64,000 nucleotides of DNA from Tomitella gaofuii. GTDB lineage: Bacteria; Actinomycetota; Actinomycetes; Mycobacteriales; Mycobacteriaceae. Of the stretch, positions 1-64,000 are shown piece by piece. Position numbers and translations under genes: made by a program. The notes under the pieces are model-generated. The model saw nothing but the letters and a program-made list of their open reading frames with translations, made no database searches and was not told the origin of the DNA. Location of the stretch: the NCBI RefSeq assembly GCF_014126825.1, contig NZ_CP059900.1, positions 4,044,954 to 4,108,953 on the forward strand, in the 5' to 3' direction. The first letter of the stretch is position 1. The number at the start of each line of letters is the position of its first letter.

Positions 1-562
1 GGTTCATCAGCCGCTTGCGCATATTGGCCAGCCGGTTGCCCTGCGTCTGCACCGCGGCCTTGAGCCGGCCGGTGGAGCCGGACGTGAAGTTGAGGACGCA
101 CGGATCACCGGCGTCCACGTCGACGGCCACCGCCGCGTCCGCCTCGCCCTCGGCCAGCAGCGCCTCGTACTGTCCACCCAGCTCGACCACCGTGCAGTCC
201 AGGCCCGCGTCGGCGACGGCCCGGCGCGCGGTGTCGACGTGCACGGCGTCGACGACGAGCAGGCGCACGCCGGCGTCGCCCAGCACGTGCGCCAGCTCCT
301 CCGCCCCCAGGCGCGCGTTGACGGGCACGCGCACGGCGCCGCACTTGTACAGCGCGAACTCGACCTCGACCAGCTCCGCCCGGTTGTCCGCGTAGGTGCC
401 CACCGCAGCGCCGCGGCCCAGGCCGCGCGCCACCAGGGCCGACGCGAGGCGCCGGCAGTTGCGTTCGAGCTCGTCGAAGGTGCGGCGCTGCTCGCCGCAC
501 ACCAGCGCTTCGGCGACGGGCCAGTACGCGGCGCTGCGGGTGAGGTGGATGCCGAGGTTCAT
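1..562 (-). CDS. Acyl-CoA synthetase (AMP-binding), N-terminal part, cut by window edge
   Basis: The frame opens with ATG at 562 and stays open to the left edge (187 residues seen). The start MNLGIHLTRSA, the YADNRAE and VPVNARL blocks and the P-loop NFTSGSTGRLKA are typical of the N-terminal domain of ANL-family acyl-CoA ligases, which adenylate a carboxylic acid and transfer it to CoA in the cytoplasm. The P-loop ends in KA rather than the usual KG. The ATG overlaps the TGA of the upstream alkylsulfatase (ATGA at 562-559), so the two are probably translationally coupled. In that context the likely substrate is the fatty acid made from the alcohol released by the sulfatase; this is inference. 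The C-terminal domain lies outside the window. Confidence 0.9.
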   Translation of the reverse strand, partial: MNLGIHLTRSAAYWPVAEALVCGEQRRTFDELERNCRRLASALVARGLGRGAAVGTYADNRAELVEVEFALYKCGAVRVPVNARLGAEELAHVLGDAGVRLLVVDAVHVDTARRAVADAGLDCTVVELGGQYEALLAEGEADAAVAVDVDAGDPCVLNFTSGSTGRLKAAVQTQGNRLANMRKRLMN

Positions 563-2610
563 CTGTGCTCCTTCTCGATCGCGTGCGCGAGGCACGCCGC
601 GGCGGCCGGCGCCGTCGCCGGACGCGGTGTGACGATGGGGAAGTCGGGCCGCAGCACGTCGCACAGCCCGAACAGCGTGGCGACGGCGTCGCCGGATCCG
701 GCCATGACGGCGATCCGCCCGTCGTCGAAGGCGTCGCCCGCGTCCGCCGCGCCGAAGGCGAGCATCGCGAGGTCCGCGCGCGCCAGGCGGATGTGCGCGT
801 CGATACCTGCGTCGCCCGGCGTCGGCGCTGCGCCCGCCACGCGGGCGGTGCGGGTGAGGGCGCCGCGCCGCAGCCGCACCAGGCGGGTCTCGCCCGTGTC
901 CGCCACCTCGAGGAGCAGGGTGATCCTGCGGTCGGCCGCCGCCGGGCCGTCCAGCCGGATCGCCACGTAGTCCAGCAGCATGTCGGTGGTCATCGCGCCG
1001 AGCACGTCGCGGGCCGCGGACCCGCGGCCGCGACGTTCGGCCCGCCCGTGCCGCAGTTCCCGCGCGCCGGACAGGTACACGTTGCGCCAGGCGGTGGACT
1101 CGGACTGGTAGCCGAGCTGCTCGAACGCGTCGGCCTGCAGGGCCCGAGCGACGGCGTCATCCGGGTCGGCGAACACCACATGGCCCACCACCTCGGCCAC
1201 CCAGCGGTAGTCGCCCTCGTCGAAGGACCGTCGCGCGCGCTCCAGCACAGCGTCGGCGCCCCCCATGAACTCGACGTACCTGCGCGCCGCGGCCGCCGGC
1301 GGATGCCGGTCCAGGTGCGCCGGATTGCCGTCGAACCAGCCGAGGTACCGCTGGTACACCGCCTTGGCGTTGTGCCGCACCGTGCCGTAGTAGCCGCGAC
1401 CGGGCCAGAAGCGTTCCAGGGCCGCCGGCAGCGTGAGCTCCTCGGCGATCTCCTCCATCGTCAGCCCGTGCGCGGCCAGGCGCAGAGTCTGGTCGTGCAG
1501 GTACTTGTACAGGTCCTGCTGGCAGGCCAGGAACTCCGCGATGCGCGCGCTGCCTCGCACCGGCCAGTGATGCTGCAGGAACATCACGTCGGACTCGGCC
1601 GCGAACAGCTCTGCCGCCTCGCCCAGATGGAAGCTCCACGCTGCGGCGTCGCGCACGGGGGCGCCGCGGAGCGTGTAGAGGTTGTGCAAGGTGTGGGCGG
1701 CGTTCTCGGCCAGGCAGAGCGCGCGCCACCGCGGCAGGTGGAAGTTCATCTCCGCCGGCGCCTCGGTGTCGGGGGTGAACTGGAAGACGAACTCCACACC
1801 GTCGAGCACCATGCGGGTACCGGTGGCGTCGACGACGTCGGTGGGTTCGATGAGGCTCACTGTGCCCCGCGACAACCCCATGCCCAGCCCCGCGGACACC
1901 TGGCCGCGAGGGCCGGGCGGCACGAGCGCGCCGTACATGTACTGGGCGCGGCGCGACATGGCCGTACCCGCGTGGACGTTCTCGCTCACCGCGTGCTCGA
2001 AGAACCCGGCGGGCGCCACCACCGGCACCCGGCCCGATCCGGCCGGGCCCGCCTCCGCGGGATCGACCACGCCGCGCAGTCCGCCGAAGTGGTCGGAGTG
2101 GCAGTGCGTGACGATCACCGCGGTGACGGGGCGTTCGCCGAGTTCGCGGCGGACCAGGCCCAGCGCCGCAGCCGCCGTCTCGACGCTCAGCAGCGGGTCG
2201 ACCACGATGTACCCGCTGTCGCCGACGATGACGGTCATGTTCGCCAGGTCGAACCCGCGCACCTGGTAGATGCGGTCGGCGACCCGGTAGAGGCCGTGCC
2301 GCAGGTTGAGCCGCGCCATCCGCCACAGGCTCGGGTCGACGGTGTCCGGGGCGGGGGCGTCGTCCCTGTCGCCGCCTGCTGCACCGCCGCCTTCGAGGAA
2401 CGCGTACGGGCGCAGGTCCCACACGACGCGGCCGTCCGCGGCGGTGATGACCGGCTCGTCCAGCGTGGCGACGAAGCCGGCCTCGGCGTCGGCGGGCCCG
2501 GTGTCCTCGTCGAACGGCAGCCTGCGCCGCACCTCGGCCTGCCTCGCTGCCGTGGCCGCGGTGGCCGGGCGGGGGGCACCCGGATCGGCGGCGCCCGACA
2601 CGGTGCTCAC
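559..2610 (-). CDS. Alkyl/aryl sulfatase of the metallo-beta-lactamase superfamily (SdsA1/BDS1 type)
   Basis: About 683 residues, the usual size of this family. The zinc site THCHSDHFGG (HxHxDH), the ENAAHTLHNLYT block and a HHWPVRG block identify a linear primary alkylsulfatase: metallo-beta-lactamase fold first, then a helical dimerisation domain, then an SCP2-like C-terminal domain. Such enzymes hydrolyse alkyl sulfates such as dodecyl sulfate to the alcohol and sulfate. No signal peptide is seen, whereas many relatives are exported. I place the start at GTG 2610 because GGAAGAAG lies 8-11 nt upstream; GTG 2619, which overlaps the TGA of the binding-protein gene as GTGA, is the alternative. 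The open frame continues to 3186, but that part is antisense-like shadow inside the preceding gene. It sits between a solute-binding lipoprotein and an acyl-CoA synthetase. Confidence 0.88.
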   Translation of the reverse strand: MSTVSGAADPGAPRPATAATAARQAEVRRRLPFDEDTGPADAEAGFVATLDEPVITAADGRVVWDLRPYAFLEGGGAAGGDRDDAPAPDTVDPSLWRMARLNLRHGLYRVADRIYQVRGFDLANMTVIVGDSGYIVVDPLLSVETAAAALGLVRRELGERPVTAVIVTHCHSDHFGGLRGVVDPAEAGPAGSGRVPVVAPAGFFEHAVSENVHAGTAMSRRAQYMYGALVPPGPRGQVSAGLGMGLSRGTVSLIEPTDVVDATGTRMVLDGVEFVFQFTPDTEAPAEMNFHLPRWRALCLAENAAHTLHNLYTLRGAPVRDAAAWSFHLGEAAELFAAESDVMFLQHHWPVRGSARIAEFLACQQDLYKYLHDQTLRLAAHGLTMEEIAEELTLPAALERFWPGRGYYGTVRHNAKAVYQRYLGWFDGNPAHLDRHPPAAAARRYVEFMGGADAVLERARRSFDEGDYRWVAEVVGHVVFADPDDAVARALQADAFEQLGYQSESTAWRNVYLSGARELRHGRAERRGRGSAARDVLGAMTTDMLLDYVAIRLDGPAAADRRITLLLEVADTGETRLVRLRRGALTRTARVAGAAPTPGDAGIDAHIRLARADLAMLAFGAADAGDAFDDGRIAVMAGSGDAVATLFGLCDVLRPDFPIVTPRPATAPAAAACLAHAIEKEHR

Positions 2611-2615
2611 GGCGC

Positions 2616-4238
2616 TCACTTCTTCCACGCCGAATCGAGGAGCATGATGCCGTTGTCGGTGGGCACGATGCCGTGCACGTCCGTGTTCCACGAGACGAAC
2701 GAGCGGTTGGCGCCCCACACCGCGAACGGCTGGTCGGCGTTGACGCGCTGCTGGATCTCTTCCAGCGCCGCCGTCTTGGTCGCCGTGTCCGGTGCGGCCA
2801 GCACCTTGTCCAGCAACGCGTCCATCTTCGGGCTCGTGTAGGCGGAGATGTTCGCGGCGGAGTCGCTGCGCAGGGCGCCGTACAGCCTCACGCCGGGCGC
2901 CGCCTCCGAGACGTTGTACGACGAGTAGCTGATGTCGAAATCGTGCTCCGCGTACAGGCGCCGCACCAGGTCGGTGGCGTTGTTGACGTAGTCGATGGTC
3001 ACGTCGAAGCCCACCGCGTCGAGCATCGCCTGCACCGCGACGGCGCGCTGCTGGCCGGAGGGCGCGTTGACCCCCACGTAGGTGAGGTGCCCGTCGTATC
3101 CGTCGGCCTTCGCCTGTTCCAGCAGCTCGGCCGCCTCGGCCTCGTCGGGGGTGACGCCCGCGGTCCCGGTGTGCCAGCGCGACCACTGCGGGAACATCGT
3201 GGTGCCCGGCAGCCCGGCGCCCGCGTCGACGCGCTCGTCGATGACGGCGGGGTCGACTGCGAGTGCGACGGCCTTGCGCACCCGCGGATCCGCGCCCGGA
3301 CGGCCGGGGGCGTTGTTGATCTGCCCGACGGATCCGAGCGCGTCCGTGCGCAGGAAACCGGGCGTCTTCGCAGACTGCTCGCCGGCCTCCTTCGGGTGGA
3401 ACAGGTAGGCCACGTCGGCACCGCCGTTGGCCAGGGTGCTGATTCGCGCGTCGTCGTCCGCGAGCGCCACGAAGTCGATCTTGTCCAGGTGCGGCTTTCC
3501 ACCCCAGTAGTCCGTCCGCGCCACCAAGGTGAGCTTCTGCTGCGGCGCCAGATGTCCCACGGTGTAGGGGCCGGCGCCGATGGGGGTGAACGTCGCGCCC
3601 GCGTACGCGGCGGGGGCGACTATCATGCCGTGACCGTTCGCCAGCAGCGCGGGGAACTCCGGCCAGGGGGCCTTGAGCGTGATGGTGACCGTCGCCGGAT
3701 CGGTGGCCACGGTGGAGGCCACGCGGTCGGTGTACAGCTCCGCATTGGCGCCGCGCTGGGAGTTGTAGCGCTTGATGCTGGCGACCACGGCCTGCGCGTC
3801 CAACGGGGTTCCGTCGGAGAAGGTCACGCCCTCACGCAGTGTCACCGTCCACACCGTCGCGTCGTCGTTGGCGGTGATCGACTCCGCCAACTGGGGAACG
3901 AACTTCCCCGACGCGTAGTCGTAGCGGGCCAGCACGTCGTACACCGCTGCCAGTTCGGTGCCGCCGGAGGCGCCGTCCGGCCGCGTGACCGTGGGATCCA
4001 GGCTCGCGACCGGCGCGAACGAGGCGAAGGTGAGCGTGCCGCCGTCGACCGGATCGCCGGCACCCCGCTGCACGTTCACCAGACCGGTGGAAACCTCTTG
4101 CGCCCCGGATTGCGGTGCACCGCCCGAACCGTCGCCGGCCTGGGATGCGCATCCCGACAGCGCCAAGAGCGCCGCCGCGGCGACCGCCATGACGGGCGCG
4201 GCCCACCGGCGGCGGTGGCGCGTGGTGTTCGGCAGCAT
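2616..4238 (-). CDS. ABC transporter solute-binding lipoprotein, family 5 (DppA/OppA type)
   Basis: The 540-residue protein begins with a basic n-region and hydrophobic stretch ending in the lipobox LSGC, so Cys30 should be lipidated and the protein anchored outside the membrane. The body has the SBP_bac_5 organisation: LAESITANDD near the start of the mature domain, VTLREGVTFSDGTPLDA, and VRKAVALAVDP in the middle. Family members deliver peptides, nickel or other solutes to ABC permeases. No permease or ATPase gene is adjacent here, so it must work with an unlinked transporter or as an orphan binder. It is first in an operon with the alkylsulfatase and an acyl-CoA ligase, suggesting an alkyl sulfate or a related amphiphile as ligand (inference). 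Confidence 0.9.
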   Translation of the reverse strand: MLPNTTRHRRRWAAPVMAVAAAALLALSGCASQAGDGSGGAPQSGAQEVSTGLVNVQRGAGDPVDGGTLTFASFAPVASLDPTVTRPDGASGGTELAAVYDVLARYDYASGKFVPQLAESITANDDATVWTVTLREGVTFSDGTPLDAQAVVASIKRYNSQRGANAELYTDRVASTVATDPATVTITLKAPWPEFPALLANGHGMIVAPAAYAGATFTPIGAGPYTVGHLAPQQKLTLVARTDYWGGKPHLDKIDFVALADDDARISTLANGGADVAYLFHPKEAGEQSAKTPGFLRTDALGSVGQINNAPGRPGADPRVRKAVALAVDPAVIDERVDAGAGLPGTTMFPQWSRWHTGTAGVTPDEAEAAELLEQAKADGYDGHLTYVGVNAPSGQQRAVAVQAMLDAVGFDVTIDYVNNATDLVRRLYAEHDFDISYSSYNVSEAAPGVRLYGALRSDSAANISAYTSPKMDALLDKVLAAPDTATKTAALEEIQQRVNADQPFAVWGANRSFVSWNTDVHGIVPTDNGIMLLDSAWKK

Positions 4239-4318
4239 CGGACCTCCTCAACACTGGCCCGGTAGCCCGGGCGCTTTCGCCGTCCGCACGGGTGGGGTTC
4301 CGCACACGCCGACGTTTA

Positions 4319-4337
4319 AGTGATCTGAATCATCACT
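4319..4337. promoter_or_regulatory. Candidate operator between the binding-protein operon and the divergent TetR gene
   Basis: AGTGAT-N7-ATCACT is a perfect 6-bp inverted repeat in the 145-nt divergent intergenic region, in an AT-richer patch than its surroundings. Its position between the start at 4238 (minus) and 4384 (plus) fits control of both directions by the adjacent TetR protein. Binding is inferred. Confidence 0.45.
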
Positions 4338-4383
4338 GTAAAGCAGTTGGTTTAATCTGACAACGTCTGGCACGATCTGTTGC

Positions 4384-4977
4384 ATGACCACGGCCGCGAC
4401 ATCGACCAGTGAGCGGATCATCCTCACCGCGGAGCGCCTCTTCGGCGAACGCGGACTGGGCTCCGTGTCGCTCCGGGAGATCGCGGTGGCAGCCGGTCAG
4501 CGGAACTCCGCCGCGGTCCACTACCACTTCGGAAACAAGGACGCACTGGTCCAGGCGGTGTTCGACCATCGGATGGCGGGCACCAACGCGCACCGGCTGA
4601 GCATGCTCGCCGCCATGACAGCCGACGGCCGCGACGCAGACCTGCGCGCCCTGCTGGAGGCGCTCGTCACCCCCCTGGCGGCCGCCACCGGCCACGCGGA
4701 CAGCCACTTCGGCGCGTTCCTGCTGCAGCTGGCCAGCGTGCCGCCGTACCGGATCAACTGGGACTGGGAGTCCGCCGAGAGCGTCCGACTGGTGTGGCGG
4801 GGAATCGCACGGTGCCTCGCACTGTCCGGGCCCGTGGCGGACGAGCGCAAGAAGATGCTCACCAACCTCGTGATCCACACCGTCGCCGACCACGAAAGGT
4901 CGGAATCGGACGTGTGGCAACGGCAGCTCATCGACGCCGCGGCCGGGTTGCTCTCCGCCCCTGACAGCACCGGGTGA
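4384..4977 (+). CDS. TetR/AcrR family transcriptional regulator
   Basis: A 197-residue protein with an N-terminal helix-turn-helix: ILTAERLFGERG, then SLREIAVAAGQ, and the recognition helix region ending in AAVHYHFGNKDALV (residues about 10-56), as in TetR proteins. The C-terminal ligand domain is Trp-rich in the middle (INWDWESAE). It is transcribed divergently from the binding protein-alkylsulfatase-ligase operon and probably represses it in response to a fatty or alkyl compound; ligand and targets are inferred. The ATG at 4384 gives the expected short N-terminus before the HTH. Confidence 0.9.
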   Translation: MTTAATSTSERIILTAERLFGERGLGSVSLREIAVAAGQRNSAAVHYHFGNKDALVQAVFDHRMAGTNAHRLSMLAAMTADGRDADLRALLEALVTPLAAATGHADSHFGAFLLQLASVPPYRINWDWESAESVRLVWRGIARCLALSGPVADERKKMLTNLVIHTVADHERSESDVWQRQLIDAAAGLLSAPDSTG

Positions 4978-5314
4978 GTGCGGGCGATCGGTGGGCGCCG
5001 GCCGCGGGTGACTGTTGCGTGTGCCGGTCGCGCGGAGGGGTAGCGAGCCTGTCGGCCACCCGAGTGCAGGTCCGCGGCCGACGCGCGAGCCGTTCTGCAC
5101 CCCGCGTGCCGGTTCACCGCCAGTGCGCGAGCCGCTCCCCCACCCGCGAGCGGATCTGCCGAAACCCCCCGCGAGAACGGCCCGCGCACTCCAGACCGGC
5201 TCGCGAGGTGCGGAGCGACCCGCGAAATCCAGACCCGCTCGCGCACGGCGCGGCAGCCCACCGCACGGCGGACTCGTCACGCCCACGCCGCGGCCGGTGA
5301 TAGAACTGGTTCCC
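4978..5314. repeat. Intergenic stretch with degenerate short repeats
   Basis: This 337-nt gap has no convincing gene. From about 5080 to 5260 it is filled with imperfect copies of a motif around CGCGAG, including the direct pair CTCCAGACCGGCTCGCG / ATCCAGACCCGCTCGCG (about 5199-5215 and 5228-5244) and an inverted relative near 5146-5162. The last 15 nt hold a possible -10 (TAGAAC, 5301-5306) placed 8 nt before the ATG at 5315, so the downstream mRNA may have almost no leader. Confidence 0.4.
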
Positions 5315-6169
5315 ATGAGCACCACGCCCGACGCCTCCGCCCTCGTCGCCACCGTCGAGAGGTCCCCCGCCGCCGTCGCCGCGCACGACCGCGACGGCTG
5401 GCTCGGCCTTTTCTCGCACGACGCCGAGGTGTGCGACCCGGTCGGCTCGCGCCCCAACCGCGGGCGCGCCGAGCTCACCGCCTTTTACGAGACCTTCATC
5501 GCGCCGAACGACATCACGTTCCGCGTCGAGCACGACACCGTCGCCGGCATGACGGTGTTCCGGGATCTCACGCTCGAGACGGTGATGGGCGGGCGTATGG
5601 GCCCCGGCGGGGCGACCGCGCCGGGCGACGTGGCCCTGCAAGTGCCCATGCATCTGCGTTACGACCTGGTCGACATCGCCGGCGAGGGCCGGAGCGCGGA
5701 CCTGCGCCTGGCGCTGCTGCATGCGCACTGGGAGTTGCCGTCGATGATCGGGCAGCTGCTCGAGCACGGGATCGTCGGCGCCGGGGTCGGCGCCAAGCTG
5801 GTCCCGCGCCTGCTGCGCAATCAGCGCGTCGGGGGCACCGTGGGGTTCGGCCGCGCACTGCGCCGTGCCGGCCGGGAAGGCAAGTCGACGGTGGAGGGCC
5901 TGCTGGGCGCGCTGTCCTCCGGCGACGCCGCCGGCGCGCGGGAACGCCTCATGCCCGGTGTCTCGATCGAACTGCCCGGCACCGACCGGAGCATGACCAT
6001 CGAGGAGTTCGCGGGCGCGCCGCGCGGGCTGCGCTGGCGCAAGCTCCTGTCCGCGGGGATGACCGTCACCGCCACCATCGAGTCGGAAGGGGCACGCGGC
6101 GTGGGCCTGTTCGAGTTCGACGACCGGCGCGACCGGGTCAGCCGCGCGCGGTTGTACCTTCCCGGCTGA
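5315..6169 (+). CDS. NTF2-like (SnoaL/ketosteroid isomerase fold) protein
   Basis: A 284-residue protein. Residues about 5-145 look like an NTF2/SnoaL domain: VAAHDRDGWLGLFSHDAEVCDPVG followed by FYETFIAPNDITF, the pattern of small alpha+beta-barrel isomerases and polyketide cyclases. A second, less clear half (about 175-284) again has the features of such a domain (LLGALSSGDAAGARERLMPGVSIELPG), so it may be a tandem duplication of the fold. The function is not determinable from sequence. I chose ATG 5315 because the first domain begins immediately after it; upstream in-frame codons fall in repeat DNA. Its 3' end overlaps the convergent gene by 32 nt. Confidence 0.72.
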   Translation: MSTTPDASALVATVERSPAAVAAHDRDGWLGLFSHDAEVCDPVGSRPNRGRAELTAFYETFIAPNDITFRVEHDTVAGMTVFRDLTLETVMGGRMGPGGATAPGDVALQVPMHLRYDLVDIAGEGRSADLRLALLHAHWELPSMIGQLLEHGIVGAGVGAKLVPRLLRNQRVGGTVGFGRALRRAGREGKSTVEGLLGALSSGDAAGARERLMPGVSIELPGTDRSMTIEEFAGAPRGLRWRKLLSAGMTVTATIESEGARGVGLFEFDDRRDRVSRARLYLPG

Positions 6170-7067
6170 CCGAGCCCTCCACCGTCCAACTCGTCGCCGC
6201 AGGCGCGTCCCGCAGCACTCGCGCACCGGAGGCGAAACGTCGCACCTGCTCTCCGGCCCACATCCGGGCCGGCACCGCCCCGCGCAGCAGGGCCCGCATC
6301 GTGTCGGGCGACTCCCCCAGCGGCGCATCGGATCCCGCGATGACGATGTTTCCGGTGCGGCGCCCCGCCAGCATCGCCGGATCGGAGATCACCACCACGT
6401 GCGCGAACGCCTGCAGCATCGTCGCGGTCTCGCGCCGCGCCACCGTGCGATCCGGCGTGTCGCCGCAGTTGACCATGTAGATGCCGCCGGGCGACAGGAC
6501 GCGGACGGCTTCGGCCGTGCACTCGGCGGTGGTCAGCCGCTCCGGCGTGACGGCCCCGGAGAACACGTCGCGGATGATCACGTCGCGGGTGTCCTCACGC
6601 AGGGACTCGAGCACCGTCCGCGCCTCCCCCGCGCGCAGCCGGAGGCGCGGTGCGCGCGGCAGGTCGAACCACCCGCGCACCAGCACCGCCATCGCCGCGT
6701 CGATCTCCACGACCACTTGTCGCGCTTCGGGATACCCGGCCGCGAGGTACCGCGCCATCGAGCACGCCCCGCCTCCCAGGTGCAGCACCCGCAACCGGTG
6801 GTCGGCCGACCACCGCGGCGCGATCAGCGCCGCGAACCACCGCATGTATTCGAAATCGAGCCGGCGCGGGTCGTCGAGGTCCACGTGCGAGCTTTCCACG
6901 CCGTTGACCTTGAGCACCCACCCGTGGGGAGTGAATCGGTCGGGGACGAGCTCACACGTGCCCGTGTCGATCTCGTACACCCCGGCCACCGGTCCGCCGG
7001 CATCCGGACCCCGCTCGGTCGGCCGGTCGCCGCGCCGAGACCGGCCCTTGCGTTCACCGCGCCCCAT
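6138..7067 (-). CDS. Spermidine synthase-like SAM-dependent protein
   Basis: The 309-residue protein has the Rossmann motif VLHLGGGACSMARY, then QVVVEIDAA, VIIRDVFSG and a VLSPGGIYMVNCGD block, matching the spermidine-synthase superfamily. Actinobacterial members of this group usually lack proven polyamine activity and are annotated only as spermidine-synthase-like methyltransferase-fold proteins, so the reaction is unknown. The N-terminus is short and basic with no membrane segments, unlike the fused-MFS subfamily. Its ATG overlaps the stop of the upstream acyl-CoA ligase (TGATG), suggesting co-transcription. Confidence 0.82.
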   Translation of the reverse strand: MGRGERKGRSRRGDRPTERGPDAGGPVAGVYEIDTGTCELVPDRFTPHGWVLKVNGVESSHVDLDDPRRLDFEYMRWFAALIAPRWSADHRLRVLHLGGGACSMARYLAAGYPEARQVVVEIDAAMAVLVRGWFDLPRAPRLRLRAGEARTVLESLREDTRDVIIRDVFSGAVTPERLTTAECTAEAVRVLSPGGIYMVNCGDTPDRTVARRETATMLQAFAHVVVISDPAMLAGRRTGNIVIAGSDAPLGESPDTMRALLRGAVPARMWAGEQVRRFASGARVLRDAPAATSWTVEGSVSREGTTARG

Positions 7068-8602
7068 CAGACGCGCTCGCGGAGCTCCCGCTTGAGCAGC
7101 TTGCCGCTGGCGTTGCGGGGCAGCTCGTCGACGAAGACCACGCGCTTGGGCACCTTGAACGACGACAGCCGGCCGCTGACGTGGGAGAGGAGGGACTGCT
7201 CGGTCACCGGTGCACCGTCACGCAGCACCACCACGGCCGTCACCGCCTCGATCCATTTCTCGTCGGGCATGCCGATCACCGCAGCCTCCGCCACCGACTC
7301 GTGCGTGTAGAGGGCGTCCTCCACCTCGCGGGACGCCACGAGCACGCCGCCGGTGTTGATCACGTCCTTGATGCGGTCGACGACGGTGATGTAGCCCTGC
7401 GCGTCCCGCGTGACGAGGTCCCCGGAATGGAACCAGCCGTCGCGGAACGCCTCCGCGGTGGCCGGCTCATCGTCCCAATACCCCTCGCACAGCTGCGGCG
7501 AGCGGTAGAGCACCTCCCCCGGCTCGCCGTCCGCGGCCTCGTCGCCGTCTGCGTTCACCACCCGGGATTCGACGTAGAACACCGGATGCCCGCAGGATTC
7601 GGGCCGCTCGTCGTGGTCCTCGGGCCGCAGCACGGTGGCCAGCGGACCGATCTCCGACTGGCCGAAGCAGTTGTAGAAGCCCAGCTCCGGGTACCGTCCG
7701 CGCAGCCGCTGGAGCACCGTCACCGGCATGATCGAGGCGCCGTACTGCGCCTTGGTCAGCGAGGACAGGTCACGGGCCGCCAGGTCCGGGTGGTTCGCCA
7801 GCGGCACCCACACCGTGGGCGCCAGGAACAGCGAGCCGATCCGTTCGGCCTCGACCGTCCGCAGGATCTCCGCCACGTCGGGCGCCGGCAGCAGCGTGAT
7901 CTCCGCGCCCACCGCCAGGTACGGCAGCATGAACACGTGCATCGCCGCCGAATGGTAGAGCGGCATGCAGATCAGCGGCCGGTCCTCCGCGGTGAGGTCC
8001 AGCGCCATGATGCAGGAGACGTACTCGCACATCAGCGCGCGCTGCGTCATCATCGCACCCTTGGGCCGGGACGTGGTGCCGGAGGTGAACAGCAGCTGCG
8101 CCAGGTCGCCGCCGCCCACGTGCCCCGCCTCGGTGAGCTCCTCGTACGTGGGCACCGCGCCTGCGCGGACCGCGTCGAGCAGGCAGGTTCCGCCGTCGCG
8201 CAACAGCAGGATCGTCTCCACGCCGAGATCGCCGCACACCGGGGCGGCCGCGTCCTCCAACCCAGGGTCCACGAGCAGCGCCCGCGTCGCCGTGGTCCGC
8301 AGGATGTGCGCGAGTTCCTCGCCGCGCAGCGCGTAGTTGACGGGCACGTGCACCAGCCCCGCGCGTGCGCACGCGAGGAACCCGATCAGGTACGCATCGG
8401 AGTTGGTGCCGAACGCCGCCACCCTGTCGCCGATGCGCAGCCCCTTGGACCGGAGCCACCCGACCCCGCGGGACACGGCGTCATCGAGCTCCCGGTAACT
8501 CCACCTGCGCCCTTCGAAGACGAGGGCTGTGCGATCAGGGTGGCGCGTCGCGGAGCGGCGCAGCACGCCGTCGACCGTGTTGGCATGCGGGTCCAGGCTC
8601 AT
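7067..8602 (-). CDS. Acyl-CoA synthetase (FadD-type, ANL superfamily)
   Basis: 511 residues, full length for the family. The P-loop is LLFTSGTTSRPKGAMMT, followed by YNCFGQSEIGP (A5-like), DGWFHSGDLV, DRIKDVINTGG and the catalytic-lysine tail LPRNASGKLLKRELRE. It should adenylate a fatty or aromatic acid and load it on CoA. The Met at 8602 gives the canonical N-terminus MSLDPHANTVDGVLRR; the frame is open further upstream but that part overlaps the thioesterase genes. It lies 80 nt downstream of two thioesterase genes and is coupled to the spermidine-synthase-like gene. The substrate cannot be inferred beyond an acyl chain. Confidence 0.92.
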   Translation of the reverse strand: MSLDPHANTVDGVLRRSATRHPDRTALVFEGRRWSYRELDDAVSRGVGWLRSKGLRIGDRVAAFGTNSDAYLIGFLACARAGLVHVPVNYALRGEELAHILRTTATRALLVDPGLEDAAAPVCGDLGVETILLLRDGGTCLLDAVRAGAVPTYEELTEAGHVGGGDLAQLLFTSGTTSRPKGAMMTQRALMCEYVSCIMALDLTAEDRPLICMPLYHSAAMHVFMLPYLAVGAEITLLPAPDVAEILRTVEAERIGSLFLAPTVWVPLANHPDLAARDLSSLTKAQYGASIMPVTVLQRLRGRYPELGFYNCFGQSEIGPLATVLRPEDHDERPESCGHPVFYVESRVVNADGDEAADGEPGEVLYRSPQLCEGYWDDEPATAEAFRDGWFHSGDLVTRDAQGYITVVDRIKDVINTGGVLVASREVEDALYTHESVAEAAVIGMPDEKWIEAVTAVVVLRDGAPVTEQSLLSHVSGRLSSFKVPKRVVFVDELPRNASGKLLKRELRERV

Positions 8603-8682
8603 ATTCGCAGATCGTAGCCGGGTTCCGCAGCGGCCGGAACCCGCAGGGTGCGTGGCAGGCCCAAGGCGGGACGGCGGGCCGC

Positions 8683-9471
8683 TCAGCCGAGCGGCTGGAC
8701 CCGCGCCCGCGCGTGCTCGACGTCGCCCACCAGGAACCACAGGCCTACGCCGCGGTCGGACGCCGCCGTGCGCACCCGCAGCGCCGCGCCGGGCTCCACC
8801 GGCCGCAGATACTCGACGATCACCCGGTGCGGCGCCGTCCGCAGTGCCGGGTCCTGCGCCAGCAGGTCCTCCACCGCGTGCAGGTAGACGGCGTTGTTGA
8901 GGTGCCGCATGGGATCGATGTCCGCCGCCCGCAGCGCGAAGTCCCGCTCTTCCGCCCCGTCGGCGAGCGCCGGCGCGGTGCCGGTGAGCATGGGCCGCCA
9001 GCGCAGCTGGTGCTCGGTGCTGCGCGCGAGCAGATCGGCCTCCAGCGCGTCGCTGATGCGCATGGGCGCGCCGGTCTCCGGGTTGATGCTGATCCAGAAC
9101 GCCTCCGTCTCGATCAGGCCGCCGGGGTCGTCCGCATCCCCCTCGCTGGTCAACCGCACCCGCATCGTCGCCCAGCGGGTGGACATCGCCGAACACCAGC
9201 GCTGCAGGTGCACCTCGGAGTGCCAGGGGATCGGCCGGAGCACGTCGATGACGCTGCGGCGCACCACCCACACCGGGTTGACGTCGCCGGGCATCTGCGC
9301 GATGTGGTCGAACGCGATGTCCTGCAGGAAGCGGGCGACCCCGTCCAGGCGCAGGCGCTCGTCCATGTCCACGTCGCCCGTGCGCACCCGGCGGTGGCAC
9401 TCGAACATGGGCCCCGACTCCGGCATGGGCTGCAGCGGCTCCACCACGGATCGTTCCGCCGCGCCCGTCAT
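8683..9471 (-). CDS. Acyl-ACP/acyl-CoA thioesterase, double hotdog (FatA-like)
   Basis: The 262-residue length is that of double-hotdog acyl-ACP thioesterases. Each half has a hotdog start: VRTGDVDMDERLRLDGVARFLQDIA in the N-terminal half and RAADIDPMRHLNNAVYLHAVED in the C-terminal half, the latter carrying the DxxxHLNN motif of fatty acyl-ACP thioesterases. It would hydrolyse acyl thioesters. Its ATG overlaps the TGA of the preceding thioesterase gene (ATGA, 9471-9468), so the two are coupled and may form one functional unit upstream of the acyl-CoA ligase. Confidence 0.85.
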   Translation of the reverse strand: MTGAAERSVVEPLQPMPESGPMFECHRRVRTGDVDMDERLRLDGVARFLQDIAFDHIAQMPGDVNPVWVVRRSVIDVLRPIPWHSEVHLQRWCSAMSTRWATMRVRLTSEGDADDPGGLIETEAFWISINPETGAPMRISDALEADLLARSTEHQLRWRPMLTGTAPALADGAEERDFALRAADIDPMRHLNNAVYLHAVEDLLAQDPALRTAPHRVIVEYLRPVEPGAALRVRTAASDRGVGLWFLVGDVEHARARVQPLG

Positions 9472-9995
9472 CGCGCCGCCGGGGACATCGTGGAGGCGCC
9501 GGGGCGCGGGCGCAGCGGCACGGGCTCGGCCCGGTGCGCCTCGAGCCGCCTGCGCAGCGCGTCGTCGATGGGCTCGGAGCCGGTGAACGCGGCGTCCGTG
9601 ATGACGACGACGGACTCCGTGCGCACCAGGACCTGCTCGGCCCCGGCGGCGCGGACTTCGGCGTCGAGGGTGAAGCTGGACCGGCCGACGTGGCCGATCC
9701 AGAAGTCGAACCGCAGCGGTTCGACGGAATACCGCACCTCCTCCGGGTACTCGATGGTCTGCTGCACGATGAGGTAGACGCGGTCCGCGCCGTCCACGTC
9801 GAGGAGCCCGCCGACAGGCGAGCCCGCCGCATCCTCCGCGCCGTAGCGCAGCAGCCGATTGCGGGCCTCCTCGATGAGGCCCAGCACCGCGGCGTTGCTC
9901 ACGTGCATTGCCGGCGTGATGTCCTCGTAGCGCATGGGCACCCGCACCGTCAGCGCGCAGGACGGCGCGCCCGCCGCACCGTGTCGTCCGGTCAT
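9468..9995 (-). CDS. 4-hydroxybenzoyl-CoA thioesterase-like hotdog protein
   Basis: A 175-residue single hotdog. The motif VPMRYEDITPAMHVSNAAVLGLIEEAR (D at the start of the long helix region) is that of the 4HBT/YbgC acyl-CoA thioesterase family, with FDFWIGHVGRSSF in the beta-sheet. It should cleave an acyl-CoA. It is first of the cluster thioesterase - thioesterase - acyl-CoA ligase - spermidine-synthase-like protein, and its stop overlaps the next start. The ATG at 9995 has a GGACGGAGGACCG-type ribosome site just upstream. Confidence 0.83.
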   Translation of the reverse strand: MTGRHGAAGAPSCALTVRVPMRYEDITPAMHVSNAAVLGLIEEARNRLLRYGAEDAAGSPVGGLLDVDGADRVYLIVQQTIEYPEEVRYSVEPLRFDFWIGHVGRSSFTLDAEVRAAGAEQVLVRTESVVVITDAAFTGSEPIDDALRRRLEAHRAEPVPLRPRPGASTMSPAAR

Positions 9996-10090
9996 CGGTC
10001 CTCCGTCCCGCGCGTCCCGCACCCTGTCGAACACCCCGTCGGCCGCGCATCCGCCGCGCCCGCATGCGATCGTACGCAGCGCCGATGCGG

Positions 10091-12100
10091 CTACAGCGAC
10101 GAGGAAAGCTTGTCGCCCAGCAGCTTGGCGAACCCGGCCGGGTCGGACAGCTCGCCCCCCTCGGCCAGTACCGCCATCCCGTAGACCAGGTGTGCGGTGT
10201 CCGCCAGGCCGGCGTCGTCGGGGCGTGACTCGTGCGCGGCGCGCAGGCCCGTCACCAGCGGGTGCGTGGGGTTGATCTCGAGGATCCGCTTCATCTGCGG
10301 CAGCTCCTGCCCCATGGCCCGGTACATCTTCTCCAGCTGCGGGGTCATGTCGAACGTGTCGCCCACGACGCACGCCGGCGACTCGGTGAGGCGTGTGGAC
10401 AGCCGCACCTCCTTGACGTCCTCGGAGAGCAGCTCCTGCATCCACCCGGTGAGCCCCGCGAACTCGCCGGAGCGCTTCTCGCGCTCCTCCTCCGCGGCCT
10501 TGCGCTCGTCCTCGCTGTCCAGGTCCACCTCGCCCTTGGCGATCGATTGGAAGCGCTTGCCGTCGAACTCCTGGACCGCGTCCACCCAGACCTCGTCGAC
10601 GGGGTCGGTGAGGATGAGCACCTCGACGCCCTTGGCGCGGAAGGCCTCCATGTGCGGCGAGTTCTCCACGGCCTGCCGCGATTCGCCGGTCATGTAGTAG
10701 ATGACGTCCTGGTCGGCGCCGGCCCGCTCGATGTATCCGGCGAGCGTGGTGCGCGCCGGCGCGGTGTCGCCCGCGCCCTCCGCGGCATTCTCATCGGCGT
10801 CCGCCGTGCCGCCCGCCGTGGTGTGCGTCGACTCGAACGAGGAGACTTCGAGGATCTTCTTCTGATTGTCGACGTCGGAGAGCAGCCCCTCCTTGAGTAC
10901 GCGGCCGAACTGCTCCCAGAACGTCGCGTAGTCGTCGGGCCGGTTGTCCTTCATCTCGGCGATGGTGGACAGGACCTTGCGCACCAGGCCCTTCTGAATC
11001 CGGCGCACCTGGCGGTCCTGTTGAAGGACCTCGCGGGAGACGTTGAGCGACAGGTCCTGCGCGTCCACGACCCCCTTGACGAAGCGCAGATACTCCGGCA
11101 TGAGCTCTTCGCAGTCGTCCATGATGAACACGCGCTTGACGTACAGCTGCACGCCGCGGCTGTGTTCGCGCTGGAACAGGTCGAACGGCGCCTGCGACGG
11201 GATGAACAGCAGCGCCTGGTACTCGAAGGTGCCCTCCGCCTTCATGGGGATGACCTCGAGCGGGGAGTCCCAGCCGTGGCTGACGTGCCGGTAGAACTCG
11301 GCGTACTCCTCGTCGGTGACCTCGCTGCGCGGGCGCGTCCACAGCGCCTTCTGCGAGTTGACGGTGACGACCTCACGCGTCGGCTCGCCCTGCTCCTCGC
11401 CCTCCTCGGGCGGCGGCGCGGGGACCGTCTTCTCCATGCGGATCGGCCACGCGATGAAGTCCGAGTGACGCTTGATGATGCCGGTCAGCGTCTGCTCGGA
11501 GGTGTAGTCGAACAAGTGGTTCTCGTCGTCGGCCGGCTTGAGGTCCAGCGTGACGGACGTGCCCTGCGGCGCGTCGGCCACGTCCGCGATGGTGTAGGTG
11601 TCCTCGCCGCGCGACTGCCACTTGGTGCCGGCGTCCTCGCCCGCCTTGCGCGTGACCAGGGTGACCGTGTCGGCCACCATGAAGGTGGAGTAGAACCCGA
11701 TGCCGAACTGGCCGATCAGCGCCTCGGCCGCCGCGGGGTTGTCCGCGTCCTTGGCCTCCTTGGCGGCGGCGAGCGCCTCGCGCAGCTGCCCGGTGCCGGA
11801 CTTCGCCAGAGTCCCGATGAGGTCGACGACCTCCTCGCGCGTCATCCCGATGCCGTTGTCGCGGACCGTCAGCGTGCGCGCCCCCGGGTCGGCGATCACC
11901 TCGATGTGCAGGTCGGACGTGTCGACGTCCAGATCCTTGTCCTGGAACGCGGCCAGCCGCAGCTTGTCCAGCGCGTCGGAGGAGTTCGAGATGAGCTCCC
12001 GCAGGAACGAATCCTTGTTGGTGTAGATCGAGTGGATCATCAGATCCAGCAGCTGACGCGACTGCGCCTGGAACTCGCGGGTTTCCACCGAGGGGGCCAC
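10091..12100 (-). CDS. htpG: Molecular chaperone HtpG (Hsp90)
   Basis: 669 residues starting from GTG 12100 with AAAGGA upstream. The N-terminal GHKL ATPase motifs are complete: ELISNSSDALDKLR, DNGIGMTREE, and GQFGIGFYSTFMVAD. The middle domain follows (SHGWDSPLEVIPMK, then FKVKRVFIMDD-like VKRVFIMDDCEELMPEYLRFVKGVVD) and the C-terminal dimerisation region ends in PAGFAKLLGDKL. HtpG is a cytoplasmic ATP-dependent chaperone active under heat and oxidative stress. It stands alone, with 95 nt to the thioesterase gene downstream. An acidic insertion around residues 440-460 (TADADENAAEGAGD) makes it slightly longer than the E. coli protein. Confidence 0.97.
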   Translation of the reverse strand: MAPSVETREFQAQSRQLLDLMIHSIYTNKDSFLRELISNSSDALDKLRLAAFQDKDLDVDTSDLHIEVIADPGARTLTVRDNGIGMTREEVVDLIGTLAKSGTGQLREALAAAKEAKDADNPAAAEALIGQFGIGFYSTFMVADTVTLVTRKAGEDAGTKWQSRGEDTYTIADVADAPQGTSVTLDLKPADDENHLFDYTSEQTLTGIIKRHSDFIAWPIRMEKTVPAPPPEEGEEQGEPTREVVTVNSQKALWTRPRSEVTDEEYAEFYRHVSHGWDSPLEVIPMKAEGTFEYQALLFIPSQAPFDLFQREHSRGVQLYVKRVFIMDDCEELMPEYLRFVKGVVDAQDLSLNVSREVLQQDRQVRRIQKGLVRKVLSTIAEMKDNRPDDYATFWEQFGRVLKEGLLSDVDNQKKILEVSSFESTHTTAGGTADADENAAEGAGDTAPARTTLAGYIERAGADQDVIYYMTGESRQAVENSPHMEAFRAKGVEVLILTDPVDEVWVDAVQEFDGKRFQSIAKGEVDLDSEDERKAAEEEREKRSGEFAGLTGWMQELLSEDVKEVRLSTRLTESPACVVGDTFDMTPQLEKMYRAMGQELPQMKRILEINPTHPLVTGLRAAHESRPDDAGLADTAHLVYGMAVLAEGGELSDPAGFAKLLGDKLSSSL

Positions 12101-12356
12101 GGGTGTGTCCTTTCGAGCGAACTGTGCTGTCTGCGCGCCGCCGTGCGTGCTGGCTCACGCATGCGTCGACGCCCGGCATGGTAGCGCGCGCCTCCGACAC
12201 CGCTGCCGCGCGGACCGGCCCTCGTCGTCGGCGAGGCGGCGCCCCTCTGCGGATATCCGCCGATCGACGGCCGCCGGCGGCCGAACCGTCCCGAAAGGCC
12301 GACGATTGTGCTTGGATCACATCGGTAACATTCAGTTCGATCGGGGAGTTCTGAAC

Positions 12357-12734
12357 ATGTCGTTCTGGGAATCCATCTGGCTCATCATCGTAGTGTTCGC
12401 GTTCGTGTGCTACCTGATGGTCCTGTGGACCATCATCACGGACCTGTTCCGCGACCATAAGCTCAGCGGATGGTGGAAGGCCGTCTGGGTGATCTGCATG
12501 TTCATCTTCCCGCTGCTCACCGCATTGGTGTACCTGGTGGCCCGTGGCCAGGGCATGGCCGAGCGCCAGCGCGAGGCAATCGCGGCCGCCAAGACCGCGC
12601 AGGACGACTACATCCGCAACGTGGTGCAGCAGACCGGCCCCGCCCAGCAGATCGCCGACGCGAAGGCCCTGCTGGACGACGGCACGATCTCCCAGGACGA
12701 GTTCGACACGATCAAGAACAAGGCCCTGGCATGA
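12357..12734 (+). CDS. SHOCT-domain small membrane protein (PLDc_N-like)
   Basis: 125 residues. Two hydrophobic helices at the N-terminus (about 5-28 and 43-63) with a short basic loop resemble the phospholipase D nuclease N-terminal-type membrane anchor. The C-terminus ends in a SHOCT motif (ADAKALLDDGTISQDEFDTIK), a short domain found at the ends of many bacterial membrane proteins. The ATG 12357 follows CGGGGAG. A likely promoter lies upstream (TAACAT near 12327). It is followed 34 nt later by a LapA-like protein, probably in one transcript. Function unknown; likely envelope-related. Confidence 0.8.
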   Translation: MSFWESIWLIIVVFAFVCYLMVLWTIITDLFRDHKLSGWWKAVWVICMFIFPLLTALVYLVARGQGMAERQREAIAAAKTAQDDYIRNVVQQTGPAQQIADAKALLDDGTISQDEFDTIKNKALA

Positions 12735-12768
12735 CACGCGCAGGCCTGACGCCCGAAACGGCGACGCG

Positions 12769-12987
12769 ATGAAGAACCTGCTCTCCAAGATCAGCTTCGC
12801 ACAGTGGCTCGGCCTCGTCCTCGCGATCCTCGCCGTCATCTTCGTGTTCACCAACACGAACACGACGAAGATCACGCTGTACGGGCTGCACCTGAGCGGA
12901 CCCACCTGGCTGATCCTGCTGATCATCCTCGCCATCGGCTGGCTGATCGGTCTACTCACGGGCAGAAAGAGGTACCGGGGCAATTGA
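12769..12987 (+). CDS. LapA-domain small inner-membrane protein
   Basis: A 72-residue protein with two transmembrane helices: WLGLVLAILAVIFVFTN, and after a short loop ending in HLSG, a second helix from TWLILLIILAIG, then a basic tail GRKRYRGN. The FxxxNTxxxxxxLxG loop matches the LapA/DUF1049 family, which in proteobacteria takes part in envelope lipid assembly. In actinobacteria the role is unknown. It follows the SHOCT protein gene closely. Confidence 0.75.
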   Translation: MKNLLSKISFAQWLGLVLAILAVIFVFTNTNTTKITLYGLHLSGPTWLILLIILAIGWLIGLLTGRKRYRGN

Positions 12988-13035
12988 GCGGTCCCCGGCG
13001 GGCGGCCGTGGACGGGTGAATCGGGAGGTGGCGGC

Positions 13036-13587
13036 ATGCACGACGGCAACGACGGCGCCGGCGACGCCGCCGCGCCCGCGATCGAGGTGGTCCGGGGTGA
13101 CATCACCCGGGTCCGGGTCGAGGCCGTGGTCAACGCCGCGAACTCGTCGCTGCTCGGCGGCGGAGGTGTCGACGGCGCGATCCACCGCGCGGGCGGGCCA
13201 CGGATCCTCGCCGCGTGCCGCGAACTGCGTCGCACGTCGCTACCCGACGGGCTCCCCGCGGGGCAGGCCGTGGCCACCACGGCCGGCGACCTGCCCGCGC
13301 GGTGGGTGATCCACACGGTGGGCCCCGTCCACGCCTCGGCCGGTGGTGAGCGGCAGGCGGCACTGCTCCGGTCGTGCTACACGGGCAGCCTGGCCGTCGC
13401 CGACGGGTTGGGCGCGCGCACGGTGGCGTTCCCGCTGGTCTCAGCGGGCGCCTACGGCTGGCCTCTCGACGATGCGGTGGCGCAGGCGGTCTCGGCGATC
13501 CGCGCGGCCACCACCGCCGTCGGGACCGTCACGCTGGTGGCCTTCGACGAGCAGGTGGCGGGGCTGATGCGCCGGGCCGTGGCGTGA
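13036..13587 (+). CDS. ymdB: Macrodomain O-acetyl-ADP-ribose deacetylase (YmdB-like)
   Basis: 183 residues. The ADP-ribose-binding loops are clear: VVRGDITRVRVEAVVNAANSSLLGGGGVDGAIHRAGG, the second loop AVATTAGDLPARWVIHTVGP, and the phosphate loop FPLVSAGAYGWP. The VVNAANSSLLGG-GVDGAIH motif is that of deacetylases and mono-ADP-ribosyl hydrolases of the YmdB class. It probably removes acetyl from O-acetyl-ADP-ribose or ADP-ribose from proteins. An insertion sequence lies only 20 nt past its stop and does not touch the gene. Confidence 0.9.
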   Translation: MHDGNDGAGDAAAPAIEVVRGDITRVRVEAVVNAANSSLLGGGGVDGAIHRAGGPRILAACRELRRTSLPDGLPAGQAVATTAGDLPARWVIHTVGPVHASAGGERQAALLRSCYTGSLAVADGLGARTVAFPLVSAGAYGWPLDDAVAQAVSAIRAATTAVGTVTLVAFDEQVAGLMRRAVA

Positions 13588-13597
13588 CGTCCCCGCC

Positions 13598-13607
13598 CCG
13601 CTAGCTC
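13598..13607. repeat. Left 10-bp target-site duplication of the IS element
   Basis: CCGCTAGCTC here is repeated exactly at 15115-15124, immediately outside the two inverted repeats. Ten bp fits the 9-12 bp duplications of IS4-family elements. The target contains the palindrome GCTAGC. Confidence 0.93.
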
Positions 13608-13620
13608 CAATGCCGCGCAG

Positions 13621-14985
13621 TTAGTTGTCGTGTCTGGTGTCAATGATGCCCGGTAGGTGTGTCGTGATGCGGGTCCGATAGTTCGTGCGGTCGACGTTGC
13701 CTTTCGCGCGGTGTTTGGAGATGGCCCGTTTCGTGACTCTGGGGCTCGAGCGTGATCGGCGGGCGGGCATGACCGCTGCCAGTGCTGCTCGCCCGATGCG
13801 GCCGGTCAGGTCGGTGCAGGGCCCGGCGAGGATGAGACCCGCATCGTGGATAGCGTCGCGGGCGGTGGTCAGGGCGATGGTGAAGCTGAGCCGGTCGGGA
13901 GCGATGTCGCCGGCGGCCAGGGCGGTGTCGGCGATCGCGGTGCGCAGCGCCTGGTGGACGATCAGGACGGCGTAGACCTCCTGGGCGACGCCGGCCGGGG
14001 TGCGTGCTCGCAGGACCCGGCCCGCGAGGATCGTCGCTTTGGTCTCCCGGTAGCTGGTCTCGATCTCCCATCGCTGGTGGTAGAGCTGCACGATCTGCCG
14101 TGCGGGGTAGCGGTCCGGGTCGGTCAGCGTGGTGATCAGACGGTAGGTGCCGGTGCGCCGGCCGCCGGCCGGGTCGAGATCGACGGTGATCTGGGCGTCG
14201 ATCAGGCGCACCCGCAGATCGCCGATGGCCACGATCTGGGTGCCGTCGTCCAGGCGCTCGAGGACCTCGAACCTGCGGGCGTTCTTGCACCGTATGAGCA
14301 GGTCTGCGCCGGTGGCGGCGAACTGCTCGATCAGGGCGGCGGCGGCGAAGTTGCGGTCGCCCAGCAGCAGCATGCCGGGGCGCAGACTGTTCGTCAGGGC
14401 GGGGGCGTAGGTGGTCTCCCCGGCCCGGTAGGAGCCGAACACGGCGTCGATGACCGTGCGGGTGCCGCATGCGACGATGCTCACCAGCCGCAGCATCGGG
14501 TATCCGGCCGGTGCGTCAGGGCGGCCGGACTGGCGGCCGAACGCGCCGGTGTTGGCGCCGGTGTCCGCCACGAACATCGTGGTGCCGTCGATCGCGCACA
14601 CCAGCAGGCCCCGCCAGCGCGAGGACCCGGCCGCCGGGCCGCGGACCAGGTCGAACAGTTCGGCAAGCGGGCCGGTGCCGATCCGCCGGAACGCCTGGGA
14701 CAACGCCGAGCTACCGGGCGTGGTCAGGCTCAGGCCGGCGCCGCGGGCCAGGCGCGCCAGTACCTGCTGGTAGCCCACGCCAGTGAACAGCACCCCCGCG
14801 AGCAGCACGTACATCACCACCCGGGTGGGCAGGCGGCGCACCCGTTTCTGCGCCGCTCCGGCAGCCTCGATCGCCGCGTCGACCAGATCGAATGACACGA
14901 TCCGGGTCAACTCGCCGAGATGACCCGCGGCGAAGGGATCCGCCGGCGCGGGCAGCGGGGCAGGGATGACAGACTGGGACGGCAA
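13621..14985 (-). CDS. IS4-family DDE transposase
   Basis: A 454-residue protein with the IS4 signature. The first acidic residue is in CAIDGTTMFVAD, the second in LLGDRNFAAAALI, and the third lies in YHQRWEIETSYRETK, which fits Y-(2)-R-(3)-E-(6)-K exactly. It starts at TTG 14985, which has AAAGGAG 6-9 nt upstream; no ATG fits as well. The C-terminus is basic, ending within the left inverted repeat. The ribosome site and start codon lie in one arm of a 13-bp inverted repeat that could silence translation of read-through mRNA. Confidence 0.95.
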   Translation of the reverse strand: MPSQSVIPAPLPAPADPFAAGHLGELTRIVSFDLVDAAIEAAGAAQKRVRRLPTRVVMYVLLAGVLFTGVGYQQVLARLARGAGLSLTTPGSSALSQAFRRIGTGPLAELFDLVRGPAAGSSRWRGLLVCAIDGTTMFVADTGANTGAFGRQSGRPDAPAGYPMLRLVSIVACGTRTVIDAVFGSYRAGETTYAPALTNSLRPGMLLLGDRNFAAAALIEQFAATGADLLIRCKNARRFEVLERLDDGTQIVAIGDLRVRLIDAQITVDLDPAGGRRTGTYRLITTLTDPDRYPARQIVQLYHQRWEIETSYRETKATILAGRVLRARTPAGVAQEVYAVLIVHQALRTAIADTALAAGDIAPDRLSFTIALTTARDAIHDAGLILAGPCTDLTGRIGRAALAAVMPARRSRSSPRVTKRAISKHRAKGNVDRTNYRTRITTHLPGIIDTRHDN

Positions 14986-15050
14986 CGGAACTCCTTTGGT
15001 AGCAGGGCGTCTTGTGAGGACACCCCTTGCCTACCGTGGAGTTCCGTTGC
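14982..15050 (-). promoter_or_regulatory. Fold-back leader of the transposase gene
   Basis: GCAACGGAACTCC (14982-14994) and GGAGTTCCGTTGC (15038-15050) are perfect complements; GGTAG (14998-15002) and CTACC (15031-15035) extend the stem after a small internal loop. In mRNA read from outside the element, the 3' arm contains the ribosome site and the TTG start, which would be hidden. IS10 and others use such fold-back to prevent activation by flanking transcription; the role here is inferred. Confidence 0.6.
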
Positions 15051-15114
15051 TCTTCGCCCGACACGCCGCAGTCACACTTGCCACACCAGCCACACCACTA
15101 ACTGCGCGGCATTG

Positions 15115-15124
15115 CCGCTAGCTC
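15115..15124. repeat. Right 10-bp target-site duplication of the IS element
   Basis: CCGCTAGCTC, identical to 13598-13607, directly abuts the right inverted repeat. Confidence 0.93.
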
Positions 15125-15366
15125 TGGCCGGTCCCCCCGCCCCGCTGCTCCTGGATCGACTCCTCCCGGCTGCGTTCATGCTCGTCCTCGCGCGCCCGCC
15201 GCGCCGCGTCGCGCAGCTCCAGGCCGTCGGTGAGCATGTCCCCCACCTCCCGCGCCACGTCACGGACGCATGTGGTGATGATGGTGGCGATCCGCCCCAC
15301 CCGTACCGCCGTCGATTCGGTCAGCTCCTGCGCGATGTCCTTACGCGATTCGAACTTTCCGACCAT
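15118..15366 (-). CDS. Small coiled-coil protein of unknown function
   Basis: 82 residues from ATG 15366 (GTG 15369 is possible), with GGGAGGGG upstream. It is strongly charged: an N-terminal helix MVGKFESRKDIAQELTES, a central VARIATIITTCVRDVAREVGDML-like helix, and a C-terminal run rich in Arg, Glu and Gln that looks like a coiled coil. No signal peptide or membrane helix. Small proteins of this kind are common in mycolate actinobacteria but I do not recognise a function. Its TAG stop lies within the IS target duplication and would be the same without the insertion. Confidence 0.65.
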   Translation of the reverse strand: MVGKFESRKDIAQELTESTAVRVGRIATIITTCVRDVAREVGDMLTDGLELRDAARRAREDEHERSREESIQEQRGGGTGQS

Positions 15367-15429
15367 CACGCGCCCCTCCCGTCGTTCCGCATCCCGCCGG
15401 CCGGCGGCTTCGCGGGCCTGTCCGCACCA

Positions 15430-16626
15430 TCATGCCGCACGCGCGGACCGCTCGATCACCACCTCAGGCACCTTCGGCCGCCCGACCAGCGTATTCGGCA
15501 GCGCGAAGCGGAAGATCTTGCCCCACACGGAGCCGACCTGCCGGAAGAACCCTCCGGTGTTGTAGGGCAGCCCGTAGCGGCGGCAGATGTCCTCCACGCG
15601 CGGGGCCAGCTCGGGATAGCGGTGCGCGGGGAGGTCGGGGAACAGGTGGTGCTCGATCTGGTGCGACAGGTTGCCGGACAGGATGTGGAACAGGGGGCTG
15701 CCGGAGATGTTGGCGGAGCCGAGCATCTGCCGCACGTACCACTCGCCCTTGCTCTCGTCCGCCGTCTCCTCCTCGCTGAACGACGCGACACCCGTGGGGA
15801 AGTGGCCGCAGAAGATGATCGAGTACGCCCACAGGTTGCGGACGAGGTTGGCGGCGCCGTTGCCCACCAGCGTGGTGACGAAGAACGGGCCCGACAGCGC
15901 GGGGAAGACCACATAGTCCTTGAGCACTTGGCGGCCGGCCTTGCGCCACCAGCCCACCGCCAGCGGCTTGACGTCCACCCAGCCGCGCTTGCCCTGCACC
16001 ACGTTCTCGATCTCCAGGTCGTGCAGCATCACGCCCCACTCGAACAGCACCATGAGCAACGTGGCCCACACCGGGTTGCCCAGGTAGTAGGGGTTCCACT
16101 TCTGGTCGGGGTCCATGCGCAGGATGCCGTAGCCGATGTCGCGGTCCTTGCCCACGATGTTGGTGAACGTGTGGTGCATGTAGTTGTGCGAGTGGCGCCA
16201 CTGGTCCGCCGGGCAGACGGTGTCCCACTCGAACTCCCGGGAGCTCAGGCCGCGCTCGCGCATCCAGTCGTACTGGCCGTGCATGACGTTGTGGCCGATC
16301 TCCATGTTGTCGAGAATCTTCGACAGGCTCAGCGCGCCCACGCCCGCCAGCCACACCGGCGGCAGGAACGGCACGTACATCGCCGCGCGGCCGGCCACTT
16401 CGAGCCCGCGCTGCGCCTTGATGACGTTGTAGATGTACTCGCGGTCCTCGGCGCCGAGCTTGGCGACCGTCTCGGCGCGCAGCGCGTCGAGCTCGCGGCC
16501 GATGGCCTCGATGTCGTCGCGGGTGAGGACGACCGGATCGGCCGTGCCCGGCCGCGGCGCGCCTGCGTGCAGGGCCGCGTCGCGGCGGGTGATCGTCCGG
16601 CCCAGCGGGCCTGAGAGTGCGAACAT
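15430..16626 (-). CDS. desA3: Acyl-CoA Delta9 fatty acid desaturase (DesA3-like)
   Basis: 398 residues with all three histidine boxes of membrane-bound di-iron desaturases: GHNVMH, HSHNYMHH and HQIEHH. Hydrophobic segments flank the boxes (FLPPVWLAGVGAL and others). It matches the mycobacterial stearoyl-CoA Delta9 desaturase DesA3, which makes oleate for membrane and storage lipids. The start is ATG 16626 with GAGGAGA just upstream. The gene for an FAD/2Fe-2S reductase lies directly upstream, the same pairing as Rv3230c-Rv3229c in M. tuberculosis (known, from memory), so the two should form the electron chain NADPH to reductase to desaturase. Confidence 0.93.
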   Translation of the reverse strand: MFALSGPLGRTITRRDAALHAGAPRPGTADPVVLTRDDIEAIGRELDALRAETVAKLGAEDREYIYNVIKAQRGLEVAGRAAMYVPFLPPVWLAGVGALSLSKILDNMEIGHNVMHGQYDWMRERGLSSREFEWDTVCPADQWRHSHNYMHHTFTNIVGKDRDIGYGILRMDPDQKWNPYYLGNPVWATLLMVLFEWGVMLHDLEIENVVQGKRGWVDVKPLAVGWWRKAGRQVLKDYVVFPALSGPFFVTTLVGNGAANLVRNLWAYSIIFCGHFPTGVASFSEEETADESKGEWYVRQMLGSANISGSPLFHILSGNLSHQIEHHLFPDLPAHRYPELAPRVEDICRRYGLPYNTGGFFRQVGSVWGKIFRFALPNTLVGRPKVPEVVIERSARAA

Positions 16627-16686
16627 GTCTTCTCCTCGTCGATGGTCGAGCGGGTTGGATGGCCGTCGCGTCACGCGGACCCGGCG

Positions 16687-17802
16687 TCAGACGACGATGT
16701 CGACGTCGCCGACGGGCCTGTTGATGCACAGCTGGATCGGCTGGTCGGGCTCCGCGTCCGCCTCGCCGGTGAGCGCGTTGCGCGTGCAGCCTGAGCGGCG
16801 GACCGCGGTGCAGGAGAAGCAGATGCCCATGCGGCAGCCGTGCTCGGGGCTCAGCCCCGCCGCCTCGGCCTGTTCCAGCAGCACGTCGCCGGTGTTCGCG
16901 GCGTCGATGCCCGACGCGGAGAAGGTCACGGTGCCGTGCACCTCGTCGTCGGACGGGACGGCCGCGGGCGCCGCGTCGAACGCCTCGGTGTGCAGGCGCG
17001 CCCCGAGGCCCATGCCGTCGTAGACCTCGCGCACCGCTGCCATCATCCGTGCCGGTCCGCACAGGTACGCCTGCGCACCGCGCACCCAGGGCGCGGCCAG
17101 CGCCAGGTGCCCGGCGCTGAAGTGCCCGTCCACGTCGCCGGCCCCGTCCGCCGCCGTGCAGCCCACGATCACGGCCACCCCGCGCGCCGCCGCCAGCCTG
17201 CGCAGCTCCTGCGCGTGCACGAGCTCCTCCGGCCGGCGGACGTAGTGCAGGAAGGCCACGCGGCCGTCGTGCCGTTCGTCGACCAACGTCCGCAGCATCG
17301 CGAGCACCGGGGTGATCCCGCTGCCGGCGCTGATGAGGACGATGTCCCGTGGACGGGGCATGGGCAGGTGGAACTCACCGGCGGCCTGGGCCAGGTCCAC
17401 CATGAGGCCGGGCCGCGCCCGCTCGAGCAGCTCCTGCGAGACGAGCCCCGACGGGTGCGCCTTCACCGTGAGTTCCAGCCGGCCGTCTGCCCCGTGTTCG
17501 GAGCCGCACGGGGAGAAGCAGCGCGTGTGCCGCACCCCGTCGACCACCACCCCCACCCGCACGAACTGCCCGGCGCGGAAACCCCGCCACTGCCGCGTGG
17601 GCCGTAGGCTCAACGTCACCGAACGATCACCCTCCCGGCGAACAGCTGTCACCTGTGCGCGCAGGTCGTTCACCGTCACCGTCGGCGCGATCAGTTCGGT
17701 GTACCGGTCGACGCCATGCGGCGTGGCCATCGCTTCCGCCAGGCCCACGAACCGCCGAAGCAGGGGAACTCTGCGCTTGCCACCTGCGATAATATCCGTC
17801 AT
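16687..17802 (-). CDS. Ferredoxin reductase with fused 2Fe-2S domain, desaturase electron donor
   Basis: 371 residues. Order: N-terminal FAD domain with RGFRAGQFVRVGV-type flavin loop and CFSPCGSE, NAD(P) domain with LISAGSGITPVLAMLRTL and AYLCGPARMMAAV, and a C-terminal plant-type ferredoxin domain with CRMGICFSC (C-x4-C-x2-C) and a fourth Cys near the end (IQLCINRP). This is the Rv3230c type oxidoreductase that feeds electrons to DesA3. The ATG 17802 was chosen because the preferred N-terminus MTDIIAGGK begins there. The gene is divergent from a TetR gene, with a palindromic operator between them. Confidence 0.93.
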   Translation of the reverse strand: MTDIIAGGKRRVPLLRRFVGLAEAMATPHGVDRYTELIAPTVTVNDLRAQVTAVRREGDRSVTLSLRPTRQWRGFRAGQFVRVGVVVDGVRHTRCFSPCGSEHGADGRLELTVKAHPSGLVSQELLERARPGLMVDLAQAAGEFHLPMPRPRDIVLISAGSGITPVLAMLRTLVDERHDGRVAFLHYVRRPEELVHAQELRRLAAARGVAVIVGCTAADGAGDVDGHFSAGHLALAAPWVRGAQAYLCGPARMMAAVREVYDGMGLGARLHTEAFDAAPAAVPSDDEVHGTVTFSASGIDAANTGDVLLEQAEAAGLSPEHGCRMGICFSCTAVRRSGCTRNALTGEADAEPDQPIQLCINRPVGDVDIVV

Positions 17803-17901
17803 GCCACACCCTCCTGCCGCCCCTCGCGACGTCTCGTCACCGCACACCTGCACGGGTCATCGGCTGCACCGTGCCACCAGCGGGATGTGATCATCAACTT
17901 T

Positions 17902-17921
17902 CAGTGCACATCCGTACACTG
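17902..17921. promoter_or_regulatory. Candidate operator of the desaturase operon/TetR divergent promoter
   Basis: CAGTGCAC-ATCC-GTACACTG is an inverted repeat with 7 of 8 arm positions matched, located between the divergent reductase (17802) and TetR (18000) genes. The outer AGTG...CACT resembles palindromes bound by desaturase-controlling TetR proteins such as DesT of Pseudomonas; that similarity is from memory and weak. Confidence 0.55.
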
Positions 17922-17999
17922 GGTATTGTGACAGTAGAAGCGACGGCGGGGTCAAGGGTGACGCCCTGTGATCTGCGCTACGGACATAGACTCGGCGCC

Positions 18000-18626
18000 A
18001 TGGTCGAGCCCCTCGGTGCGGCGCGGGTCTCGCGCGCGGAACGCAAGCAGCTCACCCGCCGTGCGCTGCTGGACGCGACGCTCGACCTGCTCGAAGACCG
18101 CAGCTTCTCCGGCCTGAGCCTGCGCGAGGTCGCTCGGGCTGCCGGGATCGTGCCGACCGCCTTCTACCGGCACTTCGCCTCGCTCGACGACCTGGGCGTG
18201 ACGCTCGTGGAGGAGTCGATGCGCGTGGCCAGGCAGGCGCTGCGGGACGCGCGGTGCGGCGGCGGCCCGCCCACCATCGACGCCGCGCTGGGGGCGCTCG
18301 ACGCGAAGGTGCGCGATCACCCCCGCGAGTTCCGGTTCCTCGTCCGTGAACGCCACGGCGGTACGGCGGAGATCCGGGACGCCATCGGAGCCGAGCTGCG
18401 GGCGCTCGTCGGCGAACTGGCCATCGACCTCGCGCGCACGCCGGCGCTCGACGCGTGGTCGCCCGCGGAGCTGGACACTGCTGCGGACCTGCTCACGGTG
18501 ACCGCCCTCGAATCCGTCCCCGGCCTGCTGGGGACGCCACGCGACCATGCCGCGGCGCTCGGGCGTGCGGGACGGCAGCTGCGGATCATCGCGGCCGGAT
18601 TATCGGCCCGGCCGCCAAGCGCCTGA
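18000..18626 (+). CDS. TetR family regulator, probable repressor of the desaturase operon
   Basis: 208 residues from ATG 18000; a GTG at 17928 would add 24 residues. The HTH is RRALLDATLDLLEDRSFSGLSLREVARAAGIVPTAFYRHFASLDDLG (split here by position: helices about 18-65). FYRHF and the AAGI core are typical. It resembles fatty-acid-responsive TetR proteins placed divergently from desaturase-reductase pairs (DesT-like). No good ribosome site precedes 18000, so the transcript may be leaderless. It probably senses acyl-CoA unsaturation; this is inference from location. Confidence 0.82.
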   Translation: MVEPLGAARVSRAERKQLTRRALLDATLDLLEDRSFSGLSLREVARAAGIVPTAFYRHFASLDDLGVTLVEESMRVARQALRDARCGGGPPTIDAALGALDAKVRDHPREFRFLVRERHGGTAEIRDAIGAELRALVGELAIDLARTPALDAWSPAELDTAADLLTVTALESVPGLLGTPRDHAAALGRAGRQLRIIAAGLSARPPSA

Positions 18627-18720
18627 GTCGGCACCGCACCGTCTCAAGTTGAGGCGCGGCTCCTTGTGTCCTAGCGTCGGGCGGATACCGGCATACGCGC
18701 CAGACCGACACCGACACTCC

Positions 18721-18748
18721 GTCCCGGCACCCTGCGCGGGGCCGGGAC
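18721..18748 (+). promoter_or_regulatory. Stable hairpin in the leader of the BCCT transporter gene
   Basis: GTCCCGGC (18721-18728) and GCCGGGAC (18741-18748) pair perfectly, and CCC/GGG extend the stem past one bulged A around a TGCGC loop. It ends 12 nt before the AGGGAGAGG ribosome site of the gene starting at 18768. It has no U-run, so it looks like a leader structure rather than a terminator. Confidence 0.5.
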
Positions 18749-18767
18749 GGCGCAGGGAGAGGCCTCC

Positions 18768-20795
<2,028 letters not shown>

Positions 20796-20816
20796 CGCTC
20801 CCGCTGCCCCGACCAC

Positions 20817-20860
20817 GACCGCGGCCCGCCGACCACACACGTCGGCGGGCCGCGGTCTTT
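20817..20860. terminator. Strong intrinsic terminator after the BCCT gene
   Basis: GACCGCGGCCCGCCGAC (20817-20833) and GTCGGCGGGCCGCGGTC (20841-20857) form a 17-bp perfect stem with a CACACAC loop, followed by TTT. It separates the BCCT transcript from the micro-protein pair downstream. Confidence 0.9.
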
Positions 20861-20936
20861 CGCGTCCTTGGGTCCGTGCACCGCCCGCTGGGTCGACTCG
20901 CGAGAGACGGAGAGGGAACCCACAACGCCCTCGCGC

Positions 20937-20965
20937 TTGTGCTCTGACTCACCAGTAACTATGGT
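20937..20965 (+). promoter_or_regulatory. Probable promoter of the micro-protein pair
   Basis: TTGTGC (20937-20942) and TATGGT (20960-20965) are separated by 17 nt, a good sigma-70/SigA-like match, about 60 nt upstream of the first small gene. The region is isolated by the terminator at 20817-20860. Confidence 0.5.
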
Positions 20966-20983
20966 CGTCTGCGACATTGCAAA

Positions 20984-21005
20984 CGTACGTCCAATGCGTA
21001 CGTCC
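20984..21005. repeat. Direct repeat CGTACGTCC in the micro-protein leader
   Basis: CGTACGTCC occurs at 20984-20992 and 20997-21005, a 13-nt period, each containing the self-complementary CGTACG-like core. It lies between the likely transcription start and the ribosome site at 21018-21023, so it may be an operator or an RNA element. Confidence 0.4.
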
Positions 21006-21030
21006 GTCTCATAACTCAAGGAGTTTTACA

Positions 21031-21180
21031 ATGGGTTCACTTCCGGGCCTCATCGACCTGCTGCCGATGATCAACATCCTCAACGGCTTCGACACGATGT
21101 CGCTCAACGGCATCGGGTCGGCACAGACCCAGTCGCTCGACGCCGTCGGCTCGCTCGAGGGCCTCATCGGCGGCAAGTAG
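21031..21180 (+). CDS. 49-residue micro-protein, PorA/PorH-like candidate (first of pair)
   Basis: The gene starts at ATG 21031 with an excellent AAGGAG 8 nt upstream and encodes 49 residues, MGSLPGLIDLLPMINILNGF at the N-terminus and ending SLEGLIGGK. There is no signal peptide and no Cys; the residue mix is Gly, Ser, Leu, Ile and Asn with amphipathic spacing. Codon use is like that of expressed host genes. A second protein of the same style follows 63 nt later, and the pair is bracketed by strong terminators and has its own promoter. In Corynebacterium the tandem genes porH and porA encode 57- and 45-residue signal-less proteins that together form the mycomembrane channel. Size, tandem arrangement, composition and lack of signal agree; sequence identity is not evident. 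Alternatives: a secreted small peptide pair or toxin. Confidence 0.6.
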   Translation: MGSLPGLIDLLPMINILNGFDTMSLNGIGSAQTQSLDAVGSLEGLIGGK

Positions 21181-21243
21181 CCACACCCCCTCACCGGCCG
21201 GGCGCCGGCCGTCAGTCTCAAAGCACAGATCCAGGAGAAACAC

Positions 21244-21408
21244 ATGCTCACGCAGTCCCTCACCGACGTTTTCGGCGTCTTCAACACCAGCATCGAGAAC
21301 GGCACCGGCTCCATCAGCAAGCTCGGCGGCGAAGGCATCGGCAGCCTCGGCGACATCCTCAAGCCCTTCTTCGCCGGCCTCGAGACCATGAGCGGCGCGG
21401 CCAAGTAG
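21244..21408 (+). CDS. 54-residue micro-protein, PorA/PorH-like candidate (second of pair)
   Basis: ATG 21244 follows CCAGGAGAAACAC. The 54 residues begin MLTQSLTDVFGVFNTSIENG and end in ETMSGAAK, with no signal peptide, no Cys, and amphipathic helices rich in Gly, Ser, Leu and Phe. Ser and Thr residues suitable for O-mycoloylation, a known modification of corynebacterial PorA/PorH, are plentiful. The gene shares style, size and C-terminal Lys with the preceding 49-residue gene and lies before a strong hairpin. Assignment as a two-component mycomembrane channel is inference. Confidence 0.6.
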   Translation: MLTQSLTDVFGVFNTSIENGTGSISKLGGEGIGSLGDILKPFFAGLETMSGAAK

Positions 21409-21422
21409 GACCGCCTGCACCC

Positions 21423-21454
21423 GCGGGGCGCCCACCGACCGGTGGGCGCCCCGC
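21423..21454. terminator. Hairpin terminator after the micro-protein pair
   Basis: GCGGGGCGCCCACC (21423-21436) and GGTGGGCGCCCCGC (21441-21454) form a 14-bp perfect stem with a GACC loop, 15 nt after the stop of the second small gene. The U-run is weak. Confidence 0.8.
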
Positions 21455-21484
21455 AGTGTTCGTCCGTGCCACTTCACTTGCACT

Positions 21485-21508
21485 GCCGTACGGTATTTTC
21501 AATACGGC
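21485..21508. promoter_or_regulatory. Inverted repeat in an AT-richer patch upstream of the LLM gene
   Basis: GCCGTA-N12-TACGGC is a perfect 6-bp inverted repeat around CGGTATTTTCAA. It is separate from the GGACA/TGTCC site at 21555 and could be a second operator for the gene at 21659. Confidence 0.3.
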
Positions 21509-21554
21509 TGAAGTCATCCACCGCGATCCTCCGAACTGCGGCGCCAACCTCGTG

Positions 21555-21568
21555 CGGACACCTGTCCG
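21555..21568. promoter_or_regulatory. Regulon palindrome, site 1 (LLM gene promoter)
   Basis: CGGACA-CC-TGTCCG, a perfect 6-bp arm palindrome, 90 nt upstream of the gene at 21659 and just upstream of a -10-like TAGGCT (21579-21584). Same core as the sites at 25430, 25500, 25649 and 31247. Confidence 0.65.
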
Positions 21569-21658
21569 GCCGCTGCTCTAGGCTGACGCTTGCGGTGCAG
21601 GCACCGGCCTCACCGGCCTGGCCGCAACCGGAGAACCCGCGAGAAGCGAGGAGCCGCC

Positions 21659-22513
21659 GTGCGTTTCGGAGTCACCCTGTTCACCAGCGACAGGGGCATC
21701 ACCCCCGCCGCCGCCGCCCGCGCCGCCGAGGACGCGGGTTTCGACGCGTTCTACGTGCCCGAGCACACCCACATCCCCGCCCGCCGCGAGGCCGCGCACC
21801 CCGCCACCGGCGACGCCTCGCTGCCGGACGACCGCTACATGCGCACGCTCGACCCGTGGGTGGCGCTGGGCACCGCGATTCCGGTGACGTCGACGATCCG
21901 CCTGGGCACGTGCGTGGCACTGCCCGTGGAGCATGATCCGCTCACCCTCGCGAAGACCATCGCCACGGTCGACCACCTCGCGGGCGGGCGGGTGACCCTG
22001 GGCGTGGGCTTCGGCTGGAACCTGGACGAGCTGCGCGACCACGGCGTGCCCATCGGGCGCCGGCGGACGATGCTGCGCGAGTATCTCGAGGCCATGAAGA
22101 CACTGTGGGACGACGAGGAGGCCGAGTACCACGGCGAGTTCGTCGAGTTCGACGCCGCGTGGGCCTGGCCCAAGCCCGTGCAATCGCGGGTGCCGGTGAT
22201 CGTGGGTTGCGCGGGCAACGAGAAGAACTTCCGGTGGATCGCCCGCAACGCCGACGGATGGATGACCACCCCGCGCGAGGACGGGGTCGACGCCGGGATC
22301 GCAGGCCTGCGCAGGGCGTGGGCGGAGGCCGGCCGCGACGGCGCGCCGCTGATCCACGCCCTGGTTCCGGGGCGCCCGGACCCCGACGAACTCGCCCGCT
22401 GGCGCGATCTGGGCGTCACCGAGGCGATCTGCGGCATGCCCGACGCGGACGAACCGACCGTCGCCGCCTACCTCCAGCACCTCGCCGGGCGCGTCGCGCA
22501 CCTGCGCGGCTGA
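21659..22513 (+). CDS. LLM-class F420-dependent oxidoreductase
   Basis: 284 residues of a TIM-barrel flavin/F420 enzyme of the luciferase-like family: MRFGVTLFTSDRGI, GFDAFYVPEHTHIPA, GTAIPVTSTIRLGTCV, then LTLAKTIATVDHLAGGRVTLGVGFGWN. This is the TIGR03619-like actinobacterial group in which F420 is the usual cofactor. It would oxidise or reduce an unidentified substrate. The start is GTG 21659 with GAGGAG 6 nt upstream. Its promoter has the same palindrome as the neighbouring P450 and aldehyde dehydrogenase operons, so it probably belongs to the same pathway. It converges on the CMD gene with 37 nt between. Confidence 0.88.
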   Translation: MRFGVTLFTSDRGITPAAAARAAEDAGFDAFYVPEHTHIPARREAAHPATGDASLPDDRYMRTLDPWVALGTAIPVTSTIRLGTCVALPVEHDPLTLAKTIATVDHLAGGRVTLGVGFGWNLDELRDHGVPIGRRRTMLREYLEAMKTLWDDEEAEYHGEFVEFDAAWAWPKPVQSRVPVIVGCAGNEKNFRWIARNADGWMTTPREDGVDAGIAGLRRAWAEAGRDGAPLIHALVPGRPDPDELARWRDLGVTEAICGMPDADEPTVAAYLQHLAGRVAHLRG

Positions 22514-22550
22514 GGCCCGGAGGCCGGCCGGAACCGCCGCCGGCCGCTGC

Positions 22551-22967
22551 TCACTCCTCGCGCGCCGCGGCCTTCTCGTGTTGGTGGACGACCTTGCCGA
22601 CAAGCTGGTCGAACTTGGTGCCGATGGGCCAGCCCACGTAGTGGCACAGGAAGATCGCGACCTCGCGCAGCTGCCGTTCGTCGAGCTCGCCGTTGCGCAG
22701 GGCCGCGCTGATCTGGATCTCGGCGATGTCGAGCACTCCCTGCGCGGCGATCGAGCCGAGCAGGATCAGGCGCCTGTCGCGCACGCTGAGTCCGTCGCGC
22801 TCCCAGATGTCGGCGAAGAGGTGGTCGACGGTGATCCCGTAGAAGTCGCCGGGCAGGTCGCCCAGCTCGAAGCCGTAGACCTCGCTCATCCTGGCCAGCC
22901 CCCGCGCCCGGCGCGCGGTGCCGGGGCCGCCCTGGTCTTCCGGGTCCGTACTCTGCTGTCCGCTCAT
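22551..22967 (-). CDS. Carboxymuconolactone decarboxylase (CMD) family protein
   Basis: 138 residues with a CMD fold: DLPGDFYGITVDHLFADIWERDGL, then RDRRLILLGSIAAQG, and an REVAIFLCHYVGWP motif. The HYVGWP block is typical of the gamma-carboxymuconolactone decarboxylase group. Located downstream of, and overlapping by ATGA (22967-22964), a hydroxyisobutyrate-dehydrogenase-like gene. The order ALDH - HIBADH - CMD matches M. tuberculosis Rv0768-Rv0770-Rv0771 (from memory). The substrate is unknown; a role in ring or side-chain catabolism is likely. Confidence 0.87.
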   Translation of the reverse strand: MSGQQSTDPEDQGGPGTARRARGLARMSEVYGFELGDLPGDFYGITVDHLFADIWERDGLSVRDRRLILLGSIAAQGVLDIAEIQISAALRNGELDERQLREVAIFLCHYVGWPIGTKFDQLVGKVVHQHEKAAAREE

Positions 22968-23912
22968 ACGTTTCCCTTCCGTTCGTCGTCGGCCGCCTCG
23001 GCGAGGAAGCCCGGCCCCACGCCCAGCCCCGCGCCGAGCCCGGCGAGCGCACAGCGGGCCAGCGGCAGGTCGACATGCTCGCGCCCGCCGAGGCCCAGGG
23101 CCAGGTCGAGGTCCTTTTCGCCCAGGTCGCGCACGTGCACGAGGATCGGGTGCAGCGGATCGCCGGGGTCGACCGGCACCGTGCTGCCGCGCAGCATGAT
23201 GGCGCCCGGCCCGCCGGTGACGGCGTCGGAGTGGCGCACCACCGCGCCGAGCGCGGCCACGTCGAGCCCGCAGGCCTCGGCCAAGCGCTGCGCCTCGGCC
23301 GCCCGCGGTGAACGAGACGAAGTGCAGCAGGTTGCGGGCGAGTTTCATCCGCGTGCCCGCGCCGACCGCACCCGCGTGCACCACCAGCCCCGCGAACAGC
23401 GCGAACGGGCCGCGCACCGCCGCGAAGGCCGCGTCGGTGCCGCCCACCATCACCGCCAGTTCCCCACTGCGGGCGCCGGCCGCGCCGCCGCTGATGGGCG
23501 CGTCCACCAGCTCCACCCCGGCGGCCCGGCACTGCGCCGCCAGTTCGGCGGCGGCGGTGTCGGAGATCGTCGAGTGCACGGCCACCACGGCGGGCGGCCG
23601 CGCGGCCGCCAGGATGCCGTCGGGGCCGGCGACGACCCGGCGCACCTGCGCGTCGTCGAGCACGGTGACGCAGACGATCCCCGCCCCGTGCGCCGCCTCG
23701 GCCGGGGTGTCCGCCAGGTGCGCACCGGCCGCGGCGAACTGCTCCATGGCCTCGGCGCGCACGTCGCACACCGTCAGTCCACCCGGGTGCGCCAGCAGCC
23801 GCCGCGCCATGGGCGCCCCCATCGAGCCCAGGCCGATGCACCCGATACGGGTCGACTGCGCGTCCGCGGCCGCGGGAACGCCTCCGTCCGGCCCGGTCTC
23901 ACCGCTCGGCAT
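22964..23912 (-). pseudogene. 3-hydroxyisobutyrate dehydrogenase-like NAD-binding protein, frameshifted
   Basis: The N-terminal Rossmann domain begins at ATG 23912 and has IGCIGLGSMGAPMARRLL, the substrate motif VDAPISGGAAGA and catalytic-region Lys in GAGTRMKLARNLL. After LLHFVSFTA the reading frame breaks near 23302-23305; the rest (AEACGLDVAALGAVVRHSDAV to the TGA at 22964) is in the next frame. The 949-nt length is 3n+1; removing one G of GCGGGCGG restores SFTAAAEAQRLAEACGLD, the normal helix of the family. So there is one extra base, either real or a sequencing error. It overlaps the ALDH gene by 14 nt and the CMD start by 4 nt. Family members oxidise beta-hydroxyacids using NAD(P). Confidence 0.85.
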
Positions 23913-25380
23913 ACGCCACCGCCTTCGTCTCCAGATACTCCTCGAAGCCGGCCACGCCCATCTCCCGGCCGATCCCCGACTGCTTGTAGCCGCCGAACGG
24001 CACGTCGGGCGAGTACCAGAGCCCGCCATTGACGCCCAGCGTGCCGGTGCGGACGCCGCGCACCACGCGGTCGACGCGGGCCGGGTCGTCGCCCCACACC
24101 GCGCCGGAGAGCCCGTAGGGCGAGTCGTTGGCGATGCGGACGGCGTCGTCGTCGCCGTCGTGCGGGATGATCGCCAGCACCGGGCCGAAGATCTCCTCGC
24201 GCGCGGCGCGGGCCGTGTTGTCGAGGCCCGCGATGAGGGTGGGTTCGAGGAAGCATCCGCGCTCGCGCCCCGGCGGCCGCCGCCCGCCGCACACCACGGT
24301 GCCGCCTTCCTCCACCGCGAGAGCCAGATACGACTCGACCCGCTCGCGCTGGCGCTCGGAGATCAGCGGCCCGCACACCGTGCCCGGGTCGGCCGGGTCG
24401 CCTGGCGGCAGGCCGGTGAGAGCGGCGGCCGTGGCGGCGGTGGCCTCGTCGAGCCGGTGGCGCGGCACCAGCAGCCGGGTGGTGATGGCGCAGCCCTGGC
24501 CCGCGTGGGTGGCCACCGTGAACGCGGCGGTGGCGCAGGCGGCGCGCAGCCGGTCGGCGTCGAGGCAGTCGAGCACGACGAACGCCGACTTGCCTCCGAG
24601 CTCGAGGAACACCTTGGTGAGGTTCTCCGACGCCGCCACCATGACGGCGCGGCCGGTGGCGGAGGAGCCGGTGAACGAGACCACGTCCACGCGCGGGTCG
24701 GCGGCGAGCTGCGCGCCCACGCCGTGGTCCGACGAGGTGACGACGCCCAGCACTCCGGGCGGCAGGTCGGTCTCCTCGGCCGCGATCCTGCCCACGAGCG
24801 CCGCGCACCAGGGGGTGTCGGGCGCGGGCTTGAGCACCGCGGTGCAGCCCGCGGCCAGGGCGGGGCCGATCTTGGCGAGGGTGATCTGGTGCGGGAAGTT
24901 CCACGGCGTGATGGCGGCGACCACACCCGCCGCCTCGCGCAGCAGCGTGCGGCGGGTGGGTATTCCCATGGGCGTGGCGGGCCCCAGATCGGTGCTCCAA
25001 CGGTAGCTTTCGGCGAGGTCGGCGAAGTAGCCGAGATCGGCGACGGGCCCCTCGAGCTGAGGTCCCGCGGTGAGCAGCGCGGGCGCGCCGGCCTCGGCGA
25101 TGGTCACCTCGCGCAGCTCCTCGACATGCCGCTGCAGCCCGTCCCGCAGCTGACGCAGGCACCGGGCACGGAACGCGTGGTCGCCCGACCAGCCGGTGGT
25201 GTCGAAAGCGCGGCGCGCCGCGCGGATGGCGGCATCCATGTCGTCGCCGCCGCCATCGGCCGCGCGCCCGATCGGCTCCTCGGTGGCCGGGTTGAAGGTG
25301 GCGAAGGTGGCGCCCGATGCTGCGGGCACGAGTGTGCCGTCGATCAAGAGGTCGGTGCTGGCGTCGGGGCGCAGCGGCAT
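23899..25380 (-). CDS. NAD-dependent aldehyde dehydrogenase (AldA-like)
   Basis: 493 residues, full length. Key motifs: VAAITPWNFPHQITLAK, the SFTGSSATGR coenzyme loop, catalytic Glu260 in VFLELGGK and nucleophile Cys297 in HAGQGC, then EEIFGPVLAIIPH and the C-terminal PFGGYKQSGIGRE. It oxidises an aldehyde to the acid in the cytoplasm. It is first in the operon with the HIBADH-like and CMD genes and is divergent from TetR-P450-SDR; this layout is that of M. tuberculosis Rv0768 (aldA) next to Rv0767c-Rv0765c. Its promoter (TAGAGT, 25450-25445) has a regulon palindrome over the expected transcription start. Confidence 0.95.
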   Translation of the reverse strand: MPLRPDASTDLLIDGTLVPAASGATFATFNPATEEPIGRAADGGGDDMDAAIRAARRAFDTTGWSGDHAFRARCLRQLRDGLQRHVEELREVTIAEAGAPALLTAGPQLEGPVADLGYFADLAESYRWSTDLGPATPMGIPTRRTLLREAAGVVAAITPWNFPHQITLAKIGPALAAGCTAVLKPAPDTPWCAALVGRIAAEETDLPPGVLGVVTSSDHGVGAQLAADPRVDVVSFTGSSATGRAVMVAASENLTKVFLELGGKSAFVVLDCLDADRLRAACATAAFTVATHAGQGCAITTRLLVPRHRLDEATAATAAALTGLPPGDPADPGTVCGPLISERQRERVESYLALAVEEGGTVVCGGRRPPGRERGCFLEPTLIAGLDNTARAAREEIFGPVLAIIPHDGDDDAVRIANDSPYGLSGAVWGDDPARVDRVVRGVRTGTLGVNGGLWYSPDVPFGGYKQSGIGREMGVAGFEEYLETKAVAYAER

Positions 25381-25429
25381 GTCTCACCGGCTTCCGGGGG
25401 GAGAGCGGGTGGCCCCGCTCGAGGTCGTT

Positions 25430-25443
25430 CGGACAGGTGTCTG
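25430..25443. promoter_or_regulatory. Regulon palindrome, site 2 (ALDH operon promoter)
   Basis: CGGACA-GG-TGTCTG: 5 of 6 arm positions pair. On the minus strand it begins 1-2 nt after a -10-like TAGAGT (25450-25445), so it should cover the transcription start of the aldehyde dehydrogenase operon. Confidence 0.6.
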
Positions 25444-25499
25444 GACTCTAGTGCGCCGTGCGTCGTACCGCACCGGCTTTCGACCGGATGACCTCTTCC

Positions 25500-25513
25500 C
25501 GGACATCTGTCTG
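25500..25513. promoter_or_regulatory. Regulon palindrome, site 3 (between ALDH and TetR genes)
   Basis: CGGACA-TC-TGTCTG, again one arm mismatch, 63 nt from site 2, with a further half-like TCACCTGTC directly after it. It lies in the divergent region shared by the two operons. Confidence 0.55.
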
Positions 25514-25648
25514 GTCACCTGTCGACATTCCACGCGCACCGGTCTACGGTGGGCGGCACGCGGTCGCGCCGGGCGGCCGCCGGACAGCGAAAGGCGCGGT
25601 GATGGTGCACTCCACTCCCGGCCTCGGCACCCCCGGTGCCGTAGCGTC

Positions 25649-25662
25649 CGGACACATGTCCG
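25649..25662. promoter_or_regulatory. Regulon palindrome, site 4, over the TetR start codon
   Basis: CGGACA-CA-TGTCCG is a perfect arm palindrome and contains the ATG at 25656. A -10-like TAGCGT (25642-25647) lies 8 nt before the ATG, the spacing of a leaderless transcript, so binding here would block the regulator's own transcription start. Confidence 0.6.
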
Positions 25663-26228
25663 CTGATGACCGGTTCGAATCCACCCGTCGCCGCCTCACC
25701 GCCCACCAGGCCGAGACGGTCGCCCGCCTCGCCGACGCCGCCGTGACGGTGCTGCGTGAACGCGGGCATGCCGCCCTCACAGTGCGTCTGGTCGCGGCCG
25801 AGGCCGGCGTCGCGCCCGCCACCGCCTACACCTACTTCTCGTCGAAATCCCACCTGCTGGCCGAGGTCTTCTGGCGCCGGCTCGCCGCGCTGCCGCAGCC
25901 CGAGAGCCGGGACGGCACCCCGGTCGCGCGTGTCACCGAGGTGATGCGCGCGGTGGCTCTGCTTGTGGCCGACGAGCCCGAGCTGGCCTCCGGGGTCACC
26001 GCTGCCCTGCTCGACGACGACCCGGAGGTGGCCCACCTGCGCGTGCGCATCGGCACCCGCATCCACGAGCGCCTGTCGCACGCCCTCGGCCCCGGCACCC
26101 GGCCCGAGGTGCTCGAGGCGCTCGAGGTGATGTGGGACGGCGCGCTGCTGCGCGCCGGCATGGGCCACCAGTCGTACGCCCGCATCGCTGATCGCCTCGA
26201 GACCTACGCCCGCCTCATATTGGAGTAG
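25656..26228 (+). CDS. TetR family regulator of the P450/ALDH locus (Rv0767c-like)
   Basis: 190 residues from ATG 25656. HTH region: TVARLADAAVTVLRERG, ALTVRLVAAEAGVAPATAYTYFSSKSHLLAEVFW (split across helices 1-3 and the YTYF motif). I prefer 25656 over the in-frame ATG 25602 because of the -10 element 8 nt upstream and because the operator covers it. The next gene, a P450, begins 4 nt after its stop. It is the best candidate for the protein that binds the GGACA-NN-TGTCC palindromes, two of which flank its promoter. The ligand may be a lipid or steroid intermediate; inferred. Confidence 0.88.
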   Translation: MSADDRFESTRRRLTAHQAETVARLADAAVTVLRERGHAALTVRLVAAEAGVAPATAYTYFSSKSHLLAEVFWRRLAALPQPESRDGTPVARVTEVMRAVALLVADEPELASGVTAALLDDDPEVAHLRVRIGTRIHERLSHALGPGTRPEVLEALEVMWDGALLRAGMGHQSYARIADRLETYARLILE

Positions 26229-26231
26229 CCG

Positions 26232-27464
26232 ATGCCCCAGCCCGCGCAGCCGCCCACCCCTGGTGAGACGATCCCGGTCCCGTACCCGCTGGACCCGTAC
26301 AGCTATGTCCTGCACGAGGACCCGTACCCGGCCTACCGGTGGCTGCGCGAACACGAGCCCGTGCACCACTCGCCAGAGCTGGGCTTCTGGGCGGTGTCGC
26401 GCCATGCCGATGTGCGCGCGGCGTTCCTGGACAAAGAGCGCTTCTCGAGCGCGAACGGCGTCACACTCGACCCGGCCGCATACGGCCCGCATGCGCACCG
26501 CACCATGTCGTTCCTGGCGATGGACGACCCGAAACACCTGCGCATGCGCTCGCTGGTGTCGCGCCGGTTCAATCCCCGATTCATCGCGCCGATGCGCGGG
26601 CGGATCACCGAGATCACCCACGAGCACCTGGACCCGGCGCTGCGCCGCGGGGAGTTCGACTTCATCGGCGACGTCGCCGCCCGCATCCCCATGGACGTCA
26701 TCTCTGAGATGATGGGCGTGCCGCCCCCCGACCGGGTCGAGATCCGCCGCCTGGCCGACGCTGTGGTGCACCGCGAGGACGGCTCCACCGATCTGCCGCA
26801 AGCGGCAGTCGAGGCGGCGATGACGCTGCTGTCGTACTACGTCGACCTGCTGGCCCGCCGCCGCGCGCACCCGCAGGACGACCTGACCTCCGAGCTGGCG
26901 CAGACGGAGGTCGACGGCGACGCGCTCACCGACGCCGAGATCATCGGGTTCCTGTTCCTCATGGTGGTGGCGGGCAACGAGACCACCACCAAGCTGCTGG
27001 GCAACGCCGCATACTGGGGGCACCGCCACCCCGGCCAGCTCGCGATGCCGTTCGCCGACGCCGCGCACGTGCCCGGCTGGGTGGAGGAGACTCTGCGCTA
27101 CGACACCTCCAGCCAGATGCTGCTGCGCACCACCGCCGCCGACGTGACGATGCACGGCGTGACGATCCCCGCCGGCCAGAAGGTGCTGGTGCTGGTGGGC
27201 TCGGCCAACCGCGATGAGCGGGTGTTCGATGCTCCCGACGCCTACCGGATCGAGCGCGACAGCAGTGCCGGCCTGCTCAGCTTCGGCGTGGGCACGCACT
27301 ACTGCCTGGGAGTGCACCTGGCCCGGCTCGAAGCGACGGTGGTGCTCACCGCGCTGCGCGACGCCGCGAGCGGGTTCGCCCTCGACGAGGCCGGCTGCGC
27401 GCGCGTGCACTCGTCCAACGTGCGCGGCTTCGCGTCGATGCCGATGCGCGTCACCCTGCGCTGA
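26232..27464 (+). CDS. Cytochrome P450 (CYP123-like by context)
   Basis: 410 residues. Helix-I oxygen motif AGNETTT (247-253), ExxR in EETLR (285-289), and heme loop FGVGTHYCLG with ligand Cys358. No membrane anchor, so a soluble bacterial class needing a ferredoxin and reductase; none is encoded next to it. Lies between the TetR gene and an SDR gene in one transcript, as cyp123 (Rv0766c) does between Rv0767c and Rv0765c in M. tuberculosis. There cyp51 (Rv0764c) follows; here it does not. The substrate is unknown; the steroid-rich neighbourhood suggests a sterol or lipid. CYP subfamily is assigned by synteny, not alignment. Confidence 0.92.
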   Translation: MPQPAQPPTPGETIPVPYPLDPYSYVLHEDPYPAYRWLREHEPVHHSPELGFWAVSRHADVRAAFLDKERFSSANGVTLDPAAYGPHAHRTMSFLAMDDPKHLRMRSLVSRRFNPRFIAPMRGRITEITHEHLDPALRRGEFDFIGDVAARIPMDVISEMMGVPPPDRVEIRRLADAVVHREDGSTDLPQAAVEAAMTLLSYYVDLLARRRAHPQDDLTSELAQTEVDGDALTDAEIIGFLFLMVVAGNETTTKLLGNAAYWGHRHPGQLAMPFADAAHVPGWVEETLRYDTSSQMLLRTTAADVTMHGVTIPAGQKVLVLVGSANRDERVFDAPDAYRIERDSSAGLLSFGVGTHYCLGVHLARLEATVVLTALRDAASGFALDEAGCARVHSSNVRGFASMPMRVTLR

Positions 27465-27526
27465 GCGACCCCGCGCCCCACCCTCCCCTCGCCGGCCAGG
27501 CCCCGCCCGCAGCAGGAAGGTTGACC

Positions 27527-28303
27527 ATGCCCCGTTTCGCCCCGCACCCCGCCCGTCGCCCCGCGATCATCAGCGGCGCCTCATCCGGCATCGGCGCCGC
27601 CACCGCACAGACCCTCGCGGCTCTCGGCCACCCGGTGGCGTTGGGCGCCCGGCGCGCCGACGAGTGCGAGCGGCTCGCGCAGAAGATCCGCGACGCGGGC
27701 GGCGAGGCCTGCGCCGGATTCCTCGATGTCACCGACACCGCCGCCGTGGACGCGTTCGCCACCGCCGCCGAACGCACGCTTGGGCCCGCCGAGATCCTCG
27801 TCTCGGGCGCGGGGAGCCTGCAGGTGGGCCGGGTGCACGAGACCGACCCGGACGTGTTCGCCGCACAGCTCGACGTGCACCTGGCCGGTGCGCAGCGCCT
27901 GGTGGCACGGGTGGCGCCCGGGATGGTGGAGCGCCGCCGGGGCGACGTGGTGCTCATCGGCTCGGACGTGGCGGGCGCGCCCAGGCCCCGGTCCGGTGCC
28001 TACACCGCCGCCAAGTCCGGGCTCGAGGCGCTGGGCCGGCAGATGCAGATGGAACTCGAGGGCACCGGGGTGCGCACCACGGTGGTGCGGCCCGGGCAGA
28101 CGCTCACCGGCATGGGCATGGACCTCGCCCCCGAGGACATCGGCCCGCTGCTCGAGGACTGGCGACGCTGGGGCCTCACCCGGCACCCGCACTTCCTGCG
28201 CGCCTCCGACATCGCCGACGCCGTGGCCGCCTGCGTGTCGACGCCCCGGGGAGCACACGTGACGCTGATCGAGGTCGAGCCGGAGGCTCCCGTGAAGGAA
28301 TGA
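27527..28303 (+). CDS. Short-chain dehydrogenase/reductase (Rv0765c-like)
   Basis: 258 residues from ATG 27527, preceded by AGGAAGG; a TTG at 27521 is in frame but lies too near the ribosome site. NAD(P) motif SGASSGIGAATAQTLA, the N-A-G position as LVSGAGSLQ, catalytic Ser in VLIGSD and YTAAK with Tyr and Lys. An Arg pair after beta-2 (ARRADE) suggests NADP preference. It is the third gene of the TetR-P450-SDR transcript and probably oxidises or reduces the hydroxyl made by the P450 (inference). Confidence 0.92.
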   Translation: MPRFAPHPARRPAIISGASSGIGAATAQTLAALGHPVALGARRADECERLAQKIRDAGGEACAGFLDVTDTAAVDAFATAAERTLGPAEILVSGAGSLQVGRVHETDPDVFAAQLDVHLAGAQRLVARVAPGMVERRRGDVVLIGSDVAGAPRPRSGAYTAAKSGLEALGRQMQMELEGTGVRTTVVRPGQTLTGMGMDLAPEDIGPLLEDWRRWGLTRHPHFLRASDIADAVAACVSTPRGAHVTLIEVEPEAPVKE

Positions 28304-28349
28304 TCCGGAAGTGCCCGCCCGCCGGCACGCCGGGCGGGCGGGCGCTGCG

Positions 28350-30364
<2,015 letters not shown>

Positions 30365-31210
30365 ATGAGCCCACTTTCCCCTGTCACGGCACCGGCGACC
30401 TTCCCCTCCGTTGTGCACACCGGACATCCCGACATCCACGTCGCCGACTTCACCGGTGCCGGGATCATCACCGCCCGCTTCACCGACGGGACCCCGCACA
30501 CCGCACGCACACCCGCGTCCGGGCAGCCGCTGTCGGCGGCCGCGGCCGGCGACGACCTCTACTTCACGACCTGGAGCTCACCCCTGGGCGACGGCGCCCT
30601 CCGGAGGATGCCGCGCGCAGGGGGGCAGGCGGAGACCGTCGCGACCGGACTCCGCTGTCCCGTCGGAGTCGCCGCCGACGACCGCGCCGTCTACGTGGCG
30701 ACCTTCTACGGCATGCTGCACGTGCTCCCCCACGCGGCGGCGCCCTTCCGGATCGACCTGACAGAACGCCTCACCAGCCCCAATGGCGTCGCATTGCACG
30801 ACAGCACGCTGTACCTGGTCGACTGGGACGCCGGGTCCGTCGCCGCTCTCGACACCGGCGCGCTGACCGGCCCCGGGGCGGCGCCCGTCGTCCGCACCGT
30901 CGTCCGCCCCGGCGGCCTGACCCAACCCGGGCACATCACCGCAGGCGACGGCGCCCTCTACGTCACCCAGGCCGGCAACGCGCGGGGCCTCGACGGCACC
31001 ATCGAGCGCATCGACCTGGACACGGAATCGCCGCGGCCCGAGACCCTCGCCGATCGCCTGCCGTATCCCACCGGAATCGCGCTGCACGACGGCACGCTCT
31101 ACACGTCGGCGGTCGACGGCCGCTGCGTGCTGGGGATCGGCGTCGACGGCACGGTGGCCGCCGACCCGGTAATCACCGGGCTGGAGACGCCGTGGGGGCT
31201 CGCCCTCTGA
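30365..31210 (+). CDS. SMP-30/NHL-type six-bladed beta-propeller protein
   Basis: 281 residues from ATG 30365, preceded by CGGAGCAGACC. Repeating blade motifs are visible: YFTTWSSPLGDGALRRMPRAGG, GVAADDRAVYVATFYGML, SPNGVALHDSTLYLVDWDAGSV, ITAGDGALYVTQAGN, YPTGIALHDGTLYTSAV, each about 45 residues. This pattern is that of SMP-30/gluconolactonase and NHL propellers. No signal peptide. It could be a lactonase or a sugar/lipid hydrolase; the function is unresolved. It is divergent from the cholesterol oxidase gene, so both may respond to the same signal. Confidence 0.75.
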   Translation: MSPLSPVTAPATFPSVVHTGHPDIHVADFTGAGIITARFTDGTPHTARTPASGQPLSAAAAGDDLYFTTWSSPLGDGALRRMPRAGGQAETVATGLRCPVGVAADDRAVYVATFYGMLHVLPHAAAPFRIDLTERLTSPNGVALHDSTLYLVDWDAGSVAALDTGALTGPGAAPVVRTVVRPGGLTQPGHITAGDGALYVTQAGNARGLDGTIERIDLDTESPRPETLADRLPYPTGIALHDGTLYTSAVDGRCVLGIGVDGTVAADPVITGLETPWGLAL

Positions 31211-31243
31211 GCGCCGGGGCCCGCCGGCGTTGAAGACGGGCGT

Positions 31244-31272
31244 TGTCCGGACACGTGTCCGGCGTCTAGGAT
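31244..31272 (+). promoter_or_regulatory. Promoter with regulon palindrome, site 5
   Basis: A -35-like TTGTCC (31244-31249) and -10-like TAGGAT (31267-31272) are 17 nt apart. The perfect 16-bp palindrome CCGGACACGTGTCCGG (31247-31262) overlaps the -35 and fills the spacer, the classic position of a repressor site, and is the best copy of the local motif. The gene it serves starts at 31355. Confidence 0.68.
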
Positions 31273-31354
31273 CACTCTGCATAGAACACGTTTCACCGCC
31301 GAGGCGATCAGGCCGCCGCAGCGGTCCCGGCCTGCGACGCGCCGAAGGAGCCCC

Positions 31355-32812
31355 ATGAGCAACCCCAGCACCGCGCCGGTCCCGGCGCAGTCCGTCACCG
31401 CGTACTCCGACGAGGTCGACGTCCTGGTGATCGGCTTCGGCATCGCCGGCGGCTCGGCCGCGGTGGGTGCCGCCGAGCGGGGCGCGAAGGTGCTGGTGCT
31501 CGAGCGCGCGGCCGAGGCCGGCGGCACCACCGCGATGGCCGGCGGCCACTTCTACCTGGGCGGCGGCACCGCGGTGCAGCGCGAGACCGGCCACGACGAC
31601 TCGCCCGAAGAGATGGCCAAATACCTCATCGCCGTCTCGCGTGAGCCCGACGAGGCCAAGATCCGCGCCTACTGCGACGGCTCCGTCGCCCACTTCGACT
31701 GGATCGAGTCGCTGGGCCTGAAGTTCGAGCGCAGCTACTACCCCGAGAAGGCCGTGATCCAGCCCGGCACCGAGGGCCTGATGTTCACCGGCAACGAGAA
31801 AGTGTGGCCGTTCAAGGACCAGGCCGTCCCCGCGCCGCGCGGCCACAAGGTTCCCCAGCCGGGCGACACCGGCGGCGCGAAGATGGCCGTCGACGTGCTG
31901 CTGCGCCGCGCCGAGGAACTCGGAGTGCAGATCCGCTACGAGACCGGCGCCACCGCGCTGGTCACCGACGGCGGGCGGGTCGTCGGCGCCGCGTGGAAAC
32001 GCTTCGGCGACACCGGCGCGATCAAGGCGAAGTCCGTGGTGATCGCCGCCGGCGGGTTCGTCATGAACAAGGAGATGGTGGCCGAGCACGTCCCGCAGCT
32101 GGCCAAGAAGCCGTTCACACTGGGCAGCACCTACGACGACGGCCTGGGCATCACGTTGGGCGAGTCGGTGGGCGCCGCCACCGAGCACATGGACCAGGCC
32201 TTCATCACCGCGCCCGTCTACCCGCCATCGATCCTGCTCACGGGGCTGATCGTCAACGCCGAGGGCCGGCGCTTCGTCGCCGAGGACTCGTACCACTCGC
32301 GCACCTCCGGCTTCGTCATGGACCAGCCGGGGCAGAAGGCCTTTCTCATCGTCGACGAGGCGCACATGCAGCGCCCCGAGTTCCCGCTGTGCCCGTTCAT
32401 CGACGGCTGGGAGACGGTGCCGGAGATGGCGGACGCGCTGGGCGTCCCCGCGGACGCCCTCGTCGCCACGCTGGACCGCTACAACACGCACGCCGCCCGC
32501 GGTGAGGACCCCGACTTCCACAAGTCGCCCGAGTGGCTGGCGCCGCAGGACCACGGGCCGTGGGCCGCGTTCGACATGACCCTGGGCACGGCCCTGTACG
32601 CGGGGTTCACGATGGGCGGGCTGCGCACCTCCGTCGACGCGCAGGTGCTGCGCCGCGACGGCAGCGTCGTCGACGGCCTGTACGCGGCGGGAGCCTGCGC
32701 CTCGAACATCGCCCAGGACGGCAAAGGCTATGCCAGCGGCACGCAGCTGGGCGAGGGGTCGTTCTTCGGCCGGCGGGCCGGGCACCACGCCGCCGGCGTG
32801 CATGACCGGTGA
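31355..32812 (+). CDS. FAD-dependent oxidoreductase, 3-ketosteroid dehydrogenase/fumarate-reductase-like
   Basis: 485 residues. Dinucleotide motif VLVIGFGIAGGSAAVGAAERGAKVLVLER at residues about 24-52, then GGTTAMAGGHFYLGGGT, and the C-terminal FAD stretch DGLYAAGACASNIAQDGKGYASGTQLGEG. This is the family of 3-ketosteroid-Delta1-dehydrogenases and fumarate-reductase flavoproteins. ATG 31355 follows AAGGAGCCCC. A hydroxyl- or enoyl-type substrate of steroid or lipid origin is likely; the catalytic Tyr pair of true KstD was not verified. Its promoter carries the perfect 16-bp palindrome, so it should belong to the regulon of the P450 and ALDH operons. Confidence 0.86.
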   Translation: MSNPSTAPVPAQSVTAYSDEVDVLVIGFGIAGGSAAVGAAERGAKVLVLERAAEAGGTTAMAGGHFYLGGGTAVQRETGHDDSPEEMAKYLIAVSREPDEAKIRAYCDGSVAHFDWIESLGLKFERSYYPEKAVIQPGTEGLMFTGNEKVWPFKDQAVPAPRGHKVPQPGDTGGAKMAVDVLLRRAEELGVQIRYETGATALVTDGGRVVGAAWKRFGDTGAIKAKSVVIAAGGFVMNKEMVAEHVPQLAKKPFTLGSTYDDGLGITLGESVGAATEHMDQAFITAPVYPPSILLTGLIVNAEGRRFVAEDSYHSRTSGFVMDQPGQKAFLIVDEAHMQRPEFPLCPFIDGWETVPEMADALGVPADALVATLDRYNTHAARGEDPDFHKSPEWLAPQDHGPWAAFDMTLGTALYAGFTMGGLRTSVDAQVLRRDGSVVDGLYAAGACASNIAQDGKGYASGTQLGEGSFFGRRAGHHAAGVHDR

Positions 32813-32951
32813 GCGATTCCGCCGCCGATGCCCGGCTGCCGCAGATCGGGATAGGGGCGTGACCGTCCCCGCGCGCCCGTGAGAACCTGAAGCCGAGAGC
32901 CCCCGGCCCACCGCGTCCGAGCCCGACGCACCCCGATTAGTGAGGTTGTCA

Positions 32952-33410
32952 ATGACCGAGACCGCCATTCCGGCTGTCGCGGGCTGGTTCACCACCGGCC
33001 CCGAGCCCGCGCTGGTGGGCACAAAGTGCACCGCGTGCGGCAACATCGCGTTCCCGCGTGAGACCACGTTCTGCAAGAACCCCGCGTGCTCGGGCGAGGA
33101 CTTCGACGATGTCGAGCTCTCGCGCCGCGGCACCGTGTGGTCCTACACCGACGCCCAGTACCAGCCCCCGGAGCCGTTCATCCCCGCGACCGACCCGTAC
33201 GTGCCGTTCGCGCTGGCCGCGGTCGAGCTGTCGGAGGGCCTCGTCGTGATGGGCCAGGTGGCCGACGGCTACGGCGTCGACGACCTGACGGTGGGCGCCG
33301 AGGTCGAGCTGGTGGTCGAGCCCCTCTACACCGACGACGAGGGCGTCAAGACCATCTGGCGGTGGAAGCCGGTCGGGTCCGCATCGGCAGCGAAGGAGCA
33401 GCAGGCATGA
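32952..33410 (+). CDS. DUF35 Zn-ribbon/OB-fold protein, partner of an Ltp thiolase
   Basis: 152 residues with an N-terminal zinc ribbon, CTACGNIAFPRETTFCKNPAC (C-x2-C...C-x4-C), and a C-terminal OB-fold (GTVWSYTDAQYQPPEPF then GLVVMGQVADGY). DUF35 proteins are subunits of thiolase/aldolase complexes such as Ltp2-DUF35 in mycobacterial steroid side-chain degradation. The start is ATG 32952; the GTG at 32940 is alternative. Its stop overlaps the next ATG (ATGA at 33407-33410), ensuring stoichiometric expression with the thiolase. Confidence 0.9.
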   Translation: MTETAIPAVAGWFTTGPEPALVGTKCTACGNIAFPRETTFCKNPACSGEDFDDVELSRRGTVWSYTDAQYQPPEPFIPATDPYVPFALAAVELSEGLVVMGQVADGYGVDDLTVGAEVELVVEPLYTDDEGVKTIWRWKPVGSASAAKEQQA

Positions 33411-34597
33411 GCAAGCACGATGTCGCCATCGCGGGCGTCGGCATGCACGCGTGGGGCAAGTGGGGCCGGCCCTTCGTCGAATACGGCACGGCCGCCGCGC
33501 GGGACGCGCTCAAGGATTCCGGCATCGCCTGGGGCGACGTCGATTTCATCGTCGGCGGCGAGACCGTCCGCAACGGCTACGGCGGATACGTCGCCGGCTC
33601 CACGTTCGCACAGGCCCTGGGCTGGAACGGCGCGCGCGTGGCCACCTCGTACGCGGCCTGCGCCACCGGCGCGCAGGCGCTGGACACCGCCCGCACCCGC
33701 ATCCTCGCCGGGCTGAGCGAGGTGGCGCTGGTCGTCGGCGCGGACACCACGCCCAAGGGCTTCCTCAAGCCCAACGCGGGCGAGCGCTGGGACGACCCGG
33801 ACTGGCTGCGCTTCCGACTGATGGGCATGACCAACCCGGCCTACTTCGCGCTGGGCGCCCGCCGCCGCATCGACCTGTACGGGGCCACCCAGGAGGACTT
33901 CGCCGCGGTCAAGGTGAAGAACGCCAAGCACGGCCTGGCCAATCCGTACGCGCGATACCGCAAGGAGTTCTCCGTCGCCGACGTCATGGCCTCGCCGGTG
34001 GTCGCCGACCCGCTGCACCTGATGGACATCTGCGCCACCTCCGACGGCGGCGCCGCCGTGGTGCTCACGTCGGTGGAGTACGCGCAGCGTCACGGGCTCA
34101 CCGGGCCGCGCATCAACGCCATCTCCACGGTCACGCCCACGTTCCCGCAGACGCAGCTGGACATGCCGTACTTCTCCTCGGAGTCCACCGCCGCCGCGCC
34201 GGCCCCGCAGTACACGCACAAGGAGTCGCTGGCCCGCGCAGCCTTCGAGGAGGCCGGGATCAGCCCGTCCGACGTGGACGTCGCCGAGGTGTACGACCTG
34301 TCGACGGCACTGGAGCTGGACTGGATCGAGGACCTGGGCCTGGTCGAGCGCGGCACCGCCGAGACGCTGGTGCGCGCCGGCGACACGTCCATCGGCGGAA
34401 AGCTGCCGGTGAACCCGTCCGGCGGGCTGGCCTGCTTCGGCGAGGCCGTTCCCGCACAGGCGCTGGCACAGGTGTGCGAGCTGACCTGGCAGCTGCGCGG
34501 GCAGGCCGAGGGCCGCCAGGTGGAGGGCGCCCGCGTGGGCATCACCGCCAACCAGGGGCTGTTCGGCCACGGATCGTCGGTGATCCTCAGCGCGTAG
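33407..34597 (+). CDS. Ltp-type thiolase/retro-aldolase (lipid-transfer protein family)
   Basis: 396 residues. N-terminus VAIAGVGMHAWGKWGRPFVEYG is like Ltp3/Ltp4 of actinobacteria; the active-site region TSYAACATGAQAL has a Cys at the thiolase nucleophile position, SDGGAAVVLTS lies mid-protein, and the C-terminal VNPSGGLACFGEAVPAQ holds the GxxAx glycine-rich loop before TANQGLFGHG. With DUF35 it should cleave or thiolyse a beta-hydroxy- or beta-keto-acyl-CoA side chain, as in sterol breakdown. It ends at a very strong bidirectional hairpin. Confidence 0.9.
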   Translation: MSKHDVAIAGVGMHAWGKWGRPFVEYGTAAARDALKDSGIAWGDVDFIVGGETVRNGYGGYVAGSTFAQALGWNGARVATSYAACATGAQALDTARTRILAGLSEVALVVGADTTPKGFLKPNAGERWDDPDWLRFRLMGMTNPAYFALGARRRIDLYGATQEDFAAVKVKNAKHGLANPYARYRKEFSVADVMASPVVADPLHLMDICATSDGGAAVVLTSVEYAQRHGLTGPRINAISTVTPTFPQTQLDMPYFSSESTAAAPAPQYTHKESLARAAFEEAGISPSDVDVAEVYDLSTALELDWIEDLGLVERGTAETLVRAGDTSIGGKLPVNPSGGLACFGEAVPAQALAQVCELTWQLRGQAEGRQVEGARVGITANQGLFGHGSSVILSA

Positions 34598-34612
34598 CAC
34601 CCCGCCGCACGA

Positions 34613-34660
34613 TGAGCGCGTGCCTTCGGTTCCCCGCCCGGAACCGAAGGCACGCGCTCA
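34613..34660. terminator. Bidirectional terminator, 21-bp stem
   Basis: TGAGCGCGTGCCTTCGGTTCC (34613-34633) pairs perfectly with 34640-34660 around a CCGCCC loop. It separates two convergent operons, Ltp (plus) and the ABC permease (minus). Confidence 0.88.
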
Positions 34661-34683
34661 CTCGTCGGCAGACCGAAGCCCCG

Positions 34684-35538
34684 TCACGCCTCCACGGTGC
34701 GCATCATCCGGTAGCCCACGCCGAACAGCACCGCGCCGAGCACCGCGGGCACGGCCAGCAGGAGCACCGCGATCGGCGTGTCGACGAAGAAGCGCCCGAC
34801 GGCAGGCCAGCCGCGTTGCCACGTGATGAGCAGCGCCGCCACGGCCGCCGCGAAGGCCAGGATCAGGGCCGCGGTGAAGAGGCCGTTGGCCCGCCACTTG
34901 AGGTAGATCACGCCGGCGAACACGCCCAGCGCGGCGAATGCCATCGTCACGAGCACCACGGAGAGGAACACGAGTGCGGGACTTCCGGTGAGGCGGTACA
35001 CCACCGAGAGCACTTCGAGGTGCACGCTGTAGCCGTCGGTGGCCCGTTCGACCTGCGCGAAGACCAGCACCAGCACACCGTTGACGACGCCGGTGCACAG
35101 GGACGTCAACGCCGTGCCGAGGTAGAAGTCGCGCCGCGTCACGCCCAGCCCCATCGCGAACGGGAAGTGCTGCGTGGTGATGGACGCGAACATGGCCAGC
35201 GAGAAGAAGAACAGCGTCGATCCGACCCCGTTGAACCCCTCGTCCGGAATTTCCACGCCCTGCGAGCGGATGATGGCGAGGATCGCCGCGTGCGCCCACG
35301 TCACCACGAGGACGATCGCCCACGGCATGGCGAACAGCATCCACTGGCGGCTGTTCATGCGGGTCACCGCCCACGCCCGCGCGAGTGCGACGTTGCGCAC
35401 GCCCGCCACCGCGTCCGGTCGGTCCATCGTCGCTTCCTGCATGTTCATCGTCTTCCGCCCCGTCCCGTGGGTGTCCACCCCGTCGTCCGGCCTGGTTCCC
35501 GCTGTCCTGGTTCCGATGCTCTCGATCCCCGAGTTCAT
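34684..35538 (-). CDS. ABC exporter permease subunit
   Basis: 284 residues with about six hydrophobic helices (LFAMPWAIVLVVTWAHAAILAII, STLFFFSLAMFASITT, ALTSLCTGVVNGVLVLVF, and three more near the C-terminus) and a long hydrophilic N-terminus of about 55 residues. It lacks a binding-protein partner, as in ABC-2 type exporters. Its start overlaps the stop of the ATPase gene by ATGA. The GntR-ATPase-permease order is that of YtrA-type operons that respond to cell-wall-active peptides. The substrate is unknown. Confidence 0.8.
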   Translation of the reverse strand: MNSGIESIGTRTAGTRPDDGVDTHGTGRKTMNMQEATMDRPDAVAGVRNVALARAWAVTRMNSRQWMLFAMPWAIVLVVTWAHAAILAIIRSQGVEIPDEGFNGVGSTLFFFSLAMFASITTQHFPFAMGLGVTRRDFYLGTALTSLCTGVVNGVLVLVFAQVERATDGYSVHLEVLSVVYRLTGSPALVFLSVVLVTMAFAALGVFAGVIYLKWRANGLFTAALILAFAAAVAALLITWQRGWPAVGRFFVDTPIAVLLLAVPAVLGAVLFGVGYRMMRTVEA

Positions 35539-36419
35539 GACGCCTGCCGTCCTTCCGTGCCGGTGGCCCCGATCATCAATTGCTGCAGCGACGCCGGCGC
35601 GATGTCGACTCCCCGTTCCCGCGCCCGGGCCAGGTCGTCCTCGGTGAAGTCGCCCTGCAGAGTGACGCGCGCCTGCGTGCCCAGGGTTTCGCGTCGCAGC
35701 TCCGTACGCCCCGCCGCGAGGCGGTCGATGTGGGCGGTTCCGCCCGTCGCGACAACCGCGCTGCGCCGCAGGTTCTCGGCGCAGTCGTCGATGAGCACCC
35801 GGCCGCCGTCGATGAGCACCACGTGCTCGAGCAGGTTGGCGACCTCATCCACCAGGTGTGTCGACAGCACGATGGTGCGCGGGTGGGCGGTGTAGTCGGC
35901 CAGCAGCTCGTCGTAGAACATCTGACGCGCGACCACGTCGAGGCCCAGGTACGGCTCGTCGAACAGCGTCACCGGCGCCCGCGACGCCAGCCCGATGATG
36001 ATGCCGAGCATCGAGTGCATGCCGCGGGAGAGCTTCTTCACCCGGCGCCCCGTGGGCAGCTCGAACCTGCCCAGAAGCGTGTCGGCGAAGCCCTGGTCCC
36101 AGTGCGGCAGCAGGTCCGCGGCGGCGGCCAGCACGTGCTTGACCTTGAACTCGTCCGGGTAGCACTGGCTTTCCTTGACGAAGCACATCGACGACATCGC
36201 CTCGCGGTCCTCGAACGGCGCGCGCCCGTACACGTCGACCGTGCCGGAGGACGGCATCGCGTGGCCTGTGATGATCTGCATCGCGGTGGTCTTGCCAGCA
36301 CCGTTGCGGCCGAGCACGCCGCAGATCGTGTTCTGCTGCACGGCGAAGGAGACGTCGTCCAGGGCGGTGACGTCGCGGTAGGTCTTTCCCAGGCCTGCCA
36401 CGCTGATCGCTGCGGTCAT
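35535..36419 (-). CDS. ABC transporter ATP-binding protein
   Basis: 294 residues. Walker A GRNGAGKTT, Walker B VTLFDEP, and switch His in VLSTHLVDE. The usual signature LSGGQ is replaced by KKLSRGMHSMLGIIIGLAS, as in YtrB/ABC-2-type ATPases. The C-terminal 70 residues form an extra domain (ENLRRSAVVATGGTAHI and later). ATG 36419 overlaps the stop of the GntR gene by ATGA, and its own stop overlaps the permease start. It powers the permease next to it. Confidence 0.92.
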   Translation of the reverse strand: MTAAISVAGLGKTYRDVTALDDVSFAVQQNTICGVLGRNGAGKTTAMQIITGHAMPSSGTVDVYGRAPFEDREAMSSMCFVKESQCYPDEFKVKHVLAAAADLLPHWDQGFADTLLGRFELPTGRRVKKLSRGMHSMLGIIIGLASRAPVTLFDEPYLGLDVVARQMFYDELLADYTAHPRTIVLSTHLVDEVANLLEHVVLIDGGRVLIDDCAENLRRSAVVATGGTAHIDRLAAGRTELRRETLGTQARVTLQGDFTEDDLARARERGVDIAPASLQQLMIGATGTEGRQAS

Positions 36420-36832
36420 GACTGCTCCTCGGTGGTTGCGGATTGGGCGGCGGCGACGGCGTCGCGTGCGGTGTCGCCCTTGTCGAGCTGCGTTACGAGC
36501 CGGGCGATGTCGGCCGGGGAGATACCGAGCTTGCGGGCCTCCTCGACCGCCGGCGCGAGGTAGCGGGCGACGAAATCCTCGCGACGGCGGAACCGGAGCT
36601 TCTCGCGCGCCCCGGGACTGACGAACATGCCGATACCGCGGCGCTTGTACACGGTGCCGTCGGCGACGAGCGTGCCCAGCCCCTTCGCGGCCGTCGCCGG
36701 GTTGATGCGATGGAACAGCGCGAGTTCGTTGCTGGAGGGCACCTGCGCGTCCTCCTCGAGCGATCCGTCGATGATCGCGTTCTCGATCTGCTCGGCGATC
36801 TGCTGGAAGATCGGCTTGTCCGACGTCAGCAT
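36416..36832 (-). CDS. GntR family regulator, YtrA subfamily
   Basis: 138 residues from ATG 36832 with GGAGCGGGGAC upstream; an ATG at 36886 would extend it by 18. The winged HTH is complete: PIFQQIAEQIENAIIDGSLEEDAQVPSSNELALFHRINPATAAKGLGTLVADGTVYKRRGIGMFVSPGA (given only as motif order: QIAEQIENAII, VPSSNELA, INPATAAKGL, RRGIGMFV). The short C-terminus is that of YtrA members, which control linked ABC operons and are often autoregulated. A perfect 24-bp palindrome lies 73 nt upstream. Confidence 0.92.
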   Translation of the reverse strand: MLTSDKPIFQQIAEQIENAIIDGSLEEDAQVPSSNELALFHRINPATAAKGLGTLVADGTVYKRRGIGMFVSPGAREKLRFRRREDFVARYLAPAVEEARKLGISPADIARLVTQLDKGDTARDAVAAAQSATTEEQS

Positions 36833-36904
36833 GTCCCCGCTCCCGTGCTCCCACCGCGGCCCGGCGGCCCCGACGCGCGGGTGCACCTTCCAGGTCGGGC
36901 CATC

Positions 36905-36928
36905 GGTTCATTACTCATGTAATGAACC
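36905..36928. promoter_or_regulatory. Operator of the GntR-ABC operon
   Basis: GGTTCATTAC-TCAT-GTAATGAACC, perfect 10-bp arms, 73 nt upstream of the GntR start. Size and symmetry fit a dimeric winged-helix repressor such as the YtrA-type protein of this operon. Confidence 0.72.
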
Positions 36929-37009
36929 ATAGCGCTAGTGGACCAGCGGGGCAAGGGGCTCGGCGCGTCCCGGGTGGACAACTCAATGAAGCGCCGCTCA
37001 CATCAGGTA

Positions 37010-37038
37010 TTGCCTGTGGCGCAGAGCACCGTTAACCT
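37010..37038 (+). promoter_or_regulatory. Probable promoter of the symporter-ligase-carboxylase operon
   Basis: TTGCCT (37010-37015), 17 nt, TAACCT (37033-37038), about 70 nt upstream of the first gene. Tandem AACCTG repeats surround the -10. Confidence 0.5.
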
Positions 37039-37107
37039 GAACCTGCGCTCACCTTCAATCACGGGTCGCCCGCGTACCCGTTCACTCTTCCGATGGAGGG
37101 ATTCCCG

Positions 37108-37383
37108 GTGCATACACCCACGCCACCCCCGGCCCGCGCAGTGATCCCCCGACGCGACGTCGCCCTACTCGTCATCGTCGCCGCAGTGTTCGTCGCCGCC
37201 ATCCTGCCGCCCGTGTCCTCGAAGGCGATCGTCGACGTGTCACTGACGGCATGGCTTCTCTGGGGCCTGATGTTCCTGGCACCCGCGGGAGGACTGCTCG
37301 CAGTTCTCAGCACCCCACGTTCGGATACCGAGGCCGAAACGGACAGCAGCAGTACGGATGCCGCAGTGGAGGATCGCCCGTGA
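37108..37383 (+). CDS. Small two-helix membrane protein linked to a sodium/solute symporter
   Basis: 91 residues from GTG 37108, preceded by GGAGGG with 7-nt spacing; the ATG 37093 would place the ribosome site inside the gene. Two membrane helices (VALLVIVAAVFVAAIL and DVSLTAWLLWGLMFLAPAGGL) and an acidic Ser-rich tail. Small proteins like this (DUF485/DUF3311 type) often precede SSS symporters. Its stop overlaps the symporter start as GTGA, so the pair is translationally coupled. Assignment to a DUF is uncertain. Confidence 0.72.
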   Translation: MHTPTPPPARAVIPRRDVALLVIVAAVFVAAILPPVSSKAIVDVSLTAWLLWGLMFLAPAGGLLAVLSTPRSDTEAETDSSSTDAAVEDRP

Positions 37384-38825
37384 CACTCACCATCGTGCTC
37401 ATCTACTTCGCCGCCGTGGCCGCGATCGGCATCGTCGGATACTTCAAGGTGCGCGGCTCCACCGACCAGTACTTCGTCGCCGGGCGCGGAGTCGGCACCT
37501 TCGCCAACTCCTGGGCGTTCCTCGCCACACTCGCCAGCGGCGGATCCGTCATGGCGGCATTGGGAACCGGCCTCGCTCTCGGCTACCCCTACGGCGCGGC
37601 CCTGGTCGCCGGCGCGCCCGTCGGATTCGTCGTCGCCTCGGTGCTGGTCGCGCGGCACCTACGATCGATCGGCAAGTACACGGTGCCCGACTTCTTCGCC
37701 GCGCGGTTCGGCAGCCGGACCCTCGCCTGGTTCACACCGATCGTCATCATCGTCGCCAGCGTGGCCTACATCGTCGCCCAGCTCAAAGGCGCCAGCATCG
37801 TCGCGTCGCATCTTCTGGGCTGGGACACCGACATCGCCCTGTGGGCCGTGGGCATCGTCTTCGTCCTGTACGTCTCCCTCGGCGGCTTCCTCTCTGTCAC
37901 ATGGAACGACATCTTCCAGGGCATCCTCATGTTCGCGATGGTGATCGGCTTCGGCATCACCGCGTTCGCCTCCGTCGACGATTTCGGGGCGAGTTTCACC
38001 AATCTGACGCAGTCCTTCCCCGAAATCGGACACCTGACGCCCGCCGTGCCGCTGGTCTCGATCATCGGCGGCTTCCTCACCTGGGCCACGGCCATCTCGG
38101 TGACGCCGCACGTGATCATGCGGGTGTACTCGGCGCGCAACGTCCGTTCCGCGCGTCTGTCGTTGAACTGGGCGATGCTGATCTTCGCCGTGATGATGAT
38201 CATCATCTCGCTCGTGCTCACTCCCGTCGCCGCCGAATTGATCGCCGACGCCGGGGAACTCGACGCGGACGCCGTCCTGCTGACCCTCGCGGACCGGGTG
38301 CTCAACTCCTTCGGCCAGGGAGTGGTCACCGCAGCGATCCTTGCCGCGATCATGTCCACCACCGCAGGCCTGCTCATGGCCTGCAACTCCGCTGTGGCAC
38401 ACGACATCTACAAGAAGCTGCTGCGCCCGGACGCGTCCGAGAAGGCGGTCGTGCGCGTCGCGACCGTCGCCACCTGGATCATCGGCCTGGTCTGCATCCT
38501 GCTCACGCTCAACCCGCCCGAGTTCCTCGTCGTCCTCTACACGGCCGCTGTCGCGCTGCTCGCGTCTTCGTTCTTCGCGCCGATGGTGCTGGGCATCTGG
38601 TGGCGCCGTACCACGACGCAGGGCGCGGTCGCCGGGGTCCTTTGCGGCGCCATAGTTTTCGCCGTGCTGTTCGGCGCTCTGGACATGCCCGACTCTTCGC
38701 AGATCCTCGTCAGCTTGCCGGTCTCGTTCCTCGCGACGATCGGCGTCAGCCTGGCGACCGGCTCTCCACGCCGGTCGGACCCCGGCGAGGAGACGCATCG
38801 CGCCACCGCTGACGCGCGCGCATGA
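37380..38825 (+). CDS. Sodium:solute symporter (SSS family)
   Basis: 481 residues with about 13 hydrophobic segments. Motifs of the family: RGSTDQYFVAGRGVGTFANSWAFLATLASGGS, then KYTVPDFFAARFG, and ILAAIMSTTAGLLMACNSAVAHDIYKKLL. SSS members import acetate, propionate, pantothenate and related acids with Na+. The gene sits directly before an acyl-CoA ligase and an acyl-CoA carboxylase, so an organic acid is a reasonable substrate (inference). The start is GTG 37380, overlapping the previous stop. Confidence 0.92.
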   Translation: MTLTIVLIYFAAVAAIGIVGYFKVRGSTDQYFVAGRGVGTFANSWAFLATLASGGSVMAALGTGLALGYPYGAALVAGAPVGFVVASVLVARHLRSIGKYTVPDFFAARFGSRTLAWFTPIVIIVASVAYIVAQLKGASIVASHLLGWDTDIALWAVGIVFVLYVSLGGFLSVTWNDIFQGILMFAMVIGFGITAFASVDDFGASFTNLTQSFPEIGHLTPAVPLVSIIGGFLTWATAISVTPHVIMRVYSARNVRSARLSLNWAMLIFAVMMIIISLVLTPVAAELIADAGELDADAVLLTLADRVLNSFGQGVVTAAILAAIMSTTAGLLMACNSAVAHDIYKKLLRPDASEKAVVRVATVATWIIGLVCILLTLNPPEFLVVLYTAAVALLASSFFAPMVLGIWWRRTTTQGAVAGVLCGAIVFAVLFGALDMPDSSQILVSLPVSFLATIGVSLATGSPRRSDPGEETHRATADARA

Positions 38826-38882
38826 CGACGTAGCAGGCCGCACGCCCCGCACCATCCCACGCCCATCGAGGAGGCCCCGCCC

Positions 38883-40613
38883 ATGCCCGTCCGTTCCGCC
38901 GCCGAGTCGGCCGACACGCTCGAATCCGCCCTGGCTCGCGTCCAAGCGCTGCAACAGAAGAACTGGCCTTCCGAGGTGCCGCGCAGCGTCGACTATCCCG
39001 CGGGCACCGACGGCGTGGTCGACTACTTGCGGCACTGGGCCGCAGTGAAGCCCGACCACCCCGCGATCGTCTTCTATGGACGCACCGTCACCTACGCCGA
39101 GCTCGACGAGCTCACAGACCGCTTCGCCGGCTGGCTCGCCACGGTGGGCGCGCAACCGGGGGACCGCGTGGGCGTGCATCTGCCCAACTGCCCCCAGTTC
39201 ACGGTGGCCATGATGGGTATTCTCAAGGCTGGCGCGGTGCACGTGCCGGTCAATCCGCTGTTCCGCGAACATGAACTGCGCCACGAGCTCATCGACGCGG
39301 GTGTCACAGTGCTGCTCACTGGGGACACCTCCGCGCCCCTGGTCGAGAAGGTACGCGCCGACACCCCGGTGCGGCACGTGGCGACGACAAACCTCGCGGA
39401 CATGCTCGACGCTGCTCCGGTGCCTGCGGCTCCGTTCCCTCACCCGTCGCCGGAAGACTCGGACTGGGACGTCATCGTCGGTGCGAACCGAGCGCCCGCA
39501 CGGCCTACCGACCCGCACGTGCTCGCCGCGCTCAACTACACCGGCGGCACCACCGGGCTGCCCAAGGGGTGCGAACACACTCAGTGGCACATGCTCTACA
39601 CCGCCGCGACCGCTGCCGTGGGCGACGGAATGCAGCCGGGCACGAAGGATCTACGCGTCGTGTCCTTCCTCCCGGTGTTCTGGATCGCCGGGGAAGACCT
39701 GGGGATCCTGTGCCCGCTGGTCAACGGCGGCACAGCGATCCTGCTGACCCGCTGGGACGCCGACGCGGTGCTGGAAGTGGCCGCGCGCCACGGCGCCACC
39801 GACATGGTGGGCACCGTCGACAACTACCTGGAGCTGCTGGAGCACCCTGGGTTCGACGGGGCGGCGCTCGCCGGGCTCACCAACCCCAAAGCCGTCTCGT
39901 TCGTCACCAAGCTCAGCCCCGAGATCCGTGCCCGCTGGCGCGACGCGACCGGGCAGACGCTGCGCGAGGCCTCCTACGGGATGACAGAGACCCACACCGT
40001 GGACACGTTCACGCTGGGCTTCCAGGACGACGACGCCGACTTGCACAGCGAGCCGGTGTTCTGCGGACTGCCGATGCCCGGCACCGACATCGTCCTCGTC
40101 GACGGGGACGGCCGGCCGGTGCCCATCGGCGAGGAAGGCGAGATCCTGCTGCGCAGCCCGTCCGTGCTCACCGGGTACTTCGGCCGCCCCGACGCCACCG
40201 CCGACGCGATCGTCGACGGCTGGCTGCACACCGGGGACGTCGGCCGCTTCGACGAGCGCGGGGCCCTGCATTACCTGGCCCGCGCCAAGGAGATGATCAA
40301 GATCAACGGCATGTCGGTGTTCCCCGCCGAGGTGGAAGCGCTGTTGCTGATGCATCCCGACGTGGAGTCCGCCGCGGTGGTGCCGCGCCCCGACGCCCGC
40401 CGCGGGCAGGTCCCCGCCGCCTTCGTGACCCTGGCCCCCGGCGCACAACTCACCCCGGACGATGCCGGCGCGGCCGGGCTGCGCGCCTGGGCAGCGGAGA
40501 ACATGGCCGGCTACAAGGTGCCTGAGGTGACCGTCCTCGACGCGCTGCCCATGACCGCCACCGGCAAGGTGCGCAAGGGCGACCTCTTCGAGCGAGTGCA
40601 GAAGGAATCCTGA
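38883..40613 (+). CDS. Acyl-CoA synthetase (AMP-binding)
   Basis: 576 residues from ATG 38883 with GGAGG upstream. P-loop LNYTGGTTGLPKGCEHT, then REASYGMTETHT (A5), DGWLHTGDVGRF, KEMIKINGMSVFPAEVE and the tail PMTATGKVRKGDLFE with catalytic Lys. The P-loop has TGGTTG instead of the common TSGTTG, as in some medium-chain ligases. It is followed with no gap (TGAATG) by the carboxylase. Expected to activate the acid imported by the symporter. Confidence 0.93.
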   Translation: MPVRSAAESADTLESALARVQALQQKNWPSEVPRSVDYPAGTDGVVDYLRHWAAVKPDHPAIVFYGRTVTYAELDELTDRFAGWLATVGAQPGDRVGVHLPNCPQFTVAMMGILKAGAVHVPVNPLFREHELRHELIDAGVTVLLTGDTSAPLVEKVRADTPVRHVATTNLADMLDAAPVPAAPFPHPSPEDSDWDVIVGANRAPARPTDPHVLAALNYTGGTTGLPKGCEHTQWHMLYTAATAAVGDGMQPGTKDLRVVSFLPVFWIAGEDLGILCPLVNGGTAILLTRWDADAVLEVAARHGATDMVGTVDNYLELLEHPGFDGAALAGLTNPKAVSFVTKLSPEIRARWRDATGQTLREASYGMTETHTVDTFTLGFQDDDADLHSEPVFCGLPMPGTDIVLVDGDGRPVPIGEEGEILLRSPSVLTGYFGRPDATADAIVDGWLHTGDVGRFDERGALHYLARAKEMIKINGMSVFPAEVEALLLMHPDVESAAVVPRPDARRGQVPAAFVTLAPGAQLTPDDAGAAGLRAWAAENMAGYKVPEVTVLDALPMTATGKVRKGDLFERVQKES

Positions 40614-43600
40614 ATGAGCATGCACGAAGCAACACACGCCGCCCCGGCCACGGTGCTGGTGGCCAACCGCGGCGAGATCGCGGTGCGGGTGATCCGCACG
40701 GCCCGGGAACTGGGCCTGCGCACCGTGGCCGTCTACGCAGCCGACGACGCCGCCTCGCCGCACGCGTCCGCCGCCGACGAAGCCGTCGCGCTGGACGCTG
40801 CCGGCCCCACCGCCTACCTCGACCGGGAGGCGTTGGCGCGCATCGGCGGCCGCCTCGCCGCTGCGGGACGCACCGTGCTGGTACACCCGGGGTACGGGTT
40901 CCTCAGCGAGGACGCCGCCTTCGCCCGCGCGTGCGCCGACGCGGGCCTCGTCTTCGTCGGCCCCGCCCCGGACGCGCTGGAACGCTGCGGGGACAAGACG
41001 GCGGCGCGCGCGCTCGCCGAGGCGGTGGGTGTCCCCGTGCTTCCGGCCACCTCGGGCGACGGCGGACTCGACGAGGCGGTCGCCTTCGCCCGCGGACGCT
41101 CCGCGCTCATGATCAAAGCGCGGGCCGGTGGCGGCGGGCGCGGAATGCGCGAGGTCCACGCTCCTGGCCCCGGCCAGCCCCTCGACCCCGACGCGGTCAC
41201 CGCCGCCTTCCGCGCCTGCAGCGCCGAGGCGCAGGCCGGATTCGGCGACGGCGCCGTGTTCGCCGAGGAGCTCCTCGCCGACCCGCGGCATGTCGAGGTG
41301 CAGATCGTCGGCGACGGATCGGCCGTCCGCGCCGTCGGCGATCGGGACTGCTCGGTGCAGCGCCGGCACCAGAAGCTCATCGAGATCGCCCCCGCCCCCG
41401 ACCTTTCTGCACAGTTGCGCGCCGAGCTGCACGAGTGTGCGGCGCGGCTGGGCGCCGCGGTGGGCTACCGGGGCGCCGGCACCGTGGAGTTCCTCGTCTT
41501 CGGCGACGGATACGTGTTCCTGGAGATCAACCCCCGGTTGCAGGTGGAGCACACCGTCACCGAGGAGGTCACCGGCATCGACCTGGTGGCCGCGCAATTG
41601 CGCATCGCGTGCGGCGCGACGCTCGCGGAAACGGCGCTGCCCCACGGAATCAGCGCGCTCGCCGACGGGACGGCCGACGGAGAGCCCACAGCGGCCTCGG
41701 GCACCGCGCTGCAGGCGCGCGTGAACATGGAGACGACGGCGGCGGACGGCACGACGACGCCGACCGGGGGCACGCTCACCGCATTCTCCCCGCCCTCCGG
41801 CCCCGGCGTGCGGGTGGACACCTTCGCCCGGCCCGGCCTCACTCCGAGCCTGCGCTACGACCCGCTGCTCGCGAAGGTGATCGTGCACGCCCGCGACGGC
41901 GGCCTGCCGGTGGCCGCGCGCAAGGCGGAGCGCGCGCTGGCGGAATTCGGCGTGACGGGTGTCGGCACCAACATCCCGCTGCTCCGCGCGATCCTCGCCG
42001 ACGACGAGTTCGCCGGCGGCGCACCAGTGTCCACCTCCTACCTGCCGCGGCGGCTGCCGGAACTGCTCGCGGACGCCCCGGCCGCGGACAACCCCCTCGG
42101 CGGCGACGTCGACACGGCGGGGGAAGCCCGGACCCCCGCCGTGCCCGACGCCGAGGTGGGTCCCGGCGAGATCGCGCTCACCGCGCCCATGACGGGGACC
42201 GTCATCTCCGCCGTCGCCCCGGGTACGGCGGTCGACGCGGGGACGGAGGTGCTGCTGCTGGAGGCGATGAAGATGCACCACGGCGTCAACGCGCCCCGGG
42301 GCGGCACCGTCATCCGGACGCTCGTCGCGCCGGGTCGCACGGTGGTCGCCGGGCAGCCGCTGGCGGTGCTCGCCGCAGATCTGGCCGCCGCCGCAGATGT
42401 GGACGGCGCGGAGGGCGCCGTCGACCTGGACCGCGAGCGTGCCGACCTGGCGCTCATCCGCGAGCGGCACGCGCGCACCCTCGACGGGGCGCGGCCTGAG
42501 GCGATGGCGAAGCTCGAAGCCCGCGGCCGGCGCAGCGCCCGCGATAACATCGCCGATCTCGTCGACAAGGGCAGCTTCACCGAGTACGGCGCCCTGGCGC
42601 TGGCCGCGCAGCGCTCGCGGCGCAGCGAGGAGGACCTCATCGCCCGCACCCCCGCCGACGGCATGGTGTGCGGCATTGCCACCGTGGGCGCGGACAGGCT
42701 CGGCCGGGCCGCCGCCGAGACCGCGGTGCTCTCCTACGACTACACCGTCCTCGCCGGTACACAGGGAAGGCAGAACCACGCCAAGACGGACCGGGTCATC
42801 GCGGTGGCGTCGCGACGCCGGATTCCACTGGTGCTCTTCGCCGAGGGCGGCGGCGGCCGGCCCGGGGACACCGACGCGGGCGGGGCCGCCGGCCTCGAAC
42901 TCACCACATTCCGTGCCCTCGCGGCGCTGAGCGGCCGGGTGCCGCTCATCGCCGTCGTCTCCGGGCGCTGCTTCGCCGGCAACGCCGCGCTGGCCGGGGT
43001 CTGCGACGTGCTCATCGCCACGCCGGACGCGAACATCGGTATGGGCGGCCCGGCGATGATCGAGGGCGGCGGGCTCGGGACGGTCCGCCCGGAGGAGATC
43101 GGGCCCGTCGACGTGCAACGGCGCGGCGGGGTGATCCACCTGTCCGCCCGCGACGAAGAGCACGCGGTGGCGCTGGCGCGGCAGTACCTGTCGTACTTCC
43201 AAGGGCCGGTGGATGACTGGGAGGCGCCGGATCCGCGGCGCGCCCGCCACGCGGTGCCCGAAGACCGGCTGCGCGCCTACGACGTGCGCACGGTGCTGGA
43301 CGCGATCGCCGACGCGGGCAGCGTGCTCGAGCTGCGGCGCGACTACGGGCACGGCGCCGTCACCGCGCTCCTGCGCGTCGAGGGCGTCCCCTACGGGGTC
43401 ATCGGCAACAGCGGCACGCACCTGGGCGGGGCGATCGACGCCGAGGCGGCCGACAAGTTCACCGAGTTCCTCACCCTGTGCCAGGCGCATGGCCTGCCCG
43501 TCGTCTCTCTGTGCGACACGCCCGGATTCATGGTGGGCCCCGCGTCCGAGGAGGAGGCGACGGTGCGCCGTTTCGGCCGGATGTTCATCGCCGGCGCTCG

Positions 43601-43937
43601 GCTGACAGTCCCGTTCGGCACCGTGATCCTGCGCAAGGGGTACGGGCTGGGCGCGATGGCCATGGCCGGCGGCTCGTTCCACGCCCCGCAATTCACCGTG
43701 GCCTGGCCGACGGGCGAGATCGGGCCGATGGGCCTGGAGGGCGCGGTGCACCTGGGGTTCCGCAAGGAACTCGAAGCCGAACCGGACCCGCAGGCCCGTC
43801 AGGCGCTGTTCGACTCGCTGCTCGCCGAGGCCTACGCGCGCGGCCGGGCCCTCAACGCGGCGACGACCTTCGAGATCGACGACGTCATCGACCCGGCCGA
43901 CACGCGCGCATGGATCCGCACGCTCGCCACCGGGTAG
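40614..43937 (+). CDS. Single-chain biotin-dependent acyl-CoA carboxylase (BC-BCCP-CT fusion)
   Basis: 1107 residues. Biotin carboxylase: VLVANRGEIAVRVIRTARE at residues 12-30, the glycine-rich AGGGGRGM, and EINPRLQVEHTVTEE. Biotin carrier: LLLEAMKMHHG with biotinyl Lys553. Carboxyltransferase (about 610-1107): NGxxGG-type GTQGRQNHAKTDRVI, PLVLFAEGGGGRPGD and later DTPGFMVGPASEEE and GSFHAPQF. Most actinobacterial acyl-CoA carboxylases are split into alpha and beta chains; a one-chain form resembles the long-chain acyl-CoA carboxylase described in M. avium subsp. paratuberculosis. The neighbouring ligase and symporter suggest it carboxylates their product acyl-CoA. Its length and domains are intact. 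Confidence 0.93.
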   Translation: MSMHEATHAAPATVLVANRGEIAVRVIRTARELGLRTVAVYAADDAASPHASAADEAVALDAAGPTAYLDREALARIGGRLAAAGRTVLVHPGYGFLSEDAAFARACADAGLVFVGPAPDALERCGDKTAARALAEAVGVPVLPATSGDGGLDEAVAFARGRSALMIKARAGGGGRGMREVHAPGPGQPLDPDAVTAAFRACSAEAQAGFGDGAVFAEELLADPRHVEVQIVGDGSAVRAVGDRDCSVQRRHQKLIEIAPAPDLSAQLRAELHECAARLGAAVGYRGAGTVEFLVFGDGYVFLEINPRLQVEHTVTEEVTGIDLVAAQLRIACGATLAETALPHGISALADGTADGEPTAASGTALQARVNMETTAADGTTTPTGGTLTAFSPPSGPGVRVDTFARPGLTPSLRYDPLLAKVIVHARDGGLPVAARKAERALAEFGVTGVGTNIPLLRAILADDEFAGGAPVSTSYLPRRLPELLADAPAADNPLGGDVDTAGEARTPAVPDAEVGPGEIALTAPMTGTVISAVAPGTAVDAGTEVLLLEAMKMHHGVNAPRGGTVIRTLVAPGRTVVAGQPLAVLAADLAAAADVDGAEGAVDLDRERADLALIRERHARTLDGARPEAMAKLEARGRRSARDNIADLVDKGSFTEYGALALAAQRSRRSEEDLIARTPADGMVCGIATVGADRLGRAAAETAVLSYDYTVLAGTQGRQNHAKTDRVIAVASRRRIPLVLFAEGGGGRPGDTDAGGAAGLELTTFRALAALSGRVPLIAVVSGRCFAGNAALAGVCDVLIATPDANIGMGGPAMIEGGGLGTVRPEEIGPVDVQRRGGVIHLSARDEEHAVALARQYLSYFQGPVDDWEAPDPRRARHAVPEDRLRAYDVRTVLDAIADAGSVLELRRDYGHGAVTALLRVEGVPYGVIGNSGTHLGGAIDAEAADKFTEFLTLCQAHGLPVVSLCDTPGFMVGPASEEEATVRRFGRMFIAGARLTVPFGTVILRKGYGLGAMAMAGGSFHAPQFTVAWPTGEIGPMGLEGAVHLGFRKELEAEPDPQARQALFDSLLAEAYARGRALNAATTFEIDDVIDPADTRAWIRTLATG

Positions 43938-43957
43938 GACAGGACGAGACAGGACGA

Positions 43958-43993
43958 CACGGGCCCGCACCCCAATGTGGGTGCGGGCCCGTG
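43958..43993. terminator. Terminator hairpin between carboxylase and ABC permease
   Basis: CACGGGCCCGCACCC (43958-43972) and GGGTGCGGGCCCGTG (43979-43993) form a 15-bp perfect stem with a CAATGT loop, between convergent genes. No U-run; probably bidirectional. Confidence 0.8.
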
Positions 43994-44021
43994 CGCGGGG
44001 GTTCCCGCTGCTTCGCCCGTG

Positions 44022-44834
44022 CTATTTCACCTCGGAGCGCATGATGGCGCGCACACCGATGGCCAGCGGGATCACCAGCCAGATCACCCCGGAGACCGCC
44101 AGCGTGGCCCAGGACTCGGCGGGCGCGTTCTCGTACATACGGTTGAGCGAGTAGTTGAAGTCCACCCACGGCTGCAGGTCCGCGAACCAGTCCTGCGCTC
44201 CGGCGAGCGCGCCGAAGATCGTCGGGACCACGAACGAGTACACGAAGTACCCGACGATGGCGGCCGGCGAGTTGCGGATGAGCACGCCCAGCATGAAGCC
44301 GATCATCAGCCCCAGCACGTTGATGAGGACGATGCGCGCCACGTCCGCGACGGTGACGTTCCAGGTCATGTCCGCGCCCCGGATCAGCGAACCGATCACG
44401 TTGCCGAGGGCGCCGATGGCGAGCGCCAGCAGCATCGACACGGCGCCGACCACCACCGAGGTGATGGCCTTCGCACCGATGATGCGCCCGCGGTGCGGCA
44501 CCAGCGTGAAGGTGGTCAGACCCGTGCGCTGGCTCCACTCGCTGGTGACCGAGAGGATGGCCATGACCGGCAGCAGCACGGCCATGGGCACGCCGATCGC
44601 GGTGGCGAACGCGCCGTAGTTGAGGTCGGCGCCGTCGATGAACGCGATCACGGCGATCGTCGCGACCAGCGCGAGCACGCCGATGCTGACCATCAGCCAG
44701 AAGCCGGAGCGGGTGTCGAACATCTTGCGCGCCTCGACCTTGACGAGCCGGCTCATCGGAACCGGCGGCGCGCTGCGGTCGATGGTGATGGCGGGCGTCC
44801 CGGCGGCGCCCACGGTTCCTGCGGTGGTGCTCAT
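44022..44834 (-). CDS. ABC-2 type exporter permease
   Basis: 270 residues. A soluble N-terminus of about 30 residues, then RLVKVEARKMFDTRSGFWL (the conserved EARKMxDTRSG entry motif of actinobacterial ABC-2 permeases) and about six helices. It works with the ATPase whose stop overlaps its start (ATGA at 44834-44831). The substrate is unknown; members export lipids, antibiotics or peptides. Confidence 0.87.
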   Translation of the reverse strand: MSTTAGTVGAAGTPAITIDRSAPPVPMSRLVKVEARKMFDTRSGFWLMVSIGVLALVATIAVIAFIDGADLNYGAFATAIGVPMAVLLPVMAILSVTSEWSQRTGLTTFTLVPHRGRIIGAKAITSVVVGAVSMLLALAIGALGNVIGSLIRGADMTWNVTVADVARIVLINVLGLMIGFMLGVLIRNSPAAIVGYFVYSFVVPTIFGALAGAQDWFADLQPWVDFNYSLNRMYENAPAESWATLAVSGVIWLVIPLAIGVRAIMRSEVK

Positions 44835-45766
44835 GCCTGTGCTCCTACGGTAGGCGCGGACACGGCGGCGGGCGCGCTGCCCTCGCGCTGCGATTCGGTG
44901 GTGAGCTGCAGGAACATCTCCTCCAGCCCGGCGGACTCGGCGGGGCGCAGTTCGATCAGGGGGATGCCCGCCGCTGCGGCCACCTTGCCCACCTGTTCGG
45001 GCGCCGCCTCGGTGGTGAGGCCGCCGCCGGAGCGCGGCGCGGACGTGATGCCCGCAGCTCTGAGCGCCACAGCCAGTGCGGTGTCGTCGCCGGCCTTCAC
45101 CAGCGCACCCGACGCCTGCAGCAGCTCCTCCTTGGTGCCCTGCGCGATGATCTTCCCCTGGCCGATGACGATGATCTCGTCGGCGATGACCTCGATCTCG
45201 TGCAGAAGGTGCGACGAGAGCAGCACCGTGCCGCCCCGGTCCGCGTAGCCGCGCAGCAGGGTGCGCATCCAGTGGATGCCGGCCGGGTCGAGGCCGTTGG
45301 CCGGTTCGTCCAGGATGAGGATCTGCGGGTCGCCCAGCAGCGCGTTGGCGATGCCGAGGCGCTGGCGCATGCCCAGCGAGTAGTTGCGCACGCGGCGCTT
45401 GGACTCTTCGGGGGTGAGGCTGACCAGGTGCAGCATCTCGTCCACCCGCGACATGGGCAGCCCCATCGTCATGGCGCTGAGCGTGAGGATCTCGCGGCCG
45501 GTGCGCCCGGCATGCTGCGCCGAGGCGTCGAGCAGCACGCCCACCTGCGTCCCCGGGTTGGGCACGCTGCCGAACTCGACGCCCGACACCGTGGCCGAAC
45601 CGCTGCCGGCCGGGGTGAGCCCGGCGATGATGCGCATCGTCGTGGATTTGCCGGCGCCGTTCGGCCCCAGAAAGCCGGTGACCATGCCCGGCTTGCAGGT
45701 GAACGAGACGTCGTCGACGGCGGTGAAAGCCCCGTACGTCTTCGTAAGGTGTTCAACGGTGATCAT
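44831..45766 (-). CDS. ABC transporter ATP-binding protein, exporter type
   Basis: 311 residues from ATG 45766. Walker A GPNGAGKSTT, signature NYSLGMRQRLGIANALLG, Walker B ILILDEPANGLDP, switch LLSSHLLHE. The C-terminal extension (about 220-311) is found in DrrA-type ATPases. Upstream at 45784-45799 there is a near-perfect palindrome GCGCGGGCACCCGCGC in the leader. It is paired with the permease just downstream. Its neighbour upstream is a disrupted lipase gene on the same strand. Confidence 0.93.
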   Translation of the reverse strand: MITVEHLTKTYGAFTAVDDVSFTCKPGMVTGFLGPNGAGKSTTMRIIAGLTPAGSGSATVSGVEFGSVPNPGTQVGVLLDASAQHAGRTGREILTLSAMTMGLPMSRVDEMLHLVSLTPEESKRRVRNYSLGMRQRLGIANALLGDPQILILDEPANGLDPAGIHWMRTLLRGYADRGGTVLLSSHLLHEIEVIADEIIVIGQGKIIAQGTKEELLQASGALVKAGDDTALAVALRAAGITSAPRSGGGLTTEAAPEQVGKVAAAAGIPLIELRPAESAGLEEMFLQLTTESQREGSAPAAVSAPTVGAQA

Positions 45767-45910
45767 GGTGCCCACTCTGCCGCGCGCGGGCACCCGCGCA
45801 CATCGGTCCACAGCCTGATTCTGCGCAGCCGAAAGTATGAGACAGTTCAGGGGGAAGTAGGGGTTGTCCCCCGGGTCACCTCTCCCGGAGGCAGCGCTAC
45901 CGGGGGCTCA

Positions 45911-46967
45911 TCAGTCGACCATCGTGCCGACGAACGGCAGGATCACCCCGCACGGAACCGTCCGCGGATGCGCCGGGTCGAGCGCGTTGAGCACGAACGC
46001 CACTGTACGGGGCGACGCACCGATTCCGTCGTGCTCCGAATAGTCGGTATTGCAGCCGTCCTGCACCACTATGTTCGTGACCTGCTGCCCCGGAACCAGC
46101 CCGCTCGAGTAGTCGATGCCCCAGTTGTAGCGGGTCACGATGTTGGTGTACTCCACCCCCGGCGCGTAGGGGGTCCCTCCCGCGTTCAGCGCCTCGATGA
46201 CGTCGCTGCCAGTCATGACCTGCATGAAATACGGCATCTGGTCGTACACGGCTGCGCGCCACTGCGGAGGTATCCGATCCGCGTACCGTGCCGCCACGTC
46301 GCCGCCCGCCCCCTGCCACGTCGGCGCCAGGGAGACGATCTCGTGCACGCTGTCCGCCCCGTTCAGGACATTCGCGTAGTAGCCGGCGACGAGAGTCCCC
46401 TCGGCGTGCCCGAGCAGGTCCACCGTGCCGTCGCCGATGCCGGCCGCCGCCGCGCGCCGCGTGCCGGGCGCTTCCAGCACGCCGTCGACGAAGTCCGCCA
46501 GCTCGCCGGCGCTCACGGCGATCGGCGCCGTGCCGCCCAGCGGCTGCCCGTTGGATGCGAACCCCTTGCCCGGAACCACGCCGTACGTCACTGCGTACAC
46601 GCAGTAGCCCTCGTTGGCGAGGGCCGGCACGAACGTCGCCCAATTGGACTGCCGCGTGGCGCCGAGGTCGTGCAGAAGGATCACCGGACGCGGGTGGTCC
46701 TGCGTCGGCGCGCAGTCGTAGTCGTTGGAACCGGGCAGCGAGCCCCCCCGGATTCGCCAGCTCCGCCGCGACGCCCGCATAGAAGTTGTCCGGCACCGGC
46801 AACGGCGCCGCCACAGCGGGCGCGCCTGCACCGAACACCGACGCCGACACTCCGAGCGCTCCTATGCAGGCGCCGGCGAACCCCGTCCAGCAGGCACGCC
46901 ATGCTCTCGCCGCCGCGAATGACTCGCCCCTACTCCACAACTTTCTCCCCCTTGGCGTTCTCCCCAT
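45911..46967 (-). pseudogene. Secreted lipase/esterase (class 2 lipase-like), frameshifted and lacking the nucleophile Ser
   Basis: The N-terminus encodes a secretion signal (FAGACIGALGVSASVFGAGAPAVAA), from ATG 46967 or TTG 46940, the latter with GGGGGAG upstream. After ELANPGG the frame breaks in a run of seven C (46743-46749); one fewer base joins the signal to SLPGSNDYDCAPTQDHPRPVILLHDLGATRQSNW, the start of a mycobacterial-type triacylglycerol lipase/esterase. The elbow that should read GHSxG is GHAEGT: the nucleophile codon is GCC (Ala) at 46405-46403 instead of TCC. The acidic region and HDGIGASPRT remain. Two independent lesions suggest loss of lipase activity, though the shift could be an error or a slippage switch. 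A putative -10 (TAAATT) lies 6 nt before ATG 46967. Confidence 0.8.
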
Positions 46968-47125
46968 CGGCTGAATTTATCGCGGCGGGGCACGATGCGA
47001 ACCGGTTCGGCGGAATCGGCCACCCCTGTTCCCCGCCTCGAACCCGCGTCCCCGCCCCCGGCGCGCAATAATCGACGGTGTCGGCACCCACGCGTCGGCC
47101 CCGATGTGTCAGGTGAGGAGGCCCC

Positions 47126-48247
47126 TTGCTGGTCTACGTGCTCGCGCTCCTCACGGCCGTGGCCAATGCGTCCGCGTCGGTGCTGCAGCGCGCCGCCAAC
47201 CGCAAGCGGCCCGCCGACGAACTGTTCCATCCGCGTCTGATCATCCGGGTGCTGCGCGAGCCGCTGTGGTTCGCCGGCATCGCCGCGCTGATCATCAGCT
47301 TCTTCCTGCTCGCCGGGGCGCTGGGCAGCGGCCCGATCTCCATCGTCGAACCATTGGTGGTGCTCACGCTGCCGTTGACGCTGGTGATCGCCGACATCAC
47401 GTTCGGGCGGCACACCCGGCCCGCCGAGTGGGGCGCCGCAGCGGCCATCACCGTGGGCCTGGTGGGCGTGCTGTTCTTCCTCGCCCCCGAGGCCGGCCCC
47501 GGCGCGCTGATCCCCGTCGCCACCTGGGCCTGGGGCCTGGGCGCCGCCGCGGCGTGCATCGCCGTGCTCGTGGTGCTTGCCGCCCGCGCCGCCGTCGGGT
47601 CGATGGTCCGGCCGGCGCTGCTGGGCGTGGCCACGGGCATCGGTTTCGGCACCAACGCGGCACTGATCAAGGCGATGACGGCCGCGCTCGAACGCGGCGG
47701 CTGGGCGGGGCTGGCCACCACATGGCAGACCTACGGCGTCGTCGTGTGCGGCGCGTTGGCGTTCTTCCTGCTGCAGGCGGCGCTGGGGTCCGGCCCGCTC
47801 ATCGCCGCGCAGCCCGGGCTCACCGGCGCAGAGCCGATCGTGTCGATCCTGTGGGGCACGATCGTCTTCGGCGAGCAGGTGCGCGGAGGCCTGTTCTACA
47901 TCGGCACCGGTGTCTCGGCCGCGATCATGGCCGCCGGCATCATCGCACTCACCCGGGCGTTCGCGGCGGCCGTCGAGCCGGAGGGAATCGCCGCCGCGGT
48001 CTCGGACGACCGTTTCGCGACGCGCCGCCTGCACTCCGCGCCCAACCCGCACGGCGCCTTCGGGTTGGGCGACGACCTCTTCCGCGACGACGACCTGCTA
48101 CCGGACCACCAGCAGTTCCCCGATGCCGACCTCGCGGCGGACGACGAGCACGCGCCCGCGGTCCGCCCCGTCGGCGGAGACGAGGAGCCACGCGGGGTCC
48201 GGCGCGGCGCGGCCGGACGGCACCGGCCGGAACTCGAGCCGGACTGA
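47126..48247 (+). CDS. DMT-family membrane transporter (first of tandem paralogues)
   Basis: 373 residues from TTG 47126 with GTGAGGAG upstream. About nine to ten hydrophobic helices: MLVYVLALLTAVANASASVLQRAANRKRPADELF opens the protein, then LWFAGIAALIISFFLLAGAL, ISIVEPLVVLTLPLTLVI, and the second half with LLQAALGSGPLIAAQPGLTGAEPIVSILWG. The twofold repeat is that of the drug/metabolite transporter superfamily. A long acidic and Arg-rich C-terminal tail (about 300-373) is cytoplasmic. The next gene is a close paralogue. Substrate unknown. Confidence 0.85.
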   Translation: MLVYVLALLTAVANASASVLQRAANRKRPADELFHPRLIIRVLREPLWFAGIAALIISFFLLAGALGSGPISIVEPLVVLTLPLTLVIADITFGRHTRPAEWGAAAAITVGLVGVLFFLAPEAGPGALIPVATWAWGLGAAAACIAVLVVLAARAAVGSMVRPALLGVATGIGFGTNAALIKAMTAALERGGWAGLATTWQTYGVVVCGALAFFLLQAALGSGPLIAAQPGLTGAEPIVSILWGTIVFGEQVRGGLFYIGTGVSAAIMAAGIIALTRAFAAAVEPEGIAAAVSDDRFATRRLHSAPNPHGAFGLGDDLFRDDDLLPDHQQFPDADLAADDEHAPAVRPVGGDEEPRGVRRGAAGRHRPELEPD

Positions 48248-48265
48248 CCGCGCGGGGCCCGCACA

Positions 48266-49127
48266 GTGCTCGTCTACGTGCTCGCGATCCTCACCGCCGC
48301 GGTCAACGCGGCCGCATCGGTGCTCCAGCGCGCCGCCAACCGCAAGCGCCCCGCCGACGAACTGTTCCATCCGCGGTTGATCGCCCGCATCCTGCGCGAG
48401 CCGATGTGGTTCGCGGGGCTGGCGGCGATGATCGCCAGCTTCGTTCTCATGGCGGCGGCCCTGGCCAGCGGGCCGATCGTCGTCGTCGAACCGCTGCTCA
48501 TGCTGGACCTGCCGTTCACCCTGGTCATCGCGCGGGCGTTCTTCGGCCGCCGCACCCGGGCCGGCGAATGGCGGGCGGTCGCCGCGATCACCGTCGGCCT
48601 GGCCGCGCTGCTGTTCCTCCTGGCCCCGTCGGGCGGCGACGCGGCGCATGTGCCCGGCGCGCACCTGGCTGATCGGGCTCGGCGCGTCCGCCGGGCTCAT
48701 CGCCGTGTTCGCCGTGCTCGGCGGCCGCGCCCCCGTCGGTTCCCTGGCCCGGCCCGCGCTGCTGAGCCTGGCCGCCGGCACCGGCTTCGGCGTGACGACC
48801 GTGCTCACCAAGGCGTTCACCACCGACCTCGTCGACGGGGGCCTGGCCGGGGCCTTCGCCACATGGCACGTCTACGGGCTGCTGGCGGCGGGAGCGCTCG
48901 CGTTCTTCCTGCTGCAGGTCACCTTCGGCTCCGGCCCGCTCATCGCCGCCCAGCCGGGCCTGACGGGCACCGAGCCGGTGGTGGCGATGGTCTGGGGCGT
49001 GGTCGTGTTCGGCGAGCAGGTGCGCGGCGGCTGGTACGCGACGCTCGCCGTGCCGGCGGTGGCGCTCATCGCGGCCGGGGTCGCGGTGCTGGGCCGGTCG
49101 TTCGCCGCCGCCGGGTCGCGCGACTGA
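48266..49127 (+). pseudogene. DMT-family membrane transporter, second paralogue, frameshifted
   Basis: Starts at GTG 48266 with MLVYVLAILTAAVNAAASVLQRAANRKRPADELFHPRLIAR, nearly the same N-terminus as the gene before. The frame breaks around 48655-48663: after HVPG the paralogue-like continuation TWLIGLGASAGLIAVF is in the next frame and runs through SGPLIAAQPGLTGTEPVVAMVWG to the TGA at 49127. The 862-nt length is 3n+1; removing one G from GGCGCGCACC gives VPGATWLIG, matching the paralogue's PVATWAWG. It lacks the long C-terminal tail. Single extra base, real or error. Confidence 0.82.
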
Positions 49128-49864
49128 TCACGCCCCGGCCGCGTGCTCGCCGAGCGGCCCGACGCGCAGCCCCTGTGCGCGGCAGGCGCCGACGATGCGA
49201 GGCAACGCCGCCAGCGTCGCCCGCCAGGAGTCCGGCTGCGCGTAGGTGTCGGTGTCGTGCAGCAGGACCGTGGCGCCGCCGCGCAGCCCGGGTTCCACCA
49301 CGCGCAGCACGTCGCCGGCGGTGACGCCCGCCGTCCAGTCCTTCGCCCACGCCGACCACAGCACCGGGGTCAGGCGGGCGCGCCGCGCGGCCAGCGCCCC
49401 CTGCCCGGTGAGCACCCCGTAGGGCGGGCGGTACCAGCGCGGCGGGCGGCCCGTCACACCGTGATCAGGTCGCGGGCCGCCCGCAGTTCGGCGCCGACGG
49501 GGCCGGGCCGCAGCAGCTGGTTGCGGTGGCGCCACCCGTGGCAGGCGATCTCGTGGCCTCGTTCCGCCGCCGCGCGCGCCACCCGCGGATGGCTGCGCAC
49601 CTGTTCGCCGACACAGAAGAACGTGGCGCGCACGCCCACCCGGTCGAGCGCGTCGAGGAAGTACGGAGTGGACGCCGCGTCGGGGCCGTCGTCGAAGGTC
49701 AGCGCCAGGTGGTCGGCGGCGCCGGGCCCGCACAGCGACGGCGCGCACACCCTGCGCACCGGAGGCAGCCACGTGCCCGCGGGCAGGATGTGCGCGGCCG
49801 CCGCCGTGCTGAGTCCGGCGCCGAGCATCCGCCGGACGCCCCGCGCTCCGGCCATGCGCCCCAT
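49128..49864 (-). pseudogene. Secreted polysaccharide deacetylase (NodB), frameshifted
   Basis: N-terminal signal-like segment (GVRRMLGAGLSTAAAAHIL), then motif 1 LTFDDGPDA, motif 2 HEIACHGWRH, and, in the next frame after a break near 49449-49460, motif 3 WYRPPYGVLT and motif 5 VLLHDTDTY. All NodB catalytic motifs exist, but ITV runs into TGA; the 737-nt length is 3n+2. Deleting GT of GTGTG or adding one base would restore TGRPPRWYRPPYG. Family enzymes remove acetyl groups from cell-wall polysaccharides. It abuts the convergent transporter gene with no spacer. Confidence 0.82.
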
Positions 49865-49887
49865 ACCCGAAGCCTAGGCTGGAAGGC

Positions 49888-50996
49888 ATGCAGGGGCAGC
49901 GGATTCTGCTGGTCTCGGCGGGCATGGGCGCCGGGCACGACCAGTGCGCCCGCGAGCTGGCCCGCCGTTTCGCCGAGCGCGGCGCCGAGGTCCGCGTCGT
50001 CGACCTGCTCGCCCTGCTTCCGCTGCGCCTGGGGCCCGCGCTGCGCGGGTTCTACGGCGGGATGCTCGCGCACGCGCCGTGGCTGTATTCGGTGATCTAC
50101 CGGGTGTTCATGGCGACGATGGGGGCGCCGGGGCCCGGCCGGCAGCGGCACGGCCGCCACGGTCGCGCCCGCTCGCCCGGCTGGGCGCCCGCGCGCTCGC
50201 ACCGGTCGTGCGCGATTTCGCGCCCACCGCCGTCGTCTCCACGTTCCACCTGGCCGGCCAGGCGGTGGGCGAGCTGCGCCGCCGCGGCGTCACCGACGCG
50301 CCGTCGATCGTCGTGATCACCGAGATGGTGGCGCACGCGATGTGGCTCGGCGGCGGGGCCGACCTGTACTGCTGCATCTCGGAGCCCATCGCCCGGCGGG
50401 TGCGCACGGCGACGGGGGCGGACGCGATCGGCCCCGGTCCCCTCGTCGACCCGCGGTTCCGTCGCGATCCAGACGCGCGCCGGACCGCCCTCGCGGCCGG
50501 GGATGACGCCACCGTGCTGGTCTCCACCGGGTCGTGGGGCATGGGCGACATCCTCGAGACTGTGGCTGCCCTGGCCGCCGCCCCCGGGGTCCGGCCGGTG
50601 GCGCTGTGCGGGCGCAACGCGCGGCTGCGCCGACGGGTCGCCGCCGTTCCGGGCGCGACGGCGCTGGGCTGGCGCGACGACATGCCCGCGCTGCTCGCCG
50701 GCGCGGCGGTCGTCGTCGACAACGCGGGCGGGTCGATGTGCATGGAGGCCCTCGCCGCGGGCGTCCCCGTCGTCGAATACCGCCCCATCGCCGGCCACGG
50801 CGTGCCGGTGGCGCGCGCCCTCGTCGGGCACGGCCTGGTCACGGGTGTCGCCGACGCGGCCGCGCTGGTCCGGGCGGTCGACGTCCTGCGCCGGCCCGGA
50901 CCGCGCCGCTCCGTCCAGGTCGAGCACGGCTCCGCGCTGTTCCACGCCGACCCCGCCGCGGAGATCGCCCGGTGGCTGGAGCAGCACCGCGGCTGA
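49888..50996 (+). pseudogene. UDP-sugar glycosyltransferase (MurG/MGDG-synthase-like), frameshifted
   Basis: The N-terminal domain ILLVSAGMGAGHDQCARELARRF, AEVRVVDLLALL and RGFYGGMLAHAPWLYSVIYRVFM is clear and resembles monogalactosyl diacylglycerol synthase-type proteins. Between about 50130 and 50185 the frame shifts (length 3n+2) and the rest resumes as LAPVVRDFAPTAVVSTFHLAGQAVGEL, then VLVSTGSWGMGDILE and NAGGSMCMEALAAGVPVVEYRPIAGHG, the donor-binding domain. It probably glycosylated a lipid or polyprenyl carrier. It is divergent from the deacetylase, 23 nt away. Confidence 0.8.
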
Positions 50997-51038
50997 CGGC
51001 CGCGCCACCCCTGCGTCCGGCGGTCCGCGCATGCACGA

Positions 51039-51066
51039 TTGACTGACACTCACAGTTACGTATACC
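51039..51066 (+). promoter_or_regulatory. Promoter/operator of the drug-exporter operon
   Basis: TTGACT (51039-51044), 16 nt, TATACC (51061-51066), a good promoter 60 nt before the MFS gene. Between them ACTG-N7-CAGT is a short inverted repeat, a plausible operator for the TetR protein encoded at the end of the operon. Confidence 0.5.
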
Positions 51067-51126
51067 GTTCGTTCTACTTCGTCGCGTGCATCCGCCGCGA
51101 CGACGCCGAACCCCGAGGAGACGGGC

Positions 51127-52860
51127 ATGAGCGTCCTCACCGCACCCCGGAGCACGCCGCCGCACGGTGGCGCACCGTCGGAGACGACGAGCCTCCCGCG
51201 CCGCGCCGCGATCCTCGTCGTCGTCTGCCTGGCCGAGCTGCTGGTGCTGCTCGACAACACCGTCGTCAACGTCGCCCTGCCGTCGATGGGGGTGAGCCTC
51301 GGAGCCGACTTCGCCGGCCTACAGTGGATCGTCGACGCCTACACGCTCACCTTCGCCGGATTCCTGCTGGCCTGCGGGCACCTCGGCGACAGGTATGGCC
51401 GGCGCCGGGTGATGATGATCGGCCTGGCCGGGGTGGCGGTGATGTCGGTCGGCGGCGCGCTGGCGACCGGCGTCGGCATGGTCGTCGCCGCGCGCGCCGC
51501 GATGGGCGTGTTCGCCGCCGCCGTGTTCCCCGCGACCCTGGCGATACTCACCGCCACGTTCACGTCGCCGAAGGCGCGCGGCGCGGCGATCGCCGTGTGG
51601 ACGGCCATGGCCGGGTTCGCCGTCGCCATCGGCCCCACGGCGGGCGGGTGGCTGCTCGAACACTTCTCGTGGCACTCGGTGTTCTGGATGAACGTGCCCA
51701 TCGCGCTCGCCGTCCTCGCCGCGGCGGCGCTGGTGCTTCCCGAGTCGCGGACCCAGGCGCACGGGCGGCTCGACGTGCCCGGGCTCGTCCTGTCGCTCGC
51801 GGGCATCGCCACCCTCGTGTGGTCGATCATCGAGGGCCCGCGCAACGGCTGGCTCTCGCCGATCACACTGGGCGCCCTGGCCGGCGCGGTGGCGCTGCTC
51901 GCGGCGTTCGTGTGGCGCGAGATCCGCGCGCAGAACCCGGTCTTCGACGTCACGCTGTTCCGCAACCGCCGGTTCTCGCTGCCCGCGCTGTCGATCACCG
52001 TCGCCTATTTCTCGATGTTCGGGTTCCTGTTCCTCATCACCCAGTACTTCCAGGGCATCCAGGAGTACTCGCCGCTGGAGTTCGGCATCCGCTCGCTGCC
52101 GTTCGCGGCGGCGGTGCTCATCGCCGCGCCCGCCGCGACCATGCTGGCCCTGCGCATCGGCACCACCGCCGTGCTCATCGGCGGGTTCGTCCTCCTCGCC
52201 GCCGGCATGGGGCTCGCCGGGCAGGTCACCGTCGACTCGCCCTACGCCGGCATCGTGCTCATCTCGATGATCCTCATGGGCCTGGGACTGGCCGTGGTCC
52301 AGGGCCCGGCCACCGAGTCGGTCATGGCGTCGGTGACCGCCGACGAAGCGGGCGCCGGATCCGCCGTCAACGACACCACCCGCGAGATCGGCGGCGCGCT
52401 GGGCGTCGCGGTGCTCGGATCCATCGTCGCGTCCACCTACACCGCCACAGTGACACCGCTGGTGGACCGGATCCCGGACACCATGATGGACCCGCAGCAG
52501 AAGGAGTACGCCCGGCAGTCGGTCCTGACCGTCCTGGAGATCCGGCAGCACGACGTGCCGTCGCTGTTCTCCGGCACCAAAGACCAGCTGATCCTCACCA
52601 TGAAGTCCGCCGCGCTGGACGGATTCCAGATCGCCTCCTACGCCACCGTGGGTCTGGCGGTGCTGTGCGCGATCGTCGTCGCCGTGCTGTTGCCGTGGCG
52701 GCGCCCCGAGGGCGGCTCCGTCCTGCTCGGCTGGATGGCCGCCCCGTCCCCCGATGCGGACGCCGGCGGCGTGCCGGACGCGCCGGCCGAGACCGAGGGC
52801 GGCGTGCACACCGCCGATACCGGCGCGCCACGGCCGGACCTGGAACGATCGGACCCATGA
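51127..52860 (+). CDS. MFS drug exporter, DHA2 (EmrB/QacA) family, 14 TM
   Basis: 577 residues. Motif D1 LDNTVVNVALPSM in helix 1, motif A GHLGDRYGRRRVM, motif C GWLLEHFSWHSVFWMNVPI and about 14 helices, then an acidic cytoplasmic tail rich in Asp and Ala. This family exports drugs, dyes and lipids with protons. It is transcribed with a TetR gene whose ATG overlaps its TGA (52857-52860), so induction by a drug ligand and derepression of the operon is likely. Confidence 0.93.
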   Translation: MSVLTAPRSTPPHGGAPSETTSLPRRAAILVVVCLAELLVLLDNTVVNVALPSMGVSLGADFAGLQWIVDAYTLTFAGFLLACGHLGDRYGRRRVMMIGLAGVAVMSVGGALATGVGMVVAARAAMGVFAAAVFPATLAILTATFTSPKARGAAIAVWTAMAGFAVAIGPTAGGWLLEHFSWHSVFWMNVPIALAVLAAAALVLPESRTQAHGRLDVPGLVLSLAGIATLVWSIIEGPRNGWLSPITLGALAGAVALLAAFVWREIRAQNPVFDVTLFRNRRFSLPALSITVAYFSMFGFLFLITQYFQGIQEYSPLEFGIRSLPFAAAVLIAAPAATMLALRIGTTAVLIGGFVLLAAGMGLAGQVTVDSPYAGIVLISMILMGLGLAVVQGPATESVMASVTADEAGAGSAVNDTTREIGGALGVAVLGSIVASTYTATVTPLVDRIPDTMMDPQQKEYARQSVLTVLEIRQHDVPSLFSGTKDQLILTMKSAALDGFQIASYATVGLAVLCAIVVAVLLPWRRPEGGSVLLGWMAAPSPDADAGGVPDAPAETEGGVHTADTGAPRPDLERSDP

Positions 52861-53423
52861 CGGAATCCGTACGTGAGCGCCTGATCGGCAGCACCGTCGA
52901 GCTCATGCAGCGGCATGGTGTGGCGGGCACGTCGATCTCGGAGCTCCTCACACACAGCGGCGTCTCCCGCCGATCCGTCTACCTGCACTTTCCCGGCGGC
53001 AAAAACGAACTGATCGCCGCATCGGTGTCCGAGTCCGGCGACGCGATGGCGTCGATGATCGAGGAGCTCGTCGCAAGCATGCCGCCCGGCGACGCCCTGA
53101 GCGCGTTCATCGGTTTCTGGAAGAAACTGCTCGAGGGCTCGAGCTTCATCGCGGGCTGTCCCATCGCCGCCGCCGCATACGGGGGGCAGGACGCACCCGA
53201 GGCACGTGCGCAGGCCGACGCGGTGTTCTCGCACTGGCGCCGGCTCATCGCACCCCGTCTCGCCGCGCACGGCATGGACGCGGCGGCGGCCGCCGCGATG
53301 GCGACCACCGTCGTCGCGGCAGTCGAGGGCGCGGTGATGCTGTGCCTCGCGGCGCGCGACACCGCCCCGCTCGACCACGTCCATACGCAGCTCACCACGC
53401 TGCTGGCGGCGCAGACCGGCTGA
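52857..53423 (+). CDS. TetR family regulator of the drug exporter
   Basis: 188 residues from ATG 52857. HTH: RLIGSTVELMQRHGVAGTSISELLTHSGVSRRSVYLHFPGGKNELI (helices about 7-50). The YLHFPGGKNEL motif is typical of the QacR/LfrR-like branch of repressors that control linked multidrug exporters. ATGA overlap with the exporter gene gives co-expression. Ligand unknown. Confidence 0.9.
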   Translation: MTESVRERLIGSTVELMQRHGVAGTSISELLTHSGVSRRSVYLHFPGGKNELIAASVSESGDAMASMIEELVASMPPGDALSAFIGFWKKLLEGSSFIAGCPIAAAAYGGQDAPEARAQADAVFSHWRRLIAPRLAAHGMDAAAAAAMATTVVAAVEGAVMLCLAARDTAPLDHVHTQLTTLLAAQTG

Positions 53424-53463
53424 CGGACCCCCCGTTCCCGTCGCCACCGCCTACTCTTGCCTC

Positions 53464-54621
53464 GTGGATCCCGCCGACTACCAGCCGCCCCTCACCGTGT
53501 GGGGGCACGTCTGGCGGACCCTGCTGGCGATGGCGATCGCCGGGGCCGCCTGGTCGGCGATAGCCGGATGGCAGTGGGACCACGCGCGGTGGTGGTTCTT
53601 CCTCGACCTCGGCCTGGGGTTGGGGTTGATCGTCCTCAGCTTCGCCCGCCGCCGGTTCCCGGTTTCCGTCGCCGCGGTCACCGCCGTGCTCTCCGCCGCC
53701 TCCGCGTCCGCCGGCGGGGCGGCGACGCTCACGCTCGCATCCTTGTCCACCCGACGCCGGTGGCGCGAGATCCTGCCGGTCGCCGTGCTGTCGCTCGCCG
53801 CCGCGATCGTCGTGGAATACGCGGACCCCACCTCTGTGGACGACTGGCGCGTCATCGTCCCCCTGTCTGTCGCCTTCGTCGGCATCACCGTGGCCTTCGG
53901 CCTGTACATCGGCTCGCGCCGCGAACTGCTCGCCACCCTCCGCGAGCGGGCCGAGCGCGCCGAGACGGAGCAGTCGCTGCGCGTGCGCCAGGCCCGCATC
54001 GCCGAGCGGGCGCGGATCGCCCGCGAGATGCACGACGTTCTGGCCCACCGGATCTCCCTGCTCACCCTGCATGCGGGCGCGCTGGCCTACCGGGAGGACC
54101 TCGACTCGCACGAGGTGCGCAAGGCGGCGGGCATCATCCAGGACACCTCGCACCAGGCGCTCGTCGAGCTGCGCGAGGTGCTGGGCGTGCTGCGGGAGGG
54201 CCCCGGCGACGCACTCCCCGAGCTGCCGCAGCCCGACGCCGACGACCTGCCGGAGCTCATCGCGGAGGCGCGTGCCGCCGGGCTGCGCATCCACTACGAG
54301 GACGCACACTGGCCCAGCGCCATCCCCATCGCGACCGGGCGCACGCTCTACCGGATCGCCCAGGAGGGGATCACCAACGCCCGCAAGCACGCCCGCGACA
54401 CCCTCGTCACCGTCGTGCTCACCGGGTCCCCGCGCGACGGGCTCACCCTTCGGCTGGACAATCCGCTGCGCGTCGGCACCGATCCGCACCGGGCGCCCGA
54501 GTCGGGCCTGGGCCTGGTGGGCATCGCCGAGCGCGTCGAGCTGGCCGGCGGGCGCCTGACGCACTCGGTCACCCCCGCACGGCGCTTCGTCCTCGAAGCC
54601 TGGCTACCGTGGCCGTCATGA
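53464..54621 (+). CDS. Sensor histidine kinase (NarL-type, HisKA_3)
   Basis: 385 residues from GTG 53464. Four to five N-terminal membrane helices with short loops, a coiled-coil linker (LATLRERAERAETEQSL), then the HisKA_3 box REMHDVLAHRISL with His190, and the ATPase domain with GRTLYRIAQEGITNARKHA and GLGLVGIAERVELAGG. It lacks an obvious extracellular sensing domain, so it probably senses the membrane state, as do many actinobacterial kinases of this group (DesK-like). It overlaps the response regulator gene by ATGA. Confidence 0.93.
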   Translation: MDPADYQPPLTVWGHVWRTLLAMAIAGAAWSAIAGWQWDHARWWFFLDLGLGLGLIVLSFARRRFPVSVAAVTAVLSAASASAGGAATLTLASLSTRRRWREILPVAVLSLAAAIVVEYADPTSVDDWRVIVPLSVAFVGITVAFGLYIGSRRELLATLRERAERAETEQSLRVRQARIAERARIAREMHDVLAHRISLLTLHAGALAYREDLDSHEVRKAAGIIQDTSHQALVELREVLGVLREGPGDALPELPQPDADDLPELIAEARAAGLRIHYEDAHWPSAIPIATGRTLYRIAQEGITNARKHARDTLVTVVLTGSPRDGLTLRLDNPLRVGTDPHRAPESGLGLVGIAERVELAGGRLTHSVTPARRFVLEAWLPWPS

Positions 54622-55286
54622 CGATCCGCGTGCTCATCGCCGACGACGACGCCCTGGTGCGGGCCGGGCTCGCGATGATCCTGGGCGGGGTGGGTGACCT
54701 GGCCGTGGTGGGCGAAGCCGACGACGGCGCCCACGCCTGCCGGGTCATCGAGGAATCCGCGGCCGGCGCCGAGCCCGTGGATGTGGTGCTCATGGACATC
54801 CGCATGCCGGTGCTCGACGGGATCTCCGCCACCGCGCGCATCGCGACGATGCCGCGGCCGCCGAAGGTGATCGTGCTGACCACCTTCGACGCCGACGACT
54901 ACGTGGTGCGCGCCCTCGCCGCCGGCGCGCACGGATTCCTGCTCAAGGACACCGCGCCGCCCGCGATCGTCGACGCGGTGCGCAAGGTGCACGTCGGCGA
55001 GCCGATGCTCTCACCCACCGTCACCGCCCGGCTGATCCGACAGGTCGCCGACTCCGCACCCGACGGCCGTGCGCTGGCGGCCCGTGAACGGGCCGCCGCG
55101 CTCACCGGCCGGGAGCGGGACGTCGCGATCGCCGTGGGGCACGGACACTCCAACGCAGAGATCGCCGAGAACCTGCACATGAGCCTGGCCACGGTGAAGG
55201 CGCACATCGCGCACTGCTTCACCAAGCTGGAGGCCACCAACCGGGTGCAGGTGGCCATCACCATGCACGACGCGGGGCTGTTGTAG
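54618..55286 (+). CDS. Response regulator, NarL/FixJ family
   Basis: 222 residues from ATG 54618. Receiver domain with acidic pair in VLIADDDALVRAGL, phospho-acceptor Asp60 in VVLMDIRMPVLDG, and Lys in GFLLKDT; C-terminal LuxR-type HTH with LTGRERDVAIAVGHGHSNAEIAENLHMSLATVKAHI. It binds DNA after phosphorylation by the partner kinase upstream. A 14-bp tandem repeat begins 7 nt after its stop. Confidence 0.95.
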   Translation: MTIRVLIADDDALVRAGLAMILGGVGDLAVVGEADDGAHACRVIEESAAGAEPVDVVLMDIRMPVLDGISATARIATMPRPPKVIVLTTFDADDYVVRALAAGAHGFLLKDTAPPAIVDAVRKVHVGEPMLSPTVTARLIRQVADSAPDGRALAARERAAALTGRERDVAIAVGHGHSNAEIAENLHMSLATVKAHIAHCFTKLEATNRVQVAITMHDAGLL

Positions 55287-55292
55287 CGGGCG

Positions 55293-55403
55293 GTGTCGCG
55301 GCGGGGTTGTCGTGGCGGGGTTGTCGTGGCGGGGTTGTCGTGGCGGGGTTGTCGCGGCGGGGTTGTCGCGGCGGGGTTGTCGCGGCGGGGTTGTCGCGGC
55401 GGG
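55293..55403. repeat. Minisatellite: eight tandem 14-bp units
   Basis: Consensus TTGTCGYGGCGGGG with unit starts at 55293 (degenerate), 55307, 55321, 55335, 55349, 55363, 55377 and 55391 (truncated). Three consecutive copies carry T and the others C at the variable position, so blocks of units have duplicated. It lies just after the response regulator stop, in front of a palindromic element. Confidence 0.95.
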
Positions 55404-55413
55404 CCCTCGCCCT

Positions 55414-55478
55414 CGCCGAGTGGGGCGTTCCTCGGTGCTCCACCGTCGGTCGAGCACCGATAAACGCCCCACTCGGCG
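55414..55478. repeat. Dispersed palindromic element, copy 1
   Basis: 27-nt arms at 55414-55440 and 55452-55478 pair with only two mismatches around an 11-nt loop. The unit CGCCGAGTGGGGCG...TCGGTGCTC recurs at 56494-56558. It lies between convergent genes and could act as a bidirectional terminator. Confidence 0.85.
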
Positions 55479-55524
55479 TCGAGCCAGGAACCAAAGACCG
55501 ACCGCGAGCCGGCGGGGGTCGGGA

Positions 55525-56289
55525 TCAGCCGCGGTCGGCCTGCACGAACTGGGCGAATCCGCGCATCTGCTGTGTGATCCGCGTACAACCGGCATCGCGC
55601 AGCAGACCGGTGATCTCATCGCGGCCGAAAAGCCGCACCCCGCCCACGCGACGCCCGCCCCAGGCGCGGTGCACCGCCCCCGGCAGCCGGGCGCAGGAAG
55701 TCATCACGCACAAGCGCCCTCCCGGTGCGAGCACGCGCACCATCTCCGCAAGTACCCGCTCCGGCTCGTCCACCAGATACAGCGCCGCGTAGCAGCACAC
55801 CGCATCGAACTCCGCGTCCGCGAACGGCAGCCGGGCCGCGTCGCCGCGCACGTAGCCCACACGCGGGCCCGCATTGTGGTCGACCGCCTGCTCGAGCATC
55901 GCCGCCGACATGTCGATGCCCACCACGAGCCCACCGGCGCCCAGCAGATCCGCGAACCGTCCGCTGAAGTTGCCGGGCCCGCAGGCGACGTCCAGGACCG
56001 TCTGCGACCCGCCCACCCGGAGGTCGCGCACCGCCTTGTCGATCTCGCTGCGCATCGTCATGCCGGCGGCCAGCAGAGGAAGCGCCCCCTGACGCCACGG
56101 GCCCTCGTAGATTCGCGAGACGAAGCCGCTGTTCATAGCGACCGAGGCCACCGTCCGGCGCTGCGGGGCCGGGCCCGGGCCGAGCGTGTCCAGGTAGCCA
56201 CGATCCGTCGGCGCCGCCCCGTCCGGGAGCACCAGCATCGCCTCGATACGGGCCGCAGGCATGGGTGCAGTGCCCGGGGTGTTCGTCAT
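55525..56289 (-). CDS. Class I SAM-dependent methyltransferase
   Basis: 254 residues from ATG 56289 with GGGAGGC upstream. Motif I VLDVACGPGNFSGRFADLLG, acidic end of beta-2 in VVGIDMSAAMLEQA, motif II DAVCCYAALYLVDEP, and the C-terminal VLAPGGRLCVMTSC. Similar to UbiE/COQ5-like and small-molecule methyltransferases. The first 60 residues contain Pro- and Ala-rich and charged stretches not explained by the fold. It is bracketed by two copies of a palindromic element. The substrate is unknown. Confidence 0.87.
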   Translation of the reverse strand: MTNTPGTAPMPAARIEAMLVLPDGAAPTDRGYLDTLGPGPAPQRRTVASVAMNSGFVSRIYEGPWRQGALPLLAAGMTMRSEIDKAVRDLRVGGSQTVLDVACGPGNFSGRFADLLGAGGLVVGIDMSAAMLEQAVDHNAGPRVGYVRGDAARLPFADAEFDAVCCYAALYLVDEPERVLAEMVRVLAPGGRLCVMTSCARLPGAVHRAWGGRRVGGVRLFGRDEITGLLRDAGCTRITQQMRGFAQFVQADRG

Positions 56290-56493
56290 GAATGCCTCCC
56301 CTGAGTGCCGGTCGGCGCAGAAATCGTCGGCCCGCCGGTATCGCGCCGATCCTCCACCGCGGCCGGGCGCAGTGAACGCGAGGCCCCCGGCGACGAAACC
56401 GGCATGGCCGATCACCGCGACAGTCTAAGCGCGTTCGGCGTGAATGCAGACGAGAAACTGCGCCTGCCACCGGTCGACAAAGCCCCGTCCCCT

Positions 56494-56558
56494 CGCCGAG
56501 TGAGGCGCTCTTCGGTGCTCGACCTGCGGTGGAGCACCGAAAAACGCCCCACTCGACG
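56494..56558. repeat. Dispersed palindromic element, copy 2
   Basis: 27-nt arms at 56494-56520 and 56532-56558 pair with four mismatches around an 11-nt loop; clearly homologous to 55414-55478. It lies in the gap between the methyltransferase and the permease. Confidence 0.82.
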
Positions 56559-56571
56559 CCAGAAGCCAGAA

Positions 56572-57972
56572 CTATCCAGCCGCCGCGTACCCGCCCCGCC
56601 GGTGCTGCACCGCCACCACGACGAGCCCCACCACCAGCCACAGCGCGCCCACCACCTGCGCGACCCCGTTGGCCTCCACGAGCACGACCACGAGGACCGC
56701 GGAGCCCACCACCGGCGCGATCAGGTGCGATGCCGTGCGGCGCGGGCCGCCGAGGCGCCGCACCCAGTAGTAGCCGATCACCGACGCGTGCAGCAGAAGG
56801 AACGCGCACAGGGCGCCGACGCTCACCACCGAGACGAGGATGTCGAGCCCGTCGTCCTCCGACGCCGCCCACACTGCGATGACCACGTTGAACGCCGCCG
56901 CGATGAGCACCCCCACGGCCGGCACCCCGGTGTGCCCGTCGACCTTCGCCAGGAACCCCGGCAGCCGCTTGGCGCGCCCCATGTCCATGAGGATCCGCGA
57001 CGCCGCCGCCTGGCCGACCATTGCGGAGAACGCCGCACCCGCCGCCTTCGACACCGCCAGGGCCGTGGACAGCCATTCGGCCATCCTGTCACCGACGAGC
57101 CGGTAGTAGGCGTCGCCCTGCAGGTCCGGGTTGGCCGCGAGGTACTGCGGCGTCTCGGTGGTGATCAGCGCGGCCACGTACGTCTGCGCCGCGAACAGCA
57201 GGCCGGCCGTCACCAGGCAGACGACGAGCGCGCGGGCCACCATGCGCGACGCGCCGATGGTCTCCTCGGCGAATGTCGCGATCGCGTCGAAGCCCAGGTA
57301 GGACAGCATCGCCACCGACACCGCCCCCAGCACGGCCGGCAGCGACAGCCCGCCCACGCCGGTGAGCGGGGAGAGCGGGTCGCGCACCGTGCCGTGCTCG
57401 GCGATGACCCGGACGCCGCCGGCGAGGACCATGGCCAGCACGACGCACTCGGCGGCGACGACCAGCGTGGCCACGCGTGCGGCGATCCGCACCCCGGCCA
57501 GGTTGAGCCCCGTCGTGAGCACCACGGCCATGGCCGTCCAGCCCCACGTGGGCACCGCCGGCAGGAACGAGTGCATCGCGATGCCGGTGAACAGGTAGGC
57601 CACCGACGGGATGAGCAGGTAGTCCAGCATCACCATCCAGCCGCCCATGAAGCCGGTCCGCGGCCCGATCCCGGCGCTCGCGTACGCGAACACCGACCCC
57701 GCACGCGGCACCCGACGCGACATCAGCGCGTACGAGTAGGCGGTGAACGCCATGGCCACCGTCGCCACCAGGTACACCAGAGGCACTGCGCCGTGGCTCT
57801 GCGCGTCGAGCGGGCCGAAGATGCTCACGGCCGCGGCGGGGCCGATGAACACCAGACCGTAGACGACCAGTTGGAAGAAGCTGATGCGCCGACGCAGCGT
57901 CGGCGCCTGCCCGTCCGGCGCGTCCCGGGGCGCCGGGCAGGGGTGTTCCGCGAGGCTGTCCTGGTCGGTCAT
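56572..57972 (-). CDS. APC-family amino acid permease
   Basis: 466 residues from ATG 57972; an in-frame ATG at 58008 would add 12. About twelve helices: FFQLVVYGLVFIGPAAAVSIFG is the APC entry helix, PRAGSVFAYASAGIGPRTGFMGGW, LSYLGFDAIATFAEET in helix 6, and FSAMVGQAAASRILMDMGRAKRLP later. The family imports amino acids or polyamines by proton symport. The 257-nt leader encodes a Cys-rich attenuator peptide, and a strong hairpin sits just ahead of the ribosome site, suggesting control by cysteine or sulfur supply; a sulfur-containing amino acid is thus a likely substrate (inference). Confidence 0.9.
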   Translation of the reverse strand: MTDQDSLAEHPCPAPRDAPDGQAPTLRRRISFFQLVVYGLVFIGPAAAVSIFGPLDAQSHGAVPLVYLVATVAMAFTAYSYALMSRRVPRAGSVFAYASAGIGPRTGFMGGWMVMLDYLLIPSVAYLFTGIAMHSFLPAVPTWGWTAMAVVLTTGLNLAGVRIAARVATLVVAAECVVLAMVLAGGVRVIAEHGTVRDPLSPLTGVGGLSLPAVLGAVSVAMLSYLGFDAIATFAEETIGASRMVARALVVCLVTAGLLFAAQTYVAALITTETPQYLAANPDLQGDAYYRLVGDRMAEWLSTALAVSKAAGAAFSAMVGQAAASRILMDMGRAKRLPGFLAKVDGHTGVPAVGVLIAAAFNVVIAVWAASEDDGLDILVSVVSVGALCAFLLLHASVIGYYWVRRLGGPRRTASHLIAPVVGSAVLVVVLVEANGVAQVVGALWLVVGLVVVAVQHRRGGYAAAG

Positions 57973-57996
57973 GAGCGTGGGTCGATCCTTCCGGGG

Positions 57997-58016
57997 CCGG
58001 GCCCGCACCGGCCCGG
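57997..58016 (-). promoter_or_regulatory. Hairpin ahead of the APC permease ribosome site
   Basis: CCGGGCC (57997-58003) and GGCCCGG (58010-58016) form a 7-bp all-GC stem directly upstream of GGAAGGA (57994-57988) in the minus transcript. It may be the attenuator controlled by the leader peptide. Confidence 0.45.
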
Positions 58017-58142
58017 AGAAAAGTGAGAGTGCGTACGCAGGGGTGAGACCCCGCGACAGGGCGGGGAACGAGGCGGGGCGAGCGACGCGCGGCCCGCGGG
58101 CGCCGGACGGTCAGGCCGGCGGCTGGTGCAGGCGCGTCGGGG

Positions 58143-58229
58143 TCAGGCCGGACAGAGCGCGGAGGCGGAGCGGCACTGGTCGATGTGGCGGCGGCACACC
58201 AGCGCGACGCAGCAGTGTCCGCGACCCAT
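58143..58229 (-). CDS. 28-residue Cys-rich leader peptide
   Basis: ATG 58229 with a perfect GGAGG 7 nt upstream encodes 28 residues ending at TGA 58143, with five Cys: MGRGHCCVALVC then RRHIDQCRSASALCPA. The core RRHID-x-x-R-x-x-x-ALC matches the widespread actinobacterial putative leader peptide family (RRHVDLLRVASALC-type, from memory) found ahead of sulfur and amino acid genes. Such peptides let the ribosome sense Cys-tRNA and control the downstream gene by attenuation. Here the downstream gene, 170 nt away, is an APC permease. Too short to be a stable protein in itself. Confidence 0.72.
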   Translation of the reverse strand: MGRGHCCVALVCRRHIDQCRSASALCPA

Positions 58230-58349
58230 CCCGCTGCCTCCGTCCGCACTGTGATCGACGGGCGCCGACATGCGCGCCCCGGATACGCGCGGCGCGCTCA
58301 CGGCCGTCCGCGTACGCGTCTCAGGATACGCACCGCGGGCGCGCGTCCG
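58230..58349. other. Gap upstream of the leader peptide
   Basis: Part of the 377-nt stretch between the permease and the acyl-CoA dehydrogenase; apart from the leader peptide it holds no recognisable gene. It should contain the promoter of the leader-permease transcript, but no clear -35/-10 pair was found. Confidence 0.4.
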
Positions 58350-60347
58350 TCACTCGGCGCGGGCCGTCCTGCGCGCCACGTCGGGCTCCGTCGACGGCCC
58401 GGGTTCCCAGTGCGCGATCCACGGGCCCGTGCCCTCGCTCTGGTCGAGGATGCCGGCTTCGAGCCAGGTGTAGCGGTCGTCCAGGACCTTGTGCGCGAGC
58501 GCCCGGTCGGATGCGTCGGTGTTGTGCCACAGCGCGTGCTGCAGACTCTCCACCCGCCCCGCGGCCTGGCGGCAGAAGGCGTCGGCCAGCTCGTGGGCGC
58601 CCTCCCCCTGCACCGGGTCGTCCTGCCGCTGCGCCTCGGCCCGCACGCACGCCGCGGACATGGCGAACAGCTCGGCGCCGGTGTCGACGACCCGCCCCAG
58701 GAACGCCTGCCGATTCTCCATGCCCGCCTGCCAGCGCGCCATCCCGTAGAAGGTGTTGCGGGCGAGCTTGCGGGCCGCGCGTTCGACGAAACGCAGGTGT
58801 CCGGCCAGGTCGCCGAACTCGGCGTAGCCGCCGGGCACGTCGCCGCGGCCTGCCACGAGCGTGGGCAGCCACCGGGCGTAGAACTCGCTCGCCCCGGCCG
58901 CCGCCTTGGCCTTGTCCTGCAGGCCGGATTTCGGGTCGGCCAGCGCGCCGGCCGCCGTCAGGTGCGCGTCCACCGCCTCGCGCGCGATGAGCAGGCGCAT
59001 GATCTCGCTGGAACCCTCGAAGATGCGGTTGATGCGCAGGTCGCGCACGAGCTGCTCGACGGGCACCGCGCGCTCGCCGCGGTCGCGCAGCGACGCCGCC
59101 GTCTCGTATCCGCGCCCGCCCCGGATCTGCAGGAGCAGGTCCGCCAACTCGCAGGCCTGCTCGCTGGACCAGAGCTTGCCCAGCGCCGCCTCGATGCGGA
59201 TGTCGTTGCGCCCCTCGTCGGCCATCTGACCGGACAGCTCCACCACCGCCTCGAGGGCGTAGGTGGTGGCGGCGATGCGGGCGATCATCGTCGCCACGGC
59301 CTCGTGCTCGCCCACCGGCTTGCCCCATTGCACGCGCTCGCGCGACCATTCGCGGGCGATCTTCAGGCACCACTTGCCGCTGCCGGCCGCCATGGCCGGG
59401 ATGGCCAAACGGCCCGCATTGAGGGTGGTGAGCGCGATCTTGAGCCCGTCGCCCTCGCGCCCGATGAGGTTCTCGCGCGGCACCCGCACCTTGTGCAGCC
59501 GGGTGACGCCGTTCTCGATTCCGCGCAGGCCCATGAACCGGTTGCGCCGCTCGACGGTGATCCCCTCCGACGCCGCCTCGACGACGAACGCCGACACCCC
59601 GCCCCGATGGTGTTCCCCGGACGCGTCGTCCCACTTCGGCACCCGCGCCATCACCACGAGCAGGTCGGCGATCACCCCGTTCGTGGTCCACAGCTTGACG
59701 CCGTCGAGCTCGTAGGCCGCGCCGTCGTCGACAGGTGTGGCCGTGGAAGCCAGCCGCGCCGGATCGGAGCCGACATCCGGCTCGGTGAGCAGGAATGCCG
59801 ACACCTCACCGCGGGCGCAGCGGGGCAGGTACTCGTCCTTCTGTGCGTCGCTGCCGGCGAGCTTGAGCGGCTCGGGCACGCCGATGGACTGGTGCGCGGA
59901 CAGCAGCGCGCCGATACTCGGGTGCACCGAGGCCACCATGGTCAGCACCCGGTTGTAGGCCACCTGGGACAACCCCATGCCGCCGTGGGCGCGGTCGATC
60001 TTGAGCCCGAACGCGCCGGCGTCCGCCAGCATGCGCACGTATTCGTCGGGTATCTGCGCCTCGGCCTCGATGCGCTGGCCGTCCAGCTTCTCGCACACCC
60101 CGCGTAGCCTCCGCAGGTACTCGTCTGTGCGGGCGATGTCCTCCGCGGGCGGACGCGGGAACGGGTGCACCAGCTCCAGCGGGAACCGGCCCAGGAACAT
60201 CTCCTTGGCGAACGAGGGCTTGTCCCAGCCGCTCTCGCGCGCCTGCTCGGCGACCTCGCGCGCCTCCTCCGCGGTGACCGCGGGCCGGCCGTCGCCGGTC
60301 GCCGCCTCTCCGGTGTCCCCCGCCGCGCGTGCCGTGGTTTCACTCAT
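58350..60347 (-). CDS. Acyl-CoA dehydrogenase, long (FadE5/VLCAD-like)
   Basis: 665 residues. FAD and substrate motifs: FLLTEPDVGSDPARLASTA, the WTTNGVIADLLVVMARV block, GGRGYETAAS, and catalytic Glu444 in RIFEGSSEIMRLL. The extra C-terminal domain of about 170 residues is that of FadE5 and mitochondrial VLCAD. It introduces a trans-2 double bond in long-chain acyl-CoA, with ETF as acceptor. The gene stands alone between the leader-permease transcript and an MFS gene. Confidence 0.94.
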   Translation of the reverse strand: MSETTARAAGDTGEAATGDGRPAVTAEEAREVAEQARESGWDKPSFAKEMFLGRFPLELVHPFPRPPAEDIARTDEYLRRLRGVCEKLDGQRIEAEAQIPDEYVRMLADAGAFGLKIDRAHGGMGLSQVAYNRVLTMVASVHPSIGALLSAHQSIGVPEPLKLAGSDAQKDEYLPRCARGEVSAFLLTEPDVGSDPARLASTATPVDDGAAYELDGVKLWTTNGVIADLLVVMARVPKWDDASGEHHRGGVSAFVVEAASEGITVERRNRFMGLRGIENGVTRLHKVRVPRENLIGREGDGLKIALTTLNAGRLAIPAMAAGSGKWCLKIAREWSRERVQWGKPVGEHEAVATMIARIAATTYALEAVVELSGQMADEGRNDIRIEAALGKLWSSEQACELADLLLQIRGGRGYETAASLRDRGERAVPVEQLVRDLRINRIFEGSSEIMRLLIAREAVDAHLTAAGALADPKSGLQDKAKAAAGASEFYARWLPTLVAGRGDVPGGYAEFGDLAGHLRFVERAARKLARNTFYGMARWQAGMENRQAFLGRVVDTGAELFAMSAACVRAEAQRQDDPVQGEGAHELADAFCRQAAGRVESLQHALWHNTDASDRALAHKVLDDRYTWLEAGILDQSEGTGPWIAHWEPGPSTEPDVARRTARAE

Positions 60348-60382
60348 GGTCAGCCTCCTCGCGTGGATGCCTCAACCCCTGT

Positions 60383-61810
60383 CTACCCCTTCGCCGCAGG
60401 GTGTATGCGCGATTGCGGCCGCCACACCGCCGCCAGCGCCAGGGTGACCACCGCGAGCCCCACCATCACCGGCACCATCACGCCCCAGTGCTCCTGCGTG
60501 GCGCCGGGCCCGAAGACCACGCCGATCACCGCCGTCGCCGAGATCGCGCCCAGGTACCGCGAGGTCTGCAGGATGCCGGCGGCCACTCCGCTGTCCTCGG
60601 GCCGCGCCGAGGCGTACATGCCCTGGTTGGCGGCGATGCTCACGATGCAGTACGGAACACCTGTGAGCGCCAGGAGCACCGCGACGACGGCCGCCGCGAT
60701 GGACAGCGTGAGCAGCCACAGCAGCCCCGCCGCCGCCACCAGCGCCGCCGACCCGACGAGCATCACGGTCCGCACTCCCCACCGGTCGATCGCGCGCGCA
60801 GCGAACGGGGTGCCCACCACGGAGACGGCGGCCAGCGGCAGCATGAGCAGGCCGACGATCTCGGGGTCGTAGCCGCCGGACTGCTGCAGGAGCTCGGGCA
60901 GCCCGTAGAACGCGCAGTAGTACACCCCGTTGAACACCGCGAAAGCCGCGTACACGAGGATCAGGGGCCGGTTGCGGCCGAGCATCCGCAGGTCCAGGAA
61001 CGGTGTGGGGCATCGCAGCTCGCACCACCCGAACGCCGCCATCGACACCACTGCACCGGCCCCCAGCCACCACGTGGCCCCGGGGATCGCGCCGAGCACC
61101 GCGGTGAGCGCGCACACCAGCATGGCCGTGAACAGCGCGATACCCGGCACATCGGATTCGATGACGATCGCGCGCAACGGCTTGCGCTCGCGCGGCGGAT
61201 CGGCGGGCGTCAGCCACAGCACACCGGCGGCCGCCGCCAGCCCCAGCGGCACGTTGACGAAGAACAGGGCGGGCCAGCCGAACAGGCCCACCAGCACGCC
61301 GCCGAGCACCGGCCCCACCGCCGCGCCCGCCGTGTTGGCCATCTGGATCATCCCCAGCGGCCGGGTCGAGCTCACCTGCGCCCGAGCCGTCAGCGCGCCC
61401 ACCATGGCCACGGCGCTGGGGTAGGCGGTGGCCGTGCCGAGCGCCATGAACACCCGCGCCACGCACACCAGCGCGAAGCTCGGCGCGAACGTCGCCAGCG
61501 CGCAGGTGACCACCACCAGCACCATGCCCACGGTGAACAGGCGCTTGGCCCCGAAGCGGTCGGCGAAGCGCCCCATCACCGGCTGCATCGCCGCCGAGCA
61601 CAGGTAGAACGAGGTGATCACCCAGGTGACGGTGGCGATGTCGAGGGCGAAGTGCCGCTGGAAGTCGACGAGCGCCACCGCGATCATCGACGAGTTGAGC
61701 GGATTGAGCACCGTACCGAGGCACAGCGCGGCGACGCTGGGGCCGAGGCGCCGCGGGCCCGGACTGCTCTTCCCGGGGATGCCGGAACCCTTCCGACGGG
61801 ATGTGTTCAC
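60383..61810 (-). CDS. MFS transporter, DHA-type exporter
   Basis: 475 residues from GTG 61810, with a GGGGCGAT site and a -10-like TATGCT 9 nt before it; the open frame extends further but overlaps the next gene's leader. Motif GRFADRFGAKRLFTVG (motif A) and DLEPxxx-like GPVLGGVLVGLFGWPALFFVNVPLG (motif C) with 14 helices indicate a DHA2-type drug/proton antiporter. It ends 35 nt before the acyl-CoA dehydrogenase start, so these may share a transcript. Confidence 0.9.
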   Translation of the reverse strand: MNTSRRKGSGIPGKSSPGPRRLGPSVAALCLGTVLNPLNSSMIAVALVDFQRHFALDIATVTWVITSFYLCSAAMQPVMGRFADRFGAKRLFTVGMVLVVVTCALATFAPSFALVCVARVFMALGTATAYPSAVAMVGALTARAQVSSTRPLGMIQMANTAGAAVGPVLGGVLVGLFGWPALFFVNVPLGLAAAAGVLWLTPADPPRERKPLRAIVIESDVPGIALFTAMLVCALTAVLGAIPGATWWLGAGAVVSMAAFGWCELRCPTPFLDLRMLGRNRPLILVYAAFAVFNGVYYCAFYGLPELLQQSGGYDPEIVGLLMLPLAAVSVVGTPFAARAIDRWGVRTVMLVGSAALVAAAGLLWLLTLSIAAAVVAVLLALTGVPYCIVSIAANQGMYASARPEDSGVAAGILQTSRYLGAISATAVIGVVFGPGATQEHWGVMVPVMVGLAVVTLALAAVWRPQSRIHPAAKG

Positions 61811-61944
61811 GATCGCCCCAGCATAGGTCCACGAGCGTCGCGCACCCCCCCGCGCCGCACCCGCGTCCCCGAACCGCCCGCGCACTGCTCCCGGCTCTGC
61901 GACGCTGGTGATCGGGAGGGCACGCTCGCAACTCGGAGGCGCGG

Positions 61945-62739
61945 ATGCGGATCGCACTGTTCATCGCCTGTTTCAACGACGTGATGTACCCGAGGACGGG
62001 CAAGGCGATGGTGCGCCTGCTGCGCCGCCTGGGCCACGAGGTGGTCTTCCCCCGTGGGCAGACGTGCTGCGGGCAGATGCACTTCAACACCGGCTACCAG
62101 GACGATTGCATCCCGCTGGCCGAGCATTTCTGCGACGTGTTCGACGACTACGACGTGGTGCTCGCCGCGTCGGGCTCATGCGCGTCGATGGTCAAGGAGT
62201 ATTACCCGACGCTGGCCGACCGGGCGGGCTCGCAGCGCCTGCACCGCCGTGTCGATGCGGTGGGAGCCCGGCTCTACGAGCTGTCCGAGCTGCTGGTGGA
62301 CGTGCTCGGCGTGACCGACACCGGCTCGTACTTCCCGCACCGCGTCACCTACCACCCCACCTGCCACACCCTGCGCATGCTGCGGATCGGGGACAGGCCG
62401 ACGTTGCTGCTGCGCAATGTCGAGGGCATCGAGCTGGCGGAGCTGCCGGAGGCCGACGAGTGCTGCGGGTTCGGCGGCACGTTCGCGATCAAGAACGCCG
62501 ACACGTCCACGGCGATGGGGTCGGACAAGGTGGCCAACGCGATGCGGACCGGCGCGGAGGTGATCACCGCGGCCGACAACTCCTGCCTCATGCACATCGG
62601 CGGGATGATGTCGCGCGGCCGGTCGCCGATGCGGCCCCTGCACTATGCCGAGATCCTCGCCTCCACCCGCGCGGACCCGCTGGGCACCGGCGGCCCGGTG
62701 CGCGCGGTGGACCGGCCGACACGGGAGTTCGCGCCGTGA
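61945..62739 (+). CDS. lutA: L-lactate dehydrogenase complex subunit LutA/LldE
   Basis: 264 residues. Two CCG-type cysteine-rich domains: QTCCGQMHFNTGY (with SGSCASM) in the first half and ECCGFGGTFAIK (with HPTCHTLRML) in the second, which bind iron-sulfur centres in LutA and GlcF. LutA-LutB-LutC oxidise L-lactate to pyruvate. Start ATG 61945 has CGGAGGCGCGG upstream. Its TGA overlaps the GTG of lutB (GTGA). Confidence 0.93.
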   Translation: MRIALFIACFNDVMYPRTGKAMVRLLRRLGHEVVFPRGQTCCGQMHFNTGYQDDCIPLAEHFCDVFDDYDVVLAASGSCASMVKEYYPTLADRAGSQRLHRRVDAVGARLYELSELLVDVLGVTDTGSYFPHRVTYHPTCHTLRMLRIGDRPTLLLRNVEGIELAELPEADECCGFGGTFAIKNADTSTAMGSDKVANAMRTGAEVITAADNSCLMHIGGMMSRGRSPMRPLHYAEILASTRADPLGTGGPVRAVDRPTREFAP

Positions 62740-64000
62740 GCCCCAGGACCGCCGCAGAACCGCCCGCCGCCGGCCGGGGCGCACGCCGCCGCATCGCCGC
62801 CGCCGGGGCCGTCGTGCCCCCGCAGCGCGAGCACTTGGGCATGCCGCCGTTCCCCGAGGCCGCCGCGCACGCGCTGCGCGATTCTCAGCAGCGCCACAAC
62901 CTGCACAAGGCCACGCGCACCATCCGGGCCAAGCGCGACGCGCTCGTCGCCGAGCGTGACGACTGGGAGCAGCTGCGCCTGTCCGCCGAGGCGATCAAGA
63001 ACCGCACGCTCGCCCATTTGGACGAGTACCTGCTGCAGTTCGAGGAGGCCGCCACCGCCGCCGGTGCCACCGTGCACTGGGCGCCGGAGGCGGAGAGCGC
63101 CAACCGGATCGTCGCCGGCCTGGCCATCGACGCGGGCGCCGACGAGGTGGTCAAGGCCAAGTCGATGACCACCGAGGAGATCGGCCTGGACCGGGCCCTC
63201 GCCGCGGCCGGCGTGGACGCGTTCGAGACCGACCTGGCGGCGCTGATCGTGCAGCTCGCGGGCGACGTCCCCTCGCACATCGTCGTGCCCGCCATCCACC
63301 GCAACCGCGCGGAGATCCGGCAGATCTTCGAGCAGAACATGGGCGCGTTCGGCAGGCCCGCCCCGGACGGGATGACCGACGACCCCGCATCGCTGGCCGC
63401 GGCCGCCCGCGCCCATCTGCGCGAGAAGTTCCTGCGGTCCGACGTCGCCGTGACGGGCGCGAACTTCGCCGTCGCCGAGACCGGCACGCTCATGCTCGTC
63501 GAGTCCGAGGGCAACGGGCGCATGTGCGTGACCATGCCGAAGACGCTCATCAGCGTCGTGGGGATCGAGAAGATCATCCCCACCTGGCGCGACACCGAGG
63601 TGTTCCTGCAGCTGCTGGCCCGCTCCGCCACCGGCGAGCGGATGAATCCCTACACCTCGACGTGGACGGGGGTGCACCGCGCCGGCAGCGGATCCGGGGC
63701 GTCCGTCATCGACGGCCCCGAACAGGTGCACATCGTGCTGCTCGACGAGGGCCGCACCGACGTCCTCGCAGATCCCGCGGGGCGCTCAGCGCTGCGCTGC
63801 ATCCGGTGCGCCGCCTGCCTGAACGTGTGCCCGGTGTATTCGCGGACGGGCGGGCACGCCTACGGGTCGGTGTATCCGGGGCCCATCGGGGCGGTGCTCA
63901 CCCCGCAGTTGCGCGGGCTGCGCAGCGAGCAGGACCGCAACCTGCCGTACGCGTCGTCGCTGTGCGGGGCGTGTTTCGACGCTTGCCCCGTGCGCATTCC
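62736..64000 (+). CDS. lutB: L-lactate dehydrogenase complex subunit LutB/LldF, C-terminus cut by window edge
   Basis: The frame opens at GTG 62736 and is still open at 64000 (421 residues seen). It contains FLRSDVAVTGANFAVAETGTLMLVESEGNGRM, a DUF162/LutB signature, and two ferredoxin clusters: CIRCAACLNVCPVY and LCGACFDACPVRI. LutB is an iron-sulfur electron carrier in the lactate oxidation complex. The N-terminus up to residue 30 is basic and Ala-rich. lutC is expected beyond the edge. Confidence 0.93.
   Translation, partial: MSPRTAAEPPAAGRGARRRIAAAGAVVPPQREHLGMPPFPEAAAHALRDSQQRHNLHKATRTIRAKRDALVAERDDWEQLRLSAEAIKNRTLAHLDEYLLQFEEAATAAGATVHWAPEAESANRIVAGLAIDAGADEVVKAKSMTTEEIGLDRALAAAGVDAFETDLAALIVQLAGDVPSHIVVPAIHRNRAEIRQIFEQNMGAFGRPAPDGMTDDPASLAAAARAHLREKFLRSDVAVTGANFAVAETGTLMLVESEGNGRMCVTMPKTLISVVGIEKIIPTWRDTEVFLQLLARSATGERMNPYTSTWTGVHRAGSGSGASVIDGPEQVHIVLLDEGRTDVLADPAGRSALRCIRCAACLNVCPVYSRTGGHAYGSVYPGPIGAVLTPQLRGLRSEQDRNLPYASSLCGACFDACPVRI

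Follow-up and report, generated by a model that had tools for sequence, protein, structure and literature searches.

The closest described systems are small mycomembrane proteins of Corynebacterium. The tandem small pair PorA/PorH was reported as a channel former of C. glutamicum (PMC12632848, PMC3792995), and porH-porA of Corynebacterium sit between groEL2 and ppk2 (PMC3792995, PMC5944148). The model given for the pair (PMC12632848) comprises signal-less export, MytC-type mycoloylation, partner dependence and a hetero-oligomeric helical pore in the mycomembrane; the structures 8QHF and 4H18 are MytC, which mycoloylates PorA (PMC11927696). Protein mycoloylation was mapped in C. glutamicum, the sites being serines among Ser, Gly and Ala with no strict consensus (PMC11066868). 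PMC5944148 presents small helical porins as characteristic of Corynebacterium and sets them against the MspA homologues found in Mycobacteria, Nocardia and Tsukamurella; no paired mini-proteins of such kind outside Corynebacterium were described in the titles and abstract openings of the literature searched, mostly non-subscription.

In the window (the whole stretch of DNA analysed, 64,000 nucleotides of Tomitella gaofuii) two small tandem genes, P1 and P2, were compared with these systems. They probably encode the A- and B-type subunits of a small mycomembrane complex working like PorA/PorH, mycoloylated and most likely a pore; the class and the envelope role are well supported by the analysis, channel activity is not proven.

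Gene pair P1/P2 and its flanks

20817-20857, no strand: 17-bp perfect hairpin, terminator-like, 3' of the upstream transporter gene (arms 20817-20833/20841-20857; inverted-repeat scan)
20955-21017, + strand: upstream block kept in Tomitella genome G003, with the direct repeat CGTACGTCC at 20984-20992 and 20997-21005; candidate promoter/operator
21018-21023, + strand: ribosome site of P1, AAGGAG
21031-21180, + strand: P1, A-type gene, 49 aa, starts MGS (ORF reading)
21233-21237, + strand: ribosome site of P2, AGGAG
21244-21408, + strand: P2, B-type gene, 54 aa (ORF reading)
21423-21454, no strand: 15-bp perfect hairpin, terminator-like, 3' of P2, mostly conserved in G003 (arms 21423-21437/21440-21454)
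21659-22513, + strand: luciferase-like monooxygenase gene (PF00296), downstream; locus marker in 5/5 Tomitella genomes, context only

Reading of the ORFs bore out the first-pass annotation in its two tandem genes for 49 and 54 residues, 63 nt apart on the same (+) strand, each with a strong ribosome site, and in the composition that the products share (no Cys, C-terminal Lys); both proteins also lack Trp, and their net charge is −3 (P1) and −2 (P2). A signal peptide was judged absent from both by reading (no charged n-region, no lipobox). The two terminator stems that had been claimed are present as perfect hairpins: the first is of 17 bp as given (folding energy −42 kcal/mol), the second is of 15 bp, not 14 (−39.5 kcal/mol), and a T tract is missing after both (consensus terminator scan). 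The pair had also been credited with its own promoter, and this was not recovered; since a consensus scan gave no sigma70-type promoter upstream of P1/P2, the candidate promoter is indicated by the conserved upstream block only. The flanking genes encode a BCCT transporter (PF02028) upstream and the luciferase-like monooxygenase downstream. The BCCT gene is split over frames 18768-19859 and 19917-20795 by an in-frame TAG at 19857-19859; the same stretch is uninterrupted in G003 (L006, L200). The sequence GCACTGCCGTACGGTATTTTCAAT (window 21480-21503), 5' of the monooxygenase gene, is near-identical in G000, G002 and G003 and may be an operator or promoter there.

An ORF filter (ATG; RBS ≥5; 30-85 aa; few R/H/C/P/W/K; many G/S/L/I/V/F/A/D/N/T), devised after the pair was known, gave two matches on the + strand of the window, P1 and P2, and none on the − strand. 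No Pfam match was obtained for either protein at E 10. AlphaFold2 on single sequences predicted, at low confidence, a helix 4-46 in P1 (pLDDT 65.8) and helices 6-18 and 35-49 in P2 (pLDDT 70.6); P1 did not stand out in amphipathicity (P 0.38), P2 moderately so (P 0.013).

As signal-less, predicted helical proteins from tandem genes, P1 and P2 recall type VII substrates of the ESX/WXG100 or PE-like kind. WXG100/Esx proteins are of ca. 100 aa with a central WxG; P1 and P2 are of ca. 50 aa, have no Trp and, as said, match no Pfam family. Deletion of type VII components in C. glutamicum, moreover, left the surface exposure of PorH unreduced (PMC12632848), and type VII substrates are the least probable of the readings considered. 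Short, Gly-rich, tandem and fast-evolving products would also suit a secreted peptide pair, i.e., a class IIb-type bacteriocin, a modulin-like surfactant or a signal. This is made improbable by the lack of a double-Gly leader in P1 and P2, by nearest genes that include no peptide exporter and no recognisable immunity gene, by a plasmid search that returned no match for the three proteins searched, and by the PF00756 enzyme gene that comes next in relatives of three other genera (see below).

Conservation within Tomitella

Five genomes were compared: G000 (the window genome, 4.35 Mb), G001 (T. biformata AHU 1821), G002, G003 and G004 (81% complete). The pair is present at this locus in G000, G002 and G003 (3/5); G001 and G004 have no pair there. 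The G003 locus holds proteins of 50 and 54 aa, 88/83% identical to P1/P2, with start codon and RBS kept. At the G002 locus P1 (42 aa) and P2 (58 aa) are separated by an extra ORF of 42 aa, identity being 48/41%. NG86 dN/dS values versus G003 were 0.088/0.246 for P1 (ratio 0.36) and 0.109/0.158 for P2 (ratio 0.69), dN being modestly below dS; versus G002, 0.56/0.81 for P1 and 0.50/0.24 for P2 (dN > dS, unreliable at such length). On these substitution figures P1 and P2 are fast-evolving proteins.

Single MGS genes without a B partner were also found in Tomitella (L035, L166, L171); the narrow profile did not tie them to the A-type, 139-212 of 1000 shuffles reaching their scores. The window genome holds two more signal-less Gly/Ser-rich mini-ORFs around a PF00756 mycoloyltransferase-like gene (L141:3272-3442, − strand, and 5461-5589, + strand); the latter is a single MGS gene ca. 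330 nt from the divergent PF00756 open frame.

Relatives in other genera

The narrow A1 profile, run on 298 genomes of the order, gave matches confined to the window genome, and an A1 scan of named genomes gave no relative. The A2 profile on 298 order genomes gave four weak matches outside Tomitella (E 0.002-0.006), which were taken as chance because three of the four loci have no filter match and the fourth (L011) has one 71-aa ORF on the opposite strand. With the merged Tomitella profile weak adjacent matches were obtained in T. biformata (E 0.033 and 3.1); these are four tandem ORFs of 45-46 aa in the order A, B, A, B, ca. 400 nt after groEL. The profile thus enlarged reached, in 251 family genomes, genus g79, Rhodococcus (g94) and genus g83; an A-type profile on 397 order genomes reached genera g3 and g8. 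The latter search spanned 86 genera, of which probably ≤31 belong to family f1, and its sole match outside that family sits within a 432-aa frame. Family f1 is probably a mycolic-acid family because of Tomitella, Rhodococcus and the PorH-like match in genus g7. The Rhodococcus strains with relatives are R. globerulus, R. erythropolis, sp. P-2 and sp. ARC_M6.

A-then-B tandems, both genes preceded by an RBS and 43-119 nt apart, are present in Tomitella, Rhodococcus, g3, g8, g83 and g79 (18 adjacent pairs tabulated); exceptions are a B-type gene of g79 without a detected partner (L147, L149) and sp. ARC_M6, in which B alone passed the filter. Conservation of the pair in relatives, named as a check by the first-pass annotation, was therefore observed both at three of the five Tomitella loci and as same-order tandems in other genera of the family.

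For a test of kinship, profiles built from the Tomitella proteins of this locus alone (three sequences each) were scored against proteins of other loci, 17 of A-type and 18 of B-type (one B pair identical). At least 99% of 1000 shuffles were beaten by 14 of the 18 B proteins and by 7 of the 17 A proteins (6/17 when residues 1-4 were left unshuffled). Seen from the window, the A-type proteins of g3 and g8 are weakly linked: their scores were reached by 7-52 of 1000 shuffles, and by 43-151 when residues 1-4 stayed in place. For these two genera the A-type link is therefore carried by the step-wise profile and the B partner.

Gly-Ser was the most enriched dipeptide past residue 4 (74 observed, 26.9 in shuffles; 37 distinct proteins, whose relatedness inflates the figure). 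All ten sequences of the A8 alignment start with MGS and share a second GS; one GS is common to the 12 B-type sequences of the A7 alignment. Judged on the sequences, the enrichment fits the Ser/Gly-rich mycoloylation sites reported in PMC11066868.

Other searches were as follows: A8, order genomes, 10 matches beyond the window genome, seven of them at A starts that have a B partner, and those in G134, G143 and G391 not at such a start; A4, family genomes, 19 matches outside Tomitella, six of them small-frame relatives and 13 in frames of ≥146 aa, which were rejected (no strict-filter match at their loci; nothing alike at the three inspected more loosely); PDB with A4, nothing at E 1; PHROGs with six proteins, a single insignificant match; NCBIfam and Pfam with seven A/B relatives, no match. 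A stretch 96% identical over 26 bases to P1 DNA (L004) is a chance match inside another gene, which we take to be enolase-like. In Rhodococcus (L138, L183-L185) further mini-ORFs, unlike the A and B types, occur near groEL or the pairs (e.g., 43, 64 and 37 aa); in g79 (G363) the B-type gene has two mini-ORFs of MGSI type on the strand opposite to it, no more than 2.5 kb away (L198:6625-6783 and 7150-7317, −).

The groEL locus

The two A-B pairs of T. biformata lie directly 3' of groEL, i.e., in the position of porH-porA. The window pair is not at groEL and so does not have the porH-porA location between groEL2 and ppk2; G000, G002, G003 and G004 have no pair within 1.5 kb after groEL. In G000, G002 and G003 a signal-peptide-like, acidic, Cys-containing protein with GS-rich stretches is encoded after groEL (L039 ca. 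1039-1414, L037:1926-2315 and L038:1039-1413, respectively), on the opposite strand and in the place taken by the A-B pairs in T. biformata.

A survey of ≤3.5 kb after groEL2 covered 65 regions of 29 genera, chosen among the 114 matched non-Tomitella genomes, g79 and g7 being the most sampled (7 each); a looser form of the filter was used for the first mini-ORF count, and a minimum of 28 aa for the co-occurrence count. The filter gave 25 matches on the gene strand versus one on the other, and none in five Markov shuffles. The 25 matches fall in 17 regions of five genera (g79, 10; g94, 7; g7, 5; g83, 2; g96, 1). In 7/7 genomes of g79 groEL is followed by one to three tandem mini-ORF pairs and then by a mycoloyltransferase-like gene; for most of them sequence gives no tie to the A and B types, one of the four mini-ORFs tested beating all 300 shuffles, with one of four profiles. 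Mini-ORFs and a mycoloyltransferase motif were found together in 10 of the 62 regions of ≥3 kb (7 of the 10 from g79), singly in 6 and 3, and neither in 43, hence in most regions neither feature (P 1.5e-5; three regions of <3 kb dropped); counted by genus (28), the association had P 0.027.

The strand bias bears on the reading of P1 and P2 as small cytoplasmic or regulatory proteins, or as chance ORFs. Their shortness and the weak constraint on P2 by dN/dS would allow it; the strong RBS, the starts and order conserved across genera, and the survey counts just given stand against it, and it is very improbable.

Mycoloyltransferase-type neighbours

B is followed on its own strand by a PF00756 gene in 8/8 pairs (g3, 6/6; g8, 1/1; g83, 1/1), two of the g3 loci (G218 and G402) being near-identical and the PF00756 open segment of g83 overlapping B. 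For the three pair-adjacent enzymes searched, the best PDB match was MytC/Cmt1 (8qhf/4h18), ahead of PS1 and Ag85; E-values for 8qhf: g3 (L174), 5e-68; g8 (L179), 4e-71; g83 (L195), 4e-54. The same order of matches was obtained with a Rhodococcus enzyme a few kb off the pair (L202, 6e-83). A best match to Cmt1 is not specific, because a second esterase adjoining the g8 enzyme also has Cmt1 on top (180 bits).

Rhodococcus and T. biformata have a PF00756 gene at a distance of a few kb from the pair, beyond a prolyl oligopeptidase gene. Between these two genes of T. biformata there are mini-ORFs at L140:4060-4215 and 4826-4960, one with the internal repeat GSIEKLLG. A mycoloyltransferase-like motif was found in 15 of the 20 loci scanned, some of the same or near strains; it was absent from three g79 loci with A/B relatives (8-10 kb examined), from G002 and from G003, and the 64-kb window holds no mycoloyltransferase-like gene. 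Genes of WS/DGAT type (PF03007) are further neighbours, on the flanks of the pair in Tomitella G002, R. globerulus, g8 and g83 and near it in g3 (G297); the WS/DGAT motif is near the pair in 5/6 g3 loci.

Because signal-less mini-proteins occur in pairs beside mycoloyltransferase-type genes in the relatives, they are probably pores or anchors in the outer membrane. The same genomic evidence is compatible with a mycoloylated mycomembrane pair that forms no pore, i.e., an anchor tying the mycomembrane to the cell wall, or a receptor-like surface coat such as ProtX may be; P1, moreover, is not specially amphipathic. ProtX of C. glutamicum is likewise very small, predicted helical, mycoloylated and without a signal sequence (PMC9671496, PMC12632848), and is a phage receptor (PMC9671496); it is treated there as receptor-like rather than as part of an A-B pair, and the likeness drawn here is by description, not by sequence. 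The recurring A-B two-gene order is the pattern of a two-component channel, and it is the tandem pair of C. glutamicum that forms a channel in the reports cited above; an anchor or coat is on this account rather unlikely, if the most serious alternative to a pore.

Comparison with PorA/PorH

P1 and P2 gave no match at E ≤10 to the NCBIfam models of PorA/PorH (NF033925, NF033938, NF033937); as a positive control, a PorA sequence scored 83.5 bits on NF033925. An ORF at the groEL locus of g7 scored 28.9 bits on porH_2, just under the cut-off of 30. A and B profiles versus PorA, PorH and the g7 ORFs gave no convincing similarity (best case, 6 of 300 shuffles reach the score), in line with the earlier remark that none is evident by eye. 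PorA itself, searched against the PDB, returned a single match, taken as chance (E 0.55).

P1/P2 are like PorA/PorH in being two tandem genes for signal-less, Cys-free proteins of <60 aa each, in having relatives after groEL in T. biformata, and in that the g3, g8 and g83 relatives adjoin the type of enzyme that modifies PorA/PorH. They differ in the lack of a family-model match, in the place of the window pair between BCCT and luciferase-like genes, and in the MGS start of the A-type. Of the PorA/PorH-like role first proposed, the paired tandem arrangement and the MytC-type and groEL neighbourhoods of the relatives speak in favour; membership in the PorA/PorH sequence families was not borne out. 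The best reading is that P1/P2 belong to a kind of small mycomembrane protein outside the PorA/PorH families, a kind wider than Corynebacterium.

Proposed mechanism and scope

For the Tomitella pair we infer the following course. P1 and P2 would exit the cytoplasm without a signal peptide by the PorA/PorH route; an enzyme of MytC/Cmt1 type would then put mycolic acid on Gly-Ser serines, candidates being S3 and S30 of P1 and S23 and S34 of P2. Each protein would depend on its partner, as in PorA/PorH, and the two would come together in the mycomembrane, their short helices forming a hetero-oligomer that is most likely a pore.

There is an even chance that the arrangement is general across mycolic-acid bacteria (Tomitella, Rhodococcus and at least four more genera): signal-less A/B pairs, often with a protein-mycoloyltransferase nearby, of which PorA/PorH would be one divergent branch, mycolate attachment marking proteins for sorting to a membrane without Bam machinery. 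If so, small helical porins and protein mycoloylation would be wider than Corynebacterium, and the pairs adjoining a MytC-like gene would give a direct handle on the path of signal-less proteins to the mycomembrane.

MspA-type porins (PF09203) share the role of an outer-membrane channel of mycolata; they form another Pfam family, to which P1 and P2 gave no match at E 10. An MspA match was found in G000 and G004 and none in G001-G003; the pair could therefore be the main channel in some Tomitella and accessory in G000, and would, if the proposal holds, be a candidate channel for the Tomitella genomes without an MspA match.
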